Assembly (NCBI GenBank): GCA_027487835.1
Contig: JAIYCU010000037.1
Span: 1 to 64,000, forward strand
Length of the DNA stretch: 64,000 nt
Direction: 5' to 3'
From: Bacteroidota bacterium
Lineage (GTDB): Bacteria > Bacteroidota > Bacteroidia > UKL13-3
The translations under genes were made by a program, and so were the position numbers. Below are positions 1 through 64,000 of the stretch, in pieces. The notes under the pieces were generated by a model that saw only the letters and a list, made by a program, of their open reading frames with translations, had not been told where the DNA came from and ran no database searches. The first letter of the stretch is position 1, and every line of letters begins with the position of its first letter.

Positions 1-3
1 TTG

Positions 4-76
4 TTGACCGACTAGGTTTCGAACCTAGACTCTTCTGAACCAAAATCAGACGTGTTGCCAGTTACACCATCGGTCA
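4..76 (-). tRNA. tRNA-Gln (anticodon TTG)
   Basis: The minus strand folds as a complete cloverleaf. The acceptor stem is TGACCGA/TCGGTCA, the anticodon stem TCTGA/TCAGA has the seven-base loop TTTTGGT (anticodon TTG), and the T-arm contains GGTTCGAAACC. The discriminator base is A and no CCA is encoded. The anticodon reads CAA/CAG glutamine codons. Length and all stems are normal. Confidence 0.95.
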
Positions 77-87
77 ATTAGGGATGG

Positions 88-117
88 CAAAGGTAGAAAA
101 ATTTCAAAAAAAGCAAA
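88..117 (-). promoter_or_regulatory. Candidate Bacteroidota promoter for tRNA-Gln
   Basis: On the minus strand TACCTTTG (95 to 88) matches the Bacteroidota -7 consensus TAnnTTTG. A TTTG (117 to 114) lies 18 nt upstream as a -33 element. Transcription would begin a few bases before the tRNA 5' end at 76. The rest of the 77-201 gap holds only AT-rich sequence. Confidence 0.55.
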
Positions 118-201
118 GCATTTCTCCATTTTTTTTGATTTTCCTTCTTCTGTGTGCAAAAATAAGAACTTTTGTGCGGTGCACACATGGATATTTGTAA
201 A

Positions 202-1389
202 ATGAATCAAACCTATTGTGTCGCCCTTGTTGTGAGCCGCTCTTCATACCGGTATAAGGCATATACTAGGCAATGCGTAGAGGTTTTACTCGCTTTGCAA
301 AAACAGGTTGTGATTATTTCACCCGATTGGATGGAATTGCAACAAGAGCTGATGGTAAAATTTAAGAATTATGCTGGTAAATTATCTTTTATCGGTATTG
401 AACCAACAACACATCAGTCAACTTTCCCAGGGAAACTTTTATTATACAAGCAATATTTCAAGCTTCGAGGGCTATTGCGACAAACCGAAAAACGAAATCA
501 AACGCAAGTTGATTTGGTATTTTTTATGCCAATTGAGGATTGGGTCAGACCGAATTTTGCAAAATGGATTTTTAAAAAATTATTTCCCTATTCATTTAGT
601 GGTTTACTCACTAAAACAATGGTGTATGAAGAGGGAAGTTTAAAATTAAATGTTGATCCAAAGTATTGGCACCCCGATTATTTATTATCTGCAACACATT
701 GTGTAGGCGTTTGTACCTTAGATAGATTTAATACTGAGAATATCAGAAGCAGAATTTATAAAAAGGTATGGGTTTTGCCTGATGTTTCAGATTTTGATTC
801 GGCAAATGATGAATTTGAGTTGGTTCAAACCGTAAAAAAAATGGCTAAAACCAGAATGATTGTGGGTTTAGTTGCTTTTAATGGGGAGTTTCCTTCAAAT
901 TTTATTCAATTGATTCTGAATACCAATGATTATTTTTTTGTACTAATTGGGCAGCTTTCACCTGAAATTTATACGGAAGAACAAAAAGAAATACTAGAAG
1001 ATTTGCTTTTGAGCAATAGAAAAAACTTCTTCCTTATTAACTTTAATCATTTAGAAAGGGAAGAGCTTAACAGACTAGTAAAAGAGTTTGATTTGGCCTA
1101 CTTAGATATTGGGGATAAAGAATTGCCCTCTGAGTTAATTACTAAGGCGGCAAAATTTCATAAACCTATTCTTTGTTTACAAAACGGGCAAAGTGCAAGA
1201 ATAGTTGATAAGTTTGATTTAGGAGTTGTGGTAATGCCAACCCTTTCCGCGCAGATGGAGGCTTTGCATATCTTTAAATTGCAAATTCCTTTTTCGCTTA
1301 ATTATAGTTTTGAAACTATGCGTACCTATGAAAAACTGCAAGGTCAGGATTATCTTAGACAAACTTGGGAGGAGTTATTATGGTTTTAA
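202..1389 (+). CDS. Glycosyltransferase-like protein (GT-B type, tentative)
   Basis: A 395-residue protein with no signal peptide. The open frame begins at a TTG (172), but ATG at 187 or 202 is more likely. I take 202 because the sequence then opens directly into a hydrophobic strand (CVALVV), as in Rossmann-type folds. The C-terminal half alternates strands and helices. It ends with a segment like the donor-binding half of GT-B enzymes (choice of a target, KPILCL, then a region around FDLGVVV), but no diagnostic sugar-nucleotide motif is clear. The following methyltransferase suggests a surface-polysaccharide role. The family assignment is an inference. Confidence 0.45.
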   Translation: MNQTYCVALVVSRSSYRYKAYTRQCVEVLLALQKQVVIISPDWMELQQELMVKFKNYAGKLSFIGIEPTTHQSTFPGKLLLYKQYFKLRGLLRQTEKRNQTQVDLVFFMPIEDWVRPNFAKWIFKKLFPYSFSGLLTKTMVYEEGSLKLNVDPKYWHPDYLLSATHCVGVCTLDRFNTENIRSRIYKKVWVLPDVSDFDSANDEFELVQTVKKMAKTRMIVGLVAFNGEFPSNFIQLILNTNDYFFVLIGQLSPEIYTEEQKEILEDLLLSNRKNFFLINFNHLEREELNRLVKEFDLAYLDIGDKELPSELITKAAKFHKPILCLQNGQSARIVDKFDLGVVVMPTLSAQMEALHIFKLQIPFSLNYSFETMRTYEKLQGQDYLRQTWEELLWF

Positions 1390-1414
1390 ATTTCAGTTTA
1401 ATTATCTTGCAAGG

Positions 1415-2185
1415 GTGAAATGTAAGATATGCAAACAATCATTGCAGCAGATATTTGAGGCAGTAGTACTTAGAAAATATACCGTAAAATATTATTGCTG
1501 CGATCAGTGTGGTTTTATACAGCCAGAAGAACCATATTGGCTTCAAGAGGCTTATGAGAGTCCTTTGAACACAGAGGATACGGGCATTTTAAAAAGAAAC
1601 GAATATTTTAGAAGTAAGGTTGCCTTACTATTATTAGACCTTTTTGGTTCTCAAGGACGTTTTTTGGATTACGGCGGCGGTTACGGAGTTTTTACACGGA
1701 TAATGAGAGATATTGGTTTTGATTATTATTGGCAGGATAAATATGCCCAAAATCTTTTGTCAAGGGGTTTTAGCCATCATGAGGGTACAACTTATCAAGC
1801 CATAACTGCCTTTGAGGTTTTTGAGCATTTAACAGATGTTCACGCAGAGTTAGATGAAATGCTGACCTATTCTGATACTATTATTTTTTCAACTTTATTA
1901 CATGAAAATGGTAAAATTCCTGAAAAAAATTGGTGGTATTATGCTTTTAATCATGGACAACATATTTCACTTTTTACGCAAAAATCGCTTGAGATGTTAG
2001 CTGCTTCAAAAGGGCTAAATTTTTATACAAATGGCGTTCATTTGCATATGTTTACCCGAAAACGGTATTCAAATTTCAGCTTTAAAAAGCAACTATTTTT
2101 GGCTAAATGGGGGTGGTTTAAAATTAAAATTCAGGGACTAAGTAGTAAAACAGACAGCGATTTTGAAACATTAACTAACGGTTAA
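1415..2185 (+). CDS. Class I SAM-dependent methyltransferase with N-terminal zinc-binding Cys motif
   Basis: 256 residues from a GTG at 1415. The first residues are MKCKICKQ and a second Cys pair follows (CCDQCG), which gives a small zinc-binding head. Next comes the SAM-binding glycine loop DYGGGYGVF. The post-motif segment AFEVFEHL resembles the catalytic region of Methyltransf_11/23 enzymes such as those that modify sugars. The open frame reaches back to an ATG at 1310. That start would overlap the preceding gene by 80 bp, whereas GTG 1415 begins 25 bp after its stop and places CxxC at the start, as in relatives. The substrate is unknown. Confidence 0.65.
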   Translation: MKCKICKQSLQQIFEAVVLRKYTVKYYCCDQCGFIQPEEPYWLQEAYESPLNTEDTGILKRNEYFRSKVALLLLDLFGSQGRFLDYGGGYGVFTRIMRDIGFDYYWQDKYAQNLLSRGFSHHEGTTYQAITAFEVFEHLTDVHAELDEMLTYSDTIIFSTLLHENGKIPEKNWWYYAFNHGQHISLFTQKSLEMLAASKGLNFYTNGVHLHMFTRKRYSNFSFKKQLFLAKWGWFKIKIQGLSSKTDSDFETLTNG

Positions 2186-2197
2186 AGTCATAAATAT

Positions 2198-2227
2198 TTG
2201 GTTTTAAACCTTCAATGATTAATTTTG
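2198..2227 (+). promoter_or_regulatory. Bacteroidota-type promoter of the giant secreted-protein gene
   Basis: TTG (2198-2200) is followed after 19 nt by TAATTTTG (2220-2227), a full match to TAnnTTTG at the normal spacing. The predicted transcript start near 2232 leaves a leader of about 35 nt before the ATG at 2269. Confidence 0.6.
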
Positions 2228-2268
2228 AGAGGTTAACATGCTTTGGAAATCTTTAAAAATCAATCAAG

Positions 2269-5200
2269 ATGATTAGAAAATTATTCGTATTAGTTTTTGT
2301 TTTTATAATTTGTGCACTCGCAGGCAAGGCTCAAACATTTAGTTGGGGGATTAGAGCAGGTACTTCTGGGATTGATAATTATAAGGCAGTGGCGATTGAT
2401 GCGCAAAATAATGTTTATGGCCTATTTTATTTTAATGCACTCCTTACCATAGATAGCGCGGGCACGCCGAAGACATTTAATACAGCAGGGCAGCAAGATG
2501 TTTTAATTGTAAAATACAATTGTAATAAAGTTTTCCAATGGGCTGTGCAAGTGGGAGGTACTTTTAGTGATGGAGGAAGTAACGTATTTTCTGATTTGGT
2601 GGCAGATACAAGTGGTAATATTTATGTGGCCTCTACTATTACTGGATCTGCAAATTTTATATCTGGAAGTGGTCAAACAACCAATAGAACGAGTGCTGGG
2701 GCTCAAGATGGCTTTTTAATGAAGCTTGGTTCGGATGGAACCATTCAATGGATTAATTTATTGGGTGGTACAAATAATGATGAGGCAACTTCTGTGGTAG
2801 TAGATCGCCTTCAAAATGTTTATGTGGCAGGATATCACACTGGCAACGCTACATTTGGTAGCACAACTCCGCCTAATTTGCTTCGAAATTCTTTAGCTGG
2901 CTCTGCAGATTATTTTCTTGTAAAATACAATCCTGCGGGTGTTGCACAATATTTAGTAGGTGGTGCTTCTAACGGAACTGATTTAATAAATAGCATTGCT
3001 GTAGATAGTTCTTTCAATATTTATGCGGTGGGCGTATTTGGTGGAGGTGGAAATTTTAACGGATTTTTTGGGGCAAATGCGCTTAATAATTCTGCAGGAA
3101 ATGGAGCATTTTTGGCCGCATTCAATGCAACTGGTGCCGCGCAATGGGGCGTGGGCATGGGGGCAGCTTTAAACGAGGTGATGAATGATGTGGTGGTGGA
3201 CGACCAAACCAATCGAATATTTGTTTCAGGTTCTTTTCAAGGCACAAGTACGTTAACCTCAAGACCAGGAGGCACAGCGCAAAATTTAACAGCGATTGGA
3301 AACTTTGACGCTTTTATTGCTGCCTTTACCCTTACAGGTGGCACGCAATGGGCAAGATCTTTTGCTGGCGCGTCTAATGAAAATGCTAACTCGGTTGAAT
3401 TAAGTGCAACTGGAGAACTAATTGTGACTGGTGAGATTAATGGTAGTACAAATTTTGGAGGAACTACATTGAATACTGTTGGAGGTTCAAATATTTTTGT
3501 TGCACGTTACTCCCAATTAAATTCTTATATCTCAGCTATAAATTTATCCCAAGCCAGTCCAGGAACTGGCTTTTACTTAAAAAGGTCTCCTAGCAGTCAA
3601 ATTTATATTGCGGGAAGATTTAGTAATTCACTCATTTTTGGAAATGATACATTAACTGCTGTTTCAAATTCTGATGGATTTATTGCTCGAATGCAAGATT
3701 TAGATACAACCTTCTTAACAGTTAATAAAACCTCCCTCATTTGTACAGGTGATACCGTAAATTTCTTCATTCCTAATAAATCTCTTGGTACCTTTAAGTG
3801 GTATCGAAATGATACGCTTTTTACCATCACTACAGCCCCTTCTGTTAGGGCATGGGAAAGTGGTGTTTATAAAGTTGTTTCTTCTAATAATTGTGCAACT
3901 GATAAAGAATCTGTGTCTTTCACTGTGGTTAGAAGTGTTTTTTATAATGCCCCAGCAATTTCTAATATTTCAATTTGTACGGGAGATAGTGGATATCTTA
4001 ATTCCGCTGGTGCCCAATTGTTTGCTTGGTTCCCTTCTGCTGGCTTGAGCGACTCTACTTTGGCTTCGCCAATGGTGAAGGTAAATGCCAATACAACCTA
4101 TTATTTATTGAGGGCAACAGGAAGTTGCATTGATTTGGACACAGTTACAGTATCTATACTCACTAATTGTTGCCTCACTTGCTCTAGCCCTTTTCAACTT
4201 AATCAAGGTGCAGTTGCTTGCTATACTTTTACAGGTAATGCAATTGATGAAAGTGGAAATGGTAATAATGCACAAGTTTTTAATGCTGTTTTAGCTCCAG
4301 ACAGGTTTAATGTTGCGGCAAGATCATATCAGTTTAATGGATTTAATAGCTATTTGGAGGTGCCTAATTCTGTTTCACTTGCCTCTCCATCCACCGAAAT
4401 CTCTTTCACTTTTTGGGCAAGAGTAACCAATTGGACATTCAATGCTGGGGTTCAATACAATCCTATTCTAAGCAAATCAAATGGTACTGCTTCAGCTCAA
4501 TATAGAGCTATGATAAGGACCAATGGTTCCTATGCCATGATTGGGGGTAATAGTTGGAATGGGGTGATTGGTTCAAATACAAATATCAATATTTGGTATT
4601 TCTTCTGTATCACAGCAAGAAATGACACCATGTTTTATTATCGAAATGGCGCTTTACTTGGTTTTGCCGTTGGCCCAACAGCATACACCCTAAATAATAC
4701 AACCCCACTAAGAATTGGTAGAAATGATGTTAATACCCTTGCTTTTTTTAGTGGAAGACTGGATGAACTAAGAATTTACAATAGAACACTTGATCAAGCT
4801 GAGATTACTAAACTTTATAACCTAAGTGTAATTAACGGACTTCCTTTAATTAATGCGGGTACCGATAAAAACATATGTAAAGGCGATTCGGTTCAATTAA
4901 CCACCGTAGGTACTGTTGGAAATTACCTTTGGACCCCAAGTGTTTTTCTGTCTAGTGATACAGCAAGAAGTCCTTTTAATAAAGGTGATACAAGTACAAC
5001 TTACATTACACAGGTTGATTATTTCGGTTGTAAAAATTATGATACGGTAAGGGTTAATGTAACAACTTTTGAACCTACAATTGGTTCAGATCAAACTATT
5101 TGTAGCGGAGATACTGCAACCTTGATTGTTTCAAATGGGGGTAACACTTTTGCTTGGAATCCAAATTATAGATTAATAGGCTCAAATAATGATACAGCGT

Positions 5201-7161
5201 TGGTATTTCCTTTAGTAGATACAAGCTATATTATGGCCTCTAATAATGGCATTTGTATTCGAAGGGATACCGTTAGAATTACGGTAAATTCTGTAACGTT
5301 AAATGCAGGTCCTGATGCAACAGTTTGTCAAAAGGATACCGCGAAATTTACGGTTATTAGCAACGGGACCGTGAGGTGGTCGCCGCTTACTTATTTAAGT
5401 GATTCAATTGGCACCAATGTATATGCTTTACCTGATAGTAATATTACCTATATTCTTCAAGCAAATAACCTTGGTTGTCTAAGGTATGATACTGTTTCGG
5501 TTGTTACAGTGCAACTGCCAGTGAATGCAGGAACAGATAAGTTGATTTGTTTTGGTGATTCTGTTCAATTAAATGCTACAGGGGGTTCCAGTTATATTTG
5601 GTTGCCAAATTATCGAATTTCAGATTCTTCATCAGCAACACCTACTGTTTTCCCAGCAGTTCCAACTATATATTTTGTTGCTTCTTTTAATGGCTTATGC
5701 GCAAGATACGATAGTGTTTTTGTAGATGTGCGAACCCGATTTGCTGATGCCGGCCCTGATAGAACTATTTGCAATGGAGATAGTGCTGTAATTGGTGTGA
5801 GTGCAAACGGTATTAAAACTTGGTCACCCATTATTGGAATTGATACGAGTTCAATAACCCCCTACGCAAAGCCAAGCACTACTACTACTTATTATCTTAC
5901 AGGCAATAATGGAGGCTGTTTAGCATATGACACAGTTACGGTTAATGTCCTTAATTTTAATATTAATGCAGGAATCGATAGGGTTATTTGCAAAGGTGAT
6001 AGCATTCAATTGGGTGTTTCTGGGGGTGTAAAATATAACTGGCTACCATTTTATAATATTAGCGATTCAGGAATAGCAAATCCGTGGGTGAAGCCAGATG
6101 TTACCACTAATTACTTAGCCATCTCAACCAATGGATATTGCGTAAGAATTGATACCGTATTAATAGATGTTAGAAACCTTACCGTAAATGCAGGGATTGA
6201 TACAAGTGTTTGTATTGGAGAAAGTGTAAAGCTTACGGCTACGGGTGCTGCATCCTATCAATGGACGCCTATTTCCAATATTGATAACCCAACCATAGCA
6301 GGGCCAACCGTTACACCTACTGCCACTACCGCTTATATTGTATTAGGTTTTGATGGAGTTATTTGTCAGAAGTATGATACAGTTGTGGTAAGGGTTAGAA
6401 ATTACCCAACGGTTAATGCAGGGGTAGATTTAAGACATTGCCCGAATGAGTTCTTAGATATGAACGCCACCATTACAGATTATACGCGTTTAGAATGGCT
6501 GCCTGCCACTTTCTTAAGTGATAAGTTTACACTTAATCCTCAGGTTTCTGTGAAGTCGAATACTAACTATGTACTAAATGCATGGAATGGACATTGCTAT
6601 AGTTCAGATACCATGACGGTGAGTGTTAATCCTAAAGTCCTTGCAAAGTTTAGTGCCTCTCCGCAAAGTGGATTTGCGCCTTTGCCTGTTACCTTTACAA
6701 ACCTAAGTACCAACGCTTATTTTTATGTTTGGGATTTTGGTGACAATGGGGCAACAGATACTGCTACAAATCCTACCTATACTTTTAATGCGGAAGGCCG
6801 TTACACCGTTTTACTCTTAGCTAGGGATAGTTCAGGATGTTTTGATACCATATCACTTCCAATTACTATTCAAGAAAAGGAATCAATTTTTATGCCTAAT
6901 GCCTTTACACCAAATGGCGATGGTCTTAATGATAGGTTTGAACCTACCTATAACGCCATTAAATTTGAGTATGTAGAGTATCAAATTTTTAATAGGTGGG
7001 GTGTAGAAATTTTCAAAACAAAAATACCTTCAGGTGCCGCTTGGGATGGAAAAGTGAATGGGTTAGCAGAGCCTTCAGGTGTTTTCACCTATGTTGGGTT
7101 TGCTAAAGATTTAAAGGGTAAGATTTACGAACTAAAAGGTTCAGTGACACTTATCCGTTAA
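2269..7161 (+). CDS. Giant secreted adhesin-like protein with LamG, PKD and type IX secretion C-terminal domain
   Basis: 1630 residues. A signal peptide (about 1-22, ending GKAQ) is followed by a beta-propeller-like region with recurring IYVAG/IYAVG units (SBBP-like, to about 430). A LamG/concanavalin-like domain lies at about 648-855. Eight tandem Ig-like units of 73-75 residues follow (about 861-1458), each opening with NAGxDxxIC and a GDS/GDT. A PKD domain with the VWDFGDNG motif lies near 1459-1535. The C-terminus starts IFMPNAFTPNGDGLND and contains FNRWG, the hallmark of the gliding-motility (TIGR04131) sorting domain. It is therefore predicted to be exported by the type IX system and attached to, or released from, the surface. 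Its ligand is unknown. Confidence 0.9.
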   Translation: MIRKLFVLVFVFIICALAGKAQTFSWGIRAGTSGIDNYKAVAIDAQNNVYGLFYFNALLTIDSAGTPKTFNTAGQQDVLIVKYNCNKVFQWAVQVGGTFSDGGSNVFSDLVADTSGNIYVASTITGSANFISGSGQTTNRTSAGAQDGFLMKLGSDGTIQWINLLGGTNNDEATSVVVDRLQNVYVAGYHTGNATFGSTTPPNLLRNSLAGSADYFLVKYNPAGVAQYLVGGASNGTDLINSIAVDSSFNIYAVGVFGGGGNFNGFFGANALNNSAGNGAFLAAFNATGAAQWGVGMGAALNEVMNDVVVDDQTNRIFVSGSFQGTSTLTSRPGGTAQNLTAIGNFDAFIAAFTLTGGTQWARSFAGASNENANSVELSATGELIVTGEINGSTNFGGTTLNTVGGSNIFVARYSQLNSYISAINLSQASPGTGFYLKRSPSSQIYIAGRFSNSLIFGNDTLTAVSNSDGFIARMQDLDTTFLTVNKTSLICTGDTVNFFIPNKSLGTFKWYRNDTLFTITTAPSVRAWESGVYKVVSSNNCATDKESVSFTVVRSVFYNAPAISNISICTGDSGYLNSAGAQLFAWFPSAGLSDSTLASPMVKVNANTTYYLLRATGSCIDLDTVTVSILTNCCLTCSSPFQLNQGAVACYTFTGNAIDESGNGNNAQVFNAVLAPDRFNVAARSYQFNGFNSYLEVPNSVSLASPSTEISFTFWARVTNWTFNAGVQYNPILSKSNGTASAQYRAMIRTNGSYAMIGGNSWNGVIGSNTNINIWYFFCITARNDTMFYYRNGALLGFAVGPTAYTLNNTTPLRIGRNDVNTLAFFSGRLDELRIYNRTLDQAEITKLYNLSVINGLPLINAGTDKNICKGDSVQLTTVGTVGNYLWTPSVFLSSDTARSPFNKGDTSTTYITQVDYFGCKNYDTVRVNVTTFEPTIGSDQTICSGDTATLIVSNGGNTFAWNPNYRLIGSNNDTALVFPLVDTSYIMASNNGICIRRDTVRITVNSVTLNAGPDATVCQKDTAKFTVISNGTVRWSPLTYLSDSIGTNVYALPDSNITYILQANNLGCLRYDTVSVVTVQLPVNAGTDKLICFGDSVQLNATGGSSYIWLPNYRISDSSSATPTVFPAVPTIYFVASFNGLCARYDSVFVDVRTRFADAGPDRTICNGDSAVIGVSANGIKTWSPIIGIDTSSITPYAKPSTTTTYYLTGNNGGCLAYDTVTVNVLNFNINAGIDRVICKGDSIQLGVSGGVKYNWLPFYNISDSGIANPWVKPDVTTNYLAISTNGYCVRIDTVLIDVRNLTVNAGIDTSVCIGESVKLTATGAASYQWTPISNIDNPTIAGPTVTPTATTAYIVLGFDGVICQKYDTVVVRVRNYPTVNAGVDLRHCPNEFLDMNATITDYTRLEWLPATFLSDKFTLNPQVSVKSNTNYVLNAWNGHCYSSDTMTVSVNPKVLAKFSASPQSGFAPLPVTFTNLSTNAYFYVWDFGDNGATDTATNPTYTFNAEGRYTVLLLARDSSGCFDTISLPITIQEKESIFMPNAFTPNGDGLNDRFEPTYNAIKFEYVEYQIFNRWGVEIFKTKIPSGAAWDGKVNGLAEPSGVFTYVGFAKDLKGKIYELKGSVTLIR

Positions 7162-7175
7162 TTATAATTTTAATA

Positions 7176-7218
7176 AGGCAGAATCATGTATAGGCAGGCC
7201 GAAGGTTCTGCCTATACA
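7176..7218 (+). other. Overlapping inverted repeats after the giant gene
   Basis: Two perfect pairings compete for the same bases. AGGCAGAA (7176-7183) pairs with TTCTGCCT (7206-7213). TGTATAGGCAG (7187-7197) pairs with CTGCCTATACA (7208-7218) around a 10-nt loop. No T-tract follows, so this is not a standard intrinsic terminator. It may stabilise the 3' end of the upstream mRNA. Confidence 0.5.
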
Positions 7219-7269
7219 CTTACAATATAAAGGACTATATGCCTTCAATCGTTTTATTTGTTTGCAGTG

Positions 7270-7980
7270 ATGGCGAGTGATTATTTCGATTTTAAACAAT
7301 TTAGGGTTTATCATAGTCAATGTGCTATGAAAGTAGGCACTGATAGCGTTTTGTTGGGTTGTCTAATTCCACCGCAAGAAAATATCTCATCCATTTTGGA
7401 TATTGGCACTGGCTCTGGAATTATTGCTTTAATGCTTGCGCAGCGCTTTCCAAATGCGCAAGTGGATGCCATAGAAATTGATGAAGCTGCAGCAAAACAA
7501 GCCAAAGATAATTTTGAACAAAGCAAATGGGCTGAGCGTTTAAGAATTACGAAAGTTGCTTTGCAAGCTTTTGTGCCACATAAAACCTATCAAATTATTG
7601 TGAGCAACCCGCCATTTTTTGTAATCGAGCATTCCTATGAAATGCCTGACTCTGCAAGAAAGAATGCACGTTATACGCAGCACTTAACGCATGCGGAACT
7701 TATACAAAAAGCCGTTTCAATGCTAGCTGAGGAGGGTACTTTCTATGTGGTGCTTCCTGCAACAATTGCAAATGAGTTTGTAAAAACTTCTTCGGGTTTC
7801 GGTTTGAACCAAACGTTTGAGTTAGCTATTATTATGAAGCCAAATGGGCCAATTTCCCGCTACATACTTGGTTTTAAGCTGAGCGAAGCAAAATCATTTA
7901 GCAATACTTTTACAGTTTATGACTCATTTGGAAAAAGGAGCGAAGCCTATGTTCAAATTAGCTCAGAGTTTTACCTCTGA
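7270..7980 (+). CDS. trmN6: tRNA1(Val) (adenine(37)-N6)-methyltransferase
   Basis: 236 residues from ATG 7270 (a TTG lies 12 bp upstream in frame). It methylates N6 of A37 in a valine tRNA, a cytosolic reaction using SAM. The SAM loop DIGTGSG lies near residue 45, an acidic motif after strand 2 reads AIEID, and the N6-adenine catalytic motif NPPF lies near 113-117. Length and motif order match the YfiC/TrmN6 family. Its last 18 bp overlap the end of the convergent saccharopine dehydrogenase-family gene. Confidence 0.85.
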   Translation: MASDYFDFKQFRVYHSQCAMKVGTDSVLLGCLIPPQENISSILDIGTGSGIIALMLAQRFPNAQVDAIEIDEAAAKQAKDNFEQSKWAERLRITKVALQAFVPHKTYQIIVSNPPFFVIEHSYEMPDSARKNARYTQHLTHAELIQKAVSMLAEEGTFYVVLPATIANEFVKTSSGFGLNQTFELAIIMKPNGPISRYILGFKLSEAKSFSNTFTVYDSFGKRSEAYVQISSEFYL

Positions 7981-9297
7981 GTGTTTAAAGGATATACCAA
8001 GTGTATTTAGTTCTTTTAGGATTGGCTGATAAAACTCTTTACTGATTGGTATTTGTACACCACTGACTTTAATTTTTCCTTGCAAAATTAATTTTGCTGC
8101 AATGCCCATTGGCAGTCCTACTGTTTTTGCCATGGCAGTATGGGTTTGATTATCGCCTTTTACCACCAAGCTTGCTTCCATCTTGTAATGATTGCCTTTT
8201 AGTTGATAGGATAGTTCATGTTTCATTACAATTTGGTCTAATTCTTCTTTTTGAAGCATCCATTTTTCTTGTAATAATTTTTGCAAAGCTTGCGCCGGTG
8301 TTGCCTTTGGAAGTCCGATGGCTTTTGGTTCAAACAAACCTAACCATTGTATATTCTTAAAGGCTTTTGCTGATTTCTTTAGCCCTAAAAAGGTACAAAT
8401 TTCGTCTTCTAAGTTATGTGTATTTGCATTTGGAATTAAACTGCAAAGCAAATCCCTATAACTTAATTTTTCGGGTTGAATTAACTCATAACTATCATCT
8501 GTTAAGCCAAGGCTCACCAATTGTTGCCAGCTTTCGCAAAAGCCTTTTCCCCTAAGTGTTCCCCTTAACACTGTTTGAGCAGAACCAATGCCGTAAGGTT
8601 CTATATAACTCAATGAATCGCGGTTAGCATAAGCATCATAGGTGCCATGTCCTTTAACTTTTATTTGTTTTGTTTGGGCAAATATTCTGCTAGGTGGAAT
8701 AAGTTTTAACAATCCATTGTCTAAATATTTAGCAGTGGCTTGCCCTGCTAAAACTACATTCCTTGGGTTCCAAGTAAATTTATAATGCCAAGGATTATTA
8801 TCATATTCTGGCGCCACCAAGCCGCCGCAGTAAGATTCAAAAGCAGTTACCTTTCCCCCCTTTTCATGTACTTGATGAATCATTTCCATGGCAGAAAGGT
8901 GGTCAATGCCAGGGTCTAAGCCAACCTCATTTAAAATTAGTATGCCTGCTTTAAGCGCAAGCGGATGTAGCCTGCGCATTTCTTCACTTACATATGAAGC
9001 AGTAACCATAGGTATTTTAAGCGCTATGCAATTTTGTGCAATAAGATGATGCAGCTGCGGCGGTAATAAAGAAATTACTATATCTGATTTTTTGATAAGC
9101 GCCGCTCTTCTGTTTTCATCCAAGATATTTAAGGCATGTGGTGTTCCTAATTTACTTTTGCCAACTCTGCTTTTTGCTGCTTCAATATTGGTATCTGCAA
9201 CCATTATTTGCCAGTTTTCTTTACGGGCATTTTTAAGTAAATATTGGATAAGGCTTGAGGAAGATAAGCCAGCACCTAACACTAAAATCTTTTTCAT
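7963..9297 (-). CDS. Saccharopine dehydrogenase-family NADP-dependent oxidoreductase
   Basis: 444 residues. The N-terminus is a Rossmann fold with VLGAGLSS at residues 6-13. A later segment, LNEVGLDPGIDHLSAM, is the conserved signature of the saccharopine dehydrogenase C-terminal domain, and the length matches single-domain saccharopine reductase-type proteins. The family acts in lysine metabolism (LYS9-like) or homospermidine-type chemistry. No lysine-pathway genes are adjacent, so the substrate is open. It is divergent from the cytidine deaminase gene and converges on trmN6. Confidence 0.8.
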   Translation of the reverse strand: MKKILVLGAGLSSSSLIQYLLKNARKENWQIMVADTNIEAAKSRVGKSKLGTPHALNILDENRRAALIKKSDIVISLLPPQLHHLIAQNCIALKIPMVTASYVSEEMRRLHPLALKAGILILNEVGLDPGIDHLSAMEMIHQVHEKGGKVTAFESYCGGLVAPEYDNNPWHYKFTWNPRNVVLAGQATAKYLDNGLLKLIPPSRIFAQTKQIKVKGHGTYDAYANRDSLSYIEPYGIGSAQTVLRGTLRGKGFCESWQQLVSLGLTDDSYELIQPEKLSYRDLLCSLIPNANTHNLEDEICTFLGLKKSAKAFKNIQWLGLFEPKAIGLPKATPAQALQKLLQEKWMLQKEELDQIVMKHELSYQLKGNHYKMEASLVVKGDNQTHTAMAKTVGLPMGIAAKLILQGKIKVSGVQIPISKEFYQPILKELNTLGISFKHSEVKL

Positions 9298-9363
9298 GCG
9301 TTTATTTCTTTTGGGCGAAGCTAATTACTATGTGCTATTTCCCAAAATTAACTAAAATTGAAT

Positions 9364-9849
9364 ATGCGAATTATCAAAAAAGAACTCAGTTTAATAAGCG
9401 TTAGCGATATTTCTGAGCTTTCTGTTGCAGATGCCAACTTATTACTAAAAGCCAAGGCAGCCTTAAAGGATGCCTATGCGCCCTATTCTTCCTTTTTAGT
9501 TGGTTGTGCAATATTATTGGTAAATGGCGAAATAGTAATTGGGAATAACCAAGAAAATGCAGCTTATCCAAGTGGTTTATGTGCAGAGCGCGTGGCTATT
9601 TTTTATGCAGGTGCTGCCTATCCAGGTGTGCCAATTATCGCCATGGCAATTACGGCCAAATCAAGTTCTCAAATACTGTCAAAGCCCGTAATGAGCTGCG
9701 GTGCTTGCCTTCAAAGCATTGCAGAATATGAGCATAGGTATCAACAAACAATTAGAACAATTTTACAAGGTGAAACAGGGGATATTTATATTGCAGAAGC
9801 TGGTACCCAAACCTTTTTGCCGTTTCAATTTTCAGCCAATGAATTATGA
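9364..9849 (+). CDS. cdd: Cytidine deaminase
   Basis: 161 residues from ATG 9364 (a TTG lies 6 bp upstream). It deaminates cytidine/deoxycytidine to the uridine forms in pyrimidine salvage. The zinc ligand and catalytic Glu lie in CAERVAIF (Cys73, Glu75), and the second zinc pair lies in SCGACLQ (Cys112, Cys115). Tetrameric cytidine deaminases usually read PCGACRQ, so Pro to Ser and Arg to Leu are unusual but leave the zinc site intact. Its stop overlaps the adenine deaminase start (ATGA), pointing to a co-translated salvage operon. Confidence 0.85.
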   Translation: MRIIKKELSLISVSDISELSVADANLLLKAKAALKDAYAPYSSFLVGCAILLVNGEIVIGNNQENAAYPSGLCAERVAIFYAGAAYPGVPIIAMAITAKSSSQILSKPVMSCGACLQSIAEYEHRYQQTIRTILQGETGDIYIAEAGTQTFLPFQFSANEL

Positions 9850-11450
9850 ATGAAAAATTTTCAATCAAATCTAATTTAATCGATTTAGAAAATAGAAATA
9901 TTAGGCCTGTTAAAATTTCAATAAGTAATGGAATTATAGAATCAATTGAAACGCTCAATGAAACCTTCGAAACCTTTGTTCTTCCTGGTTTTATTGATGC
10001 ACATGTTCATATAGAAAGTTCTTTATTGCCGCCCTCTAGTTTTGCAAGACTTGCCATAAAACATGGAACAATTGCAACAGTTAGCGACCCGCATGAAATA
10101 GCAAATGTATTAGGCGTTACAGGCGTAAATTATATGTTAGAAGATGCAGCTAAGGTTCCTTTTAAATTCTTTTTTGGGGCTCCTTCTTGTGTACCGGCCA
10201 CTTTTTTTGAAACCGCTGGTGCTGTTATTAATGCCCAAGAGGTAAATCAATTACTGCAGGATGAGCGTATTTTATACCTCACAGAAATGATGAATTACCC
10301 AGGTGTAATTTATAGGGAAGAGGAAGTGCTTCAAAAAATTGCCTATGCACAAGCTGCAGGGAAGCCAATAGATGGCCATGCACCTGGTTTACGTGGCCAT
10401 GACTTAGACCTATATATTAAAGCGGGTATTAGCACAGATCATGAATGCTTTACCTTAGATGAAGCCCTCGAGAAATTACAGAAGGGTATGAAGGTTATTA
10501 TTAGAGAAGGAAGTGCCGCTCGAAATTTTGATACCTTACATCCCCTCCTTGGAAAATATATAAGCCAATTAATGTTTTGCTCAGATGATAAACATCCTGA
10601 TAGCTTATTGCTTGGTCATATCAATGAGTTGGTTGTAAAGTCAATTGCCTTGGGTTATAATCTTTTTGATGTGTTAACAGTGGCTTGTGTCAATCCTGTC
10701 AAGCATTATAAACTGCCTGTTGGCTTGCTTAGGGTGGGTGATCCTGCCGATTTTATTATCGTCAACCAATTGGAGCGTTTTGAGGTATTAGAAACCTACG
10801 TAAATGGGCTTTGTGTCTATAATGGAGAGGCAAATAAAATACCGCATGCTTCGCCAACTATTATAAATAATTTTCGGGTTGAACCTATCCCCGTAAGCGA
10901 TTTATTGCATACACCTAAGGAAATACAAGAAGTTATTGAATGCTTAGACGGACAGCTTGTAACAGGGAGTTTAAAGGTGCCTGCGGCTGAAATTTTGCCA
11001 AGCAATGACTACTTGAAAATTGTGGTCGTAAATAGATATGAGACCGCAAAGCCAGCCATTGCTTATATCAAGAACTTTGGCTTAACCCAAGGTGCCATTG
11101 CCTCTTCTGTAGCCCATGATAGCCATAATATCATTGCCGTAGGTGTGAATGACGAGGCCATATGCCAAGCCATAAATTTAATTTTCCAATCAAAAGGTGG
11201 CTTATCCGCCTGCAATGATTCCCAAGAACTTATATTGCCCTTGCCAATTGCAGGTTTAATGAGCAATGAAGACGCCTACGATGTAGCAGACCGCTACACA
11301 AAAATAGATAATTTTAGCAAGCAAATTTTGGGCGCCTCGCTCAAAGCACCGTTTATGAGTTTATCTTTTATGGCATTATTGGTGATTCCACACCTGAAGT
11401 TAAGTGATAAAGGATTGTTTAGCGGAGATACATTTTCTTTTGTAAATTAG
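9846..11450 (+). CDS. ade: Adenine deaminase
   Basis: 534 residues. It is an amidohydrolase-superfamily enzyme that converts adenine to hypoxanthine and ammonia. The metal-binding DAHVHIESS follows the first strand of the barrel near residue 52, and SDPHEIANVLG is characteristic of bacterial adenine deaminase. Further metal ligands lie in DGHAPGLRG, STDHE and FCSDDKHP. Length is close to the family norm (about 540-590). It overlaps cdd by 4 bp, and the next small gene begins 5 bp downstream. Confidence 0.9.
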   Translation: MNEKFSIKSNLIDLENRNIRPVKISISNGIIESIETLNETFETFVLPGFIDAHVHIESSLLPPSSFARLAIKHGTIATVSDPHEIANVLGVTGVNYMLEDAAKVPFKFFFGAPSCVPATFFETAGAVINAQEVNQLLQDERILYLTEMMNYPGVIYREEEVLQKIAYAQAAGKPIDGHAPGLRGHDLDLYIKAGISTDHECFTLDEALEKLQKGMKVIIREGSAARNFDTLHPLLGKYISQLMFCSDDKHPDSLLLGHINELVVKSIALGYNLFDVLTVACVNPVKHYKLPVGLLRVGDPADFIIVNQLERFEVLETYVNGLCVYNGEANKIPHASPTIINNFRVEPIPVSDLLHTPKEIQEVIECLDGQLVTGSLKVPAAEILPSNDYLKIVVVNRYETAKPAIAYIKNFGLTQGAIASSVAHDSHNIIAVGVNDEAICQAINLIFQSKGGLSACNDSQELILPLPIAGLMSNEDAYDVADRYTKIDNFSKQILGASLKAPFMSLSFMALLVIPHLKLSDKGLFSGDTFSFVN

Positions 11451-11455
11451 CGGCG

Positions 11456-11641
11456 ATGAAGGACACCATCAAAGATTGGATAAGGCGCATACAATTACTC
11501 TTTTATTTTGGGGTATTGTTGCTCGTATTTATAATCTTCATACTAGAGATTAAACGTGCTTATAGCATTGATTTTATTCCTAATTTTAATGGTGAAGTGG
11601 ATGATGAATATTTTCGAATTAAAGATGGTTGGTTTAATTAA
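11456..11641 (+). CDS. Small single-pass membrane protein, unrecognised
   Basis: 61 residues. A basic, amphipathic start (MKDTIKDWIRRI) leads into one strong membrane segment (about 13-33), followed by a short acidic tail. It starts 5 bp after adenine deaminase and ends 3 bp before the large DUF4175-like gene, so all three are probably transcribed together. A partner role with the downstream membrane protein is possible, but nothing in the sequence proves it. Confidence 0.6.
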   Translation: MKDTIKDWIRRIQLLFYFGVLLLVFIIFILEIKRAYSIDFIPNFNGEVDDEYFRIKDGWFN

Positions 11642-11644
11642 CTT

Positions 11645-14600
11645 GTGAGTAAAATACCTAACGAAATATTGCTTAAAAAGCTGGATGCTTTTATTCGCAA
11701 GTATTACCAGAACCAACTTATAAAAGGAGTAATCTTATTTTTTACTACTTTTCTTATTGGCTTCTTATTGGTAGCGCTGCTCGAATATTTTGGAAGGTAT
11801 ACTTCAACCATTAGAGCTGTATTGTTTTTTAGCTTAGTCTTTATTTCTATTCTCACTTTTATACGTTTTATTATTTGGCCTGCTACTAAGTTATTAAAGT
11901 TTGGAAACGTACTTTCTTATGAACAAGCTGCTGAAATTATTGGAAAGCACTTTGCTCATGTTTCAGATAAATTACTCAATGCCTTGCAACTCATGTCGCA
12001 TGCCGACCCTTCCAATCACTTACTGATAGCGGCTATTGAACAAAAGACCATTGACTTATCTCCCTTGCCTTTTACGGCTGCTGTAGATTTTAAAGCCAAT
12101 GTAAAATACCTTAAGTATGCAGGATTTCCACTTGCTGTCCTAATATTAATTTTGTTGATAGCACCTGCCATGGTGAGCGAAAGTGCCAATAGACTTTTAA
12201 ATTATAGCCAAGCTTTTAAAGTGCCTGCACCTTTTACTTTTCGCATCGAAAATGATTCGCTAGTAGCCGAGCAATATCAAGATTTTGAATTAAACGTAAA
12301 CTTAAATGGGCAAAAACTACCCAATGAAGTTTATATTATAATAGACGCTCAAAAGTATAGGTTAGAAAAAATTGATGAAACACATTTTAGGTATCAATTT
12401 AAGAATATTCAAAAGTCGATTCCCTTTCATTTAGAGGCCTTGGGTTTTGAAGATGATACTCGCTTGTTAGAGGTGTTTGCCAAACCTGTAATGATAAATT
12501 ATTCAGCATTTTTGGATTACCCTTCTTATTTAGGAAAAAAGGATGAGCGCATTAATAATCCTGGTGATATATCTATCCCTGCGGGTACCATTATTACCTG
12601 GAGTTTTACCGGGAAACAAACACAAGCAATAAAACTATTCTTTAACAAAATAACAGTTTCAGCCCTGCGAAAAAATGAGGTCAATTTTGGGTATACCAAG
12701 AAGTTTTTTGTTTCGGATGATTATAGTATCGTGCTTTCTAATGAACAAGTGGTAAGAGGCGACTCATTGCATTTCTCTATTTTGGTTCAACCCGATACTT
12801 ACCCTAGCATTTCTATTGAACAAAAAGTTGATTCACTTACAGGAAAGTACATTTACTTGGCAGGTGCTGCCTTAGATGATTACGGACTTAGCAAGCTTAG
12901 TTTTAATTATCGCTTTGTTAAATCCGACAACAAAGAAAAAGTAGCGCGCGGCAATCAATTGGAATGGATAGAGATACCAAAAGATAATCGCATTCAGGTT
13001 AATCATATTTTTGATTTATATAAAATTGGCTTTGAGCCATCGGATGAATTAGAATACTATTTTGAGGTCTGGGACAATGATGGAGTGGTGGGTCCAAAGT
13101 CTACAAAGGGAGAGAAATTAAGCATGAAGGCGCCTGATAGAAGAGCCTTACAAGCGCAAACAGATGCAGAAAGCAATGCCCTAGAAAATAAAATGGAGGA
13201 AGCGCTTAAAGAATCAAAAGAGTTGCAAGCAGAGCTTAATAAACTACAAGATAAGTTGAAGTCGCAGCAAGCCTTAAGCTGGGAAGAAAAAAAGAAGTTG
13301 GAGCAATTACTCAATCAACAAAAACAACTGCAAGAGAAGCTCAAAACCTTGCAAAAAGACTTTAAGCAAAAGAATATTAAAGAGCAAGCTTTTAAGGAAG
13401 AACAAGAGCGCATAATGGAAAAGCAAGAACAGCTCCAAAAAATGTATGAACAGTTGATGAATGATGAGATGAAACAACTGATGAAGCAATTGGAGAACAT
13501 GATGAAATTGCAGAATAAAGACCAAATCAAAAAGGAACTCGATAAAATGGAGTTAGGCAATAAAGATGTAGAGAAGGAATTGGATAGGATGCTCGAAATG
13601 TATAAGGAACTAGAGCTGGATAAGAAGATGGAAGATGCCATGAAATCTTTAAAGAATTTGGCCGACGAGCAACGAAACCTAAAACAGGATATTGAGAAAC
13701 AACCAAAAGATGCAGGCAATGAGCCGCAACAAAAGCAAGAGGAGTTAAAGCAGAAATTTGAAGATTTACAAAAAGACTTGCGCGAACTTGAAAAAAAGAA
13801 CAAGGAATTAGAATCGCCTAAAAACCTCGCCGACACCAAATCGCTAGAGCAGGAGATAAAAGATAAAATGGAGCAAAGTTCCCAAGAAATGAAAAAGGGA
13901 AACAGCAAAAAGGCGGGTGCAAAAATGGATGAAGCAGCAGACGACCTCGAGAAAATGGAGCAGCAAATGCAAGAGCAAAAGGAAAAGGACGAGGAAGAGA
14001 AGGATGAAATTGATGCGCAAGCCTTACGCGAAATTCTTGAAAACCTAATTCAAGTGAGCAAAGACCAAGAGCAAATCATGGAAGATTTAAAGCAAATTAC
14101 GGGTTATAATCCAAAATTTGTGGCCTTAGCGCAAAAGCAGAAAATTTTGCAAGGCAATGCTAAAATAATTGAAGACAGCTTGTTGAGCATTAGTAAACGT
14201 GCACCAGAAGTAAAATCATTTATTAATAAGGAAGTCACTAAAATGAATGATTTCCTAGATAAAAGTAACCAAAGCTTTTCGCAGAGAAATATTGGAGAAG
14301 CGCGTGTTCAACAGCAATATGCCATGACTAGCATGAATAATTTAGCGGTCATGTTAAGTGAATCGCTAAAGGAAATGCAGCAAAAGAACCAGCAGAATAA
14401 GCAAGCAAAAGGCAAAGGAAAAGGGAAGCCCAAGCCCAAGCCTGGCTCAGGCAAACCAAGTATGAGTCAGCTTAAGAAAATGCAAGAGGAGATGAATAAG
14501 CAAATGAAGGAGGGCATGAATAAAAATGGAACTGGTAAGCCGGGTGGGGGTCAACTTTCTAGTGAACAATTTGCCCGTATGGCAGCGCAGCAAATGGCCA

Positions 14601-14989
14601 TCAGGCAGCAAATGCAAAAAATGTTGAGTCAGATGGATGCCCTAGAAAAAGAAAAACTTGGGGGTGGGAAAACGCTGGGCGACTTACAAAAGCTTATGGA
14701 GCAAACCGAGAAAGATTTATTTAATAAACAGCTTACCCAAGAAACGCTCATGCGCCAACAAGATATTTTAACGCGTTTATTAGAACACGAAAAGGCAGAA
14801 AAGAAACAAGAACAAGAGCAGAAACGAGAAGCAGAACAAGGCAAAGAAAAACCGAGACCAAGCCCACAATACATTGAACAGCTCAACCAAAAGCGCCGTC
14901 GCGAAACAGAATTATTGCAAAGCGTGCCATCAGAAATGCAGCCCTATTATAAGCAGAAGGCTAAGGAATATTTAGAAAAGGCTGAGTAG
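11645..14989 (+). CDS. DUF4175-like membrane protein with very long coiled coil
   Basis: 1114 residues from GTG 11645. There are membrane segments near 25-50, 57-80 and 150-170, then a beta-rich periplasmic-type region to about 490. From about 500 to the end there is an extreme Lys/Glu/Gln-rich coiled coil, including a KGKGKGKPKPKPGSGKP hinge near 920-936. This layout matches the DUF4175 family of Bacteroidota and Alphaproteobacteria, whose function is unknown. Its last 29 bp overlap the convergent truA. The antisense frames opposite the coiled coil are long only because of composition. Confidence 0.7.
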   Translation: MSKIPNEILLKKLDAFIRKYYQNQLIKGVILFFTTFLIGFLLVALLEYFGRYTSTIRAVLFFSLVFISILTFIRFIIWPATKLLKFGNVLSYEQAAEIIGKHFAHVSDKLLNALQLMSHADPSNHLLIAAIEQKTIDLSPLPFTAAVDFKANVKYLKYAGFPLAVLILILLIAPAMVSESANRLLNYSQAFKVPAPFTFRIENDSLVAEQYQDFELNVNLNGQKLPNEVYIIIDAQKYRLEKIDETHFRYQFKNIQKSIPFHLEALGFEDDTRLLEVFAKPVMINYSAFLDYPSYLGKKDERINNPGDISIPAGTIITWSFTGKQTQAIKLFFNKITVSALRKNEVNFGYTKKFFVSDDYSIVLSNEQVVRGDSLHFSILVQPDTYPSISIEQKVDSLTGKYIYLAGAALDDYGLSKLSFNYRFVKSDNKEKVARGNQLEWIEIPKDNRIQVNHIFDLYKIGFEPSDELEYYFEVWDNDGVVGPKSTKGEKLSMKAPDRRALQAQTDAESNALENKMEEALKESKELQAELNKLQDKLKSQQALSWEEKKKLEQLLNQQKQLQEKLKTLQKDFKQKNIKEQAFKEEQERIMEKQEQLQKMYEQLMNDEMKQLMKQLENMMKLQNKDQIKKELDKMELGNKDVEKELDRMLEMYKELELDKKMEDAMKSLKNLADEQRNLKQDIEKQPKDAGNEPQQKQEELKQKFEDLQKDLRELEKKNKELESPKNLADTKSLEQEIKDKMEQSSQEMKKGNSKKAGAKMDEAADDLEKMEQQMQEQKEKDEEEKDEIDAQALREILENLIQVSKDQEQIMEDLKQITGYNPKFVALAQKQKILQGNAKIIEDSLLSISKRAPEVKSFINKEVTKMNDFLDKSNQSFSQRNIGEARVQQQYAMTSMNNLAVMLSESLKEMQQKNQQNKQAKGKGKGKPKPKPGSGKPSMSQLKKMQEEMNKQMKEGMNKNGTGKPGGGQLSSEQFARMAAQQMAIRQQMQKMLSQMDALEKEKLGGGKTLGDLQKLMEQTEKDLFNKQLTQETLMRQQDILTRLLEHEKAEKKQEQEQKREAEQGKEKPRPSPQYIEQLNQKRRRETELLQSVPSEMQPYYKQKAKEYLEKAE

Positions 14990-15716
14990 GATAGTAAACT
15001 TCCGTTAAAAATAAGCCATTTGCAGGCACACTTTGGCCTGCCTCGCTCCGGTTTTTACTTTTTAAAACCGCTTCAAATTGCGCAATATTTTTTTTCTCCG
15101 ACCCAACTTCGAGTAAAGTTCCAACAATTGCCCTTACCATATTACGCAAAAATCGGTCGGCTTTGATGGTAAAAACCAAGGTGTTTTTTTCGGTTTGAAC
15201 CCACACTGCCTCACGCACCTCACAATTGAAAGTTTTTACATCTGTATGAACCTTACTAAAACATTCGAAGTCGCTATGGATTAAAAGCAATTTAGCAGCT
15301 TCATTCATTAAATCAACGCGAAGCGGTTTCGTATAAAGCATGCTAAAATCGCGTAGGAAGGGGTTAGGCTGCGTGCAAATAATATATTCATAGCCTCTTT
15401 CTATCGCGTCAAATCTTGCATGAAAGTTAGGATCCGCTTGGCCTGTGCCATATATACTAATGCTATGAGGAAGAATAGCATTTAATTGAAACTTCAGCTT
15501 AGCAATGTCAATTTCATTTAGGGTGTCAAAATGGGCGAAATAATTTTTGGCATGAACCCCTGTATCCGTTCTGCCACAGCCCACAATTTCGATAGGAGTT
15601 TTGAGTAAAATACTTAATTTTTCTTGTAATTCACCTTGCACACTGCGCGCATTTGGTTGTATCTGCCAACCATGAAAATCCTTTCCATTATATCCTAAAT
15701 GAATGATATACCGCAT
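14961..15716 (-). CDS. truA: tRNA pseudouridine(38-40) synthase
   Basis: 251 residues. It isomerises uridines 38-40 in the anticodon arm. The catalytic Asp51 sits in GRTDTGVHA, and the N-terminal YNGKDFHGWQ is typical of TruA. It is the last gene of the minus-strand acpP-fabF-rnc-truA run. Its ATG overlaps the rnc stop (TAATG), so translation is probably coupled. Confidence 0.93.
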   Translation of the reverse strand: MRYIIHLGYNGKDFHGWQIQPNARSVQGELQEKLSILLKTPIEIVGCGRTDTGVHAKNYFAHFDTLNEIDIAKLKFQLNAILPHSISIYGTGQADPNFHARFDAIERGYEYIICTQPNPFLRDFSMLYTKPLRVDLMNEAAKLLLIHSDFECFSKVHTDVKTFNCEVREAVWVQTEKNTLVFTIKADRFLRNMVRAIVGTLLEVGSEKKNIAQFEAVLKSKNRSEAGQSVPANGLFLTEVYYPTQPFLNIP

Positions 15717-16462
15717 TATTCTGAACTAAGGCCAAGCATTTCAAATGTTCTTTGCGAGGCAATTTGTTCTGCTTTTTTCTTAGAAAGATGCTCGGCTGCA
15801 CCCTTATTTTCACCATTAAACTTTACCACCACCTTGTAAATTTTACTCTTTCCATCAGGAAAGTCGGAGGCTTCAAGCTCTACAGGAATATTATTTTTCT
15901 GGCAGTATTCCAGTAATCTTCCTTTAAAATTAGTTTCGGTAATTTCTAATTTATCTACATCAATATGAAACCGTAGCAGGTTATCGATGATAAACTTTTT
16001 GCAGACTTCAAATCCCGCATCTAAAAAGATGGCGCCTATAAAAGCCTCTAAGGCATTGCCAAAAATGCTATTTCTAAGGCTAATATTTTGCAAGGCTTTT
16101 TTATCGTACTCTACAATTTGGTTGAGATTAAGTTTAATAGCCAAGCTATTTAGACTTTCCCTACTTACTATTTTGGAGCGCAATTGGGTCAAGAAACCCT
16201 CATCTTTAAATGGATATTTTTTAAAAAGAAATTCTGCAACAATAGAATTGAGCATGGCATCCCCTAAAAACTCCAAACGTTCATTGCTATCCTTTGAACC
16301 GCTGGCAGAGCGCATGAGTTTTGATACAGAATGATGTCTTAAAGCTTGCTCATAGGCATTCATCCGCTTAGGATAAAAGCCTGTAATTCCCTTTATTTTT
16401 TCCGCCAAAATTCTTTGTTCAGCCGTTTTCGGCCTAAGCATAGAGAGAATTCGGCCTAGCAC
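15716..16462 (-). CDS. rnc: Ribonuclease III
   Basis: 248 residues. It cleaves double-stranded RNA in rRNA maturation and mRNA turnover. The signature ERLEFLGDAML lies at about 61-71, and the second catalytic acidic motif is ALEAFIGAIFLDAG. A double-stranded RNA-binding domain occupies the last 70 residues (FKGRLLEYCQKN ... KKKAEQIASQ). It starts 2 bp after the fabF stop and overlaps truA by one base. Confidence 0.93.
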   Translation of the reverse strand: MLGRILSMLRPKTAEQRILAEKIKGITGFYPKRMNAYEQALRHHSVSKLMRSASGSKDSNERLEFLGDAMLNSIVAEFLFKKYPFKDEGFLTQLRSKIVSRESLNSLAIKLNLNQIVEYDKKALQNISLRNSIFGNALEAFIGAIFLDAGFEVCKKFIIDNLLRFHIDVDKLEITETNFKGRLLEYCQKNNIPVELEASDFPDGKSKIYKVVVKFNGENKGAAEHLSKKKAEQIASQRTFEMLGLSSE

Positions 16463-16464
16463 AA

Positions 16465-17715
16465 TTAAGCAGAATATTTTTTCAGAATAACTGAGGCGTT
16501 ATGTCCGCCAAAGCCAAAAGTATTACTGATTGCCGCTCTTACTTCCCTTGTTTGAGCCTTATTAAAGGTAAGGTTCAGTTTTGGGTCGAAAGCTGGGTCG
16601 TCTGTAAAGTGGTTGATGGTAGGAGGAATCACTCCTTTATAAATTGCCATAATACAAGCAATTGCCTCAATGGCACCCGCGCCCCCTAATAAGTGGCCCG
16701 TCATAGATTTGGTTGAGCTAATATTAACGTTATAGGCGTGGTCGCCAAAAACATTTAAAATTGCTTTTATTTCTTGAGGATCGCCCAGTGGTGTGGAAGT
16801 ACCATGTACATTTATGTAATCAATTTCATCCAAACTCATTTCTGCGTCTTCCAAGGCAAACTTCATTACATTGGTAGCGCCAAGTCCGTCTGGGTGTGGT
16901 GCTGTCATATGGTAAGCATCGGCAGATAAGCCGCAGCCTGCCACTTCAGCATAAATTTTTGCGCCTCTAGCAAGGGCATGTTCCAATTCTTCTAAAACAA
17001 GTGCACCTCCGCCTTCTCCTAAAACAAAACCATCGCGGTCCAAATCAAATGGACGGGAGGCCGTTTCTGGGCTGTCATTTCTCTCGCTGAGCGCTTTCAT
17101 TGCATTGAAACCTCCAATGGCAGCTTCATTTACACCTGCTTCAGAGCCTCCTGTGATGATGATGTCTGCTTTGTTAAGGCGAATGTAATTAAACGCATCT
17201 GCAATGGCATTGGTTGAAGAGGCACAAGCGGATACGGTTACAAAGTTTGGTCCACGGTACCCATGTCTAATCGAAATAAGACCGGCAGAAATATCGCCAA
17301 TCATCATTGGGATAAAGAATGGGCTGAACCTAGGCGTACCATCTCCTTTAGCGTAAGCCGTAACTTCACTTAAAAAGGTGTTTAAACCGCCAATTCCTGT
17401 ACCCCAAATTACGCCTACTCTGTCTTTATTGATCGTATCATCAAGCTTAGCATCCTTTATGGCTTCATCAGTTGTTACAATAGCAAACTGAGTAAAGCGG
17501 TCCATTCTGCGCGCTTCCTTCTTATCAATGAATTCAGTTGGATCAAAATTCTTTACTTCACAGGAGAATTTTGTCTTGAACTTGGTTGTATCAAATTGGG
17601 TAGTGAGACTTGCCCCACTAACCCCATTTGATAAACCTTCCCAATAGGCCTCGAGGGTGTTTCCGATTGGTGTGATGGCACCTAAGCCTGTAACCACAAC
17701 TCTGCGAGTCTGCAT
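16465..17715 (-). CDS. fabF: 3-oxoacyl-[acyl-carrier-protein] synthase II
   Basis: 416 residues from ATG 17715 (the frame extends two codons to a TTG). It condenses malonyl-ACP with acyl-ACP in fatty acid elongation. The active-site Cys lies in VSACASSTNAI, and the two catalytic His lie in VHGTSTPLGD and MTGHLLGGAGA. The C-terminal NTFGFGGHNA is a typical KAS II ending. It lies 24 bp after acpP, as in many bacteria. Confidence 0.95.
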   Translation of the reverse strand: MQTRRVVVTGLGAITPIGNTLEAYWEGLSNGVSGASLTTQFDTTKFKTKFSCEVKNFDPTEFIDKKEARRMDRFTQFAIVTTDEAIKDAKLDDTINKDRVGVIWGTGIGGLNTFLSEVTAYAKGDGTPRFSPFFIPMMIGDISAGLISIRHGYRGPNFVTVSACASSTNAIADAFNYIRLNKADIIITGGSEAGVNEAAIGGFNAMKALSERNDSPETASRPFDLDRDGFVLGEGGGALVLEELEHALARGAKIYAEVAGCGLSADAYHMTAPHPDGLGATNVMKFALEDAEMSLDEIDYINVHGTSTPLGDPQEIKAILNVFGDHAYNVNISSTKSMTGHLLGGAGAIEAIACIMAIYKGVIPPTINHFTDDPAFDPKLNLTFNKAQTREVRAAISNTFGFGGHNASVILKKYSA

Positions 17716-17739
17716 GAGCAAATCGTTAAATTTTGCTAA

Positions 17740-17979
17740 TTAAGCTTTTACGTTTTGTTCAATGTAGGCAATCGCTTGTCCAACTGTACCGATTTTCTCG
17801 GCTTGGTCGTCTGGAATGGCGATGTTGAATTCCTTTTCGAACTCCATGATCAACTCAACCGTGTCTAGTGAGTCTGCACCTAAGTCGTTTGTGAAGCTTG
17901 CGTCGTCGTTGATTTCACTTTCTTCAACTCCCAACTTGTCCATGATGATGGTCTTAACTCTTCCTTTGATATCTGACAT
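17740..17979 (-). CDS. acpP: Acyl carrier protein
   Basis: 79 residues, strongly acidic. Ser37 in [12 protein letters not shown] receives the 4'-phosphopantetheine arm. Size and motif are those of the fatty-acid-synthesis ACP. It heads the minus-strand operon with fabF, rnc and truA, and is divergent from the gene at 18028. Its codon choice (many GTC/GAC-type codons) looks more optimised than that of neighbours, as expected for a highly expressed protein. Confidence 0.96.
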
Positions 17980-18027
17980 TTTTGTAAGATTTAATAGGTT
18001 GCAAATAAACTACTTTTTAGAAATAAA

Positions 18028-18552
18028 ATGCAAGTTTTGAAAATCTTAGCTAAATCTAAGGCTATTCCTTTGGTTTTCTTGTTAAATTATTTCAAAGAAG
18101 TGGCGTTTCAGCTCAAATTTTATTACTTTGTGGGCTTGAAAAAATTTCAATTAGAAGTAGAAGAAGAGGATGATTTTTTGCTGTTTGGCTTAGTTTCCGA
18201 CTTTAAGCCCAGTAAAATTTCTCATTTTTTGGGTAAAATTTCTCTTCCATTTGAAAGAATTCAAGACTTATTGTTGCCAGATTTTAACCCAAAAGCTGAA
18301 ATCAGCTTCTCAAGGTTTGCCTGTTTAGATGAAGAAAATCACCTCGATTTCTCTTTATTGACCAACAGAGAATTTGGTTATTGGCTTTTTAAAGAACTCA
18401 AACAATTTAATTACTTACTTATTGTAAGGGGTGGATTGGAGTTTTTTGACAGCGATAATTTTATACAACAATGTAGAAATTTAAAAGGGGTGCAATTTAT
18501 TGCGCCAATCGAAAATGAAAAGTTGAAACAAAAATTAAGTGGGATAGTATAA
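18028..18552 (+). CDS. IPExxxVDY-family protein
   Basis: Up to 174 residues from ATG 18028. A TTG at 18136 would give MKKFQLEVEEEDDF, which resembles the usual beginning of this Bacteroidota family, so the first 36 residues may not be translated. The position between acpP (divergent) and pyruvate kinase (5 bp downstream) matches the family's usual setting. The naming motif is only weakly preserved, and function is unknown in the family. The start is uncertain. Confidence 0.55.
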   Translation: MQVLKILAKSKAIPLVFLLNYFKEVAFQLKFYYFVGLKKFQLEVEEEDDFLLFGLVSDFKPSKISHFLGKISLPFERIQDLLLPDFNPKAEISFSRFACLDEENHLDFSLLTNREFGYWLFKELKQFNYLLIVRGGLEFFDSDNFIQQCRNLKGVQFIAPIENEKLKQKLSGIV

Positions 18553-18557
18553 TTATT

Positions 18558-20000
18558 ATGAGAGATCAGAATTTTAACCGAACAAAAATCATTGCCACCA
18601 TCGGTCCGGCAACTTCAAGTTATGAAAATCTTAAAGCCATTGTTACAGAAGGGGTAGATGTATGTCGCCTTAATTTTTCACATGGTTCTTATGAAGACCA
18701 TCAAGTGGTGATAGATAATATCAGAGCCCTTAACGCAGAATTAGGTACGCATGTTTGCATGCTGCTCGACCTGCAAGGCCCTAAACTGCGCGTAGGTGAA
18801 ATGGAGAATGGTAAAATTCAATTAATTGAAGGAAGTATCATTGAGGTTACAACAGAGAAATGCATTGGCACGGCCGAAAAAATTTATGTTAACTTTACCA
18901 ATTTGCCTAAAGATGTAAATAAGGGAGAACGCATTTTATTAGATGATGGTAAATTAGAATTACGCGTTATTGAAACCAACCGCAAAAACCTTATCAAGGC
19001 AGAAGTTGTGGTAGGCGGATTTCTTACCAATAAAAAAGGCTTTAACCTACCCAATACCAAAATGTCTATTCCTTCTATGACCCAGAAAGATTTAGACGAC
19101 CTTAAGTTTGGACTTGAACAAAAGGTGGAGTGGGTAGCCCTTAGCTTTGTTAGAAATGCTGATGATGTTATTTTTATTAAAAACATTATCGAACTCAATG
19201 AATGGAAACCTAGGGTGGTGGCTAAAATAGAAAAACCTGAAGCCATTGCTAATATCGATCAAATTATTCAAGTTGCTGATGGGGTAATGGTGGCACGTGG
19301 CGATTTAGGTGTTGAAATGCCAATGGAACAAGTGCCAGTGCTACAAAAAACCATTGTTAAAAAATGTGTGGAAGCTTCTAAGCCAGTTATCATTGCCACC
19401 CAAATGATGGAAAGCATGATTGTGAGCCCAGTGCCTACCCGTGCCGAGGTAAATGATGTGGCCAATGCCGTGATGGATGGCGCCGATGCCGTAATGCTAA
19501 GTGCCGAAACTTCTGTGGGCGCTTATCCAGTTCAGTGTGTGCGTGCCATGCAAAAAACCATTGCCCAAGTAGAACAAAAAACCAATGCGCCATATTTTAA
19601 AGGAAAACGCCCAGATGAGAATTCTGCGACCTTTCTTTCTGATGAAATACTATTTACGGCCGTTAGAATTTCAGACCATTTAAAGGCTGCTGCGGTAGTA
19701 GGTATGACTTTCTCTGGCTACTCTGCCTATCGCTTGGCAGCTTATCGCCCTAAAGCACCTATCTTCATCTTTACCACCAACCCTCGTTTGTTAAATACCT
19801 TAAGTTTGGTATGGGGTGTGAGAGGATTTTTATACCGTGGTTTTGAAAGTACAGACCACTCTATCCAAGAAGTAAATGATTCGCTCCAAAAACTGGGTTA
19901 TGTAAAACCTGGTGATTTGGTTATTAATACAGCGAGTATGCCAATTACAGATCGCTCTAGAACCAACGCGGTTAAAATTTCAGAAATTAAACAACTGTAA
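18558..20000 (+). CDS. pyk: Pyruvate kinase
   Basis: 480 residues, full length. It transfers phosphate from phosphoenolpyruvate to ADP at the end of glycolysis. It begins NRTKIIATIGPATSSYENL and has LNFSHGSYEDH. The conserved active-site segment is VAKIEKPEAIANID, then VMVARGDLGVEMP, and MMESM and TRAEVNDVANAVMDG follow. The C-terminal allosteric domain is present. It starts 5 bp after the IPExxxVDY gene, and DUF2480 follows. Confidence 0.97.
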   Translation: MRDQNFNRTKIIATIGPATSSYENLKAIVTEGVDVCRLNFSHGSYEDHQVVIDNIRALNAELGTHVCMLLDLQGPKLRVGEMENGKIQLIEGSIIEVTTEKCIGTAEKIYVNFTNLPKDVNKGERILLDDGKLELRVIETNRKNLIKAEVVVGGFLTNKKGFNLPNTKMSIPSMTQKDLDDLKFGLEQKVEWVALSFVRNADDVIFIKNIIELNEWKPRVVAKIEKPEAIANIDQIIQVADGVMVARGDLGVEMPMEQVPVLQKTIVKKCVEASKPVIIATQMMESMIVSPVPTRAEVNDVANAVMDGADAVMLSAETSVGAYPVQCVRAMQKTIAQVEQKTNAPYFKGKRPDENSATFLSDEILFTAVRISDHLKAAAVVGMTFSGYSAYRLAAYRPKAPIFIFTTNPRLLNTLSLVWGVRGFLYRGFESTDHSIQEVNDSLQKLGYVKPGDLVINTASMPITDRSRTNAVKISEIKQL

Positions 20001-20039
20001 ATAGCTATTGAAAAGCAGAAGTAACAGGCGTCAAATTTT

Positions 20040-20552
20040 ATGAGCGAACTAGAATTAATAGAGAATAAGGTTGCCAATAGCGGCCTTATTACGCTTAATT
20101 TAGAGGAACTGTTCGACCCAACAGAAAGAATGGTGTTAGACATTGCTCCTTGGCTTTTTAGAGGACTAATCCTCAAGGAAAAGGAGTTTAGAGACTACGT
20201 TAAAGCCCATGATTGGGCGCAATATCAGCACAAGTTTTTGGTGTTTGAATGCAGCGCAGATGCCATCGTTCCCACTTGGGCCTATATGTTGTTGAGCGTG
20301 GCTGTACATCCATTTGCCAAGCGCTACTTCTTTGGTTCAGCCCAAGACCTAAATGTTTTATTGTACCAAGAAGCCATTGATAAAATAGACGCTTCTCAAT
20401 ACCAAGATGCCAGGGTAATTGTTAAAGGGTGCAGTGATATCCCTGTGCCCGTAAATGCCTATGTGGCCATTACGGCTAAGTTGTTTCCGGTGGCCAAAAG
20501 CATCATGTATGGCGAGGCATGTAGCAATGTGCCAATTTATAAAAAGAAATGA
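20040..20552 (+). CDS. DUF2480 family protein
   Basis: 170 residues, soluble, no signal peptide. The sequence has MVLDIAPWLFRGLILKEK early, VPTWAYMLLS in the middle, and a VIVKGCSDIPVPVNAYV segment near 125-141, all typical of the Bacteroidota DUF2480 family, whose function is not known. It overlaps the following TrpF-like gene by 4 bp (ATGA) and lies 39 bp after pyk, so the set is probably one operon. Confidence 0.75.
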   Translation: MSELELIENKVANSGLITLNLEELFDPTERMVLDIAPWLFRGLILKEKEFRDYVKAHDWAQYQHKFLVFECSADAIVPTWAYMLLSVAVHPFAKRYFFGSAQDLNVLLYQEAIDKIDASQYQDARVIVKGCSDIPVPVNAYVAITAKLFPVAKSIMYGEACSNVPIYKKK

Positions 20553-21154
20553 AACTAAAGTTAAGTCCTATTACCAACCTCTCCGATGCACGTTTTGCTG
20601 CGGCAGCAGGTTTTCATTATATGGGTTTTTGTTTTGACCCAAACGCCAATGATTTTTTGCTACCTATTAAAGCCAAAGAGATTTTAGATTGGACCAGCGG
20701 CTCTCATTGTGTAGGTGAATTTGGCCATCAAACGGCAGAGGAGATTGAAGAGATTAGCGAGCTTCTGGGGGTTGATGTTATTTTATTAGATAACCAACTA
20801 CTACCAGATGAGTTAAGCCTTTTTTCTAAGCCAATTATTAAAGTTATCGGTTTGAACCAAATGGATGAAGAGGCTGTTAAAAGAGAAATTGCTGCCTACG
20901 CGCCTTATTGCGACGCTTTTCAACTTAATGCCCAAGGCATTTCTGTTGCCAACTTGCTTTGGGTCAAACCGCTTACAGAAACCCATAAAATTATATTGAA
21001 CTTGGGAAATGATGCATCAACTATTAATGCAGTAGAAAAGGCAATTGCCCCTTTTGCCATTCACTTGCAAGCCGGTGCAGAGGAGCAAATTGGCATGCGC
21101 GACTTTAGCGATTTAAACGCGCTTTTAGAAGCAATTGGTGCGGCACAAGTTTAG
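20549..21154 (+). CDS. TrpF-like beta/alpha barrel, catalytic residues lost
   Basis: 201 residues. The opening MKLKLSPITNLSDARFAAAA and GFHYMGFCFDP follow the phosphoribosylanthranilate isomerase pattern (K-CGI-t--DA-...-GFiF-pkSPR). The catalytic Cys position reads SPI instead of CGI, and the SPRYV phosphate loop is replaced. It is therefore unlikely to be a working TrpF. No other tryptophan genes are nearby; the neighbours are DUF2480 and a CvfB-like protein. The barrel is probably repurposed for an unknown role. Confidence 0.6.
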   Translation: MKLKLSPITNLSDARFAAAAGFHYMGFCFDPNANDFLLPIKAKEILDWTSGSHCVGEFGHQTAEEIEEISELLGVDVILLDNQLLPDELSLFSKPIIKVIGLNQMDEEAVKREIAAYAPYCDAFQLNAQGISVANLLWVKPLTETHKIILNLGNDASTINAVEKAIAPFAIHLQAGAEEQIGMRDFSDLNALLEAIGAAQV

Positions 21155-21181
21155 TTGTATAATTTAGCCTTTCTTTGCAAG

Positions 21182-22009
21182 ATGGATTTATTAGCAGGTG
21201 ATTATTATTCTTTAGCAGTGGAAGCCATTGAAGCTACCCATTATGTATTGGCAGGAAACATTTCATTGCCCATTGATAAAACAACACCCAAAGCTAAAAT
21301 TGGTGAAGTATTGCATGTGTTTTTATATCACAATGCGCAAGCAGAATTAATTGCAACTTTGGTTCAACCCAAAGCCAAGGTGGGCGATTTAGTTACCTTA
21401 AAGGTTAAAGAACTAAGCACGGCAGGCGCTTTTTTGGATTGGGGATTGCCTAAGGATTTATTGATTCCGCGCTCTTTTCATGAAGACGATTTGGAAGCAG
21501 GCGAATTGTGTTTGGTGAAGGTGTTGCGAGATGCGAGAGATGGAAGGGTATATGCCAAAGAAAAATTAGAAGATGAGTTAAGCAATGAAAACTTAAGCGT
21601 TAAAGATAAAGAATCAGTAGAGATGTATGTGTATAAGCATACTGAGATAGGTTACCAAATGATCATTAATGGCAAGCATTTGGGGATATTACATAACAAC
21701 GAAGTATTTAAAGAACTGTATGCGGGCGATAAGGTGTCTGGCTTTATCAAGAAAATTAAACCCGATAATAAGATAGATGTGGTTTTGGGCAAGCTTGGGC
21801 ATACTAGAGTAGAAGACGAGGCACAGGTAATATTAAATGCATTGCAAGCCAATAAAGGCTTTTTACCTTACCATGATAAGAGTTCGGCCGAAGAAATCAT
21901 ACGTGTATTTGGCATGAGCAAAAGAACCTTTAAAATGACCTTAGGCGGATTATACAAACAAAAGCGCATAGCCTTGTCTGATGAGGGGATTAAATTGCTT
22001 GGGAAGTAG
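21182..22009 (+). CDS. CvfB-like S1-domain RNA-binding protein
   Basis: 275 residues from ATG 21182 (the frame extends upstream to a TTG at 21155). It has three S1-like beta-barrel segments (for example VKELSTAGAFLDWGLPKDLL and IGYQMIINGKHLGILHNNEVF). It ends in a winged-helix segment (SAEEIIRVFGMSKRTFKMTL), the known layout of the CvfB/YitL family. Members bind RNA and affect gene expression. It is the last gene before the tandem repeat array. Confidence 0.8.
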   Translation: MDLLAGDYYSLAVEAIEATHYVLAGNISLPIDKTTPKAKIGEVLHVFLYHNAQAELIATLVQPKAKVGDLVTLKVKELSTAGAFLDWGLPKDLLIPRSFHEDDLEAGELCLVKVLRDARDGRVYAKEKLEDELSNENLSVKDKESVEMYVYKHTEIGYQMIINGKHLGILHNNEVFKELYAGDKVSGFIKKIKPDNKIDVVLGKLGHTRVEDEAQVILNALQANKGFLPYHDKSSAEEIIRVFGMSKRTFKMTLGGLYKQKRIALSDEGIKLLGK

Positions 22010-22406
22010 GTAAAGGCAAACTTTTTCTATTTACAACCAAGTTGTCAGGTGTAAGACTCATTTTTCTTCTCCAACCAACCAAATTGAGAGGATTAAGAAC
22101 CAAATTAGGAGGATTAAGAACCATTTTGCTTCTCCAACCAACCAAAATTGGGAGGATTAAGAACCAAATTAGGAGGATTAAGACCCATTTTTCTTCTCCA
22201 ACCAACCAAATTGAGAGGATTAAGAACCAAATTAGGAGGATTAAGACCCATTTTGCTTCTCCAACCAACCAAATTGGCAGGATTAAGAACCAAATTAGGA
22301 GGAATAAGAACCATTTTGCTTCTTATTCCTACCAAAAACATAGCATTTTGTCAGGTTTTTAGAAAAGGTAGCTAACTTTATGTAATTGATAAATGACAAT
22401 AAAACC
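22010..22406. other. Intergenic region between convergent genes, mostly tandem repeats
   Basis: The only gene-free stretch above 300 bp in the window. It holds the 63-bp tandem array (22059-22333). The flanks (22010-22058 and 22334-22406) are AT-rich and show no clear hairpin, promoter or open frame. Four frames stay open across the array on the two strands simply because the unit length is a multiple of three and lacks stops. Confidence 0.7.
22059..22333 (+). repeat. Tandem array of four 63-bp units plus a partial fifth
   Basis: Units lie at 22059-22121 (63 bp), 22122-22185 (64 bp, one extra A), 22186-22248 (63 bp) and 22249-22311 (63 bp), with a broken fifth at 22312-22333. Each unit has three 21-bp modules that all open with CCA: two near-identical ones containing GGATTAAGAA and one pyrimidine-rich module with CTTCTCCAACCAA. 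Units differ by a few substitutions (CATTTTTC or CATTTTGC; AAGAACC or AAGACCC). The extra base in unit 2 breaks any reading frame, which argues against coding. Confidence 0.95.
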
Positions 22407-23693
22407 TCACCCAACTGCCTGTTTCACCAAAGCTATGAAAGCATCTACTTCCTGCGTGTTGTTATAAATATGTGTGCTTACCCGCAAACTGTTGAGCCCA
22501 TTTTCTTGCACTACCCTTATCCTAATTTTATTTTCGGCACAAGTTTTATAAAATGCGTTAAAGTCGACCCCCTTAATTCTAAACCCATTTACCGCAATTC
22601 TAGAGCGGTCTTCGGTGGGGGTTAGCAACTCAATTTTGTTGCCGCAGGTTAACAGTTGTTCTTGCGTATATTTTCCTAAATAGGCAATGCGCTCATAAAT
22701 AGATTGCATGCCAATGGTCTCTATAAATTGGATGGCGGCTTCTACGCCTTTATACAATCCTAAAGATTGCGTGCCACCATAATACCGATGGGCACTGTTG
22801 GCATAATCTCCAGTTTCAATGGGTTGTGTGGCCATGTTCCACTTGGCATTGTCGCTGCCGCCGCCCACAAATTTTGCCTGCAAGGTGTTTTGAAACTCCT
22901 TTCGCACATACAAAAAGCCAGTTCCTTTGGGTCCCAGCATCCATTTATGCGAGCAAGAGGCATAAGCATCGCAGCCCATATCGTGCAAGTCAAGCGGCAT
23001 CATGCCTGGCCCATGTGCCCCATCAATAAAGGCAAATAAGCCCATTGATTTGGCCCACAGGCAGATTTCTTTGGCGGGAAATATTTGTCCCTGCGTACAC
23101 GGAATATGCGGCAAGGCTATGGCCTTTGTTTTTTTGGTGTAAGCCGCCTTAACATTGGCCAAAGTTTGTTCTGCTGTTTGGCCTGGGTTTACTGCTTTAA
23201 CCACTATGCCATCAACTCTTTGGCGGGTAAGCCACGGAAACGCATTACCCACATGCTCATGGGTGCTTAAAATTACCTCATCGCCACGCTTAAGCGGCAA
23301 TCCCCAACAAACAATATTAATACCATCGGTTACATTATGGGTAAGGGCAATTTCATTTTCATCAACCCCTACAAATTTTGCCAAGGCAGCTTGGGTGGCT
23401 TCCCAACCGCCATAGGCGCCGTTTGTATCACCTTCCAACATACCCTTGTGCACAGCTTCTATCACAGGATAGGGCGAGGGTCCCATGGTGCCATTGTTAA
23501 GGTAAATATTGTATTTGTTTAAGGGGAATTGTGCCCTCACTTGTTGCCAAAACTTCTCATCTGTGGCCGCCACAGGCGTGTTTGGAACAATTAACTTCGG
23601 TTGGTTTTGGCTTGAACCAACCTGAGGCAAAGCCAAAGCCCCGGCAAGTCCAAGCGAACTATTTTTTAGAAAATCCCTTCTGGATGCACACAT
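22407..23693 (-). CDS. Tat-exported class V aminotransferase (isopenicillin-N epimerase-like)
   Basis: 428 residues. The N-terminus SRRDFLKNSSLGLAGALAL is a twin-arginine signal, so the folded PLP enzyme should be exported to the periplasm. The body is a class V aminotransferase: NNGTMGPSPYPV near the start, FIDGAHGPG with the PLP-contacting Asp, and the PLP-binding Lys in CSHKWMLGPKGTGFLY. Relatives act as cysteine desulfurase-like or epimerase enzymes, and the substrate cannot be told. It faces the repeat array tail-on and is divergent from anmK. Confidence 0.85.
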   Translation of the reverse strand: MCASRRDFLKNSSLGLAGALALPQVGSSQNQPKLIVPNTPVAATDEKFWQQVRAQFPLNKYNIYLNNGTMGPSPYPVIEAVHKGMLEGDTNGAYGGWEATQAALAKFVGVDENEIALTHNVTDGINIVCWGLPLKRGDEVILSTHEHVGNAFPWLTRQRVDGIVVKAVNPGQTAEQTLANVKAAYTKKTKAIALPHIPCTQGQIFPAKEICLWAKSMGLFAFIDGAHGPGMMPLDLHDMGCDAYASCSHKWMLGPKGTGFLYVRKEFQNTLQAKFVGGGSDNAKWNMATQPIETGDYANSAHRYYGGTQSLGLYKGVEAAIQFIETIGMQSIYERIAYLGKYTQEQLLTCGNKIELLTPTEDRSRIAVNGFRIKGVDFNAFYKTCAENKIRIRVVQENGLNSLRVSTHIYNNTQEVDAFIALVKQAVG

Positions 23694-23779
23694 AAGCCAT
23701 TGATTTAAAGTACAAGGTATAAACTTTTTCTAATTATCGAAGCAATTCTACTAATTTCGTCCACACTTTTGCGGCCGGA

Positions 23780-24865
23780 ATGAAAAATAAGTATAAGGTT
23801 ATAGGGCTTATGAGCGGTTCGTCTATGGACGGGGTTGATATTGCCTGCTGTGAATTTGAATATAAGGCTGCGGCTTGGCAATGGAACATCTTGCAGGCAG
23901 AAACCATTCCTTATTCCGAACAATGGCGCGTGCGTTTGGCTTATTTAAACCAGCAATCTGCCGAGAATTATCATAAGACACATGTTTTTTACGGGCACTA
24001 TTTAGGCCAATTGGTCAATAATTTTCTTCATCAACATGCGCTTCAAGCAGATTTTGTGGCCTCGCATGGGCATACTATTTTTCACCGACCAGAGCTTGGC
24101 TATACAGCCCAAATTGGCGACGGAGCGGCACTAAGTGCCATTTGCGGTTTGCCGGTGGTGTCTGATTTTAGAAGCATGGATTTGGCCTTAAGGGGTCAAG
24201 GTGCACCCTTGGTGCCAGTGGGTGATAAACTGCTATTTGGCCAATATGATGCTTGTTTGAACCTAGGGGGAATCTCTAATATTTCTTACCAAGAAGCAGG
24301 TAAACTAATAGCCTATGATATCTCCCCTTGTAATATTGTGTTGAACCGAGTGGCCAGGTGGTTGGGAATGCCCTACGATGCAGAAGGACAATTGGCTGCC
24401 TCTGCAACCCATGATCCAGATTTATTGGCAGAACTAAATGAGTTGCCCTATTATTCCTATCAAGGGGCTAAGTCATTGGGCAGAGAATGGATAAACGAAG
24501 AATTTTGGCCCATCGTAAAAATGTATTCAGATGTTTCGGAAGCAGAGAAAATGGCAACCCTTAACCTGCACATTGCCCAACAAATTGCAGCAGTAGTTAA
24601 TAAATTAGGTTTGAACCGAGTATTAGTTACAGGGGGAGGAGCTTTCAATAAAACGCTTTTGGACAATCTTGGTTCAAACAGTAAGAGCCTTTTTGAAGTG
24701 CCAGCCACACAATTGGTGAATTTTAAAGAAGCTTTAATTTTTGCTTTTTTAGGCGTTTTAAGAATTAACAACCAAGACAATGTTTACTGCAGCGTAACGG
24801 GCTCAAAACACAACCATGTAGCCGGCGCATTAAACGGAAATTTTAACTCACTTATAAATTTATAG
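23780..24865 (+). CDS. anmK: Anhydro-N-acetylmuramic acid kinase
   Basis: 361 residues. It phosphorylates and opens 1,6-anhydro-MurNAc in cell-wall recycling. GLMSGSSMDGVDIA at about 9-22 is the nucleotide-binding signature. The catalytic-region motifs ASHGHTIFHRP, AQIGDG and VSDFRSMDLA follow, with VTGGGAFNKTL near the C-terminus. Length is normal. A CTAATTTCG sequence about 20 bp upstream is a near match to the Bacteroidota -7 box. The dehydrogenase gene follows after 9 bp. Confidence 0.92.
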   Translation: MKNKYKVIGLMSGSSMDGVDIACCEFEYKAAAWQWNILQAETIPYSEQWRVRLAYLNQQSAENYHKTHVFYGHYLGQLVNNFLHQHALQADFVASHGHTIFHRPELGYTAQIGDGAALSAICGLPVVSDFRSMDLALRGQGAPLVPVGDKLLFGQYDACLNLGGISNISYQEAGKLIAYDISPCNIVLNRVARWLGMPYDAEGQLAASATHDPDLLAELNELPYYSYQGAKSLGREWINEEFWPIVKMYSDVSEAEKMATLNLHIAQQIAAVVNKLGLNRVLVTGGGAFNKTLLDNLGSNSKSLFEVPATQLVNFKEALIFAFLGVLRINNQDNVYCSVTGSKHNHVAGALNGNFNSLINL

Positions 24866-24874
24866 ATATCAATT

Positions 24875-26110
24875 ATGCAATTACAAAAGCTAATTAAGAA
24901 ATACGAAGAAAAGCAACCTGAGATTGTTTTTGAATGGAAAGACAACGAAACCGAAGCGGAAGGTTGGATCGTAATTAACTCTTTAAGAGGCGGTGCAGCA
25001 GGTGGTGGAACGCGCATGCGCAAAGGACTTAATAAGCACGAGGTTACTTCTTTGGCTAAAACCATGGAAATAAAGTTTACCGTAGCTGGGCCTGCCATTG
25101 GGGGTGCAAAATCGGGCATCAACTTCGACCCTGCCGATTCTAGAAAAAAAGGAGTATTAGAGCGCTGGTATAAAGCAGTAGATCCTATATTAAAAGCGTA
25201 TTACGGAACCGGTGGCGATTTAAACGTGGATGAGATTCATGAGGTAATTCCAATTACAGAGAAAAATGGTTTAATGCATCCTCAAGAAGGCGTTGTAAAC
25301 GGCCATTATAAGGCAGATGCTGCCAGCAAATCTGCAAGAATACAGAACCTAAGAAAGGGTGTTTCTAAGGTAATTGCAGATGATAGATTTGTACCTGTTT
25401 TAGACAAAAACCTTTTGGTAGCCGATATGATTACAGGTTTTGGGGTAGCAGAGGCAGTAAGACATTATTACAGCATTTGGGGTGGCAATGTAAATTACAA
25501 GCGTGCCATTATTCAAGGTTGGGGAAATGTAGGTGCTGCGGCCGCCTATTATTTAAGTTTATATGGTGTAATAATTGTTGGAATTATAGATAGAAACGGC
25601 GGACTAATGAAGCCAACCGGATTTAGCAAAGACGAGATTAAAGACCTATTCTTAAGCAAACAAGGAAATACCTTGGTGCATCCAGATATGATGTCTTATG
25701 AAGAGGTAAACGAAAAGATATGGGAGATAGGCGCCGAAATATTTGTACCTGCAGCGGCCTCTAGGTTGGTTACCAAAGAGCAAGTAGATAAAATGAAAGA
25801 CAATGAGCTAGAAGTAATCTCTTGCGGGGCCAATGTACCTTTTGCCGATACAGAAATTTTCTTGGGTCCAATTGCCAACTATACAGACGACCATGTGGCC
25901 ATTATTCCAGATTATATTGCCAATTGCGGCATGGCAAGAGTATTTGCCTATTGCATGGGCGAAGAAAAAGTTGTGTTAACAGATGAAGCCATTTTTAAAG
26001 ATGCTTCTAAAACCATTTGGCAAGCCATGATGCGTTTGCATCAATTTAATCCTAAGCAAAAAGGATTGTTAAAAAAGGGCCTTGAGATGGCGATGATTAG
26101 CTTGGTATAA
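24875..26110 (+). CDS. Glu/Leu/Phe/Val-family amino acid dehydrogenase
   Basis: 411 residues. It oxidatively deaminates an amino acid with NAD(P). The catalytic Lys lies in PAIGGAKSGINF. GTGGDLNVDE carries substrate contacts, and the dinucleotide loop GWGNVGAAAA lies near residue 210. SCGANVPF and PDYIANCGMARV near the end fit this family. Sequence alone does not separate glutamate from branched-chain substrates. It is cotranscribed with anmK (9-bp gap). Confidence 0.85.
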   Translation: MQLQKLIKKYEEKQPEIVFEWKDNETEAEGWIVINSLRGGAAGGGTRMRKGLNKHEVTSLAKTMEIKFTVAGPAIGGAKSGINFDPADSRKKGVLERWYKAVDPILKAYYGTGGDLNVDEIHEVIPITEKNGLMHPQEGVVNGHYKADAASKSARIQNLRKGVSKVIADDRFVPVLDKNLLVADMITGFGVAEAVRHYYSIWGGNVNYKRAIIQGWGNVGAAAAYYLSLYGVIIVGIIDRNGGLMKPTGFSKDEIKDLFLSKQGNTLVHPDMMSYEEVNEKIWEIGAEIFVPAAASRLVTKEQVDKMKDNELEVISCGANVPFADTEIFLGPIANYTDDHVAIIPDYIANCGMARVFAYCMGEEKVVLTDEAIFKDASKTIWQAMMRLHQFNPKQKGLLKKGLEMAMISLV

Positions 26111-26134
26111 GTACTATTCTTATAGCTATCTTTG
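26102..26134 (+). promoter_or_regulatory. Promoter abutting the MscS-family start codon
   Basis: TATCTTTG (26127-26134) matches TAnnTTTG, and TTG at 26102-26104 lies 22 nt upstream. Only five bases separate the -7 box from the ATG at 26140, so the transcript should begin at, or just before, the start codon. Confidence 0.55.
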
Positions 26135-26139
26135 AGGCA

Positions 26140-27231
26140 ATGGACTGGGCACACTTTTTAACACAAGATTTTTTAGGAAATAGCACCCGCGATTGGGTGA
26201 TTTGTTTAAGTATTTTGGCTGGCACTTTGGTATTAAACCGATTGCTGGCCAAGCTACTTTCAAAAGTTTCGTATCGGTTTTTTAGAAAATTTGCCAAACA
26301 AAGTTTCTATGATAAGTTCCACGAGTTGCTGCATAAGCCATTTATTATGTTGGTGAATTTAGTGGCTATCTATATTGCATTTTACAAACTTGATTTCCCT
26401 GCCGCTTGGGATTTTGCTAAAGTGGGCGAGTTTGGACTTCGTTTGGTGATCAAAACCAGCTTTGTAATCGCTGTTATTTTTGCAGTAACTGCTTTGTTTT
26501 TGAGGGGAGCAGAGTTTATGGAATATGTGTACCAGAATTTAGAAGATGCTAAGGTCTCCCCCGATTTAGCCACCTTTATCAGGCGGTTTTCGCAGGTAGG
26601 AATTTACATCAGTAGTTTTTTTGTGATATTAGGTGAGGCCTTTCATGTAAATATAGCGGCCTTAATAGCGGGTTTGGGTATTGGAGGTTTGGCCATTGCC
26701 TTGGCAGCACAAGATACTTTGGCAAATCTTATTGGCTCTTTTATCATTTACCTAGACAAGCCCTTTAAAGTGGGCGAAATTGTGGAGATTGATGACATAA
26801 GAGGCGTAGTAGAAAAGATAGGATTTAGAACTACCCGCATTCGAACATTGGATAGGTCGCTGCTCATTATCCCCAACAAAAAGATAATTGATTCTAATCT
26901 TAATAATATTTCTCAAAGCAACCAGCGCAGGGTTAAGTTTAACTTAGAGCTTACCTACCAAAGCAAGCCTCAAAATATCCTTAGCATTATTGCAGATATT
27001 AAAGAAGCTATATTATCTGAAATGCCAATAACTGCTTCAGAAATGACCGTTCGCTTTTCAGATTTTAGCAATAGCTCGTTAACCTTAGTGGTAATTTATT
27101 TTGTCAATTCAAATGAATATGAAATAATGATTGAGGTTAAAGAAAAAATCAATGTTAAGATTATGGAGATAGTGGCAAAATATGGGTGTGATTTTGCCTA
27201 CCCAACGCAAACCATTTACGTTCAAAAATAA
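26140..27231 (+). CDS. MscS-family mechanosensitive ion channel
   Basis: 363 residues in the inner membrane. Membrane helices lie near 20-37, 62-80, 98-125 and 140-185. The pore helix and gate signature lies in GIGGLAIALAAQDTLANL, followed by the beta domain FIIYLDKPFKVGEIVEI and the C-terminal cage domain. It should open under membrane tension to release solutes. No in-frame ATG lies nearby in the next 60 codons, so the start at 26140 stands although it touches the promoter. Its stop abuts the convergent PNP stop exactly. Confidence 0.9.
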   Translation: MDWAHFLTQDFLGNSTRDWVICLSILAGTLVLNRLLAKLLSKVSYRFFRKFAKQSFYDKFHELLHKPFIMLVNLVAIYIAFYKLDFPAAWDFAKVGEFGLRLVIKTSFVIAVIFAVTALFLRGAEFMEYVYQNLEDAKVSPDLATFIRRFSQVGIYISSFFVILGEAFHVNIAALIAGLGIGGLAIALAAQDTLANLIGSFIIYLDKPFKVGEIVEIDDIRGVVEKIGFRTTRIRTLDRSLLIIPNKKIIDSNLNNISQSNQRRVKFNLELTYQSKPQNILSIIADIKEAILSEMPITASEMTVRFSDFSNSSLTLVVIYFVNSNEYEIMIEVKEKINVKIMEIVAKYGCDFAYPTQTIYVQK

Positions 27232-28053
27232 TTAGATAAGCTGAACCCAATCGCACACCAACTTACTTAGCACAATTTCTGACCTTGCGGCCACAGCCAA
27301 AATATCTTCCAATTTGGCAGGTTTAAGGTTATCTGGGTTGCATTCATCGGTAAGAACCGAAATGGCAGCAACCTTCATTCCCATGTGAACGGCAGCAATC
27401 ACTTCTGGTACGGTACTCATGCCAATGGCGTCGGCGCCAATCCTTTGCAAAAAGCGGTATTCTGCACGCGTTTCTAACATAGGTCCTGGCATAGAAGCAT
27501 ACACCCCCTTTCGCAAGTGTATTCCATGATCGGCGGCCACTTTTTCAAAGATTTGGTTCAAACCGAAATGATAAGGAGCACTCATATCTGGAAACCGTGG
27601 GCCCAACGCTGAAATGTTTTTTCCAATAAGTGGGTTGTCTGGCAACAGGTTGATATGGTCGTCGATGAGCATTAAATCTCCCTTGTTCCAACTTAAATTG
27701 AGTAAGCCCGCCGCATTAGATAAAAAGAGGGTTTCAATCCCTATTTGATGCATTACCCTAATTGGATGGACAATTTGCTCCATTGAATAACCTTCGTAGA
27801 AGTGAAATCTGCCTTGCATGGCCAATACTTTTTTATTCATTAAAGTGCCAAAAAGTAATTTACCTGCATGAGATTCTACGGTTGAAACTGGAAAGTGAGG
27901 AATTTCTGCATAAGAAATGCTTTTTTCTACATTTATATAGGTAGCTAAATTGCCAAGCCCAGTGCCAAGCACAATACCCAATGAAGCGCCTGAAAATCCT
28001 TTATTTTGAAGAAAGCTTGCGGCTTCTTTCACTTTTTCTAGTGTATCTAACAT
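27232..28053 (-). CDS. Purine nucleoside phosphorylase (PNP-I family)
   Basis: 273 residues. It cleaves purine nucleosides with phosphate to the base and ribose-1-phosphate. VLGTGLGNLA carries the phosphate site, and GRFHFYEGYSMEQIVHPIRV is the family signature. SNAAGLLN and GPMLETRAEYR form the purine site. Glu-Met in VPEVIAAVHMGM also fits trimeric PNPs. It is monocistronic, divergent from the purF paralogue and tail-to-tail with mscS. Confidence 0.92.
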   Translation of the reverse strand: MLDTLEKVKEAASFLQNKGFSGASLGIVLGTGLGNLATYINVEKSISYAEIPHFPVSTVESHAGKLLFGTLMNKKVLAMQGRFHFYEGYSMEQIVHPIRVMHQIGIETLFLSNAAGLLNLSWNKGDLMLIDDHINLLPDNPLIGKNISALGPRFPDMSAPYHFGLNQIFEKVAADHGIHLRKGVYASMPGPMLETRAEYRFLQRIGADAIGMSTVPEVIAAVHMGMKVAAISVLTDECNPDNLKPAKLEDILAVAARSEIVLSKLVCDWVQLI

Positions 28054-28116
28054 GACCCAAATCTAGCTATAAATGCAAATTGGGGCAACAACTATTTAAG
28101 GAACTCTTCCTACAAA

Positions 28117-28147
28117 TTGTGCGCTTTAGAATAAGTGCGTATCTTTG
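28117..28147 (+). promoter_or_regulatory. Promoter of the purF paralogue
   Basis: TTG (28117-28119) and TATCTTTG (28140-28147) are 20 nt apart, a full match to the Bacteroidota consensus. Only 11 bases lie between the -7 box and ATG 28159, giving a leader of a few nucleotides. It also rules out translation from the in-frame GTG at 28135, which would lie upstream of the transcript start. Confidence 0.65.
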
Positions 28148-28158
28148 TTTCACTTTTT

Positions 28159-30054
28159 ATGAGTGATCCAATTAAACACGAGTGTGGTATTGCGTTAATA
28201 CGCCTCTTGAAACCACTGAGCTATTATGAAGAAAAATATGGCTCTCCTTTGTACGGATTAAAAAAACTATATCTTTTAATGGAAAAACAACACAATCGTG
28301 GCCAAGATGGCGCGGGTGTGGGTGCCATTAAATTTGACCCAAAGCCTGGAGAAACTTTTATTTTTAGGCAACGTGCCAATGGAAGCAACGCCATTGCTGA
28401 GATTTTTGAAAAGATATCTTCAAAAATTAGTAAGTCGGGCAACAAAGAGCAAACTAAAAGCTCAGATTATCTAAAGAAACATGCGCCTTTTATTGGCGAG
28501 TTATACCTTGGGCACTTAAGATATGGTACCCACGGGGGCAATAGTAAAGACCTTTGCCATCCTTTTATTCGCGAGAACAATTGGATGAGCAGGAACTTAA
28601 TGTTGGCCGGCAATTTTAACCTTACCAATGTAGACGAACTTTTTGAGGTGTTAATTGACCTAGGGCAACACCCTCGTGAAAGAGCCGATACCGTTACCAT
28701 GCTCGAAAAGATGGGTCATTTTTTGGATGAAGAAGTGCAACGTAATTTTACTAGGTTTAAATTAGAGGGTCACTCAAACCAAGAAATTACGAGGTTAATA
28801 TCAGAAAATGTAAGTGTTGAAAGCATTTTAAAAAGAAGTTTAAGAGACGCAGATGGCGGATATGTAATGGCTGGAATTTTGGGCCATGGCGACGCATTTG
28901 TAGTGCGTGACCCCAATGGTATTAGACCAGTTTTTTATTACCAAGACGAAGAAATTTTGGTAGTAACCAGCGAAAAGCCAGCCATCATGACGGGCTTTAA
29001 CATTCCTTACAAAGCCGTAAAAGAAATTGGGATTGGCAACGCACTAATTATTAAAAAGAGTGGTGAAATTTCGGAAGTCAATATCATGCCACCGGGCGAG
29101 CGTAAGTCGTGCTCATTTGAACGAATTTACTTTTCTCGCGGCAACGACAGGGAAATTTATAAAGAACGCAAGATGTTGGGCCATCTCCTCGCCGCAAAGG
29201 TGATGGAAGCCGTTAATTATGATTTTAAAAACACGGTTTACTCCTATATTCCAAACACCGCAGCAGTAGCCTTTTATGGCATGATGGATGGTATCCATGA
29301 AGAATTGAACACTTGGAAGGCCAATGAAATTGCAAAGCTTCAAGGGAATTTTGAAGCCGATAAAATCAAACAAATCTTAGATGTATTGCCAAGACGCGAG
29401 CGTGTGGCCATTAAAGACGTTAAACTTAGAACCTTTATTACAGATGATGCACACCGCGAAGACATGGTGGCACATGTGTATGATGTAACCTATGGTTTAA
29501 TTCATAATAAGAAAGATACCTTGGTGGTAATAGATGATTCTATTGTAAGAGGCACAACCTTAAAAACAAGTATCCTTAGAATCTTAGACAGACTGCATCC
29601 AAAGAAAATCATCATTGTTTCTTCTTCGCCACAAATTAGGTACCCAGATTGCTATGGCATAGATATGAGTCGCATGAAGGATTTTGTTGCTTTTCAAGCC
29701 ATGGTAGCCTTACTCAAGGAAAACGGCATGGAAAAACTACTAGAAGAAGTTTACCAGAAATGCAAGGCCCAAGAAAACTTGCCAAAAGAAGAAATGGTTA
29801 ATTATGTGCAAGAGCTTTATGCGCCATTTAGCGATGAACAAATAAGTAAAAAGATCTCCCAAATTGTAACCCCTGAAGAAATTTATGCAGAGGTGGAAGT
29901 GATTTATCAAAGCATAGAAAATCTTCATAAGGCATGTCCAGATCATGCAGGTGATTGGTATTTTAGCGGAAATTACCCTACCCCAGGCGGCAACAAAGTG
30001 GTTACAAAGGCGTTTATAAACTACATGGAAGGAAATGCAGGAAGAGCCTATTAA
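28159..30054 (+). CDS. Amidophosphoribosyltransferase paralogue (long form)
   Basis: 631 residues. The Ntn-type glutaminase domain starts [12 protein letters not shown], so the nucleophile would be Cys9 after an eight-residue propeptide. [18 protein letters not shown] and [10 protein letters not shown] are glutaminase motifs, and the PRPP loop is [12 protein letters not shown]. Ordinary PurF is about 470-510 residues. Here extra segments lie near 80-110, 365-420 and at the C-terminus. It should make phosphoribosylamine for purine synthesis, or be a regulatory relative. The start was chosen because of the promoter at 28140. Confidence 0.8.
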
Positions 30055-30064
30055 AAAAGAAGGA

Positions 30065-30787
30065 ATGATTCTTAGGAGTCAGAACTTGGTAAAGCGCTAT
30101 AAAAAGCGCACGGTGGTAGATAATGTATCTATTGAGGTACATCAAGGAGAATGCGTGGGTTTGCTTGGGCCAAATGGCGCCGGAAAAACCACCACTTTCT
30201 ACATGACCGTTGGTTTAATTAAGCCAGATGAAGGCGATGTATATTTAAATGAAGAAAAGCTAACCAAGCTTCCCATGTATAAAAGGGCCCAATTGGGCTT
30301 GGGTTATTTGGCACAAGAGGCCTCAATATTTAGAACCCTCACCGTTGAAGATAACTTAAAGGCGGTTTTAGAAATGACTAAGCTTAGTAAAGTGGAGCAA
30401 GCAGAAAAGCTAGAAACTTTATTAGAAGAATTCGGTTTGAACCGAGTTAGAAAAAGCATAGGAAATGTATTAAGTGGGGGAGAAAGGCGCAGAACAGAAA
30501 TTGCGCGGGCCTTGGCAGTTAACCCTAAATTTATCTTATTGGATGAGCCATTTGCGGGTATCGACCCCATTGCGGTGGAAGACATTCAGCATATTGTGGC
30601 AAAACTCAAACATAAAAACATTGGGATTTTAATTACAGACCATAATGTACACGAAACCTTGAGCATAGTAGACCGCGCCTATCTATTGTTTGAAGGCAAA
30701 ATTTTAAAGAGTGGAACTGCCCAAGAATTGGCAGATGATGAAATGGTAAGAAAAGTTTACTTGGGTCAGAATTTTGTTTTAAGGTAA
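30065..30787 (+). CDS. lptB: LPS export ABC transporter ATP-binding protein
   Basis: 240 residues from ATG 30065. An upstream ATG at 30035 overlaps purF, but the family begins MILR[13 protein letters not shown]. It is the cytoplasmic ATPase of the Lpt bridge that moves LPS to the outer membrane. Walker A is GPNGAGKTT (about 35-43), the signature is LSGGERRR, Walker B is [13 protein letters not shown] and the switch His is in LITDHNVHE. The gap after the PurF gene is 10 bp. No other lpt gene is in the window. Confidence 0.92.
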
Positions 30788-30822
30788 ATAGAGAGTAATT
30801 TTCCAAAACTGAATAAAACACT

Positions 30823-31032
30823 ATGAATAGTTTACTTCGTATTATATGCGTATTTGGCTTTCTAGCCATGGTTTCATGCAATGAGGAACCAAAACTCGAA
30901 CAACAAGAAGAACAAGCGGTAGAGCAACAACTTAATTTGGATCAAAAATCTATGGATTCTTTAGAGGCCGCAATTATGTCTCAAATGGATGCCTTAGAAA
31001 GTGATTCGGCTATAAAAGACTCTGCGGAGTAA
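30823..31032 (+). CDS. Small lipoprotein
   Basis: 69 residues. A lipoprotein signal ends LAMVSC, so the mature protein starts at about Cys20 and is only about 50 residues long. It is very acidic and glutamine-rich (EEQAVEQQ), probably helical. It lies 35 bp after lptB on the same strand. No family is recognised. Confidence 0.65.
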   Translation: MNSLLRIICVFGFLAMVSCNEEPKLEQQEEQAVEQQLNLDQKSMDSLEAAIMSQMDALESDSAIKDSAE

Positions 31033-31066
31033 TTTTTGGATTAAGTTTCTTTGCACATTTCACCTT

Positions 31067-31100
31067 TTGGAAAAGTTTTTACTAGAAAAGATTAATTTTG
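31067..31100 (+). promoter_or_regulatory. Candidate promoter for the 114-residue gene and purE
   Basis: TAATTTTG (31093-31100) matches TAnnTTTG. A TTG (31067-31069) lies 23 nt upstream, at the long end of normal spacing. The ATG at 31118 gives a leader of roughly 13 nt. Confidence 0.45.
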
Positions 31101-31117
31101 ACCACCATTAAAGAATT

Positions 31118-31462
31118 ATGAAGGAAATCATTGAAAAATTAAAAACAGCTTGTGCAGCTGCTAACCCAGACTTCAACCAAATAGTTGATTTGTTAAAGGA
31201 ATTAAGAGAGTATTATAAAGCAAACCTAAACGAGCCAGGATTAGTTAAAATGATTCGTTTGGCATTTGAGAATATTGAGGAGAATGGAACCTATACCTTT
31301 TTGTATCTTGAAGATGGCGATGCAAAAGAAAATATCAGCTATTTTGTTGATTTAATAGCCGACCATACCAATAAATACAACAAAGAAGAACTTCAGGAAA
31401 TTCGTAACCTGATGGAAGGCATCGAAGAGGAGGAAGAAGAAACCGAAGAAGAACAAGAATGA
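31118..31462 (+). CDS. Conserved small acidic protein, unrecognised
   Basis: 114 residues, soluble. It is predicted to be all-helical, with a tail that is almost only glutamate ([12 protein letters not shown]). It overlaps purE by 4 bp (ATGA), so the two are co-translated. I do not recognise the family, and no catalytic or binding motif is apparent. Confidence 0.65.
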
Positions 31463-31974
31463 GCGCGCCTATAGTAGGAATTATAATGGGCTCAGACAGT
31501 GACTTAGAGGTAATGAGTGCTGCTGCAAAAACCCTTGAAGAGTTTTCTATACCTTATGAAATTACGGTAGTATCGGCACATCGCACGCCAGAACGTATGT
31601 TTACATATGCTAAGGAAGCCAAGGGCAAAGGACTTAAAATTATTATTGCAGGCGCCGGAGGCGCCGCACACTTACCAGGTATGGTGGCTTCAATTACTAC
31701 ATTGCCCGTAATTGGTGTGCCTGTTCAGTTAAAAACTTTATCAGGCTTAGATTCTTTACTATCTATTGTGCAAATGCCAGGTGGCGTGCCTGTGGCAACG
31801 GTGGCCATTAATAATGCAAAAAATGCAGGCTTGCTTGCCGTTCAAATTTTAGGAATTGCAGATGAAAGCCTCTCTATTGCCATGCAAAACTATAAGGATA
31901 AAATGCAAACAGAAGTGCTAGAAAAAGCACAAAAAGTTGAAAAAGGAAGAGGAAAGATAGGTTTCATTAGCTGA
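31459..31974 (+). CDS. purE: N5-carboxyaminoimidazole ribonucleotide mutase
   Basis: 171 residues. It converts N5-CAIR to CAIR in de novo purine synthesis. [13 protein letters not shown] near the N-terminus and [12 protein letters not shown] carry the phosphate and carboxylate sites (the catalytic His lies in SAHRTP). [12 protein letters not shown] follows. Length is that of class I PurE. An intrinsic terminator follows directly. Confidence 0.95.
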
Positions 31975-31975
31975 T

Positions 31976-32005
31976 AATCAGTAGGCTGATTTAACTGATT
32001 TTTTT
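31976..32005 (+). terminator. Intrinsic terminator after purE
   Basis: AATCAGT (31976-31982) pairs with ACTGATT (31994-32000) around an 11-nt loop, followed by TTTTT. A competing small hairpin, AATCAG/CTGATT, uses the loop. It lies immediately after the purE stop. Confidence 0.6.
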
Positions 32006-32049
32006 ATTACAATTTTAACCCATATTTTGTTGAACCTATTTTTAATACA

Positions 32050-32679
32050 TTGGATAGTTTCTGGGATTTATTTAAACCTGAAGAGCTCATTCGGTTTGGT
32101 GGTTTAGCACTATTGCTCATCATTATCTTCTTGGAGAATGGAATCTTTTTTGGATTTTTTCTCCCAGGAGATTCCTTATTATTTACTGCTGGTTTATTGG
32201 CTTATCCCACAGTAGGTGTTTTAGAGGTAAATATAGAAGATCTCATTTTATACATTGGATTGGCCGCAGTAGCAGGATACTATGCAGGTTATATTTTTGG
32301 CTATAAAACGGGGGAGGCGTTATATAAAAAGAAAGACACCCTCTTCTTTAAAAAGAAATACATAACTACCGCAGAATCCTTTTATAAAAAGTATGGTGGA
32401 ATTGCCCTTGTATTAGGAAGGTTCTTGCCAATTGTTAGAACCTTTGCACCAATACTTGCAGGAATTGTAAAAGTGAAGCCACATATCTTTTTCTTCTACA
32501 ATATTCTTGGTGCGGCACTCTGGCCGCTCACCATTGTGAGTGCGGGCTATTATGTTGGTGCTGTATTTCCTAATGCCCTCGATTTTCTAAATTATATCAT
32601 CATAGGATTTATAGCGGTTACCACCATCCCTGTTGCAAATACCTATTGGAAGGAACAAAAAGCAAAACAAATTAAATAG
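32050..32679 (+). CDS. DedA-family membrane protein
   Basis: 209 residues from TTG 32050; no ATG in this frame is better placed. There are four to five membrane helices. The DedA/SNARE-associated signature includes the early ENGIFFGFFLPGDSLL and the later LGRFLPIVRTFAPILAG, whose Arg and Pro residues are essential in characterised DedA proteins. The family is linked to lipid flipping and proton-motive-force homeostasis. It is followed after 14 bp by rsmI. Confidence 0.85.
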   Translation: MDSFWDLFKPEELIRFGGLALLLIIIFLENGIFFGFFLPGDSLLFTAGLLAYPTVGVLEVNIEDLILYIGLAAVAGYYAGYIFGYKTGEALYKKKDTLFFKKKYITTAESFYKKYGGIALVLGRFLPIVRTFAPILAGIVKVKPHIFFFYNILGAALWPLTIVSAGYYVGAVFPNALDFLNYIIIGFIAVTTIPVANTYWKEQKAKQIK

Positions 32680-32693
32680 AAAGCGGGCCTCTA

Positions 32694-33371
32694 ATGTCAA
32701 CCGGAAAATTAATATTAGTTCCAACCCCTATCGGTAATCTTGAAGACATTACCCTTAGAGGCTTGCGCATGCTAAAGGAAGCCGATGCAATTCTGGCAGA
32801 AGACACCCGCGTGAGTGGTAAGCTCCTAAAACATTACGATATCAGCAAACCCTTGTGGAGCTATCATGCCCACAATGAACACAGACAACTCGATCAATTA
32901 CTCAAAGAATTACAAGCAGGTAAAATACTTGCCCTCATAACAGATGCCGGCACACCAGCGATTAGCGACCCCGGTTTCTTATTGGTTAGAGCCTGTATTA
33001 AAGAAAATATTCTAGTGGATTGTTTACCTGGTGCCACTGCATTTGTGCCTGCCTTGGTTAAAAGTGGATTGCCTTCTGATGCGTTTTGTTTTCTTGGTTT
33101 TTTACCAGAAAAAAAAGGAAGACAAACAGCCCTCATAAAGTTGCAAACAGAAGAAAAAACAATGGTTTTTTATGAAAGCCCACACCGCTTGCTAAAAACC
33201 TTACAACAGTTTTGCGAGTACTTTGGCGAAGATAGAAAATGCAGTGTGAGCAGAGAACTCACAAAAATGTTTGAAGAGACAGTTAATGGCACCCTAAAAG
33301 AAGCGTTAATTCATTTTGAAACCCATATTATTAAAGGAGAATTTGTAATTGTTGTTCAAGGAAAACCATAA
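32694..33371 (+). CDS. rsmI: 16S rRNA (cytidine(1402)-2'-O)-methyltransferase
   Basis: 225 residues. It methylates the ribose of C1402 in the decoding centre of 16S rRNA. LVPTPIGNLEDITLRGL at the N-terminus, AEDTRVSGKLL, LITDAGTPAISDPG and PGATAFVPALVKSGLP are the tetrapyrrole-methylase-fold motifs of RsmI. It overlaps lnt by up to 23 bp. Confidence 0.93.
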   Translation: MSTGKLILVPTPIGNLEDITLRGLRMLKEADAILAEDTRVSGKLLKHYDISKPLWSYHAHNEHRQLDQLLKELQAGKILALITDAGTPAISDPGFLLVRACIKENILVDCLPGATAFVPALVKSGLPSDAFCFLGFLPEKKGRQTALIKLQTEEKTMVFYESPHRLLKTLQQFCEYFGEDRKCSVSRELTKMFEETVNGTLKEALIHFETHIIKGEFVIVVQGKP

Positions 33372-34962
33372 ACATATTTCATACCTGCTTTTGAGTATGT
33401 TGTCTGCCTTGCTGTTAACTTTGGCTTGGCAAAACTTTTATTTTTTACCCAGCATCTTTTTTGGGTTGATCCCACTTTTTATGCTGGAACGTAAAATTAG
33501 GCTTGAGCAAGCCAATAGTAAATTGTGGGTCTTTGTTTACGTTTGGCTTGCCATCTTAGTTTGGAACATTGGCGCGGTTTGGTGGATATGGAATGCAAGT
33601 GCAGGTGGCGCCATCGCTGCCTTTATCATTAATAGTCTTCCAATGGTTCTTCCTTTTTTATTGTACCATAATCAAAATAAGAAAACCGGAACCGAGAATA
33701 TTTGGCTTTTTATAGGCCTTTGGATTGCCGCAGAGTACCTGCAATTTTGGTGGGATTTGGCTTTTCCTTGGCTCATACTTGGCAATGTGTTTAGCTATGC
33801 ACCTAGCTTAGTGCAATGGTTTGAGATTACAGGTGTATTGGGCGGTAGCGTTTGGATTTTAATCCTCAACTTTAAACTTTGGCAACTCATTGAGGCTTGG
33901 CAACAAAAGCAAATTAATACACAAAGAACAAAATGGCTCAATGCACTTTTTATATGGGTATTTGTACCTCTTTTTGCTTCTTGGTATTTAATGCCCAAAG
34001 AAGCAGCCAAATCACCTTCTGTTTCTGTGGTGGTGGTGCAGCCAAACATTGACCCATATACCGAAAAATTTAACGGGCTCACGCCTCAAGAACAACTTGT
34101 TAAAATGCTGCAATTGGCCGAAACAAAAATTGATGCCAATACACAGTTTGTAATATTACCCGAAACCGCTTTGCAAGGTGGTTTAGAAGAGAACAGTTTA
34201 AAGCAAGAAAGTTTATTCCAAATATTAAAAGGATTTATGCAAGCACATCCGGGCATTAGTATTTTAGGAGGCATGGATTCGTATAAGATTTTTGAACCAC
34301 AAGCGCCTAAGTCACTTACAGCGCGCAAAGCGCGCAACATTGATATTTGGTTTGATTCCTATAATGCTGCATTTTGTTATAATGGAAGTGATAGTCTTCA
34401 GGTATACCATAAAAGTAAACTTGTGCCAGGGGTAGAAAAAATGCCGTATCCTCAAGTGTTTGGTTTCATAGAAAAATATTCTATTTCCATGGGAGGTACC
34501 AGTGGCAGCTTGGGTGAAGATAAAGAAAGTAAAGTCTTTGGTTTCTCCAATAGATTGCAATTGGCGCCCATAATTTGTTATGAAAGTGTTTTTCCAACCT
34601 ATATTACTTCCTATGTAAATAAAGGGGCAGATGTTTTATGCATCATAACCAATGATGGCTGGTGGGGCAATACGCCTGGCTTCAGACAACATTTTGATTT
34701 TAGCCGTTTACGTGCCATTGAAAATAGACGTTGGGTAATTCGTTGTGCCAATACAGGTATAAGCGGAATTATTAACCATAAAGGAGAGATAATCACACAA
34801 ACTCAATGGTGGCAGCCAGATGTTTTTAAAGCAGAGGTTCCTTTGGTTCAAACCGAAACCTATTATACAAAAAATGGCGATTGGATTGCATGGGTATTAA
34901 TGATTTTTGCCTTTTTATCTACTAGGTTTAAACCCATGGTATTTGCGCGTTTTGGCGCTTAA
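33349..34962 (+). CDS. lnt: Apolipoprotein N-acyltransferase
   Basis: 537 residues from TTG 33349 (a second TTG follows at once, and the first ATG is at 33397). The true start is uncertain, but the hydrophobic helix that begins before 33397 favours a non-ATG start. It adds the third acyl chain to lipoproteins in the inner membrane. About six N-terminal helices precede a nitrilase domain with the catalytic triad Glu272 (ILPETAL), Lys355 (YHKSKLVPG) and Cys410 (IICYESVFP). It overlaps rsmI, and its last 4 bp overlap the convergent lamin-tail gene. Confidence 0.9.
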   Translation: MLFKENHKHISYLLLSMLSALLLTLAWQNFYFLPSIFFGLIPLFMLERKIRLEQANSKLWVFVYVWLAILVWNIGAVWWIWNASAGGAIAAFIINSLPMVLPFLLYHNQNKKTGTENIWLFIGLWIAAEYLQFWWDLAFPWLILGNVFSYAPSLVQWFEITGVLGGSVWILILNFKLWQLIEAWQQKQINTQRTKWLNALFIWVFVPLFASWYLMPKEAAKSPSVSVVVVQPNIDPYTEKFNGLTPQEQLVKMLQLAETKIDANTQFVILPETALQGGLEENSLKQESLFQILKGFMQAHPGISILGGMDSYKIFEPQAPKSLTARKARNIDIWFDSYNAAFCYNGSDSLQVYHKSKLVPGVEKMPYPQVFGFIEKYSISMGGTSGSLGEDKESKVFGFSNRLQLAPIICYESVFPTYITSYVNKGADVLCIITNDGWWGNTPGFRQHFDFSRLRAIENRRWVIRCANTGISGIINHKGEIITQTQWWQPDVFKAEVPLVQTETYYTKNGDWIAWVLMIFAFLSTRFKPMVFARFGA

Positions 34963-37900
34963 GGCTTTTGTGCTGCAAGTCCAAACCCACACCTAAATTG
35001 GTTTCTATTGCCGCTATTATCTTGGGTTTCTAAAATTGCAATGTATAAACCTTCCCTACTTACTTTTCCAAACTTATTGATGCCAGTCCATCTAAAAACA
35101 CCCTGTGTTTGTCCAATCATTTGTGGTGCTGACTCATATTCAATTTGTCCTTCATAATCTATAATGGTTAGCTTTGCCCAACTTGTAATGGGTACTTGTT
35201 GCAAGGTAAATTCTATATAGTCGTTGTAGCCATCTAAATTCGGACTAAACACTTGTGGGTTTGCAGAGAATACTGAATTCCCTTCTACTTGCTGTTTTTC
35301 AAAGTATAAACCAGGACTTGCAAATGCAGCAGAACTAAACCAGTTGTTTGGTCCGTCTTGTGGTGGAAATAGTCTTAACCTTTCTAAACTAATTCCTTCG
35401 GTTTGAACCAAAAGTTCAAAATGAAAATCATCAGAAAATGCCATGCTGTCTATGCAAGTAGCATTACTATCCCGCAGTTCTAATATCCCACCTTCGTCGG
35501 GTAGGGAAAGCATAGGATGTTCAATAATGGCTGGCAAATAGTGGCTCGGGTAGCTACTTGCTAAAGCATCGGGTTGTGCATGTAAGGCCAAGGTTTTGCC
35601 AGGTGCTAGGCAGTTGCCTGGCCCAAATAGTGAAACGGATTCTTTCCATGTTGCCAATTCTATATCTTTTCTTAGGAGAATTAAATTATCCATGTTCACT
35701 GGCGCTGAAGTAGGATTATGTAATTCAATAAAATCAGTTTGATTACTATAACTATTAAATAAAACCTCTGTTATTAATATACTCTTTTGCGTGGCAGGTT
35801 TACTTGGTGCTACAGAAATTACTTGGGTTGGCATAAGGTTTCCTGCACAATCTGCCACCGATATTAGGTGTAACTGTGCTGGGTAAATTAAAGAAGGAGT
35901 TGGCTCAATTATCAGCTTGTTTAATTGAGTAGGAAAGTACGTAAAGCGAGCAAACGTTTGGGTTTGCTCCCACATTAACTGCATCTTAGAAGTATCTATG
36001 CTTTCACTAAAGCTTAGCAAAGTACCGCTGTCTGTTGTCATGCAAGCTAACTTAAGATGAGGTTCGGTATTGTCTGTAAATGTTGTGGTATGTGAATTTG
36101 CTTTACCAGGCGTGCTGCCCTTTTTGGATAAAGAAGCCTTCCAAACTTTTTCAAGTGCGCATGGATTATTGCAAGGCAACATTTCTATACTAGCTGCCAA
36201 AGGATTTTGACCCAATGCATCCGTAAGCCAATCACTTTTATAGGCTACTTGATGAATGATGTTTCCCTCTAAATTAGCGAGGTTAAGTGTTTCGCTAAAG
36301 GGTAAGCTAAAGAAATTTGAAATGCCTACTGTTTTTATTTCATCAGGGAACAAGGGAGCATCTTCTGGTTTACAAATTACTATGAAAGAATCTGGGTAAA
36401 GGATGTAGGTAGCTAAGTTTATTTTATTCCTACTCGTTGCAAGTGTTAAGTTGGCAAGGTTTACAGCAAACTTACCCTTATTAAATAATTCAATAAAATC
36501 TACCTTTGGATAATGTGTTTGTTTGTTTTCATCAAAACATATTTCATTTATAAGCACCCCTAAAAAGCCTGGCGTTTGTTGTTCATAAAAAATAAAATTG
36601 GTATCAATAACACAAGAATTTCCGCTACAATCTTTAAGTCCGCTGCAATTCAATCGATAGGATTCAAGATGTAATAAAGCTTGATTGGTTTGCAAGAATA
36701 AACTGTCTCTTGAGATTTTTATTTGTATGATTTCATCGCTATTTAAGTAGCATTTTGCTGAAGAACTTTGCTTGATATCTATCCATTCATTAAACGATAA
36801 ATACATTTGGTTCAAACCGAAAAATGAAAAAGAACTTACTACAGGTGCAAAGGTATCTGGACCCATTTCCCAAAAAGAATTTTGAAAGCCCGGTGTGCCA
36901 CCATTTAGATGATTGCTGGCTTTCCAGTTTAGATTTTGTTGACAGATTCTGCTAGGGTGCAACATCTCTAAGGCATAACCACCTTGCGCTTTATCCTTAT
37001 CTTGATAACTATCTAGGGTATAAGAAATGGCATGCAATGTGTCATTAAACTGATTGAGTAAATATAAAGATTTTCCTTCATTACTTAAAGCGGGTAAACT
37101 GACTGGCAATACATTTGGTAATTGTGAAAAGAGAGAAGTATCTTTAGGATTACATAAAACTAAAAACTGCTGTGGTGCTAAGTTATTTTGAAGGAAAGGA
37201 AAATTATAAACCTTGCTTTCATCCGCAATTTTTAAATGCTTTAGTGGGATTGATGCCTGACTTGCATTGAATATTTCTATGTATTCAGCTTCCGGCAATC
37301 CGATGGGGGGAGAAGGGTCTGGGAGCAGCTCTGTAAATAAGACCTCATGCAATTGAGGTACGTTATAAATCATCACTAATTGGGTATCTTTTGCGCAATT
37401 GCCTTGTTTATCGCAGAGCTTATTTATTTGCAAGTCATAAGTTTGTTTGGGTATTAATTTTTCTAAGAAGTGTAATCTAATTTTATCGGTTTGAACCAAA
37501 GTTTTTGCGATTGTTTTTTGAGGCATGGTGCATTTTAATTGGCTCGTATCTATGGCTTCACTAAACTCAAGTTGGACCATGCTATCATTCAGTATTTCCC
37601 AAGCAATTAATTGCGGCGGCAAGGTGTCAGTCCGTGTGGGTCCCACGTAAAAGTCGTCTAAGTAAAGGTTATTTGCATTGCCAATTGTGTACTTAAACCA
37701 GATGCCCTGAAATCCATTTATTGAATCGAATTTATAAACTGCATTGCCTTCCAAAATAGGCTGTTGTATTAGAACAGAAGTATCACTCCATAATTGCCAG
37801 TATTGTTGTTGCTTTACTTGAACCTTTATTTTAAAGATGTTATTGGTTGCAGCAAGCGTTGCAGGTCGGCCTTTTATAAGTGGCCAAGCTTGACCATTTT

Positions 37901-38288
37901 TGAGCGCATATAAACTTATTGAATCCGTATTACCCGTACTTCCGCCCAATTGGATATATAAGGCATTTTTGCTTTGACCCAATACAAAGCTATCTGCATA
38001 TAAGTAAAATCTTGCTTGATTTTGAGTGCTTGGATTAAAGGCTAATCTTAGCCAGCATTCCCATTCTTGGCTATCAAGTGGGATAACGGGTAAGCTTAGA
38101 AAGGCAGGCGTAAGAGAAGTTTTACCTGCAGATTGTAATTGCCCCATCGTATTAACCCTAAAAAGGGAATCGGTACCTTGCCAGCTAGGCTGTTTGGTAA
38201 AGTCGCCATCCGTGAAGGATTCATAGGTCTGTGCCTTGGCTGTTAAAATGAAAGTTAGAAATAGAAATAGGTTTAAGATTTTTGGCAT
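34959..38288 (-). CDS. Secreted lamin-tail-domain protein
   Basis: 1109 residues from ATG 38288 (a TTG lies two codons earlier). A signal peptide ends LTAKAQ. An early lectin-like beta region carries QIxLGGSTGNT-type segments, then Ig-like (Big) units alternate with three lamin-tail domains (EYIEIFN, DFIELFN and DFIELHN). The C-terminus has FSPNLDGYNDYIEF and a WTGINKFGK-type strand, as in FlgD/T9SS-associated ends, but not the FNRWG gliding-motility signature. It is probably exported and surface-bound. Three copies of the GGTTTGAACC motif lie in it. Confidence 0.75.
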   Translation of the reverse strand: MPKILNLFLFLTFILTAKAQTYESFTDGDFTKQPSWQGTDSLFRVNTMGQLQSAGKTSLTPAFLSLPVIPLDSQEWECWLRLAFNPSTQNQARFYLYADSFVLGQSKNALYIQLGGSTGNTDSISLYALKNGQAWPLIKGRPATLAATNNIFKIKVQVKQQQYWQLWSDTSVLIQQPILEGNAVYKFDSINGFQGIWFKYTIGNANNLYLDDFYVGPTRTDTLPPQLIAWEILNDSMVQLEFSEAIDTSQLKCTMPQKTIAKTLVQTDKIRLHFLEKLIPKQTYDLQINKLCDKQGNCAKDTQLVMIYNVPQLHEVLFTELLPDPSPPIGLPEAEYIEIFNASQASIPLKHLKIADESKVYNFPFLQNNLAPQQFLVLCNPKDTSLFSQLPNVLPVSLPALSNEGKSLYLLNQFNDTLHAISYTLDSYQDKDKAQGGYALEMLHPSRICQQNLNWKASNHLNGGTPGFQNSFWEMGPDTFAPVVSSFSFFGLNQMYLSFNEWIDIKQSSSAKCYLNSDEIIQIKISRDSLFLQTNQALLHLESYRLNCSGLKDCSGNSCVIDTNFIFYEQQTPGFLGVLINEICFDENKQTHYPKVDFIELFNKGKFAVNLANLTLATSRNKINLATYILYPDSFIVICKPEDAPLFPDEIKTVGISNFFSLPFSETLNLANLEGNIIHQVAYKSDWLTDALGQNPLAASIEMLPCNNPCALEKVWKASLSKKGSTPGKANSHTTTFTDNTEPHLKLACMTTDSGTLLSFSESIDTSKMQLMWEQTQTFARFTYFPTQLNKLIIEPTPSLIYPAQLHLISVADCAGNLMPTQVISVAPSKPATQKSILITEVLFNSYSNQTDFIELHNPTSAPVNMDNLILLRKDIELATWKESVSLFGPGNCLAPGKTLALHAQPDALASSYPSHYLPAIIEHPMLSLPDEGGILELRDSNATCIDSMAFSDDFHFELLVQTEGISLERLRLFPPQDGPNNWFSSAAFASPGLYFEKQQVEGNSVFSANPQVFSPNLDGYNDYIEFTLQQVPITSWAKLTIIDYEGQIEYESAPQMIGQTQGVFRWTGINKFGKVSREGLYIAILETQDNSGNRNQFRCGFGLAAQKP

Positions 38289-38324
38289 ACTCAAAATTAG
38301 TTTTAGATAAGTTGCCTATTGTTT

Positions 38325-38362
38325 TAATTTTGCAGATGTATAGAATAAAATCAGGTTTATAA
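38325..38362 (+). promoter_or_regulatory. asd upstream region: -7 box and eight-codon upstream ORF
   Basis: TAATTTTG (38325-38332) matches the Bacteroidota -7 consensus but has no good -33 TTG. Four bases later a small ORF opens (38336-38362, encoding MYRIKSGL then TAA), out of frame with asd. The asd ATG follows at 38382. A regulatory role of the small ORF is only a possibility. Confidence 0.35.
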
Positions 38363-38381
38363 GATTGCTTAATTGAAAATT

Positions 38382-39374
38382 ATGAAAGTTGCTGTGGTAG
38401 GGGCTACCGGTTTGGTAGGGACAATGATGTTACAAGTATTGGCAGAAAGAAATTTTCCTATAACGGACTTAATTTTGGTTGCCTCGGAAAAGTCGGTAGG
38501 AAAGAAAATAAGTTTTAAAGGAAAGGATTACATAGTTCAAAGCATGGAAGATGCGATTGCGGCTAAGCCACAAGTTGCTTTGTTCTCTGCAGGTGGAAGT
38601 ACTTCTTTAGCATGGGCACCTAAGTTTGCTGCCGCAGGTATTTATGTAATAGATAACTCTTCTGCATGGCGAATGAACCCAGCGCATAAGTTGGTGGTGC
38701 CAGAAATAAATGCAAACAGGCTTACACGTGAAGATTTTATCATTGCTAATCCAAATTGCTCAACCATACAAATGGTGGCTGTTTTACAGCCCTTGCACCA
38801 ACGTTTTCAAATCAAAAGGGTAGTCGTTTCTACCTATCAAAGTGTTACGGGAACAGGGGTAAAAGCGGTGCAGCAATTAGAGAATGAAAGGCAAGGCATA
38901 CAAGGAGAAATGGCCTATAAATATCCCATTGATAAAAATGCGATCCCACAAATAGATGTATTTTTAGAAAATGGGTACACCAAAGAAGAAATGAAAATGG
39001 TGAATGAGACCTGCAAGATTATGGGGGATGACAGCATTAAAGTAAGCGCAACTTGTGTGCGTATTCCAGTTATTGGTGGACATTCTGAAAGTGTAAATAT
39101 TAGCTTTTCAAAGACGGTAGATATCAAAGAAGTTACTCAACTTTTGGCAGCAGCACCAGGAATTGTTTTGCAAGATAATCCTGCCGAGGCTTTGTATCCA
39201 ATGCCACTTACCGCGCATAATAGAGATGAAGTTTTTGTGGGTAGAATTAGAATGGATGAGTCGTTTCCTAATGCCATTAACCTTTGGATAGTTTCTGATA
39301 ACTTAAGAAAAGGGGCTGCCACTAATGCAATACAAATTGCTGAGTACATGTATTCAAATGGTTTTTTTGCTTAA
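38382..39374 (+). CDS. asd: Aspartate-semialdehyde dehydrogenase
   Basis: 330 residues from ATG 38382 (a TTG lies 9 bp upstream). It reduces aspartyl phosphate to aspartate semialdehyde for lysine, threonine and methionine synthesis. The NADP loop is GATGLVGTMM at about 8-17. VIDNSSAWRM is a cofactor motif, the catalytic Cys126 is in NPNCSTIQ, and RIPVIGGHSES holds the substrate and catalytic residues. Its stop overlaps the start of the cytochrome b5-like gene (TAATG). Confidence 0.94.
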   Translation: MKVAVVGATGLVGTMMLQVLAERNFPITDLILVASEKSVGKKISFKGKDYIVQSMEDAIAAKPQVALFSAGGSTSLAWAPKFAAAGIYVIDNSSAWRMNPAHKLVVPEINANRLTREDFIIANPNCSTIQMVAVLQPLHQRFQIKRVVVSTYQSVTGTGVKAVQQLENERQGIQGEMAYKYPIDKNAIPQIDVFLENGYTKEEMKMVNETCKIMGDDSIKVSATCVRIPVIGGHSESVNISFSKTVDIKEVTQLLAAAPGIVLQDNPAEALYPMPLTAHNRDEVFVGRIRMDESFPNAINLWIVSDNLRKGAATNAIQIAEYMYSNGFFA

Positions 39375-39616
39375 TGGAAAAAGAACTTCCCGTTTACACG
39401 CACGCTCAATTAGCCCTTAGAAATGGCCAAGATAAAGAGCAAATATGGGTGGCCTTTCAAGGGCTAATTTATGATGTTACACGCAGCCGACTTTGGAGAA
39501 ATGGAAAGCATTATGAGCATTGGGCTGGGCAAGATTTAACAGCTGAGCTTGCCGATGCTCCGCACAATCAGAATGTTTTTGATAAGTATGAAGTTATTGG
39601 GAAGCTATTAGGTTAG
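39374..39616 (+). CDS. Small cytochrome b5-like haem/steroid-binding protein
   Basis: 80 residues, a single domain without signal or anchor. It follows the short prokaryotic cytochrome b5-like pattern: WVAFQGLIYDVT, then a Trp-x-x-Gly-x-His stretch (RLWRNGKHYEHWAGQDLT), and ADAPHNQNVFDKY with a second His. The two His could ligate haem, as in the membrane-associated progesterone receptor-like group. Overlap with asd by one base implies coupled translation. The function is unknown. Confidence 0.7.
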   Translation: MEKELPVYTHAQLALRNGQDKEQIWVAFQGLIYDVTRSRLWRNGKHYEHWAGQDLTAELADAPHNQNVFDKYEVIGKLLG

Positions 39617-40372
39617 TTCCACCCACACAGGGCAATGGTCTGAGTGTTTGGCCTCAGGCATAATCCCCGCATCGAGTAGTTTCGAATGCAGATTTTCACT
39701 TACTAAGCAATAGTCTATACGCCAACCTTTGTTATTATTGCGCGCATTGGCCCGATAGCTCCACCAGCTATATTGGTGGGGTTGCGGGTAGAAATTTCTA
39801 AAACTATCTACAAATCCCTTTTGAATAAATTGCTCAAACCACTCACGTTCCTCTGGTAAAAAACCGCTGCTATTTTTATTAGAAGCTGGGTCGTGAATGT
39901 CGATGGGTTTATGGCAAATATTATAATCTCCGCAAATTATCAATTCATCACGAGTGGCTTTAAGTTCCTTAATATAGTGATCAAAAAAACTTAACCATTC
40001 CATTTTATAAGCTTGACGTTCCTCACTACTAGAGCCACTTGGCATGTAAACACTTATTACACTTGTGTTGCCAAAATCTGCTCTGATAATACGCCCCTCA
40101 TTATCCCAAACAGGGTTGTCAAAGCCATACACCACCTTATCAGGTTTTATTTTTGAAAAAATAGCCACACCACTATACCCTTTTTTTTCTGCACTGAACC
40201 AATATTGATATGGGTATCCAATTACATCAAATAAGTAAGATTGAACTTGGTCGGAATTTGCTTTTACCTCTTGAAAGCAGTAAACATCAGCCTTTTGGGC
40301 CTGCATAAAATCTACCAAGCCTTTGCTCATGGCAGAACGAATGCCATTTATATTGTAGGATATTATTTTCAT
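39608..40372 (-). CDS. xth: Exodeoxyribonuclease III
   Basis: 254 residues. It is an AP endonuclease and 3'-5' exonuclease for base-excision repair. SYNINGIRSAMSKG opens the fold. The metal-binding Glu lies in CFQEVKA, GDYNICH carries the catalytic Asp and Asn, and KHSDHCPVWVEL carries the catalytic Asp-His pair. WWSYRANARNNNKGWRIDY is conserved in ExoIII. It overlaps the cytochrome b5-like gene tail-to-tail by 9 bp. Confidence 0.93.
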   Translation of the reverse strand: MKIISYNINGIRSAMSKGLVDFMQAQKADVYCFQEVKANSDQVQSYLFDVIGYPYQYWFSAEKKGYSGVAIFSKIKPDKVVYGFDNPVWDNEGRIIRADFGNTSVISVYMPSGSSSEERQAYKMEWLSFFDHYIKELKATRDELIICGDYNICHKPIDIHDPASNKNSSGFLPEEREWFEQFIQKGFVDSFRNFYPQPHQYSWWSYRANARNNNKGWRIDYCLVSENLHSKLLDAGIMPEAKHSDHCPVWVELT

Positions 40373-40466
40373 GAACTACAAGAATAAGCAAGCCACGAAA
40401 AAAAATATTCATTTTATTATAAAATGTTGCATTTAAATGGTGCAGTTTTTACACATTTGCACCCGC

Positions 40467-40958
40467 ATGAGTGTAGAGGTAAAAAAGTCTAAAATTCCTA
40501 ATGCAGGCAAAGGCCTGTTTGCAAAGGCAACTTTCAAAAGAGGTGAACCTATTTTGGAATATACTGGTGAGCAAATTACCTGGGCAGAGTGTCAAAAGCG
40601 CAATGAGGCCTTAGACGGTGTAGGTGCCTATTACTTTTATATTTCTGAGAGAAAATGCGTAGATGCATTATACCGATTAGACTCAATGGCGCGTTATGCC
40701 AATGATGCCGCTGGTTTTGCAAGAATTCCAGGGATTAGAAATAATTCCAGGTTCGAAATTATCAAAGGCAAACCCTTTATTGTGGCCAGCAGAACTATAC
40801 TTTCAGGCGATGAGATTTATGTTGGTTATGGCCGCGAATACTGGGCTGCAATGAGACATAATGGTTTTGACCCAAATAAAAAGAAAACAAAAAAAACAAG
40901 CAAGAGCTCCAAAGAGTTGGAAAATCAACCAGTTCCTAAAAGAGAGGCCAAACATTAA
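40467..40958 (+). CDS. SET-domain protein (putative lysine methyltransferase)
   Basis: 163 residues from ATG 40467 (an in-frame ATG at 40437 is possible). The SET fold is evident: KIPNAGKGLFAKATFKRGEPI at the start (GxG SAM loop), a central RYANDAAGF in place of the canonical NHS motif, and GDEIYVGYGREYW with the catalytic Tyr region. No pre-SET or post-SET Cys clusters are present. The last 30 residues are a Lys/Ser tail (KKKTKKTSKSSK) that might contact nucleic acid. Bacterial SET proteins can methylate host or own proteins. The target here is unknown. Confidence 0.8.
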   Translation: MSVEVKKSKIPNAGKGLFAKATFKRGEPILEYTGEQITWAECQKRNEALDGVGAYYFYISERKCVDALYRLDSMARYANDAAGFARIPGIRNNSRFEIIKGKPFIVASRTILSGDEIYVGYGREYWAAMRHNGFDPNKKKTKKTSKSSKELENQPVPKREAKH

Positions 40959-40989
40959 GTTTTGTCTATACGCTTGATATTACCTAAAA

Positions 40990-41020
40990 TTGTAGAGAAT
41001 AAAGAAACTAAGTAAATTTG
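40990..41020 (+). promoter_or_regulatory. Promoter of the DUF4468 gene
   Basis: TTG (40990-40992) and TAAATTTG (41013-41020) are separated by 20 nt, an ideal Bacteroidota promoter. The first in-frame ATG (41024) is only 3 nt downstream, so translation more likely begins at 41048 or 41063. Confidence 0.65.
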
Positions 41021-41047
41021 AAGATGTTAGCAGGAAAAATTTTAGCT

Positions 41048-41743
41048 ATGAGTAAGGAAAGAATGAAATACTTCGGCCTTTTTATTTTATTAATGTTGGC
41101 TTTTGGGTCAACCCAAATTCACGCGCAAGTACAGGATGAATCTACACCTGGTTTCGACTTTGGTTCGCCAGATTCCACATCTAATGATACGGCTGCGCAA
41201 GAAGGGGATGCAGAGCCTGGCAATAAAGGCGCACCCGTTAAACCTTATGAGCGAATTGTTTTGTACATCGACTCTGCTACCAATCTCATCACTTATTATG
41301 GTGTTATTGAACAAGAAGAAAGTGGTTCAGATTCCCTTTATTCTAGAGCTAAACGTTGGGCCAGCAAAACTTATGGAAAAGAAATAAAGGTAGAAGTAGA
41401 TAAGCGTAACCAAAAGCTAACTTATATTGGAAGAATTCCAGCCTACGCCTATATCAACAAATACTCTAAAAGGCCCTTGGGTACTTTTGAATTTAAAATG
41501 ACCTTTCTAATCAAAGAAGGGAGATATAAATACGTTATTTCAAATTTAGTGCATGAATCGGTAAAGCCTGCTGATGCCGCCAAGGCAACACGCAACTATT
41601 TTGAGTATTACTATACCTCAACCACAAAAATTAGGGAGAACGATACCGTTTTACGCATGGCAGATATAGAAATCAATAAAATGATTGATGGTATGATTGC
41701 TGCCATGAAAGATCCAATTTTAGTAGACGAAGACGATTGGTAG
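41048..41743 (+). CDS. Exported DUF4468-like protein
   Basis: 231 residues from ATG 41048. Alternatives are ATG 41024 and 41063; the promoter at 41013-41020 makes 41024 leaderless. A signal peptide (KYFGLFILLMLAFGSTQIHAQ in part) is followed by a Ser/Thr/Asp-rich linker. The C-terminal domain reads IRIPAYAY-like strands, FEFKMTFLIKEGRYKY and NLVHE, in the style of the Bacteroidota DUF4468 (TBP-like fold) family. Predicted periplasmic; function unknown. Confidence 0.6.
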   Translation: MSKERMKYFGLFILLMLAFGSTQIHAQVQDESTPGFDFGSPDSTSNDTAAQEGDAEPGNKGAPVKPYERIVLYIDSATNLITYYGVIEQEESGSDSLYSRAKRWASKTYGKEIKVEVDKRNQKLTYIGRIPAYAYINKYSKRPLGTFEFKMTFLIKEGRYKYVISNLVHESVKPADAAKATRNYFEYYYTSTTKIRENDTVLRMADIEINKMIDGMIAAMKDPILVDEDDW

Positions 41744-41750
41744 TAGTTGC

Positions 41751-42500
41751 TTAAACAACTTTAAAATAATAATCGCCCTCTTCCCAATTTAATAAGTCTT
41801 TATCGGCCAAAGCAACTAATTCACCTTGCTTTAGGCAATGCGCGCTGTATCCTAGTGGCTGTAACAATGAAATAAGAGATTGCCTATTTTCAGGCGTATT
41901 GATTTCTATTTGAATCAATGGCTTAAATTTAGCTAAGGTTTTTAGCATTTGTGGGAATAATATAACCTCGTAACCTTCTACATCACACTTCACAAAATTA
42001 AGTTTCTCCAGATCCTTAAAAAGCACATCTGGAACTTTCATTTGGGCTTGGAAAGTTTGTAAAGAAGCTGCTTCGTTTTGGTCGACTATTTTGGTAAGCC
42101 CATGTCTAAATACACCATTTATAGTTGGGGTTCCAAGGGTAATTTCCTTTTCTTCTGAGCCAAGTGCAAAGGGTAAAATACTTGTGTTTTTTAGTCGGTT
42201 TGAACCAAGATTCTTTTTAAGTATGCCTGCAAATAAAGGCACAGGTTCTACCGCATAAACTTTTCCATTTGCGCCGGATAAGTCGGAAAGAAAGGTAGCA
42301 TAATAACCCACATTTGCGCCTATATCTAAACAAACGAATCCGGGCTGAACGATTTTTTGTAAATGGAAAAGTTCAGGATATTTGTCTTTTAAAAATCCAG
42401 CCCTAATAATTTTCAAATATGCTGCACTCACCAACGATAAATAAGTTTCTTGGCCAAGTGCATTAAATAGTGCCGACCTCAGGCGTTGTTCTAAATTCAT
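41751..42500 (-). CDS. FkbM-family SAM-dependent methyltransferase
   Basis: 249 residues. FVCLDIGANVGYYATFLSDL near residue 55 is the SAM-binding motif typical of the FkbM family, and KVYAVEPVP follows with the acidic ribose contact. KCDVEGYEVILFPQ is the family's late motif. Members O-methylate sugars or other small substrates, often in surface polysaccharides. It overlaps the upstream DUF4834 gene by 4 bp. Confidence 0.85.
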   Translation of the reverse strand: MNLEQRLRSALFNALGQETYLSLVSAAYLKIIRAGFLKDKYPELFHLQKIVQPGFVCLDIGANVGYYATFLSDLSGANGKVYAVEPVPLFAGILKKNLGSNRLKNTSILPFALGSEEKEITLGTPTINGVFRHGLTKIVDQNEAASLQTFQAQMKVPDVLFKDLEKLNFVKCDVEGYEVILFPQMLKTLAKFKPLIQIEINTPENRQSLISLLQPLGYSAHCLKQGELVALADKDLLNWEEGDYYFKVV

Positions 42501-42730
42501 TCTTTTACTTCTTCAAAATCTACATACTCGCCTAATTGGTCTTTTTTAGATTTTTGTTTTTGTTGAACCCTTGGGTCAACCGTTACTTTGCCCTCTTCCT
42601 CTTCATTAGGTTCATTAGAATGGTAATGATTGTGCTGAGAGTAATTATAAACCTTTGCACCAAATAAACCTCCAAATACATACCTGAAGATTACATAGAA
42701 AAGAATAACGTAGAGCAAAAACTTAAACAT
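42497..42730 (-). CDS. DUF4834-like small membrane protein
   Basis: 77 residues. One N-terminal helix (FKFLLYVILFYVIFRYVFGG) is followed by a polar His/Asn-rich stretch and an acidic segment, ending LGEYVDFEEVKE. That closing motif is typical of the short Bacteroidota DUF4834 family of unknown function. It precedes the FkbM gene with a 4-bp overlap. Confidence 0.65.
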   Translation of the reverse strand: MFKFLLYVILFYVIFRYVFGGLFGAKVYNYSQHNHYHSNEPNEEEEGKVTVDPRVQQKQKSKKDQLGEYVDFEEVKE

Positions 42731-42762
42731 AAATCGTAATTAAGGAAGGCAAAGATGCAAAA

Positions 42763-42793
42763 AAAAAGTAAGTGAACGAAACGCTTACTTTTT
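42763..42793 (-). terminator. Intrinsic terminator of msrB
   Basis: AAAAAGTAAGTG (42763-42774) pairs with CGCTTACTTTTT (42782-42793), a 12-bp stem (one G-T pair) with a 7-nt loop. On the minus strand the hairpin begins within the last codons of msrB and is followed by nine T residues. The A/T symmetry would also allow termination on the plus strand. Confidence 0.75.
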
Positions 42794-43321
42794 ATTAAAT
42801 TTCAAAGAAGCGCCATTTACGCAATACCTTAAGCCAGTTTTATCTTTTGGTCCATCATCAAACACATGTCCAAGATGACCGCCACATTTTGCGCACATGA
42901 TTTCTGTTCTCACCATGCCGTGTGTAGTATCTGTTTTCGTAACAATTTTAGCAGGGTCAAGGGCTTCAAAAAAGCTTGGCCAGCCACATCCACTGTCAAA
43001 TTTGGAATCTGAAGTAAATAATTCATTTCCACAGGCAGCACAAGTATAAAGTCCGCCATCATAATTTTCTTCTAATGCACTCGTAAAAGGGCGTTCGGTA
43101 CCTTTTTGTCTTAATATATAATATTGTTCGGGCGTTAAAGTGCTTTGCCATTCGCTGTCAGGCTTTTGGGCTTCGAATACAAATTTGTCTGAGATTTCTT
43201 TGTGTTTTGTGTTAGTAACCATTGGTTCACTTTTTTTGAGTTTATTGTTTACTTGCGCGTCGCATGCCGAAGTATATAACATTATTAAGGCAGCAAAGGT
43301 TAGGATTGTTTTGGTATTCAT
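42785..43321 (-). CDS. msrB: Exported peptide-methionine (R)-S-oxide reductase
   Basis: 178 residues. A lipoprotein-like signal ends LYTSAC (Cys20), so it acts in the cell envelope. The MsrB domain has the zinc ligands CAACGNE and CAKCGGH, with SGCGWPSF between them. The catalytic Cys lies in [11 protein letters not shown]. It reduces oxidised methionine in exported proteins. It starts just inside the end of the FAD gene (4-bp overlap), and its stop codon lies in the terminator stem. Confidence 0.92.
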
Positions 43322-44892
43322 GCATTTTTAACGACAAGGCTAGCTATTTTGTTTTTTATGCCTTGCGCCACATTTTCTCCATCCATGGCGGCAGAAACAA
43401 TTCCTCCTGCATATCCTGCACCTTCACCACAAGGATAAAGGCCTTCAATTTCTGGATGGCACAGGGTTTCTTTGATTCTTGGAATTCTTACTGGCGATGA
43501 AGTTCTGGATTCTGTTGCCACAAGAATGGCTTCATTGGTAAGGTATCCCTTCATTTTTTTACCAAAAGCAGATAATCCACCGCGTAAAGCCTTTCCAACA
43601 AAAGAAGGTAGCACCTCCATTAAATTTGCACTGTGGGTGCCTGGCAGGTATGAGCAATCGGGAAGAGAGTTTGAAACTTTTCCATTTATAAAATCACTCA
43701 TGCGCTGGGCAGGTGCTTTTAAACTCTTATCACCTACCTCAAAGCAATGCTTCTCTACTTCCTGCTGAAAAGCAAGGCCTGCTAAGTTCCCTTCTTTTGC
43801 ATAAGGTTTAAAATCGTCGAGTGTTAGTGCCACCACCATTCCGCTATTTGCAAACGGATTATTACGTTTGCTTGGGCTCCAACCATTTACTACAATTTCA
43901 CCAGGGGCAGTCATTGCTGGTGCAATAATGCCGCCAGGACACATGCAAAAACTAAAGACACCTCTACCATTAACCTGTTCTACTAGGCTATAACTAGAGG
44001 CAGGAAGAAATGAATCGCGGTGAGATTCACATTTATATTGAATTTGATCTATTAAGACTTGTGGATGTTCTATCCTTACACCAAGGGCAAAGGGCTTTGC
44101 CTCTATCAGGATGTTTTTTTGTGCAAGTAACCTAAAAATATCCCTTGCCGAATGGCCTGTTGCCAAAATGAGGTGTTCAAAATTATAGCTTTGTTCATTT
44201 GCAATGAGGCCTTTTAAGGTTTTACCCTGCAAAATAAAATCTGTGACACATGCATTGAAATGAATTACCCCACCACATTTTTCAATATTTTGACGCATGG
44301 CGGTAATAATTTGAGGTAATTTATTGGTGCCAATATGCGGGTGAGCTTCATATAAAATTGAAGCATCTGCCCCATGGGCAACCAAAATGTTCAGAATGCG
44401 CTTTATGTCTCCGCGTTTGCTGGCGCGCGTATAAAGTTTGCCATCACTGTAGGTTCCCGCGCCACCTTCTCCAAAGCAATAATTACTATCTGGGTTTACG
44501 GTATTGTTCTTGGTAATGTCTGCCAAATCTCTTCGTCTCTCTCTCACTGCCTTGCCACGTTCAAAAATTACTGGGCGTAAGCCAAGTTCAATTAACTTAA
44601 TGGCTGCAAATAAACCTGCTGGGCCAGCCCCTATAATGGCTACTTCTTTGGCATTCTCCACATTTTGCCAGTGTATTTCAAATGGGTTTTCTTCTGGTTT
44701 TTGGTTGACCCAAACAGATAATTGAAGTTTATAATGAATTGGCTTTCGACGCGCATCCAAACTCTTTCGTTCAATCTTTAAATCACTGATTTCACTTAGG
44801 TTCAAACCGAATTGTTTACTTACCAAATTCAAAAGAATATCATGGCTAGAAGCCTGCTCAGGCGTTACATTTATCTCAATTATTTTGTGCAT
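43318..44892 (-). CDS. FAD-dependent dehydrogenase (COG2509 type)
   Basis: 524 residues. An N-terminal 80-residue alpha/beta lead precedes the FAD-binding loop [14 protein letters not shown] near residue 90. [31 protein letters not shown] and ATGHSARDI follow, and near the C-terminus [20 protein letters not shown]. This order matches COG2509 uncharacterised FAD-dependent dehydrogenases. Co-translation with msrB (4-bp overlap) hints at a redox link, which is an inference. Confidence 0.85.
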
Positions 44893-45033
44893 ATCAGGTA
44901 GTTATCCTAAAAATGCAAAGATGCATAAAATTTAAACTTTCTAATGCAAGTAAAGCGTTGGCTTTGAATCTTATTGTGGATGTTATTTTGAGTTTTAGCC
45001 TGTAACATATTTTTATAGAATAAATTATCCGCT

Positions 45034-45041
45034 TACCTTTG
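45034..45041 (+). promoter_or_regulatory. -7 box upstream of the transketolase N-terminal subunit
   Basis: TACCTTTG matches TAnnTTTG, and the expected transcript start lies about 12 nt before ATG 45060. No good TTG is seen at -33. It makes the in-frame TTG at 45039 an unlikely start. Confidence 0.45.
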
Positions 45042-45059
45042 GCCAATAAAGAATATAAA

Positions 45060-45911
45060 ATGGCTCAGTTATCTGCTATAGAATTATCGCAAGTATCCTC
45101 GCAAGTAAGAAGAGATATCCTTAGAATGGTGCATGCCTGTAAAAGTGGTCATCCAGGCGGTAGCCTTGGTTGTGCCGACTATTTTGCAGCACTTTATTTT
45201 AATATTTTAAATCATACACCTGATTTTAAAATGGATGGAATAGGCGAAGATGTTTTTTTCCTTTCAAACGGGCATATTTCTCCTGTTTTCTATAGCACGT
45301 TGGCAAGAGCAGGTTATTTTCCTGTTTCAGAATTAAGCACCTTTAGAAGATTAAATTCTAGGTTACAAGGACATCCAACTACCCATGAGCATTTACCAGG
45401 AATTAGAATTGCCTCTGGGTCCTTGGGTCAAGGTGTTTCGGTAGCTTGTGGCGCCGCTTTATCTAAAAAACTTAATGAGGATAAGGGATTAGTTCATGTA
45501 CTCATGGGCGATGGCGAAATAGAAGAAGGGCAAAATTGGGAGGCTTTTATGTTTGCCGCTCACCAAAAAATTGATAACTTAATTGTTACTATCGACTTTA
45601 ACGGTCAACAGATAGATGGCTCAACCCGTGAGGTAATGGGGATTGGTAATGATATTGAAGCAAAATTATTGGCTTTTGGATGGGATGTGCTTCACATGGA
45701 CGGCCATAATTTTGAAGACATCTTAAAGGTGATGAACATCGCTAAATCACACGCCGGAAAAGGGAAGCCAATTTTTATAATGATGAAAACAGAAATGGGT
45801 TATCCTGTAGATTTTATGATGGGTTCTCATAAATGGCATGGCGTTGCGCCCAATGACCAAGAATTAGAAAATGCACTTTCACAGTTACCTGAAACACTAG
45901 GCGATTATTAA
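45060..45911 (+). CDS. Transketolase, N-terminal (TPP-binding) subunit
   Basis: 283 residues from ATG 45060. This is the first half of a split transketolase. CKSGHPGGSLGCADYFAALY at the start, SNGHISPVFYSTLA, GSLGQGVSVACG and GDGEIEEGQNWEAF followed by ID-x-N (the thiamine diphosphate/metal site) are the canonical motifs. It transfers two-carbon units in the pentose phosphate pathway, together with the C-terminal subunit at 47326. A vWA gene sits between the halves. Confidence 0.92.
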   Translation: MAQLSAIELSQVSSQVRRDILRMVHACKSGHPGGSLGCADYFAALYFNILNHTPDFKMDGIGEDVFFLSNGHISPVFYSTLARAGYFPVSELSTFRRLNSRLQGHPTTHEHLPGIRIASGSLGQGVSVACGAALSKKLNEDKGLVHVLMGDGEIEEGQNWEAFMFAAHQKIDNLIVTIDFNGQQIDGSTREVMGIGNDIEAKLLAFGWDVLHMDGHNFEDILKVMNIAKSHAGKGKPIFIMMKTEMGYPVDFMMGSHKWHGVAPNDQELENALSQLPETLGDY

Positions 45912-45927
45912 GGCTCGTTAACTATTG

Positions 45928-47307
45928 ATGGGTAAAATAATTAGAAATATTCTCTTTTTGCTAGGCTGCTTTATTGCCTTAAAGGGGTCAGCGCAAAATC
46001 AAGCAAAACCAATCAAAACACGAATTTTGTTTTTGTTGGATGCCAGTGGAAGCATGTATGCTAAGTTAGAGAATGATTCAAGAATTAATGTAGCAAAGAA
46101 ATTACTTTCTCGCACTATTGATAGTATGGCAGGCCAAGCCAATTTAGAAATTGCTTTGCGGGTTTATGGTCATACCTCTCCACCTAATCAAAGAAATTGC
46201 CGTGATACCAGGCTAGAAGTTCCCTTTAGACCTAATAATTTTGAGGAGGTTAAAAAGAAAATTAATGGAATTACGCCCAAGGGCACGACACTCATTGCAC
46301 ATTCCTTGTTGCAAGCTTCTTATGATTTTCCTTCTGAGCCCAATACGCGAAATGTTATCATTTTAATAACTGACGGGATAGAGGAATGTCAAGGTGACCC
46401 ATGCGCCATCTCAGAGGCACTTCAAAGTAAAGGGGTTATTTTGAAGCCTTTTATTATCGGAGTTGGTTCAACCGAAGACTTTAGTAAAGCCTTTGAATGT
46501 GTTGGCCGTTACTATGATGCCAATACCGAGAAAGGATTTGAGGATGCATTGAATATTGTAGTTTCTCAAGCGCTTAATAATACCACTGCTCAAGTGAATT
46601 TATTAGACATTATGAGCAAGCCTACCGAGACCAATGTCAATATGAGCTTTTATGATATGAACTCTGGTCAGTTGGTTTATAATTATATGCATACAATTAA
46701 TCAACGGGGTGTGCCAGATACGGTGCAACTCGATCCAGTTTTTAGGTATAGAATGGTAGTGCATACCATTCCACCTGTGGTAAAAGAATTTATTGATGTT
46801 ACACCTGGTAAACATACCATCATAGGCGTAGATGCTCCACAAGGCGAATTACAAGTAAAGGTAGAAGGACTTACCAATTATAATAACCTTCAGTTTATTG
46901 TTAGAAAGCACAATAGTACACATACCTTACATGTTCAAGATGCAAGCGTAAAAGAAAAATACTTGGTTGGCAAATATGATGTAGAGGTGCTTTGTTTACC
47001 AAGGAAAATTTTTAGTGAGGTGAGTGTAGATCAAAGTCATACCACCACCATACAACTCCCACAGCCTGGTAAGTTAATCGTAAATTGCCAATTGCAAGAT
47101 TACTATGCAGACGTTTACCAAATGGTAAGAAATGAATTAACTTGGGTGTGCAAATTACCAGTTGATAGGCGAAACCATCAATTGATAATTCAACCAGGGG
47201 ACTACAAGATTATTTATAGGGCAAAAGGTAGTTCAAGAAGTAGCAATACTTTTGAGCGCTCCTTTAAGGTGAATAGCGGACAAGCAACAAATATTTTATT
47301 GAACTAA
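45928..47307 (+). CDS. Secreted vWA-domain protein
   Basis: 459 residues from ATG 45928. A signal peptide ends KGSAQ. The vWA domain (about 28-210) has a complete MIDAS: ILFLLDASGSMYAKL, a Thr in PKGTTLIA and an Asp in ITDGIEE. Two Cys (GVGS..CVGRYYD and EECQGDPC) suggest an exported fold. The rest is beta-rich, with repeated stretches such as GKHTIIGVDAPQGELQVKVEG. The gap to the transketolase stop is 16 bp, so it is cotranscribed. The ligand is unknown. Confidence 0.8.
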   Translation: MGKIIRNILFLLGCFIALKGSAQNQAKPIKTRILFLLDASGSMYAKLENDSRINVAKKLLSRTIDSMAGQANLEIALRVYGHTSPPNQRNCRDTRLEVPFRPNNFEEVKKKINGITPKGTTLIAHSLLQASYDFPSEPNTRNVIILITDGIEECQGDPCAISEALQSKGVILKPFIIGVGSTEDFSKAFECVGRYYDANTEKGFEDALNIVVSQALNNTTAQVNLLDIMSKPTETNVNMSFYDMNSGQLVYNYMHTINQRGVPDTVQLDPVFRYRMVVHTIPPVVKEFIDVTPGKHTIIGVDAPQGELQVKVEGLTNYNNLQFIVRKHNSTHTLHVQDASVKEKYLVGKYDVEVLCLPRKIFSEVSVDQSHTTTIQLPQPGKLIVNCQLQDYYADVYQMVRNELTWVCKLPVDRRNHQLIIQPGDYKIIYRAKGSSRSSNTFERSFKVNSGQATNILLN

Positions 47308-47325
47308 TATAATTTAGGAAACGGG

Positions 47326-48279
47326 ATGAAAAAGTTTGAAGTACAAAATGTAAAGGATACAAGAAGCGGTTTCGGCGCTGGCTTATCAGTTTTAGGGAAA
47401 GAAAATCCTAAAGTGGTTGCCTTATGCGCAGACCTTACAGGCTCTCTAAAAATGGATGCTTTTCAAAAGGCACATCCCGAAAGATTTTTTCAAGCGGGTA
47501 TTGCAGAAGCAAACATGATGGGCGTTGCTGCAGGTTTAACCATTGGTGGATGGATTCCTTTTACAGGTACTTTTGCAAATTTTAGTACGGGTAGGGTGTA
47601 CGACCAAATTAGACAATCGATTGCCTATAGCCATAAAAACGTAAAGATTTGTGCTTCACATGCCGGCTTAACACTTGGAGAAGATGGGGCAACCCACCAG
47701 ATTTTAGAAGACATTGGCTTGATGAAAATGCTACCTGGCATGACCGTTATTAACCCATGTGACTATAATCAAACTATGGCAGCAACCCTTGCAGTTGCCA
47801 AGCATCAAGGTCCTGTTTATTTAAGGTTTGGACGACCTGCAGTGCCTAATTTTACGCCAGAAAATCAAACCTTTGAAATTGGCAAGGCAGTAATGCTAAA
47901 TGAGGGAAAAGATGTAAGTATTTTTGCCACAGGACATTTGGTTTGGAAAGCCATTCAGGCTGGTGAAAAACTTGCTGAAATGGGCATAGATGCAGAGATT
48001 ATTAATATTCATACCATTAAGCCTCTTGATGAAGATGCGATTTTAAAGTCGATTACCAAAACAGGTTGTGCCGTGAGTGCAGAAGAACACCAAATGAATG
48101 GTGGTTTAGGTGATAGCATCGCACAATTATTGGCTAGAAGAATGCCAGCACCTTTAGAAATGGTTGCAGTAAATGATAGCTTTGGCGAAAGCGGAACCCC
48201 AGATGAATTAATGAAAAAATATGGCTTAGAGGCAGATAATATTGTGGCGGCTGTGCTTGAGGTTTTAAAACGTAAATAA
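47326..48279 (+). CDS. Transketolase, C-terminal subunit
   Basis: 317 residues. It carries the pyrimidine-binding and C-terminal domains of the split transketolase. The catalytic Glu region is GIAEANMMGVAAGLTIGG, and FANFSTGRVYDQIRQ, SHAGLTLGEDGATHQ and VYLRFGRPAVP follow. It complements the N-terminal half at 45060. The 18-bp gap to the vWA gene and 4-bp gap to the haem-binding gene mark one operon. Confidence 0.92.
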   Translation: MKKFEVQNVKDTRSGFGAGLSVLGKENPKVVALCADLTGSLKMDAFQKAHPERFFQAGIAEANMMGVAAGLTIGGWIPFTGTFANFSTGRVYDQIRQSIAYSHKNVKICASHAGLTLGEDGATHQILEDIGLMKMLPGMTVINPCDYNQTMAATLAVAKHQGPVYLRFGRPAVPNFTPENQTFEIGKAVMLNEGKDVSIFATGHLVWKAIQAGEKLAEMGIDAEIINIHTIKPLDEDAILKSITKTGCAVSAEEHQMNGGLGDSIAQLLARRMPAPLEMVAVNDSFGESGTPDELMKKYGLEADNIVAAVLEVLKRK

Positions 48280-48283
48280 TAGG

Positions 48284-48751
48284 ATGAAGACTAGGTTACG
48301 AAACATTTCCATTGGCGTTGGGATTATTCTTGTCATGCTTCAGTTTGTTAGGCCAGCTTTAAATCTTGGCAGTGTAGAAGGTAAAGATGATATTGGTCAT
48401 ACCGTTGCCGTACCAGCAGAAATACAATCAATATTGAAAAGAAGTTGCAACGATTGCCATAGCAATTCAACAATTTATCCTTGGTATGCTAGCATTCAAC
48501 CCATTGGGTTATGGCTTCAGCACCATGTAGACGAAGGAAAGGCAGAACTTAATTTCTCTATGTTTAATTTGTATTCAGACAAGAGAAAGGCCCACAAAAT
48601 GGAAGAGATTGTTGAGATGGTAGAATCTCATGAAATGCCCTTAAACTCTTATACTTGGATACACAAGGAGGCCATACTTTCACCTGACGATAAAATAGCA
48701 TTAAAAGAGTGGGCTATGATTTCATTTGCGAGCATTAAAGCGAAGCCGTAA
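48284..48751 (+). CDS. Haem-binding domain protein (CxxCH)
   Basis: 155 residues. An uncleaved hydrophobic anchor lies at about 8-27. SCNDCHSNSTIYPWY contains the single covalent haem-attachment motif CNDCH, with a downstream Met-rich helix (MEEIVEMVESHEMP). This is the Bacteroidota Haem_bd family, a small mono-haem cytochrome c-like protein of the periplasm. It is the last gene in the transketolase operon. Its 3' end overlaps the convergent NUDIX gene by 17 bp. Confidence 0.8.
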   Translation: MKTRLRNISIGVGIILVMLQFVRPALNLGSVEGKDDIGHTVAVPAEIQSILKRSCNDCHSNSTIYPWYASIQPIGLWLQHHVDEGKAELNFSMFNLYSDKRKAHKMEEIVEMVESHEMPLNSYTWIHKEAILSPDDKIALKEWAMISFASIKAKP

Positions 48752-49298
48752 GCATCAATTTAAGTTTTAGCACACCTGCCACTGTTAGGGCATCTTGGTA
48801 ATTTCCGATCATCACTTGTTGGAATAATTCTTCAAATGGAATTTTCTTAACTTGTAATTCCTCTGTTTCTTCGGGTGCCGAGTTAACATAAGTAAGTCCG
48901 CGTGCCACAAATATAATGGCATGCTCATCGGTGGCAGAATTACTCAAATCCATTTCTAGAATTTTCTCCCAATTGCGCGCTTCGATGCCACATTCTTCTA
49001 ATAATTCTCGCTTGGCTGATTCCAGCGGATCAATGCCAATTATTCCGCCCCCTTCTGGTATTTCCCAGCTGTATTTTTTTAATGGATAGCGGTATTGACC
49101 CACCACCCAAGTATGATTGTTTTCATCTAATGGAATAATACCAATGGCCAGGTTTTTAAAATGAACAATTCCATAGATACCTTCTGATCCGCCTGGTGTA
49201 ATCACTTCCTGATGATGCACCTCAATCCAATTGTTTTGATAGGCGATGGTGTCACTTTTTTGTTGCCAGGGGTTTTTGTGTTCATCAATTGGTTTCAT
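48735..49298 (-). CDS. NUDIX hydrolase (ADP-ribose pyrophosphatase-like)
   Basis: 187 residues from ATG 49298 (the frame extends upstream to 49364, but MKPIDEHKNPW is the plausible start). The NUDIX box is GGGIIGIDPLESAKREL followed by LEECGI. The REL-EE-G core is intact, while the usual first Glu of the box is Ile. WVVGQYRYPLKKYSWEIPEGG is typical of ADP-ribose pyrophosphatases. Its substrate is probably ADP-ribose or a similar nucleotide sugar. Confidence 0.85.
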   Translation of the reverse strand: MKPIDEHKNPWQQKSDTIAYQNNWIEVHHQEVITPGGSEGIYGIVHFKNLAIGIIPLDENNHTWVVGQYRYPLKKYSWEIPEGGGIIGIDPLESAKRELLEECGIEARNWEKILEMDLSNSATDEHAIIFVARGLTYVNSAPEETEELQVKKIPFEELFQQVMIGNYQDALTVAGVLKLKLMLTASL

Positions 49299-49373
49299 GG
49301 CACAAATAAAATTAAATTTACTTAGCTGCTTCCAATTCCTGAAAAATTTCTTATCAATACTCAACTAAATTGA

Positions 49374-49381
49374 TAATTTTG
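49374..49381 (+). promoter_or_regulatory. -7 box abutting the symporter-sensor operon
   Basis: TAATTTTG matches TAnnTTTG and lies six bases before ATG 49388. No TTG is found at -33. The predicted mRNA would be leaderless or nearly so, and the in-frame TTG at 49370 would be outside the transcript. Confidence 0.45.
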
Positions 49382-49387
49382 AGTAGG

Positions 49388-49588
49388 ATGAGAAAAGTAA
49401 GCTTGCGAAGTAAGTTGGTGTTTGTGTGCCTCACATTTGTGGTGCTTTTTAATTTTCCTTTACTGCAAATTTTCAATCTTCAACGCTTTGTTTTGGGCAT
49501 TCCACTGCTTTATTTTTACTTATTTTTTTTGTGGTTTGTGATGCTGTTATTGTTGTATATTTTATTTATCAATAGGAATGATCAATAG
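49388..49588 (+). CDS. Small two-helix membrane protein, accessory to the symporter-kinase
   Basis: 66 residues from ATG 49388. Two membrane segments (about 10-27 and 36-60) with an FNFPLLQIFN turn between them. It overlaps the symporter-kinase start by 11 bp. Small two-helix proteins of this shape (DUF3311/DUF485-like in other phyla) often precede solute:sodium symporters, so an accessory role is likely but unproven. Confidence 0.6.
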   Translation: MRKVSLRSKLVFVCLTFVVLFNFPLLQIFNLQRFVLGIPLLYFYLFFLWFVMLLLLYILFINRNDQ

Positions 49589-52316
49589 TTGGGTACTTAT
49601 TGGTATTTCTTTAGGATATTGGGTATTGCTTTTTGCAATTGCTTGGGGTGCTGAGCGACTTAAATTAACTGGAAAAAGTTTGAGCAATAGTCCATATGTT
49701 TACTCACTTACATTGGCTGTTTATTGCACCGCTTGGACTTTCTATGGCAGTATTGGAAAAGTTAAAGATGGGGGAATTGATTTTTTAGCAGTTTATATTG
49801 GTCCAACACTTATGGCTGTGCCATCGTGGTTTATATTGAAGAAGATTATTAGAATTTGTAAGGCTCAACAAATAAGCACCATTGCCGATTTTATCTCCTC
49901 ACGGTATGGTAAAAACTTAAGTCTAGCAGCTTTGGTTACGGTATTCTTATTTTTTGGCATTATTCCCTATATCTCTTTACAACTAAAAGCAATTTCTGAA
50001 AGCTTTAATCTGCTTACCCAGTCAGGGCAATTTATTGGCATTCCTAAGGGGCTCTCTATTTTTGGTAACACAGCCCTAATTATGGCAATTGGTATGGCCG
50101 TATTTGCTGTTTTATTTGGAACCAGACGCATAGAAACCTCCGAAAAACATGAAGGTATGGTAGCGGCTGTAGCTTTTGAGTCGTTAATTAAGTTAATTGC
50201 ATTTATTGCGGCTGGACTCTTTGTTTGTTATGGCGTATTTGATGGATTTGGCGATATATTTTCAAAAGCAAATCAAGTGCCTTCTTTGCAAAAATTATTT
50301 ACTTTACCAGAAGAAGGCGGCTATGCAAATTGGTTTTGGACTTGCGCTCTAAGTGGCATGGCAGTAATTTTTCTACCAAGACAATTTCAGGTTGCGGTTA
50401 TTGAAAATACCAATGAAAAACATTTAAATAAATCCATTTGGCTGTTTCCCTTGTATCTTTTATTAATTAATATTTTTGTTTTGCCTATTGCCTTTGGTGG
50501 GCAATTAATTTTTAACAATGTTGGCGTTGATTCTGATTATTTAATCCTCGATATTCCTCTATTATTTAATCAAAAGGCACTTGCATTGTTGGTTTTTATC
50601 GGCGGCTACGCCGCCGCAACAGGCATGATTATCGTAGAAACCATTGCCCTTAGCACTATGTTTAGCAATCACCTAGTAATCCCTATGCTACTGGCAATGG
50701 ACCCTAGCAATGCCAAATTGCATGATAACTTAAGCCGCATCATTATCCAATCTAGACGTGTTGGTATTATCTTCATCCTAACTGCTGCCTATTTATATTA
50801 CAAAGCAATCAGTGGGCATTATTCTTTGGTTTCCATCGGACTAATTTCTTTTGTCTCAGTAGCACAATTAATGCCCGCAATTATAGGTGGTATTTTTTGG
50901 AAAAAGGGCAATAAGTTAGGTGCCTTAGTAGGCTTAATTTTAGGCTTTTCTATTTGGTTTTATACCTTGGTAATTCCTTCTTTAGCAGGTACTGCTTTTA
51001 TCTCAGACCACTTTGTATTAACTGGTCCATATCAAGTGTGGTGGTTAAAACCCTATGCCTTATTTGGTTTGCATGGTTTTTCGCCAATTGTTCATAGTTT
51101 GTTTTGGAGTATGTTACTCAATGTTTCTGCATATGTAGGGTTTTCAGTGTTTTCGGATCAAACCGTAACCGAGCAAAACCAAGCAGAGATATTTGTTGAA
51201 GTAAACCGCTATGCACCACTTTTAGAGAGCACAAGCTCATGGAAAGGCACTGCTTACATGCCAGACATTACTTCTTTATTGGCTAATTTTTTGGGTTCGG
51301 TTCGAACCAACCAAGCGCTCAATGCCTTTGCGCAAAGAAATAATATTAACCTTAATGAGAATAAAGCCGACCCTAAGTTGGTAGCCTATGCTGAACGTGT
51401 TTTATCGGGTATCATTGGTTCAGCATCTGCTCGTATAATGGTTTCTGCTACCGTTAAGGAAGAAGAGTTAAAGATTGATGAACTCTTAAATATCTTGAAA
51501 GAATCGCAACAATTAATGCGATTAAACAAAGAGTTAACCCGTAAAACAGAAGAACTTGAAAGAGCCAGAAATGAACTTGAAAGTGTAAATAGCCGATTAA
51601 AAGAACAAGACGAGTTAAAAGATGATTTTTTAACCACAGTAACCCATGAGTTAAGAACACCCATTACCTCTATTCGTGCATTTTCTGAAATTATTTTTGA
51701 CAATGATGATTTAGAAGCCGAGGAAAGAAAGCAGTACATAAGCATTATTATTAAAGAGACAGAAAGAATTTCTCGCTTAATTTCTCAGGTGTTAGACTTA
51801 GAAAAATACGATTCTGGCAAACAAAAGTTAGTTATTCAGGAGGTAAATTTACAAGGGTTGGTAGAACAAAGTTCAATCGCCGTTGATCAATTATTGCGTG
51901 AAAAGGGAATTATACTCATCAAAGACTTTAGTCCATCTGTAACCGCAGTTTTTTTGGATGAAGATAAAATTCAACAAGTGCTTATTAACTTGCTATCCAA
52001 TGCGATTAAATTTACAACAGATGAAATAGTATTGAAGTTGCGATATACAGAAACACATTGGAGGTTGTATGTAGAAGATAATGGTCCTGGTATTCCACAA
52101 GAATTAAAGGAACTTATTTTTGAGAAGTTCTATCAAGCCAAAAATCAAACCATTAGAAAGCCCAAAGGCAGTGGCTTAGGCTTAGCCATTTCTAAGCGCA
52201 TAATGGAGTTGCATCAAGGTAATTTGGTCTTAATAGATAATCCTGCAAAAGGAGCTGTGTTTCTATTGGAGGTTCCGTTTAATCCCTTAAATTTGCAATA
52301 CAATGAACAGTCATAA
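49578..52316 (+). CDS. Sodium:solute symporter-histidine kinase hybrid (CbrA-like)
   Basis: 912 residues. About thirteen membrane helices (1-530) form an SSS-family transporter, with VYCTAWTFYGSIGKVKDGG and IADFISSRYGK as typical motifs. A soluble linker and coiled coil (about 620-680) lead to the kinase core: phospho-acceptor His690 in VTHELRTPITSIR, the N box LLSNAIKF, DNGPGIP and GSGLGLAISKR. No PAS domain is visible. Relatives (CbrA, CrbS) couple transport sensing to catabolic control. It overlaps the response regulator by 14 bp and lies upstream of acs. Confidence 0.92.
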   Translation: MINSWVLIGISLGYWVLLFAIAWGAERLKLTGKSLSNSPYVYSLTLAVYCTAWTFYGSIGKVKDGGIDFLAVYIGPTLMAVPSWFILKKIIRICKAQQISTIADFISSRYGKNLSLAALVTVFLFFGIIPYISLQLKAISESFNLLTQSGQFIGIPKGLSIFGNTALIMAIGMAVFAVLFGTRRIETSEKHEGMVAAVAFESLIKLIAFIAAGLFVCYGVFDGFGDIFSKANQVPSLQKLFTLPEEGGYANWFWTCALSGMAVIFLPRQFQVAVIENTNEKHLNKSIWLFPLYLLLINIFVLPIAFGGQLIFNNVGVDSDYLILDIPLLFNQKALALLVFIGGYAAATGMIIVETIALSTMFSNHLVIPMLLAMDPSNAKLHDNLSRIIIQSRRVGIIFILTAAYLYYKAISGHYSLVSIGLISFVSVAQLMPAIIGGIFWKKGNKLGALVGLILGFSIWFYTLVIPSLAGTAFISDHFVLTGPYQVWWLKPYALFGLHGFSPIVHSLFWSMLLNVSAYVGFSVFSDQTVTEQNQAEIFVEVNRYAPLLESTSSWKGTAYMPDITSLLANFLGSVRTNQALNAFAQRNNINLNENKADPKLVAYAERVLSGIIGSASARIMVSATVKEEELKIDELLNILKESQQLMRLNKELTRKTEELERARNELESVNSRLKEQDELKDDFLTTVTHELRTPITSIRAFSEIIFDNDDLEAEERKQYISIIIKETERISRLISQVLDLEKYDSGKQKLVIQEVNLQGLVEQSSIAVDQLLREKGIILIKDFSPSVTAVFLDEDKIQQVLINLLSNAIKFTTDEIVLKLRYTETHWRLYVEDNGPGIPQELKELIFEKFYQAKNQTIRKPKGSGLGLAISKRIMELHQGNLVLIDNPAKGAVFLLEVPFNPLNLQYNEQS

Positions 52317-52674
52317 GAGAGTTTTGATTGCCGATGATGAGCCTAATATCTTATTGTCATTGGAGTTCTTAATGCGTAAGAAAGGCTTTGATGTTTTTAT
52401 TGCTAGAAATGGTTCAGAAGCCATGGAAATAATAAAAAAGCAAAAGCTTGATGTGGCTGTTTTAGATATTATGATGCCAGATATCGACGGTTATCAAATT
52501 TGTAAGTATATCAAAGAGCATGAGGCTTATGCCAATTGTAAAGTGCTATTTTTATCTGCAAAATCTAAAGAGGCTGATATTGAAAAGGGCTTTGCTACTG
52601 GTGCCGACGCCTATGTAACAAAACCATTTTCTACACGTGATCTCATGCAACGTGTGCTGGATTTATGCCAATAA
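52303..52674 (+). CDS. Single-domain response regulator
   Basis: 123 residues, a receiver domain only. The acidic pocket is ADDEPN, the phospho-acceptor is Asp55 in LDIMMPDIDG, and the signalling residues are Ser (LFLSAKS) and Lys in VTKPF. It has no output domain, so it probably acts through a partner protein or as a phosphate sink. Its start overlaps the symporter-kinase end by 14 bp, which makes the kinase its cognate partner. Confidence 0.92.
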   Translation: MNSHKRVLIADDEPNILLSLEFLMRKKGFDVFIARNGSEAMEIIKKQKLDVAVLDIMMPDIDGYQICKYIKEHEAYANCKVLFLSAKSKEADIEKGFATGADAYVTKPFSTRDLMQRVLDLCQ

Positions 52675-52770
52675 GTTGCTATATGTAATTAGCAAAAAAA
52701 GACAAGGAAATGCCATTTGAGCTTCCTTACTTTGAATGAGAAAATGATTTAACGATTAATTTACAGTCTT

Positions 52771-54675
52771 ATGTTACCACTCATTCAATCTTTTGAAGCC
52801 TATCAAGAAGCCTATCAAAAAAGTATTACCAACCCAGAAGAATTTTGGGCAGAAATTGCACAAAGTTTTCAATGGAAAAAAAGCTGGGAACAAGTTCTAA
52901 AATGGAATTTTGAAGAACCCAAAGTTGAATGGTTTTTAGGGGGTAAACTCAATATTACAGAAAACTGTTTAGACCGTCATGCCGTTACACGCTCAGAACA
53001 AACTGCCATTATTTGGGAGCCAAATGATCCTAAAGATGCCATAAGGAAAATTACTTACGGACAATTATATTCAGAGGTAAAAAAGTTTGCCAATGTATTA
53101 TTAAGTCTAGGTGTTAAAAAAGGAGATAGAGTTTGTATTTACATGCCAATGGTGCCAGAAGCGGCGGTTGCCATGCTAGGATGCGCTAGAGTGGGCGCAA
53201 TCCATTCGGTGGTTTTTGCAGGATTCTCTTCCCAATCTTTGGCTGATAGAATGAATGATGCTGAGTGTAATTTATTAATTACTGCAGATGGCATGATTAG
53301 AGGCGAAAAGAAAATTGAACTCAAGCAAATTGCAGACGAAGCCATGTTGCTTTCTCCTTCAGTAAAAAAATGTGTGGTTTTTAATCACAAGAACTTTTCT
53401 ATTGGTATGCGTGCAGAAAGAGATTTTTTCTGGGCCGATCTAATGAGCGATATTTCTGCTGCGCACCTTGCCGAAGAAATGGATGCTGAGGATCCTTTGT
53501 TTATTTTATACACTTCGGGTTCAACAGGCAAACCTAAAGGAGTTTTGCATACTACTGCTGGTTATATGGTTTATGTAGCCTATACTTTTAAAAATGTATT
53601 TCAATACCAAGACGCTGATGTGTTTTGTTGCACTGCCGATATCGGTTGGGTAACAGGTCATAGTTATATAGTATATGGCCCGCTTTTAAATGGGGCAACA
53701 ACCCTCATGTTCGAAGGAATTCCTTCTTACCCAAATCCAGGCAGGTTTTGGGAAATGATAGACAAACACAAAGTAAATATCTTTTACACGGCTCCCACTG
53801 CCATTCGATCTTTGGAAGTTTTTGGCGAAGAACCATTTGTTGGCAAAGACCTTAGTTCTTTAAAAGTTTTAGGTTCTGTGGGTGAACCTATCAACGAAGA
53901 AGCATGGAACTGGTACCATAAAAATGTAGGCAAAGGCAATTGCCCAATTGTAGATACTTGGTGGCAAACCGAAACTGGTGGCATCCTTATTTCTCCTTTG
54001 GCTAATATTACCAAACTAAAACCTGCCTTTGCCACACTTCCTTTGCCTGGCGTTCAATTGGCCATTGTAGATGAAAAGGGAGTAGAAATTGATGGTAATA
54101 ATGTAGAAGGAAACCTATGTTTAAAATTTCCTTGGCCAGGTATGTCTCGCTCTCTGTATGGCGACCATGAGCGTTTTAGACAAACCTATTTTAGTACCTA
54201 CCCAGGCAAGTATTTTACAGGTGATGGATGTAAACGAGATGAAGACGGGTACATCAGAATTACTGGTAGGGTAGATGATGTCATAAATGTAAGCGGACAC
54301 CGAATAGGAACAGGCGAAGTGGAAGATGCCATTAATGAGCATGGATACGTAATTGAAAGTGCTGTGGTAGGATACCCGCACGACATCAAAGGACAAGGCA
54401 TTTGGGCTTTCGTAATTTGTGATAGAGAACATCATTCATATGAAGAACTATGCTCAGAAGTAAAGTCACATGTTAGCCAAGTCATTGGGCCATTTGCTCG
54501 TCCAGATCGAATTCAAGTGGTTAAAGCTTTACCCAAAACCCGCTCAGGAAAAATTATGCGCCGCATCTTGCGTAAAATTGCAGAAGGCGATACTTCCAAC
54601 CTTGGAGATACCAGCACACTCATTGATCCAAGTGTTGTAGATGTAATTAAAACCGGGGCAGAGGGAATTAGGTAG
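52771..54675 (+). CDS. acs: Acetyl-CoA synthetase
   Basis: 634 residues, full length. It activates acetate to acetyl-CoA through acetyl-AMP. LNITENCLDRH, the P-loop YTSGSTGKPKGVLHT, DIGWVTGHSYIVYGPL, DTWWQTETGG and the acetylatable Lys in KTRSGKIMRRILRK are the diagnostic motifs. The gap of 96 bp after the response regulator contains no terminator. It is likely controlled by the symporter-kinase system upstream, as in CrbSR-type acetate switches. Confidence 0.95.
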   Translation: MLPLIQSFEAYQEAYQKSITNPEEFWAEIAQSFQWKKSWEQVLKWNFEEPKVEWFLGGKLNITENCLDRHAVTRSEQTAIIWEPNDPKDAIRKITYGQLYSEVKKFANVLLSLGVKKGDRVCIYMPMVPEAAVAMLGCARVGAIHSVVFAGFSSQSLADRMNDAECNLLITADGMIRGEKKIELKQIADEAMLLSPSVKKCVVFNHKNFSIGMRAERDFFWADLMSDISAAHLAEEMDAEDPLFILYTSGSTGKPKGVLHTTAGYMVYVAYTFKNVFQYQDADVFCCTADIGWVTGHSYIVYGPLLNGATTLMFEGIPSYPNPGRFWEMIDKHKVNIFYTAPTAIRSLEVFGEEPFVGKDLSSLKVLGSVGEPINEEAWNWYHKNVGKGNCPIVDTWWQTETGGILISPLANITKLKPAFATLPLPGVQLAIVDEKGVEIDGNNVEGNLCLKFPWPGMSRSLYGDHERFRQTYFSTYPGKYFTGDGCKRDEDGYIRITGRVDDVINVSGHRIGTGEVEDAINEHGYVIESAVVGYPHDIKGQGIWAFVICDREHHSYEELCSEVKSHVSQVIGPFARPDRIQVVKALPKTRSGKIMRRILRKIAEGDTSNLGDTSTLIDPSVVDVIKTGAEGIR

Positions 54676-54680
54676 ATAAA

Positions 54681-55334
54681 CTACAAACTATCCGCTTTGG
54701 CCACATCAAAGTTGAATTTTTCTTTGAGTTCGGCAACCGTATATTTTACCACTTTTACTTGCATGGTTATATTACTAAGTGGCCTGTCTAGTTCATTTTT
54801 CGGCTGTGTAGAAATGGTATAAGCTGTATCCAACCCTCTAATTACTTGTCCAAATACAGTATAATTCATATTTAAGTTGGCTGTGCCATTTTTATTGCTC
54901 ACAATATAAAATTGAGAACCACTAGAAGCCTTGGCTGGATTATTAGTTCTGGCAGCTCCTAATGCGCCATAAACATGTTTTAAACTTGATTTAAATTCAG
55001 CTGGAATGGTATAGCCAGGACCTCCTGAGCCATCATTAGTAGTATCTGCATCTTTACTGTTTGGATCACCACCCTGTATTACAAAATCTTGAATAATGCG
55101 ATGAAATGTCATCCCATTAAAATATCCCGAATCGGCTAAGGCTAAGAAATTTTTACGATGCAAGGGTGTTTGTTTATATAACCAAATATGCATGGGGCCA
55201 AAGCTTGTGTTTAATTCTATAATAGACTCTTTGGCAACTTCTGAGGGTGTTTCTAACACTATAGTTGTGTTTTCTTTTTTACACGCAATTAGCCAAATAA
55301 AGGATAGCGATATTAGAAAAGTAGATAGTTTCAT
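54681..55334 (-). CDS. Lipoprotein cyclophilin-type peptidylprolyl isomerase
   Basis: 217 residues from ATG 55334 (upstream frame to 55400 ignored because MKLSTFLISLSFIWLIACKK is a lipoprotein signal). The mature protein begins at Cys18. The cyclophilin core includes FHRIIQDFVIQGGDP, TIPAEF and GSQFYIV, with the catalytic Arg in FHRII. It should aid folding of envelope proteins. It is convergent with acs (5-bp gap) and divergent from the TonB receptor gene. Confidence 0.9.
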   Translation of the reverse strand: MKLSTFLISLSFIWLIACKKENTTIVLETPSEVAKESIIELNTSFGPMHIWLYKQTPLHRKNFLALADSGYFNGMTFHRIIQDFVIQGGDPNSKDADTTNDGSGGPGYTIPAEFKSSLKHVYGALGAARTNNPAKASSGSQFYIVSNKNGTANLNMNYTVFGQVIRGLDTAYTISTQPKNELDRPLSNITMQVKVVKYTVAELKEKFNFDVAKADSL

Positions 55335-55487
55335 TTTGTTTATTTGAAGTAAAAATAATAAAATTTGTCGACTTACAACTAATCCTATTTGTTTCAACAA
55401 CTCATCTTTAAATTCATACGCTTCATCGGTATTAGGTGGGCTAAATAAACTTACATAAACATATTTGTACCATCAAATAACAATAAT

Positions 55488-57881
55488 ATGTTAAAACCTA
55501 TTTTACAAAAGAATCTATTAGCAGCCTTGTTAACACTTCTAACTATGATGTTTGCTGTAGTATTAAGTGCACAAACCCCAGTGGCCACACAAACTGTGCG
55601 AGGAAGAATCCTTGACCAAGAAAGTAAGCAACCCTTAATTGGGGCAACCGTTACCATAAATGGTGAGGTAAACAAAGGGAGCGTAACTGATGTCGATGGT
55701 AATTTTAAAATTGAAAAAGTGCCTGTTGGTCGCCGCACCCTAAAAATTACCTATATCGGCTACGAACCTCTAACTATTCCAGATGTTATTGTAACCGCAG
55801 GTAAAGAAGTTGTGTTGAACCTAAGCATGTCGGAGTCGGTAAATAAAATGTCTGAAGTTACCATCACCTATGACCGCAAGAAAGACCGTACTGTAACCAA
55901 TAATGAAATGGCTGTGGTTAGTTCCCGCTCCTTTAACCCAGATGATACCAAGAAATTCGCCGGCGCATTAGGCGACCCTAGCAGGATGGCTGCAAATTTT
56001 GCAGGGGTAATCTCTGGTAATGATAGTAGAAATGATATTGTAGTAAGAGGAAACTCACCAAGCGCCATGCTTTGGCAAATGGAAGGTGTTAATATTCCAA
56101 ACCCAAATCATTTTGGTTCAAACTTTAACACCGGTGGTCCTGTGAGTATGCTAAACGCTAATAACATTGCAAAAAGTGATTTCTTTACGTCTGCCTTTCC
56201 TGCACAATATGGAAATGCAAATGGTGGGGTGTTCGACTTAAGTCTTAGAGAAGGGAATAATGAGAAAAGGGAGTTTATCACGCAAGTGGGTTTTAATGGG
56301 TTTGAACTTGGAGCCGAAGGTCCCTTTAGTAAAAATAGCAAAGCCTCTTATGTATTTAATTACCGCTATTCTACTTTGGCATTGATGCAAGATGCAGGTA
56401 TCAATGTGGGTACTGGCGCAGCAACGCCACTCTATCAAGATATGAATTTTAAAATTACAGTTCCTACTAAAAATAAAGGCAAATTTAGTGTTTGGGGAAT
56501 GGGTGGAATTAGCTCCATCGACCTCCTCGGTCGTGATGTAGACACCACAGAAATCAACTTTTATGGAGCAAGAGATGAAAATACTTTACCACGCTATAGG
56601 GCTGGGGTAGTGGCCGCTTCTTATGAAAAAAGTTTGAACCAAAAAACCTGGGCAAAGCTTACCCTTGCAGCAGGTGGCAATTCCAATTATTATACGGTGG
56701 ATAGCATAGATTACATTGCTGATGCCAACTATAGAAGAGGGGAAGGAAACTTTTCTGATGTTAAATATTCTGCCATCTTAAATATTACCCATAAAGTAAA
56801 TGCAAAAAATGCCATTCATTTAGGTGCAAACCACGATGTATCTTATTTCAATTATTTTAATAAAGACGTTTATAATTTTGGAACCATTGACACAGTTAGG
56901 GTCAAACAAAACGGGTATATAAATTTATCACAAGCCTATGTGCAATGGAAACATAGATTTACGGCCCGTTTAAGTGCCAATGCAGGTTTGCATTTTCAAT
57001 ATTTTGACGTGAATAAGCAGTTTGTGGCTGAACCAAGAGCGGGTATTAGGTATGCCATTAACGAGAAACAAAGTATCAATGCTGGCTATGGTCTCCATCA
57101 CCAAAACATGCCCACCTATAATATTTTTGTTAGAAATGCTTTGGGTCAGGAAACCAATAAAGATGTTAAATTCACACAAAGCAATCACTTTGTTTTGGGG
57201 TACGAAAATACCTTTTCACCAATGTGGAAATTAAAAACCGAAGTGTACTATCAGCTATTAAGCAAAGTACCAGTAAGTAGCTATTCTTCTTCCTTTTCTA
57301 TGCTAAACGTGGGCGCAGCCTTTGTACCAAGCGACGAAAATAATTTGGTGAACAGTGGCTCAGGAACCAACTACGGTTTAGAGTTAACCTTAGAAAGGTT
57401 TTTTAACAAAGGATTTTATATGTTGCTCACAGGTTCATTGTTCGAAAGCAAATACAAAGGAAGCGATGGCATCGAACGAAATACAGCTTTTAACACTGGC
57501 TATGCTGCCAATTTATTAGCAGGAAAAGAAATCGCTATTGGGAAAAAAGGAAATGTGGTTTATGGCAACTTTAAAGCCAGTAGAATTGGTGGAAGGTATT
57601 TTACACCTCTCAATTTAGAGGCTTCAAAAGAAGCTGCCCGTCCAGTATTTGATTATAGCAAACCCTTCTCAGAGAAGCAATCCGACTATTTTAGAATCGA
57701 CCTAAAAATTGGATGGAGGAGAGACTTTAAGAAAAGCTCTATGGAGTTTGCTGTGGATTTACAGAATGTAACCAATCATCAAAATATCTTTTCGCAAGGT
57801 TATAACAAATACACAAATACAATCTCCTACGAATACCAAACAGGCTTTTTCCCAGTACCTATGTTTAGGTATACTTTTTAA
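55488..57881 (+). CDS. TonB-dependent receptor
   Basis: 797 residues. A signal peptide (about 1-29, ending VLSAQ) is followed by a CarboxypepD_reg-like domain (VRGRILDQESKQPLIGATV, to about 125). The plug contains DIVVRGNSPSAMLWQMEGV, and a beta-barrel runs to a C-terminal FRYTF. It should import a ligand across the outer membrane with TonB energy. The substrate is not indicated, and no SusD gene is adjacent. A strong terminator follows. Confidence 0.9.
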   Translation: MLKPILQKNLLAALLTLLTMMFAVVLSAQTPVATQTVRGRILDQESKQPLIGATVTINGEVNKGSVTDVDGNFKIEKVPVGRRTLKITYIGYEPLTIPDVIVTAGKEVVLNLSMSESVNKMSEVTITYDRKKDRTVTNNEMAVVSSRSFNPDDTKKFAGALGDPSRMAANFAGVISGNDSRNDIVVRGNSPSAMLWQMEGVNIPNPNHFGSNFNTGGPVSMLNANNIAKSDFFTSAFPAQYGNANGGVFDLSLREGNNEKREFITQVGFNGFELGAEGPFSKNSKASYVFNYRYSTLALMQDAGINVGTGAATPLYQDMNFKITVPTKNKGKFSVWGMGGISSIDLLGRDVDTTEINFYGARDENTLPRYRAGVVAASYEKSLNQKTWAKLTLAAGGNSNYYTVDSIDYIADANYRRGEGNFSDVKYSAILNITHKVNAKNAIHLGANHDVSYFNYFNKDVYNFGTIDTVRVKQNGYINLSQAYVQWKHRFTARLSANAGLHFQYFDVNKQFVAEPRAGIRYAINEKQSINAGYGLHHQNMPTYNIFVRNALGQETNKDVKFTQSNHFVLGYENTFSPMWKLKTEVYYQLLSKVPVSSYSSSFSMLNVGAAFVPSDENNLVNSGSGTNYGLELTLERFFNKGFYMLLTGSLFESKYKGSDGIERNTAFNTGYAANLLAGKEIAIGKKGNVVYGNFKASRIGGRYFTPLNLEASKEAARPVFDYSKPFSEKQSDYFRIDLKIGWRRDFKKSSMEFAVDLQNVTNHQNIFSQGYNKYTNTISYEYQTGFFPVPMFRYTF

Positions 57882-57903
57882 CTGTATTTTATCTATCTAA
57901 AAG

Positions 57904-57938
57904 CTGCCTCAACAATAACCTTGAGGCAGTTTTTTTTG
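57904..57938 (+). terminator. Intrinsic terminator after the TonB receptor
   Basis: CTGCCTCAA (57904-57912) and TTGAGGCAG (57921-57929) form a perfect 9-bp stem with an 8-nt loop, followed by nine T residues (57930-57938). It lies 22 bp after the receptor stop, in the gap before the convergent gene at 57957. Confidence 0.9.
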
Positions 57939-57956
57939 GTAATGTGATTTAAGAAA

Positions 57957-58661
57957 TTATCTGCAAACTGATGGACAACTGTTTTCCACCCAAGGTTTAA
58001 TTACAAAGCCAATGCTTGGCAAAAAGTGATAATCGATGCTATGGAGATTTATACCGCCAGACGACTTCCCATCTAAATGGTCGTTGACAGTTATGCCATT
58101 GCTCAATTCAAACAAAATTGAAATGTTTTGATTAAGCCTAACCAAGCTTCCTAAACTTATTACAAACATTGGTTCTATGGCCATGTTTTCTGTGCTAAAC
58201 TTTTGACGATTCGTATTTTCTGCGGTTCTATAATTCCCGCTGATAAACCTTATACCAGCACCAAGTCCATAATAGGGATTGAACGTTTTGGCCAGTTTAG
58301 CATTAAATTGATTACACTGCATAGTTATTAGTAACATCCTAAAACCCCTGTTAAGCGCATTGCTATCTATTTGTTTATAACCCCAAATCCCATGGGTATA
58401 ATTAACTCTAACCATAGAATTTTGGCGAAGTTCGTATCCTATCCCTACACCACTTTGTAAAAAAGGCTTTTTAAATTGGGTTAAGGTGTGACCCCAGTCG
58501 CCTATATAATCGCTTTTACCTCCATGTAGCCTAAATGCAATTTTATGCTGGGGCTTTTGAGCGGCGCAAGTAAATAACTTATTATTAAAAGTGGGTAGTA
58601 TAAATGGGGCTAAAGTGAACAGTAAAGATCTTGAAATCCTTTTAAAAAAGGGTTTACGCAT
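57957..58661 (-). CDS. Small outer-membrane beta-barrel protein, unrecognised
   Basis: 234 residues. A hydrophobic N-terminal signal region (SLLFTLAPFILPTF) is followed by alternating strands with aromatic girdle residues (for example VGIGYELRQNSMVRVNYTHG and GLGAGIRFISGNYR). This pattern fits an eight-stranded outer-membrane barrel of the OmpA/porin-like type. No named family is recognised. It is monocistronic, on the minus strand, and faces the TonB receptor gene tail-on across a terminator. Confidence 0.6.
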   Translation of the reverse strand: MRKPFFKRISRSLLFTLAPFILPTFNNKLFTCAAQKPQHKIAFRLHGGKSDYIGDWGHTLTQFKKPFLQSGVGIGYELRQNSMVRVNYTHGIWGYKQIDSNALNRGFRMLLITMQCNQFNAKLAKTFNPYYGLGAGIRFISGNYRTAENTNRQKFSTENMAIEPMFVISLGSLVRLNQNISILFELSNGITVNDHLDGKSSGGINLHSIDYHFLPSIGFVIKPWVENSCPSVCR

Positions 58662-58723
58662 AAATACTTAATCAATAAATTTATATAAGAAAATGAAGCC
58701 TGAAAAGGCAAAATGAATGGCAT

Positions 58724-58772
58724 GGGTGAAATAGAATTATTTCACCCGAATTTCAATCTACCCTTTGAAATT
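58724..58772. other. Pair of adjacent perfect hairpins in a minus-strand gap
   Basis: GGGTGAAATA (58724-58733) and TATTTCACCC (58738-58747) form a 10-bp stem with a 4-nt loop. Next to it AATTTCAA (58749-58756) and TTGAAATT (58765-58772) form an 8-bp stem. They lie between the barrel gene and the 86-residue gene, both minus. No T-tract follows on that strand. The rest of the 228-bp gap shows nothing. Confidence 0.5.
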
Positions 58773-58889
58773 GCCATTTACATTTTGATTCTGAAGTGTT
58801 CCTAAAATGCAGGTTTGATAGGTTGGTTGATGCCTTTTAAAAACAGCTGGTTAACGGCTATGAAGTTAACACAGTTTTACCCTACAAAA

Positions 58890-59150
58890 TCAGTGGTTGT
58901 AGTTAGGTGAATAGTCACTTTTATTAATTAATTGCAATGTTTCTCTTGCTGATTTACCTTCATTTTTAGTTGGGTTTTTTGCAGACAATGCAAAAATTAA
59001 ATTGATAAATAAGGAAACCACCAACAAGCATAATAAACATAAGGAAATGAAATTATACCTGTCAATTGGCCAAAGATTATGATAAGTAAGTAATGCGCTG
59101 AATTGGAGTATAAATACAACAAACTGCTTAAATGAGAAAATTAGTTTCAT
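58890..59150 (-). CDS. Small two-helix membrane protein, paralogue A
   Basis: 86 residues. It starts MKLIFSFKQFVVFILQFSAL. Two membrane helices (about 8-22 and 32-55) and a polar, basic C-terminal tail follow. It is related to the next upstream gene (59202-59393): both begin MKLxFSxxQ, have helix-turn-helix spacing of the same length, and end with LIFALSAKN or IMLAFANTK. I do not recognise a family. The 51-bp gap between them suggests a common transcript. Confidence 0.6.
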   Translation of the reverse strand: MKLIFSFKQFVVFILQFSALLTYHNLWPIDRYNFISLCLLCLLVVSLFINLIFALSAKNPTKNEGKSARETLQLINKSDYSPNYNH

Positions 59151-59201
59151 GTTTTGTTTAATTATTAGTTAGTTTTTTTATTTCTTTTTATCTTTTTTTA
59201 T

Positions 59202-59393
59202 TTACCAAATTTTATCCTTTGTGTTGGCAAAGGCGAGCATTATATTAATGATGATTGCTATGCTAAAAATTGTTAAAAGGATAAGTCTCGTAAATAAGTA
59301 ACCTCCTAAACTTTCAGCGGTAACCAGCCAACCTATCATGATAGATTGAATGATTAGTATCAGCAGTTGAATAATTGAAAAATATAATTTCAT
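59202..59393 (-). CDS. Small two-helix membrane protein, paralogue B
   Basis: 63 residues from ATG 59393 (the frame can be read upstream to 59438, but MKLYFSIIQ matches the start of paralogue A). Two membrane helices (about 3-21 and 31-53) and a short tail. It lacks paralogue A's 25-residue C-terminal extension. It is divergent from the LytTR-like gene at 59609 across an intergenic region rich in dyads. Function unknown. Confidence 0.6.
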   Translation of the reverse strand: MKLYFSIIQLLILIIQSIMIGWLVTAESLGGYLFTRLILLTIFSIAIIINIMLAFANTKDKIW

Positions 59394-59471
59394 ATAGCTT
59401 TTGTTCAATGCAAGATTAAAACAGTCAGCTTTTCCCATTCATAAACATTATTTCAATTGTCTATAGATTTA

Positions 59472-59488
59472 TTACATGCATCATGTAA
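59472..59488. promoter_or_regulatory. Dyad in the divergent intergenic region
   Basis: TTACATG (59472-59478) and CATGTAA (59482-59488) form a perfect 7-bp inverted repeat around three bases. It lies between the divergent small membrane gene and the LytTR-like gene, which suits an operator. Which protein would bind is unknown. Confidence 0.35.
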
Positions 59489-59523
59489 ATAGATTTTAAT
59501 AAGTTGAAGAAGTTTGAATATGG

Positions 59524-59541
59524 AATAGAATTAATTCTATT
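59524..59541. promoter_or_regulatory. 18-bp perfect palindrome upstream of LytTR-like gene 1
   Basis: AATAGAATTAATTCTATT is its own reverse complement. Its right half carries the first copy of the ATTCTAT direct repeat that precedes the gene, and its left half puts the same word on the minus strand facing the small membrane genes. Confidence 0.5.
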
Positions 59542-59562
59542 GCTTATTACTGACCATTCTAT
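59534..59562 (+). promoter_or_regulatory. 22-bp-phased direct repeat upstream of LytTR-like gene 1
   Basis: ATTCTAT occurs at 59534-59540 and 59556-59562, exactly 22 bp apart, and TTTACTT begins one base after the second copy. The ATG lies 46 nt further on. The same arrangement precedes the paralogue at 60455. LytTR regulators typically bind two direct repeats on one helix face with about this period, so an autoregulatory site is plausible. Confidence 0.55.
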
Positions 59563-59608
59563 GTTTACTTGAACCAAGGATTACTTAATTGCCACCACTA
59601 TTTCTTGT

Positions 59609-60181
59609 ATGAATCAACAATTACTAAATCCTGCTTTTTTTAATGCAGACATGCTGCTAAATTTCAACCTTAGCTATGGGCTTAAGTTTTATGGAATGTC
59701 AGCGCGTATAAATGAATGCCGCCCTTATAAATTATATAAAAAAAAGGCGGCCGATTTATATTACATAAAATCATCACATCAGTTTTTTAATTTAACAGAC
59801 GATGGCATCCTGTATAAAAGGGATGATTTGATTTGCATATTTATACGCAATCAAACAAGTTTAATTTTGCTGCTTCAAAAGGATGTCGTTATTTATCATC
59901 TCTTAACTGCCGAAGAGGTATTTGACTTTCTGCGAACCTTTGAAATTTGTTGGGTAATGGCTGATGAAAATACACTCATACAGCCAAAGGCTATTAAACA
60001 TATTGAAGTGGATTCAAATTTTTGTTTTGAAGTATGTTTAACAAATAATTTAAAGCTTAAGTTTCTTAACCTCTGTGTGCCCTCAAAGTATTTGGCCATG
60101 TTGCCAAAATATAGAATCCCAAAAGCTAATAATTGTGGTTTTACCCCTTCCGAAACCTATAAGTTCAATCGTATATTATGA
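59609..60181 (+). CDS. LytTR-like orphan protein 1 (diverged)
   Basis: 190 residues, no signal or membrane helix. Residues about 72-170 follow the LytTR pattern: a strand-rich start (DLICIFIRNQTSLILLL), a helix (AEEVFDFLRTFE), the WVMADENTLIQPKAIKHI segment where LytTR proteins have F-vRvHrSyLVN-x-x-I, and FEVCLTNNLKLKF near the end. The usual Arg and His are missing. It is full-length homologous to the gene at 60455. No kinase is adjacent. The stop overlaps the zinc-ribbon gene (ATGA). Confidence 0.45.
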   Translation: MNQQLLNPAFFNADMLLNFNLSYGLKFYGMSARINECRPYKLYKKKAADLYYIKSSHQFFNLTDDGILYKRDDLICIFIRNQTSLILLLQKDVVIYHLLTAEEVFDFLRTFEICWVMADENTLIQPKAIKHIEVDSNFCFEVCLTNNLKLKFLNLCVPSKYLAMLPKYRIPKANNCGFTPSETYKFNRIL

Positions 60182-60342
60182 TTTTCCAAAAACATGCACC
60201 TAGAATTTGCCCTGAATGCCAGAATTGGGATTTAGAAAATTGTGCCCTTCCTTGGCCCTATAAATGGCTTTCAAATTGGTTCAATCTAAAAGCAAAAAAA
60301 TGTAGAAAGTGCTTTGTCGTTTACGTTTACGCGCCAAATTGA
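60178..60342 (+). CDS. 54-residue zinc-ribbon-like small protein
   Basis: 54 residues, opening 4 bp inside the end of LytTR-like gene 1 (ATGA). CPEC at 11-14 and CRKC at 42-45 form two CxxC pairs separated by 27 residues rich in Trp (three, including WPYKW), a treble-clef or ribbon zinc site. A further Cys lies at 22. Such proteins commonly bind nucleic acid or partner proteins. The overlap and the composition argue that it is a real gene, but the family is unknown. Confidence 0.6.
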   Translation: MIFQKHAPRICPECQNWDLENCALPWPYKWLSNWFNLKAKKCRKCFVVYVYAPN

Positions 60343-60378
60343 ATGATAATTTTGATTCATTTATTTGCACTCGAAATT

Positions 60379-60407
60379 ATTCTATAATACTCGGCCAGTA
60401 ATTCTAT
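60379..60407 (+). promoter_or_regulatory. 22-bp-phased direct repeat upstream of LytTR-like gene 2
   Basis: ATTCTATAAT is repeated at 60379-60388 and 60401-60410, again 22 bp start to start (core ATTCTAT at 60379-60385 and 60401-60407). TTTACTT starts two bases after the second core. The ATG at 60455 is 47 nt past the second core. A -7-like TAATTTTG (60347-60354) lies upstream. Confidence 0.6.
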
Positions 60408-60454
60408 AATTTACTTTTTAAGAGAAGGCTAAATTGCCTGAAAATAGCTATACT

Positions 60455-61036
60455 ATGCACTTTAATTTTTTCACTATGGATTTAAATAGTGATACTTTAT
60501 TTTTTGATCGAAATTTGAGATTAGGCTTGAAGTATTTTCATAAAGAAATTTCACTTTCAGACCTTTCAAAAATTAAGTTTAGTAAAAAATTGGGGATAGA
60601 ATTATACTCTTATAATGTACAGCATGTTTTAAACATAATCAATGATCCCGAAGATTTGCTGCGCATGACAGAGCTCGTTTGTATTTTTTGTTTGAATGAA
60701 TGCTCCATCATTATTATGTTTTATCAAGGTTTTAAATCCTATCACTTTAATTGTTTGGCAGAATTGCAAAATTTTATTGCCATGTGTCAAATTAATTGGG
60801 TCTTAGGTGATCAAAATATATTTATCCATCCTTCTGCCATCGATTATATAAATAATACAGAAGAAACTTATCTCGAAGTGAGTTTTAAAAATGGCTTATT
60901 CCTTCATTTCGAAACCCTATTTTTAACAAAACAGTTTCAGTATCTCTGCTACTTACCTTGGCATGGCTGCACAATCATTAGCAGCTCCCCTCCCGAACTT
61001 TTGCAGTATAAATGCACCCCTTTGAGATTATTTTAG
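60455..61036 (+). CDS. LytTR-like orphan protein 2 (diverged paralogue)
   Basis: 193 residues from ATG 60455 (an in-frame TTG at 60434 and ATG 60476 are alternatives). It aligns along its length with the gene at 59609: NLRLGLKY with NLSYGLKF, ELVCIFCLNECSIIIM with DLICIFIRNQTSLILL, and NWVLGDQNIFIHPSAIDYI with CWVMADENTLIQPKAIKHI. It keeps a His in the HPSAI segment where LytTR proteins have one. Probably a DNA-binding relative. Its own upstream repeat pair suggests auto- or cross-regulation. Confidence 0.45.
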   Translation: MHFNFFTMDLNSDTLFFDRNLRLGLKYFHKEISLSDLSKIKFSKKLGIELYSYNVQHVLNIINDPEDLLRMTELVCIFCLNECSIIIMFYQGFKSYHFNCLAELQNFIAMCQINWVLGDQNIFIHPSAIDYINNTEETYLEVSFKNGLFLHFETLFLTKQFQYLCYLPWHGCTIISSSPPELLQYKCTPLRLF

Positions 61037-61103
61037 TTTTTTGAGAAGTAGTTTTTACCCTCACTTTTGTTTGCTGCAATGAATTAAAAGCTCCCAAGTA
61101 ATT

Positions 61104-61121
61104 TTTGTTTACTTAAACAAA
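61104..61121. promoter_or_regulatory. Dyad upstream of the secreted nuclease
   Basis: TTTGTTTA (61104-61111) and TAAACAAA (61114-61121) form a perfect 8-bp inverted repeat around CT. It lies about 50 bp upstream of the nuclease start and has the form of a dimer-binding operator. Confidence 0.4.
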
Positions 61122-61144
61122 CAAAATACATAGAAATAGCGCAA

Positions 61145-61172
61145 GGTGTTATATTAGTGGCTTTATAACACC
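61145..61172 (+). promoter_or_regulatory. Hairpin abutting the nuclease start codon
   Basis: GGTGTTATA (61145-61153) and TATAACACC (61164-61172) form a perfect 9-bp stem with a 10-nt loop, and the ATG at 61173 is the next base. In RNA it would occlude the ribosome-standby region and could limit translation. As DNA it could also be an operator. Confidence 0.5.
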
Positions 61173-61643
61173 ATGCAAAAACTCCTTTTTCTTTTTGTTC
61201 TCCTAGCCAATACCCTTTTACTCTCTGCCCAAACTTCGGGTAAAGTTACCAAGGTGGCAGACGGAGATACTTTTACCTTAATTGACAGTTACGGAAAAAT
61301 TTCTAAGATTAGGTTATACGGAATAGACAGCCCTGAACTCAACCAACCTTTTGGAAAGGATGCCAAGCGTTTCACCACAGGCCTAATTCTAAACCAAACT
61401 GTATTCATTGAAAAGATTTCTAAAGACCGAAATGGCCGTATAGTTGCGAAAGTTTACTACAGTAATAGGCAAAGCCTCAACGAAGAATTGCTTAGAAAAG
61501 GCATAGCATGGCATTTTACCAAATATGACAAAAGCAAATCTTATGCAACCCTAGAGAAACAAGCTAGATTAGCAAAACTTGGCTTGTGGGGCTTTGCAAA
61601 CCCTATTGCACCTTGGGATTGGCGCAAGCGAAAAAAATTATAA
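61173..61643 (+). CDS. Secreted thermonuclease-family nuclease
   Basis: 156 residues. A signal peptide (about 1-20, LLLSAQ) is followed by the SNase-like barrel: KVADGDTFTLID, IRLYGIDSPELNQPFG (with the conserved Arg and Asp), the Arg of DRNGRIVAKVY, and LLRKGIAWHFTKYDK. It should cut DNA or RNA outside the cytoplasm. Length is normal for single-domain members. It is preceded by a hairpin at the start codon and followed by the potassium-type sensor genes. Confidence 0.9.
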   Translation: MQKLLFLFVLLANTLLLSAQTSGKVTKVADGDTFTLIDSYGKISKIRLYGIDSPELNQPFGKDAKRFTTGLILNQTVFIEKISKDRNGRIVAKVYYSNRQSLNEELLRKGIAWHFTKYDKSKSYATLEKQARLAKLGLWGFANPIAPWDWRKRKKL

Positions 61644-61687
61644 AATCTTTATGTTTATCAAGCTAATTTGCTTCACAAAATTTAACT

Positions 61688-62767
61688 GTGAATTTATTAG
61701 CTACCAGACAATATTCGCTTAAATGGCAATTTTTTATTTGCCTCTGCTTTGTATTACTTACTGCTTTGATTTGTTTCTTTAGCTCGCCATTAATTGGCCA
61801 TACGGTTATTGCACTTATCATGCTGCTTTCAGTTTCTTTTCTGGCTATGCTGTTTGATATTCTTCCAGTGTTGTTCTCTGCTGTTTTAAGCGCACTTACT
61901 TGGAACTATTTCTTTATTCCTCCTCGCTTTACTTTCCACATAGATAAGGCGCAAGATGTATTAATGTTCTTACTTTATTTTGTAATTGCTTTGGTAAATG
62001 CTGTCTTGTCTTTCAAAATTAGAAAGGCTGAAAGTAAAGCCAGAGATAAAGAAGAAAAGGAGAAAACCATTAAACTATATAATACCTTGCTCAATACACT
62101 TTCTCATGAATTAAGAACCCCAATTGCCACCATAATTGGCGCCATAGATACACTACAAATTTCAACAAATAAGCTTTCACCCTTGCAACAATCCGAATTA
62201 TTAAATGAAATGGATAAGGCCAGTGTGCGCTTGAACCGCCAAGTAGAAAATTTATTAAATATGAGCAGACTAGAAAGTGGTTTTCTTAAAATAAAAAGAG
62301 ATTGGTGCGATGGCAATGAGTTAATATATGCAGTTATTCAGAAACAAGAGCAAGTTTTTCAGACTAGGTTTCGGTTTGAACCCAATGAAAAGCTCCCTTT
62401 GTTTAAATTAGACAGTGGATTAATTGAGCAAGTATTGCAGAATTTATTTCACAATGCCATACAATATACCCCACATGATGCGCCCATTGAGATTGTGATA
62501 AAAGCAGAAAATCTAAATTGTATTATTACAGTAAGAGATCATGGAAGTGGGTTTCCTACATCAGAACTTGAAAGTGTTTTTGAGAAATTTTATAGATTGC
62601 CACATAGCAAAGCAGGTGGCAGTGGACTTGGTTTGTCTATCGTTAAAGGATTTGTGGAGGCACATGAAGGGGAAGTATTATTAGAAAATAACCCCGATGG
62701 GGGCGCTATCTTTACCTTAATCATTCCCGCAGAAACATCATTTATAAGCAACTTAAAAAATGAATAA
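61688..62767 (+). CDS. KdpD-like sensor histidine kinase lacking the KdpD/USP domains
   Basis: 359 residues from GTG 61688. Four membrane helices (about 15-110) form the DUF4118 module with NYFFIPPRFTFHI, which in KdpD sits between the cytosolic sensor part and the kinase. The large N-terminal KdpD and Usp-like sensory domains (about 370 residues) are absent. The kinase core has His140 in LSHELRTPIATIIG, NLFHNAIQYTP, DHGSGFP and GGSGLGLSIVKGF. It overlaps the regulator by 8 bp and precedes kup. Confidence 0.9.
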   Translation: MNLLATRQYSLKWQFFICLCFVLLTALICFFSSPLIGHTVIALIMLLSVSFLAMLFDILPVLFSAVLSALTWNYFFIPPRFTFHIDKAQDVLMFLLYFVIALVNAVLSFKIRKAESKARDKEEKEKTIKLYNTLLNTLSHELRTPIATIIGAIDTLQISTNKLSPLQQSELLNEMDKASVRLNRQVENLLNMSRLESGFLKIKRDWCDGNELIYAVIQKQEQVFQTRFRFEPNEKLPLFKLDSGLIEQVLQNLFHNAIQYTPHDAPIEIVIKAENLNCIITVRDHGSGFPTSELESVFEKFYRLPHSKAGGSGLGLSIVKGFVEAHEGEVLLENNPDGGAIFTLIIPAETSFISNLKNE

Positions 62768-63437
62768 GGCAGAAATTTTAATCATAGATGATGAACCCCA
62801 GATTAGGAAGCTCCTCGAAATTGCACTTGAAAGCAACGATTATAAAGTATTACAAGCAAGCAGTGGAAAAGAGGGCTTGGTTCAAGCCGCTACCCACCCA
62901 CCTGAATTAATAATTCTCGATCTTGGCTTGCCAGATAAAAGCGGACATGAAATTTTAAAAGCACTCCGCACCTGGTATAATAAGTCCATTCTTATTTTAT
63001 CGGTTCAAAACAACGAAACAGACATTGTAGCTGCTTTGGATGCAGGCGCTACTGACTATTTAACAAAACCCTTTAGAACCGCAGAATTACTTGCCCGTAT
63101 TCGAGCTGCCATTAGAAGAAATCAATTGCCAGACGATTCCCCGCAAATACAAAGTGGGAGCCTACAAATAGACTTAATTGCAAGAACTGTTAAAAAGAAT
63201 CAAATGCTTGTTAAGCTTACCTCCACTGAGTTTAACCTGCTGGCATTATTTGCAAAAAACGAAGGCAGAGTGCTCACCCATCAATTTATCTTAAAAGAAA
63301 TTTGGGGCCATGCCTATTATTCCGAAACCCAATACCTCCGAGTTTTTGTTGGTACGCTGCGGAAAAAGATTGAAGATAATCCCAATCAACCGGCACATAT
63401 TATTACAGAAAGTGGCGTAGGGTACCGTTTTAGTTAA
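62760..63437 (+). CDS. KdpE-like response regulator
   Basis: 225 residues, OmpR/PhoB type. The receiver has the acidic pair in IIDDEPQ, Asp54 in LDLGLPDKSG and Lys in LTKPF. The C-terminal winged helix has KLTSTEFNLLALFAKN and GVGYRFS. It overlaps the kinase by 8 bp and ends 86 bp before kup. It likely controls potassium transport, either of kup itself or of a distant kdp operon. Confidence 0.92.
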   Translation: MNKAEILIIDDEPQIRKLLEIALESNDYKVLQASSGKEGLVQAATHPPELIILDLGLPDKSGHEILKALRTWYNKSILILSVQNNETDIVAALDAGATDYLTKPFRTAELLARIRAAIRRNQLPDDSPQIQSGSLQIDLIARTVKKNQMLVKLTSTEFNLLALFAKNEGRVLTHQFILKEIWGHAYYSETQYLRVFVGTLRKKIEDNPNQPAHIITESGVGYRFS

Positions 63438-63523
63438 TTCCTTTTATCTTTATAATTTCTTTATGTAAAGCCGCATTACCTTTACTTTTTGGCAATAAGA
63501 TTTGCATCAACTTTGTGCCCCAT

Positions 63524-64000
63524 ATGGAAAATGCAAATCATTCACTTAAAGACAAAATTTCTGCTGCCACTTTATTAGTTGCCCTAGGCATCATTTATGG
63601 AGATATTGGTACGAGTCCGCTTTACGTTTTAAAAGCAGTTGTGAGCACTAACCCCCTTAATGAACAACTTATTTATGGGGGTATTTCTTGTGTATTTTGG
63701 ACCATCACCTTTCAAACCACCTTTAAATATATTTACCTTACCCTTAAAGCCGATAACAATGGAGAAGGCGGGATTTTTTCTTTGTATGCCCTCGTTCGAC
63801 GCTATGGAAAATTCTTGGTAATCCCAACCATTTTAGGTGCTTCTACCTTATTAGCCGATGGGATCATTACACCACCAATTTCTGTCTCTTCTGCTATTGA
63901 AGGCCTAGGAAATGTGGAGGGATTGGCACATATCCCCACTGTTCCAATTGTCATTGCCATTTTATCTGGTTTATTTTTCTTTCAACGCTTTGGAACGCAT
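63524..64000 (+). CDS. kup: Kup-family potassium transporter (5' part, cut by window edge)
   Basis: 159 codons are visible from ATG 63524; the frame is open to the last base. ALGIIYGDIGTSPLYVLKAV is the Kup signature, then ISCVFWTITFQTTFKYIYLT and GEGGIFSLYALVRR, with STLLADGIITPPISV further on. It is a potassium:proton symporter of the inner membrane. About 450 more residues are expected beyond the window. It is the natural target of the KdpD/KdpE-like pair just upstream. Confidence 0.93.
   Translation, partial: MENANHSLKDKISAATLLVALGIIYGDIGTSPLYVLKAVVSTNPLNEQLIYGGISCVFWTITFQTTFKYIYLTLKADNNGEGGIFSLYALVRRYGKFLVIPTILGASTLLADGIITPPISVSSAIEGLGNVEGLAHIPTVPIVIAILSGLFFFQRFGTH

Follow-up and report, generated by a model that had tools for sequence, protein, structure and literature searches.

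The two copies of the direct repeat ATTCTAT-N15-ATTCTAT that stand before two adjacent paralogous genes in the window (the whole 64,000-nt stretch of DNA analysed) are probably 7-2-7 operators of a NarL/LuxR-type response regulator encoded at the C2 locus, on another contig of the same genome (G000), with a putative second dimer site 22 bp away. The genome looks like one from the Bacteroidota. The sites are rare in G000 and cluster at the regulator's own locus in three genomes, whose regulators group together in a tree. Judged from sequence, an uncharacterised NarL-type two-component system would thereby gain an operator and a probable regulator, and two otherwise featureless orphan genes would be tied to the circuit of the C2 regulator. 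In relatives, this system is linked to very large proteins of secreted type that have lectin-like domains. The mechanism is of a known kind.

A rare repeat pair and its palindromes

An earlier note on this DNA had described the pair as a 22-bp-phased direct repeat, followed one or two bases later by TTTACTT and 46 or 47 nt later by an ATG. Both copies are exact where it placed them (Table 1) and are the sole exact copies in the window; TTTACTT starts 1 nt (site 1) or 2 nt (site 2) past the second word, and the ATGs at 59609 and 60455 follow that word after 46 and 47 nt. The words of the two sites are identical at 14/14 positions, despite agreement at 1 of the 15 spacer positions, which bears out the note's view that they form a shared control element and not a simple recent duplication of upstream DNA. 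It overlooked a perfect palindrome at 59525-59540, whose right half is the first word of site 1. Inverted heptamers in 7-2-7 arrangement are thus perfect at site 1, while site 2 has the right half alone.

Table 1. Positions of the repeat words, putative operators and genes in the window and at the C2 locus
Feature	Position	Strand	Remarks
Direct repeat ATTCTAT-N15-ATTCTAT, site 1	59534..59562	+	Exact copy
Direct repeat ATTCTAT-N15-ATTCTAT, site 2	60379..60407	+	Exact copy
Putative primary operator, site 1	59525..59540	+	Perfect 7-2-7 inverted repeat ATAGAAT-TA-ATTCTAT; 18-bp palindrome counting the flanking A/T
Putative secondary operator, site 1	59547..59562	+	Left half degenerate, right half ATTCTAT intact; offset +22
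Putative primary operator, site 2	60370..60385	+	CTCGAAA-TT-ATTCTAT, weaker, right half perfect; 2 mismatches to RTMGAATNNATTCKAY
Putative secondary operator, site 2	60392..60407	+	ATTCTAT right half alone kept, 22 bp downstream
TTTACTT, site 1	59564..59570	+	Common to site 2; perhaps part of the core promoter
TTTACTT, site 2	60410..60416	+	
Gene 1	59609..60181	+	190-aa orphan; LytTR-like fold predicted for about residues 61-167
Gene 2	60455..61036	+	193-aa orphan paralogue, 30% identity to gene 1; LytTR-like fold, low-confidence model
Small ORF	60178..60342	+	54 aa, CxxC...CxxC, zinc-ribbon-like by eye; overlaps gene 1 stop as ATGA
Divergent small hydrophobic protein gene	59202..59438	-	
Second small hydrophobic protein gene	58890..59150	-	
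Exact ATAGAATNNATTCTAT palindromes	window 59525-59540; C2:11681-11696; C2:14826-14841		
NarL/LuxR-type response regulator	C2:15871-16551		Response_reg E 1.4e-23, GerE 3.4e-12

The exact pair occurs three times in the 3.38-Mb genome, for which the 7-mer frequency measured over 105 kb of it predicts 0.35 copies; the reversed control occurs nowhere. Counting ATTCTAT pairs at any spacing of 2-30 bp across the genome gives seven (one for the reversed control), of which three have the 15-bp spacing and the other four spacings of 5, 9, 18 and 22 bp. When two 170-nt upstream regions were simulated, setting no condition on distance to the ATG, any repeated 7-mer at a common spacing appeared in 12 of 200,000 trials. 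Relaxed to three or fewer mismatches, the pair is at chance level in the window, with 16 matches against an expectation of 16.4. The exact pair was found three times in total in 59 other genomes (G033, G039 and G042), and 18 genomes of the same genus had none. The pair is real and enriched, though the set is small.

The palindrome behaves likewise. Exact ATAGAAT-NN-ATTCTAT (ATAGAATNNATTCTAT) is present at three places in the 3.38 Mb, against 0.18 expected, and six more places genome-wide, C2:17299 among them, are one mismatch away (one place for the reversed control). A few literature searches returned neither the palindrome letters of site 1 nor the regulon, and no relevant paper on a Bacteroidetes LuxR motif or on LytTR with NarL.

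A NarL/LuxR-type system at the C2 locus

The third exact copy of the pair lies at C2:14813-14841 and ends 43 nt before the TTG start of an operon in which a kinase-like gene comes first and the gene of a response regulator, which has receiver and GerE domains, comes next. The earlier note had looked to a genome search to show whether copies precede related genes: the window copies do stand before paralogues, but the third precedes this operon instead. The same 43 nt separate the C2:14826 palindrome from the TTG, and two further palindromes lie nearby. That at C2:11681 is 54 nt before a large sensor-kinase-like gene (L024:6752) and lies between this gene and a divergent frame, at least 2135 codons long, in which lectin-like repeats can be made out by eye. 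The one-mismatch palindrome at C2:17299 precedes a receiver-only gene by 71 nt.

The kinase assignments are weak. The C2 kinase-like protein reads by eye as a divergent histidine kinase and has no Pfam kinase match, and in the large sensor genes the HATPase_c/HisKA matches are below cut-off. Across 60 genomes this protein is matched, besides G000, in G002 alone, and weakly (22% identity); no relative of it was found in viral contigs. The lone second word at C2 lies upstream of the palindrome, not downstream, and was considered as part of a further 7-2-7 palindrome, which its 1-bp spacer rules out.

Two small orphan proteins encoded between a regulator and a receiver-only gene, at L024:11945-12277 (G000) and on the minus strand at L075:6499-6966 (G002), look LytTR-like by eye. 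Neither matches the LytTR domains of the genome, and homology with the window proteins, plausible by eye, gained no support from comparison.

The regulator and its sites in other genomes

The best relatives of the C2 regulator are in G002 (53% identity), G003 (43%) and G028 (43%); among named organisms, four Spirosoma loci and one Bacilli MAG have relatives, all at 26-33% identity. The site recurs at the own locus of a receiver-plus-GerE regulator in G000, G002 and G028 (domain scan for G000 and G028). In a tree of 24 of the 30 rows (L052, L055, L060, L063, L064 and L065 were dropped), these three regulators form one group with support 91/80, G003 coming next, so that the clade of palindrome-bearing regulators is moderately supported.

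At the G002 locus the palindrome GTAGAATTAATTCGAT lies between a kinase-like gene, which it precedes by 42 nt, and a divergent 1416-aa gene; the product of the latter has Laminin_G_3 and fn3 domains, together with a secretion-tail match that falls just below cut-off. A further palindrome at this locus precedes, by 98 nt, a 1019-aa gene with a similar make-up, and here the secretion-tail match is above cut-off. G002 has six places at one or fewer mismatches from RTMGAATTAATTCKAY, two at the regulator locus and four with no evident link to the system; the site closest before the regulator gene itself has two mismatches (L041:2214). In G028, which belongs to another genus, the regulator is preceded by a palindrome at 36 nt, a kinase-like gene by one at 57 nt and a 3451-aa gene by one at 81 nt; 22 bp downstream of this third palindrome, a half-kept site includes ATTCTAT. 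The whole G028 genome holds three places within one mismatch of RTMGAATTAATTCKAY and the fetched locus holds three, so all of them are at the regulator locus.

The degenerate consensus was drawn partly from loci in which it was afterwards counted; a pattern taken from G000 alone was also counted. At one or fewer mismatches it is found once in 20 kb of G002 and twice in 18 kb of G028, against none in a 247-kb background (in which some DNA is counted twice), and simulations reached the G002 count in 4 of 200 and the G028 count in 0 of 200. At two or fewer mismatches the figures are three in G002, three in G028 and three in the background. Six other long regulator loci (L076 and L078-L082) have no match to this pattern at one or fewer mismatches. 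One of them, L076, is the G003 locus, which has one match at two or fewer; the G003 regulator outscores that of G028, yet its locus has no closer match. It does carry a variant palindrome, ATAGATA-NN-TATCTAT, twice (L076:9503 and L076:14453), between the divergent regulator and receiver genes and before a large gene. Noticed post hoc in AT-rich DNA, this variant suggests that operator and regulator may change together.

Very large genes stand at several regulator loci (L024:3-6407, L075:11588-15838, L116:2071-5130 and L117:3705-14060), and those of L075 and L116 both have Laminin_G_3 and fn3 domains in a domain scan; such genes are candidate targets of the regulon. Beside a palindrome of G002, at L116:1957-2014, is a 14-bp inverted repeat (TGCTTATAAAATAA and its complement) that ends in another ATTCTAT at a 42-bp step.

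How the operator may work

Under the preferred reading, each ATTCTAT would be the downstream half of a 7-2-7 inverted heptad, with the working consensus RTMGAAT-NN-ATTCKAY, and each inverted heptad would be bound by one dimer of the C2 regulator. Each window promoter has a further putative dimer site two turns (22 bp) downstream, which would place two dimers on one face of the DNA, just upstream of the promoter, and the direct repeat would simply be the row of well-kept downstream half-sites from two adjacent dimers. When phosphorylated on a signal from the sensor kinase, the regulator would switch on the genes of its own signalling system, those of large secreted-type proteins (in the relatives) and, in the window, the two orphan LytTR-like genes. 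We infer which protein binds, that it activates instead of repressing, and what the targets do. At site 1 the perfect palindrome is upstream and the half-kept site downstream; site 2 follows this order too, its primary site being weak, and at C2 the order is reversed. Left halves are poor in both secondary sites and in the primary site of site 2. Of the 11 sites compared, 4 have a complete second word at 22 bp from the palindrome; three of these four were selected through the 22-bp pair, the G028 case alone being independent, and the second sites keep one good half only.

BvgA of Bordetella belongs to the NarL/FixJ family. At its promoters, head-to-head dimers are described every 22 bp, with centres 22 bp apart and on one DNA face, and in Pfha a high-affinity inverted heptad forms the primary site furthest upstream while the most proximal site abuts the -35 element, according to the available part of PMC7250471. 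With words at a 22-bp step and an inverted heptad as putative primary site, the window sites would resemble the published arrangement of dimers just upstream of the promoter. They differ in heptad sequence, in having 2 bp between the heptads where the Pfha primary site has no spacer, and in number, with at most two sites known from sequence here against three to six dimers there (PMC7250471, as far as available). NarL of Escherichia coli offers the second likeness: its 7-2-7 sites, inverted heptamers 2 bp apart, are bound by a dimer of the output domain, although the heptamers are of the TACCCCT type, not ATTCTAT/ATAGAAT, and the target genes are unrelated (accessible text of PMC4549865).

The window genes and the LytTR interpretation

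The earlier note had called both genes LytTR-like and the repeat a shared, probably autoregulatory, control element. The fold is borne out in prediction: LytTR domains fill the first 13 (gene 1) and 12 (gene 2) Foldseek rows, and the gene 1 model aligns to LytTR in VIA-align with Z 8.3, the first unrelated entry reaching 4.1. The proteins are accordingly called LytTR-like with low confidence, from models with a mean pLDDT of 52.6 (gene 1) and 42.4 (gene 2) built on an alignment of two sequences. The sequence profile does not follow. Pfam LytTR gives no match to either protein at E up to 10, and hhalign with a two-sequence profile, of low sensitivity, gives none to the genome's six LytTR domains. 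The LytTR-like parts are acidic, with net charges of -3 and -8 against 0 to +7 in those six domains, although gene 1 as a whole is +5; and where most of the six have a conserved basic stretch (such as FFRxxR), the window proteins read by eye WVMADENTL and WVLGDQNIF. No relatives of the two proteins were found in 60 genomes at E 0.01, or with two peptide patterns each in the genome contigs and in viral contigs, or, for gene 2, in plasmids.

Autoregulation or cross-regulation, with these proteins binding the 22-bp direct repeat upstream of the genes that encode them, would accord with the predicted folds, with the positive charge of the whole gene 1 product and with published LytTR regulators, which autoregulate through direct repeats of near this period (available portion of PMC6193735). 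The words about two turns apart and the small membrane-protein-like genes nearby are further likenesses to LytTR regulatory systems (PMC6193735, same portion). However, the repeats tabulated there are 9-mers of other sequence with 11-13 bp spacers, not a 7-bp ATTCTAT with a 15-bp spacer, and the regulator and membrane protein of an LRS share one operon, whereas the hydrophobic-protein genes here are divergent, on the opposite strand (PMC6193735). A two-turn geometry is no mark of LytTR in particular, 22 bp being the BvgA spacing too (PMC7250471, as far as available). Autoregulation by LytTR proteins is disfavoured by three observations: site 1 is a perfect inverted repeat and not merely a direct one; the third genomic copy stands at the promoter of a NarL-type regulator; and variants of the element occupy promoters in G002 and G028, two genomes that yielded no relative of the window proteins. 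We regard this reading as unlikely, and the attribution to LytTR as probably wrong; a 22-bp direct repeat beside LytTR-like genes need not be a LytTR site.

Rather improbable, too, is a combination in which two folds share one operator, the NarL-type regulator reading the inverted heptads and the LytTR-like products reading the 22-bp direct words or, their DNA contacts lost, binding the regulator. If true, it would make a feedback switch, in which a gene of the regulon has evolved to compete with its own activator.

Other regulators, promoter elements and duplication

The window genes might instead be controlled by one or more other regulators with a similar palindromic site, the match at the C2 promoter being convergent. 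Other regulators of the family do exist in G000 (five matches, the C2 regulator itself counted), and the degenerate pattern is widespread: at one or fewer mismatches it is present in 44 of 60 genomes (33 for the reversed control), with seven places in G009, six in G002 and five in G000, and among the matches listed it is exact once each in G011, G022, G049 and G059. Two of the five places in G000 are outside the known loci, the exact C9:53767, which overlaps the end of a hydrolase-like gene, and C43:1263, and have no evident link to the system. Since 44 genomes have matches and G009 has more than G000 or G002, a single copy remote from the regulator counts for little. Nevertheless, the exact palindrome has only three places in the genome, two of them at the C2 locus, and the word 22 bp away is common to the window and C2, which makes convergence quite improbable.

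We give still less credence to a core promoter for an alternative sigma factor, of which the words would be the upstream and downstream elements. The near-constant distance to the start (43, 46 and 47 nt, the first depending on the TTG start) and the TTTACTT after both window copies would fit, but the perfect palindrome, the clustering at the locus of one regulator and the single palindromes 36-71 nt before other genes, which lack a second word, would be left unexplained. A functionless remnant of a tandem duplication of gene and promoter, suggested by the adjacency of the paralogues, is highly implausible, given that both words and TTTACTT are intact beside proteins of 30% identity and spacers agreeing at 1/15, and that the same arrangement recurs at the unlinked C2 promoter.

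Around the operators, which we prefer to ascribe to the C2 regulator, the 54-aa ORF, missing from an ORF list with a minimum of 60 aa, is probably co-transcribed with gene 1, and the divergent hydrophobic-protein gene could share the control region 59439-59608. The patch 58890-61036 that holds the orphan genes has a GC content of 0.26-0.37 by segment, against 0.38 for the window, and may be a recent acquisition. The two minus-strand hydrophobic proteins encoded in it resemble one another by eye.
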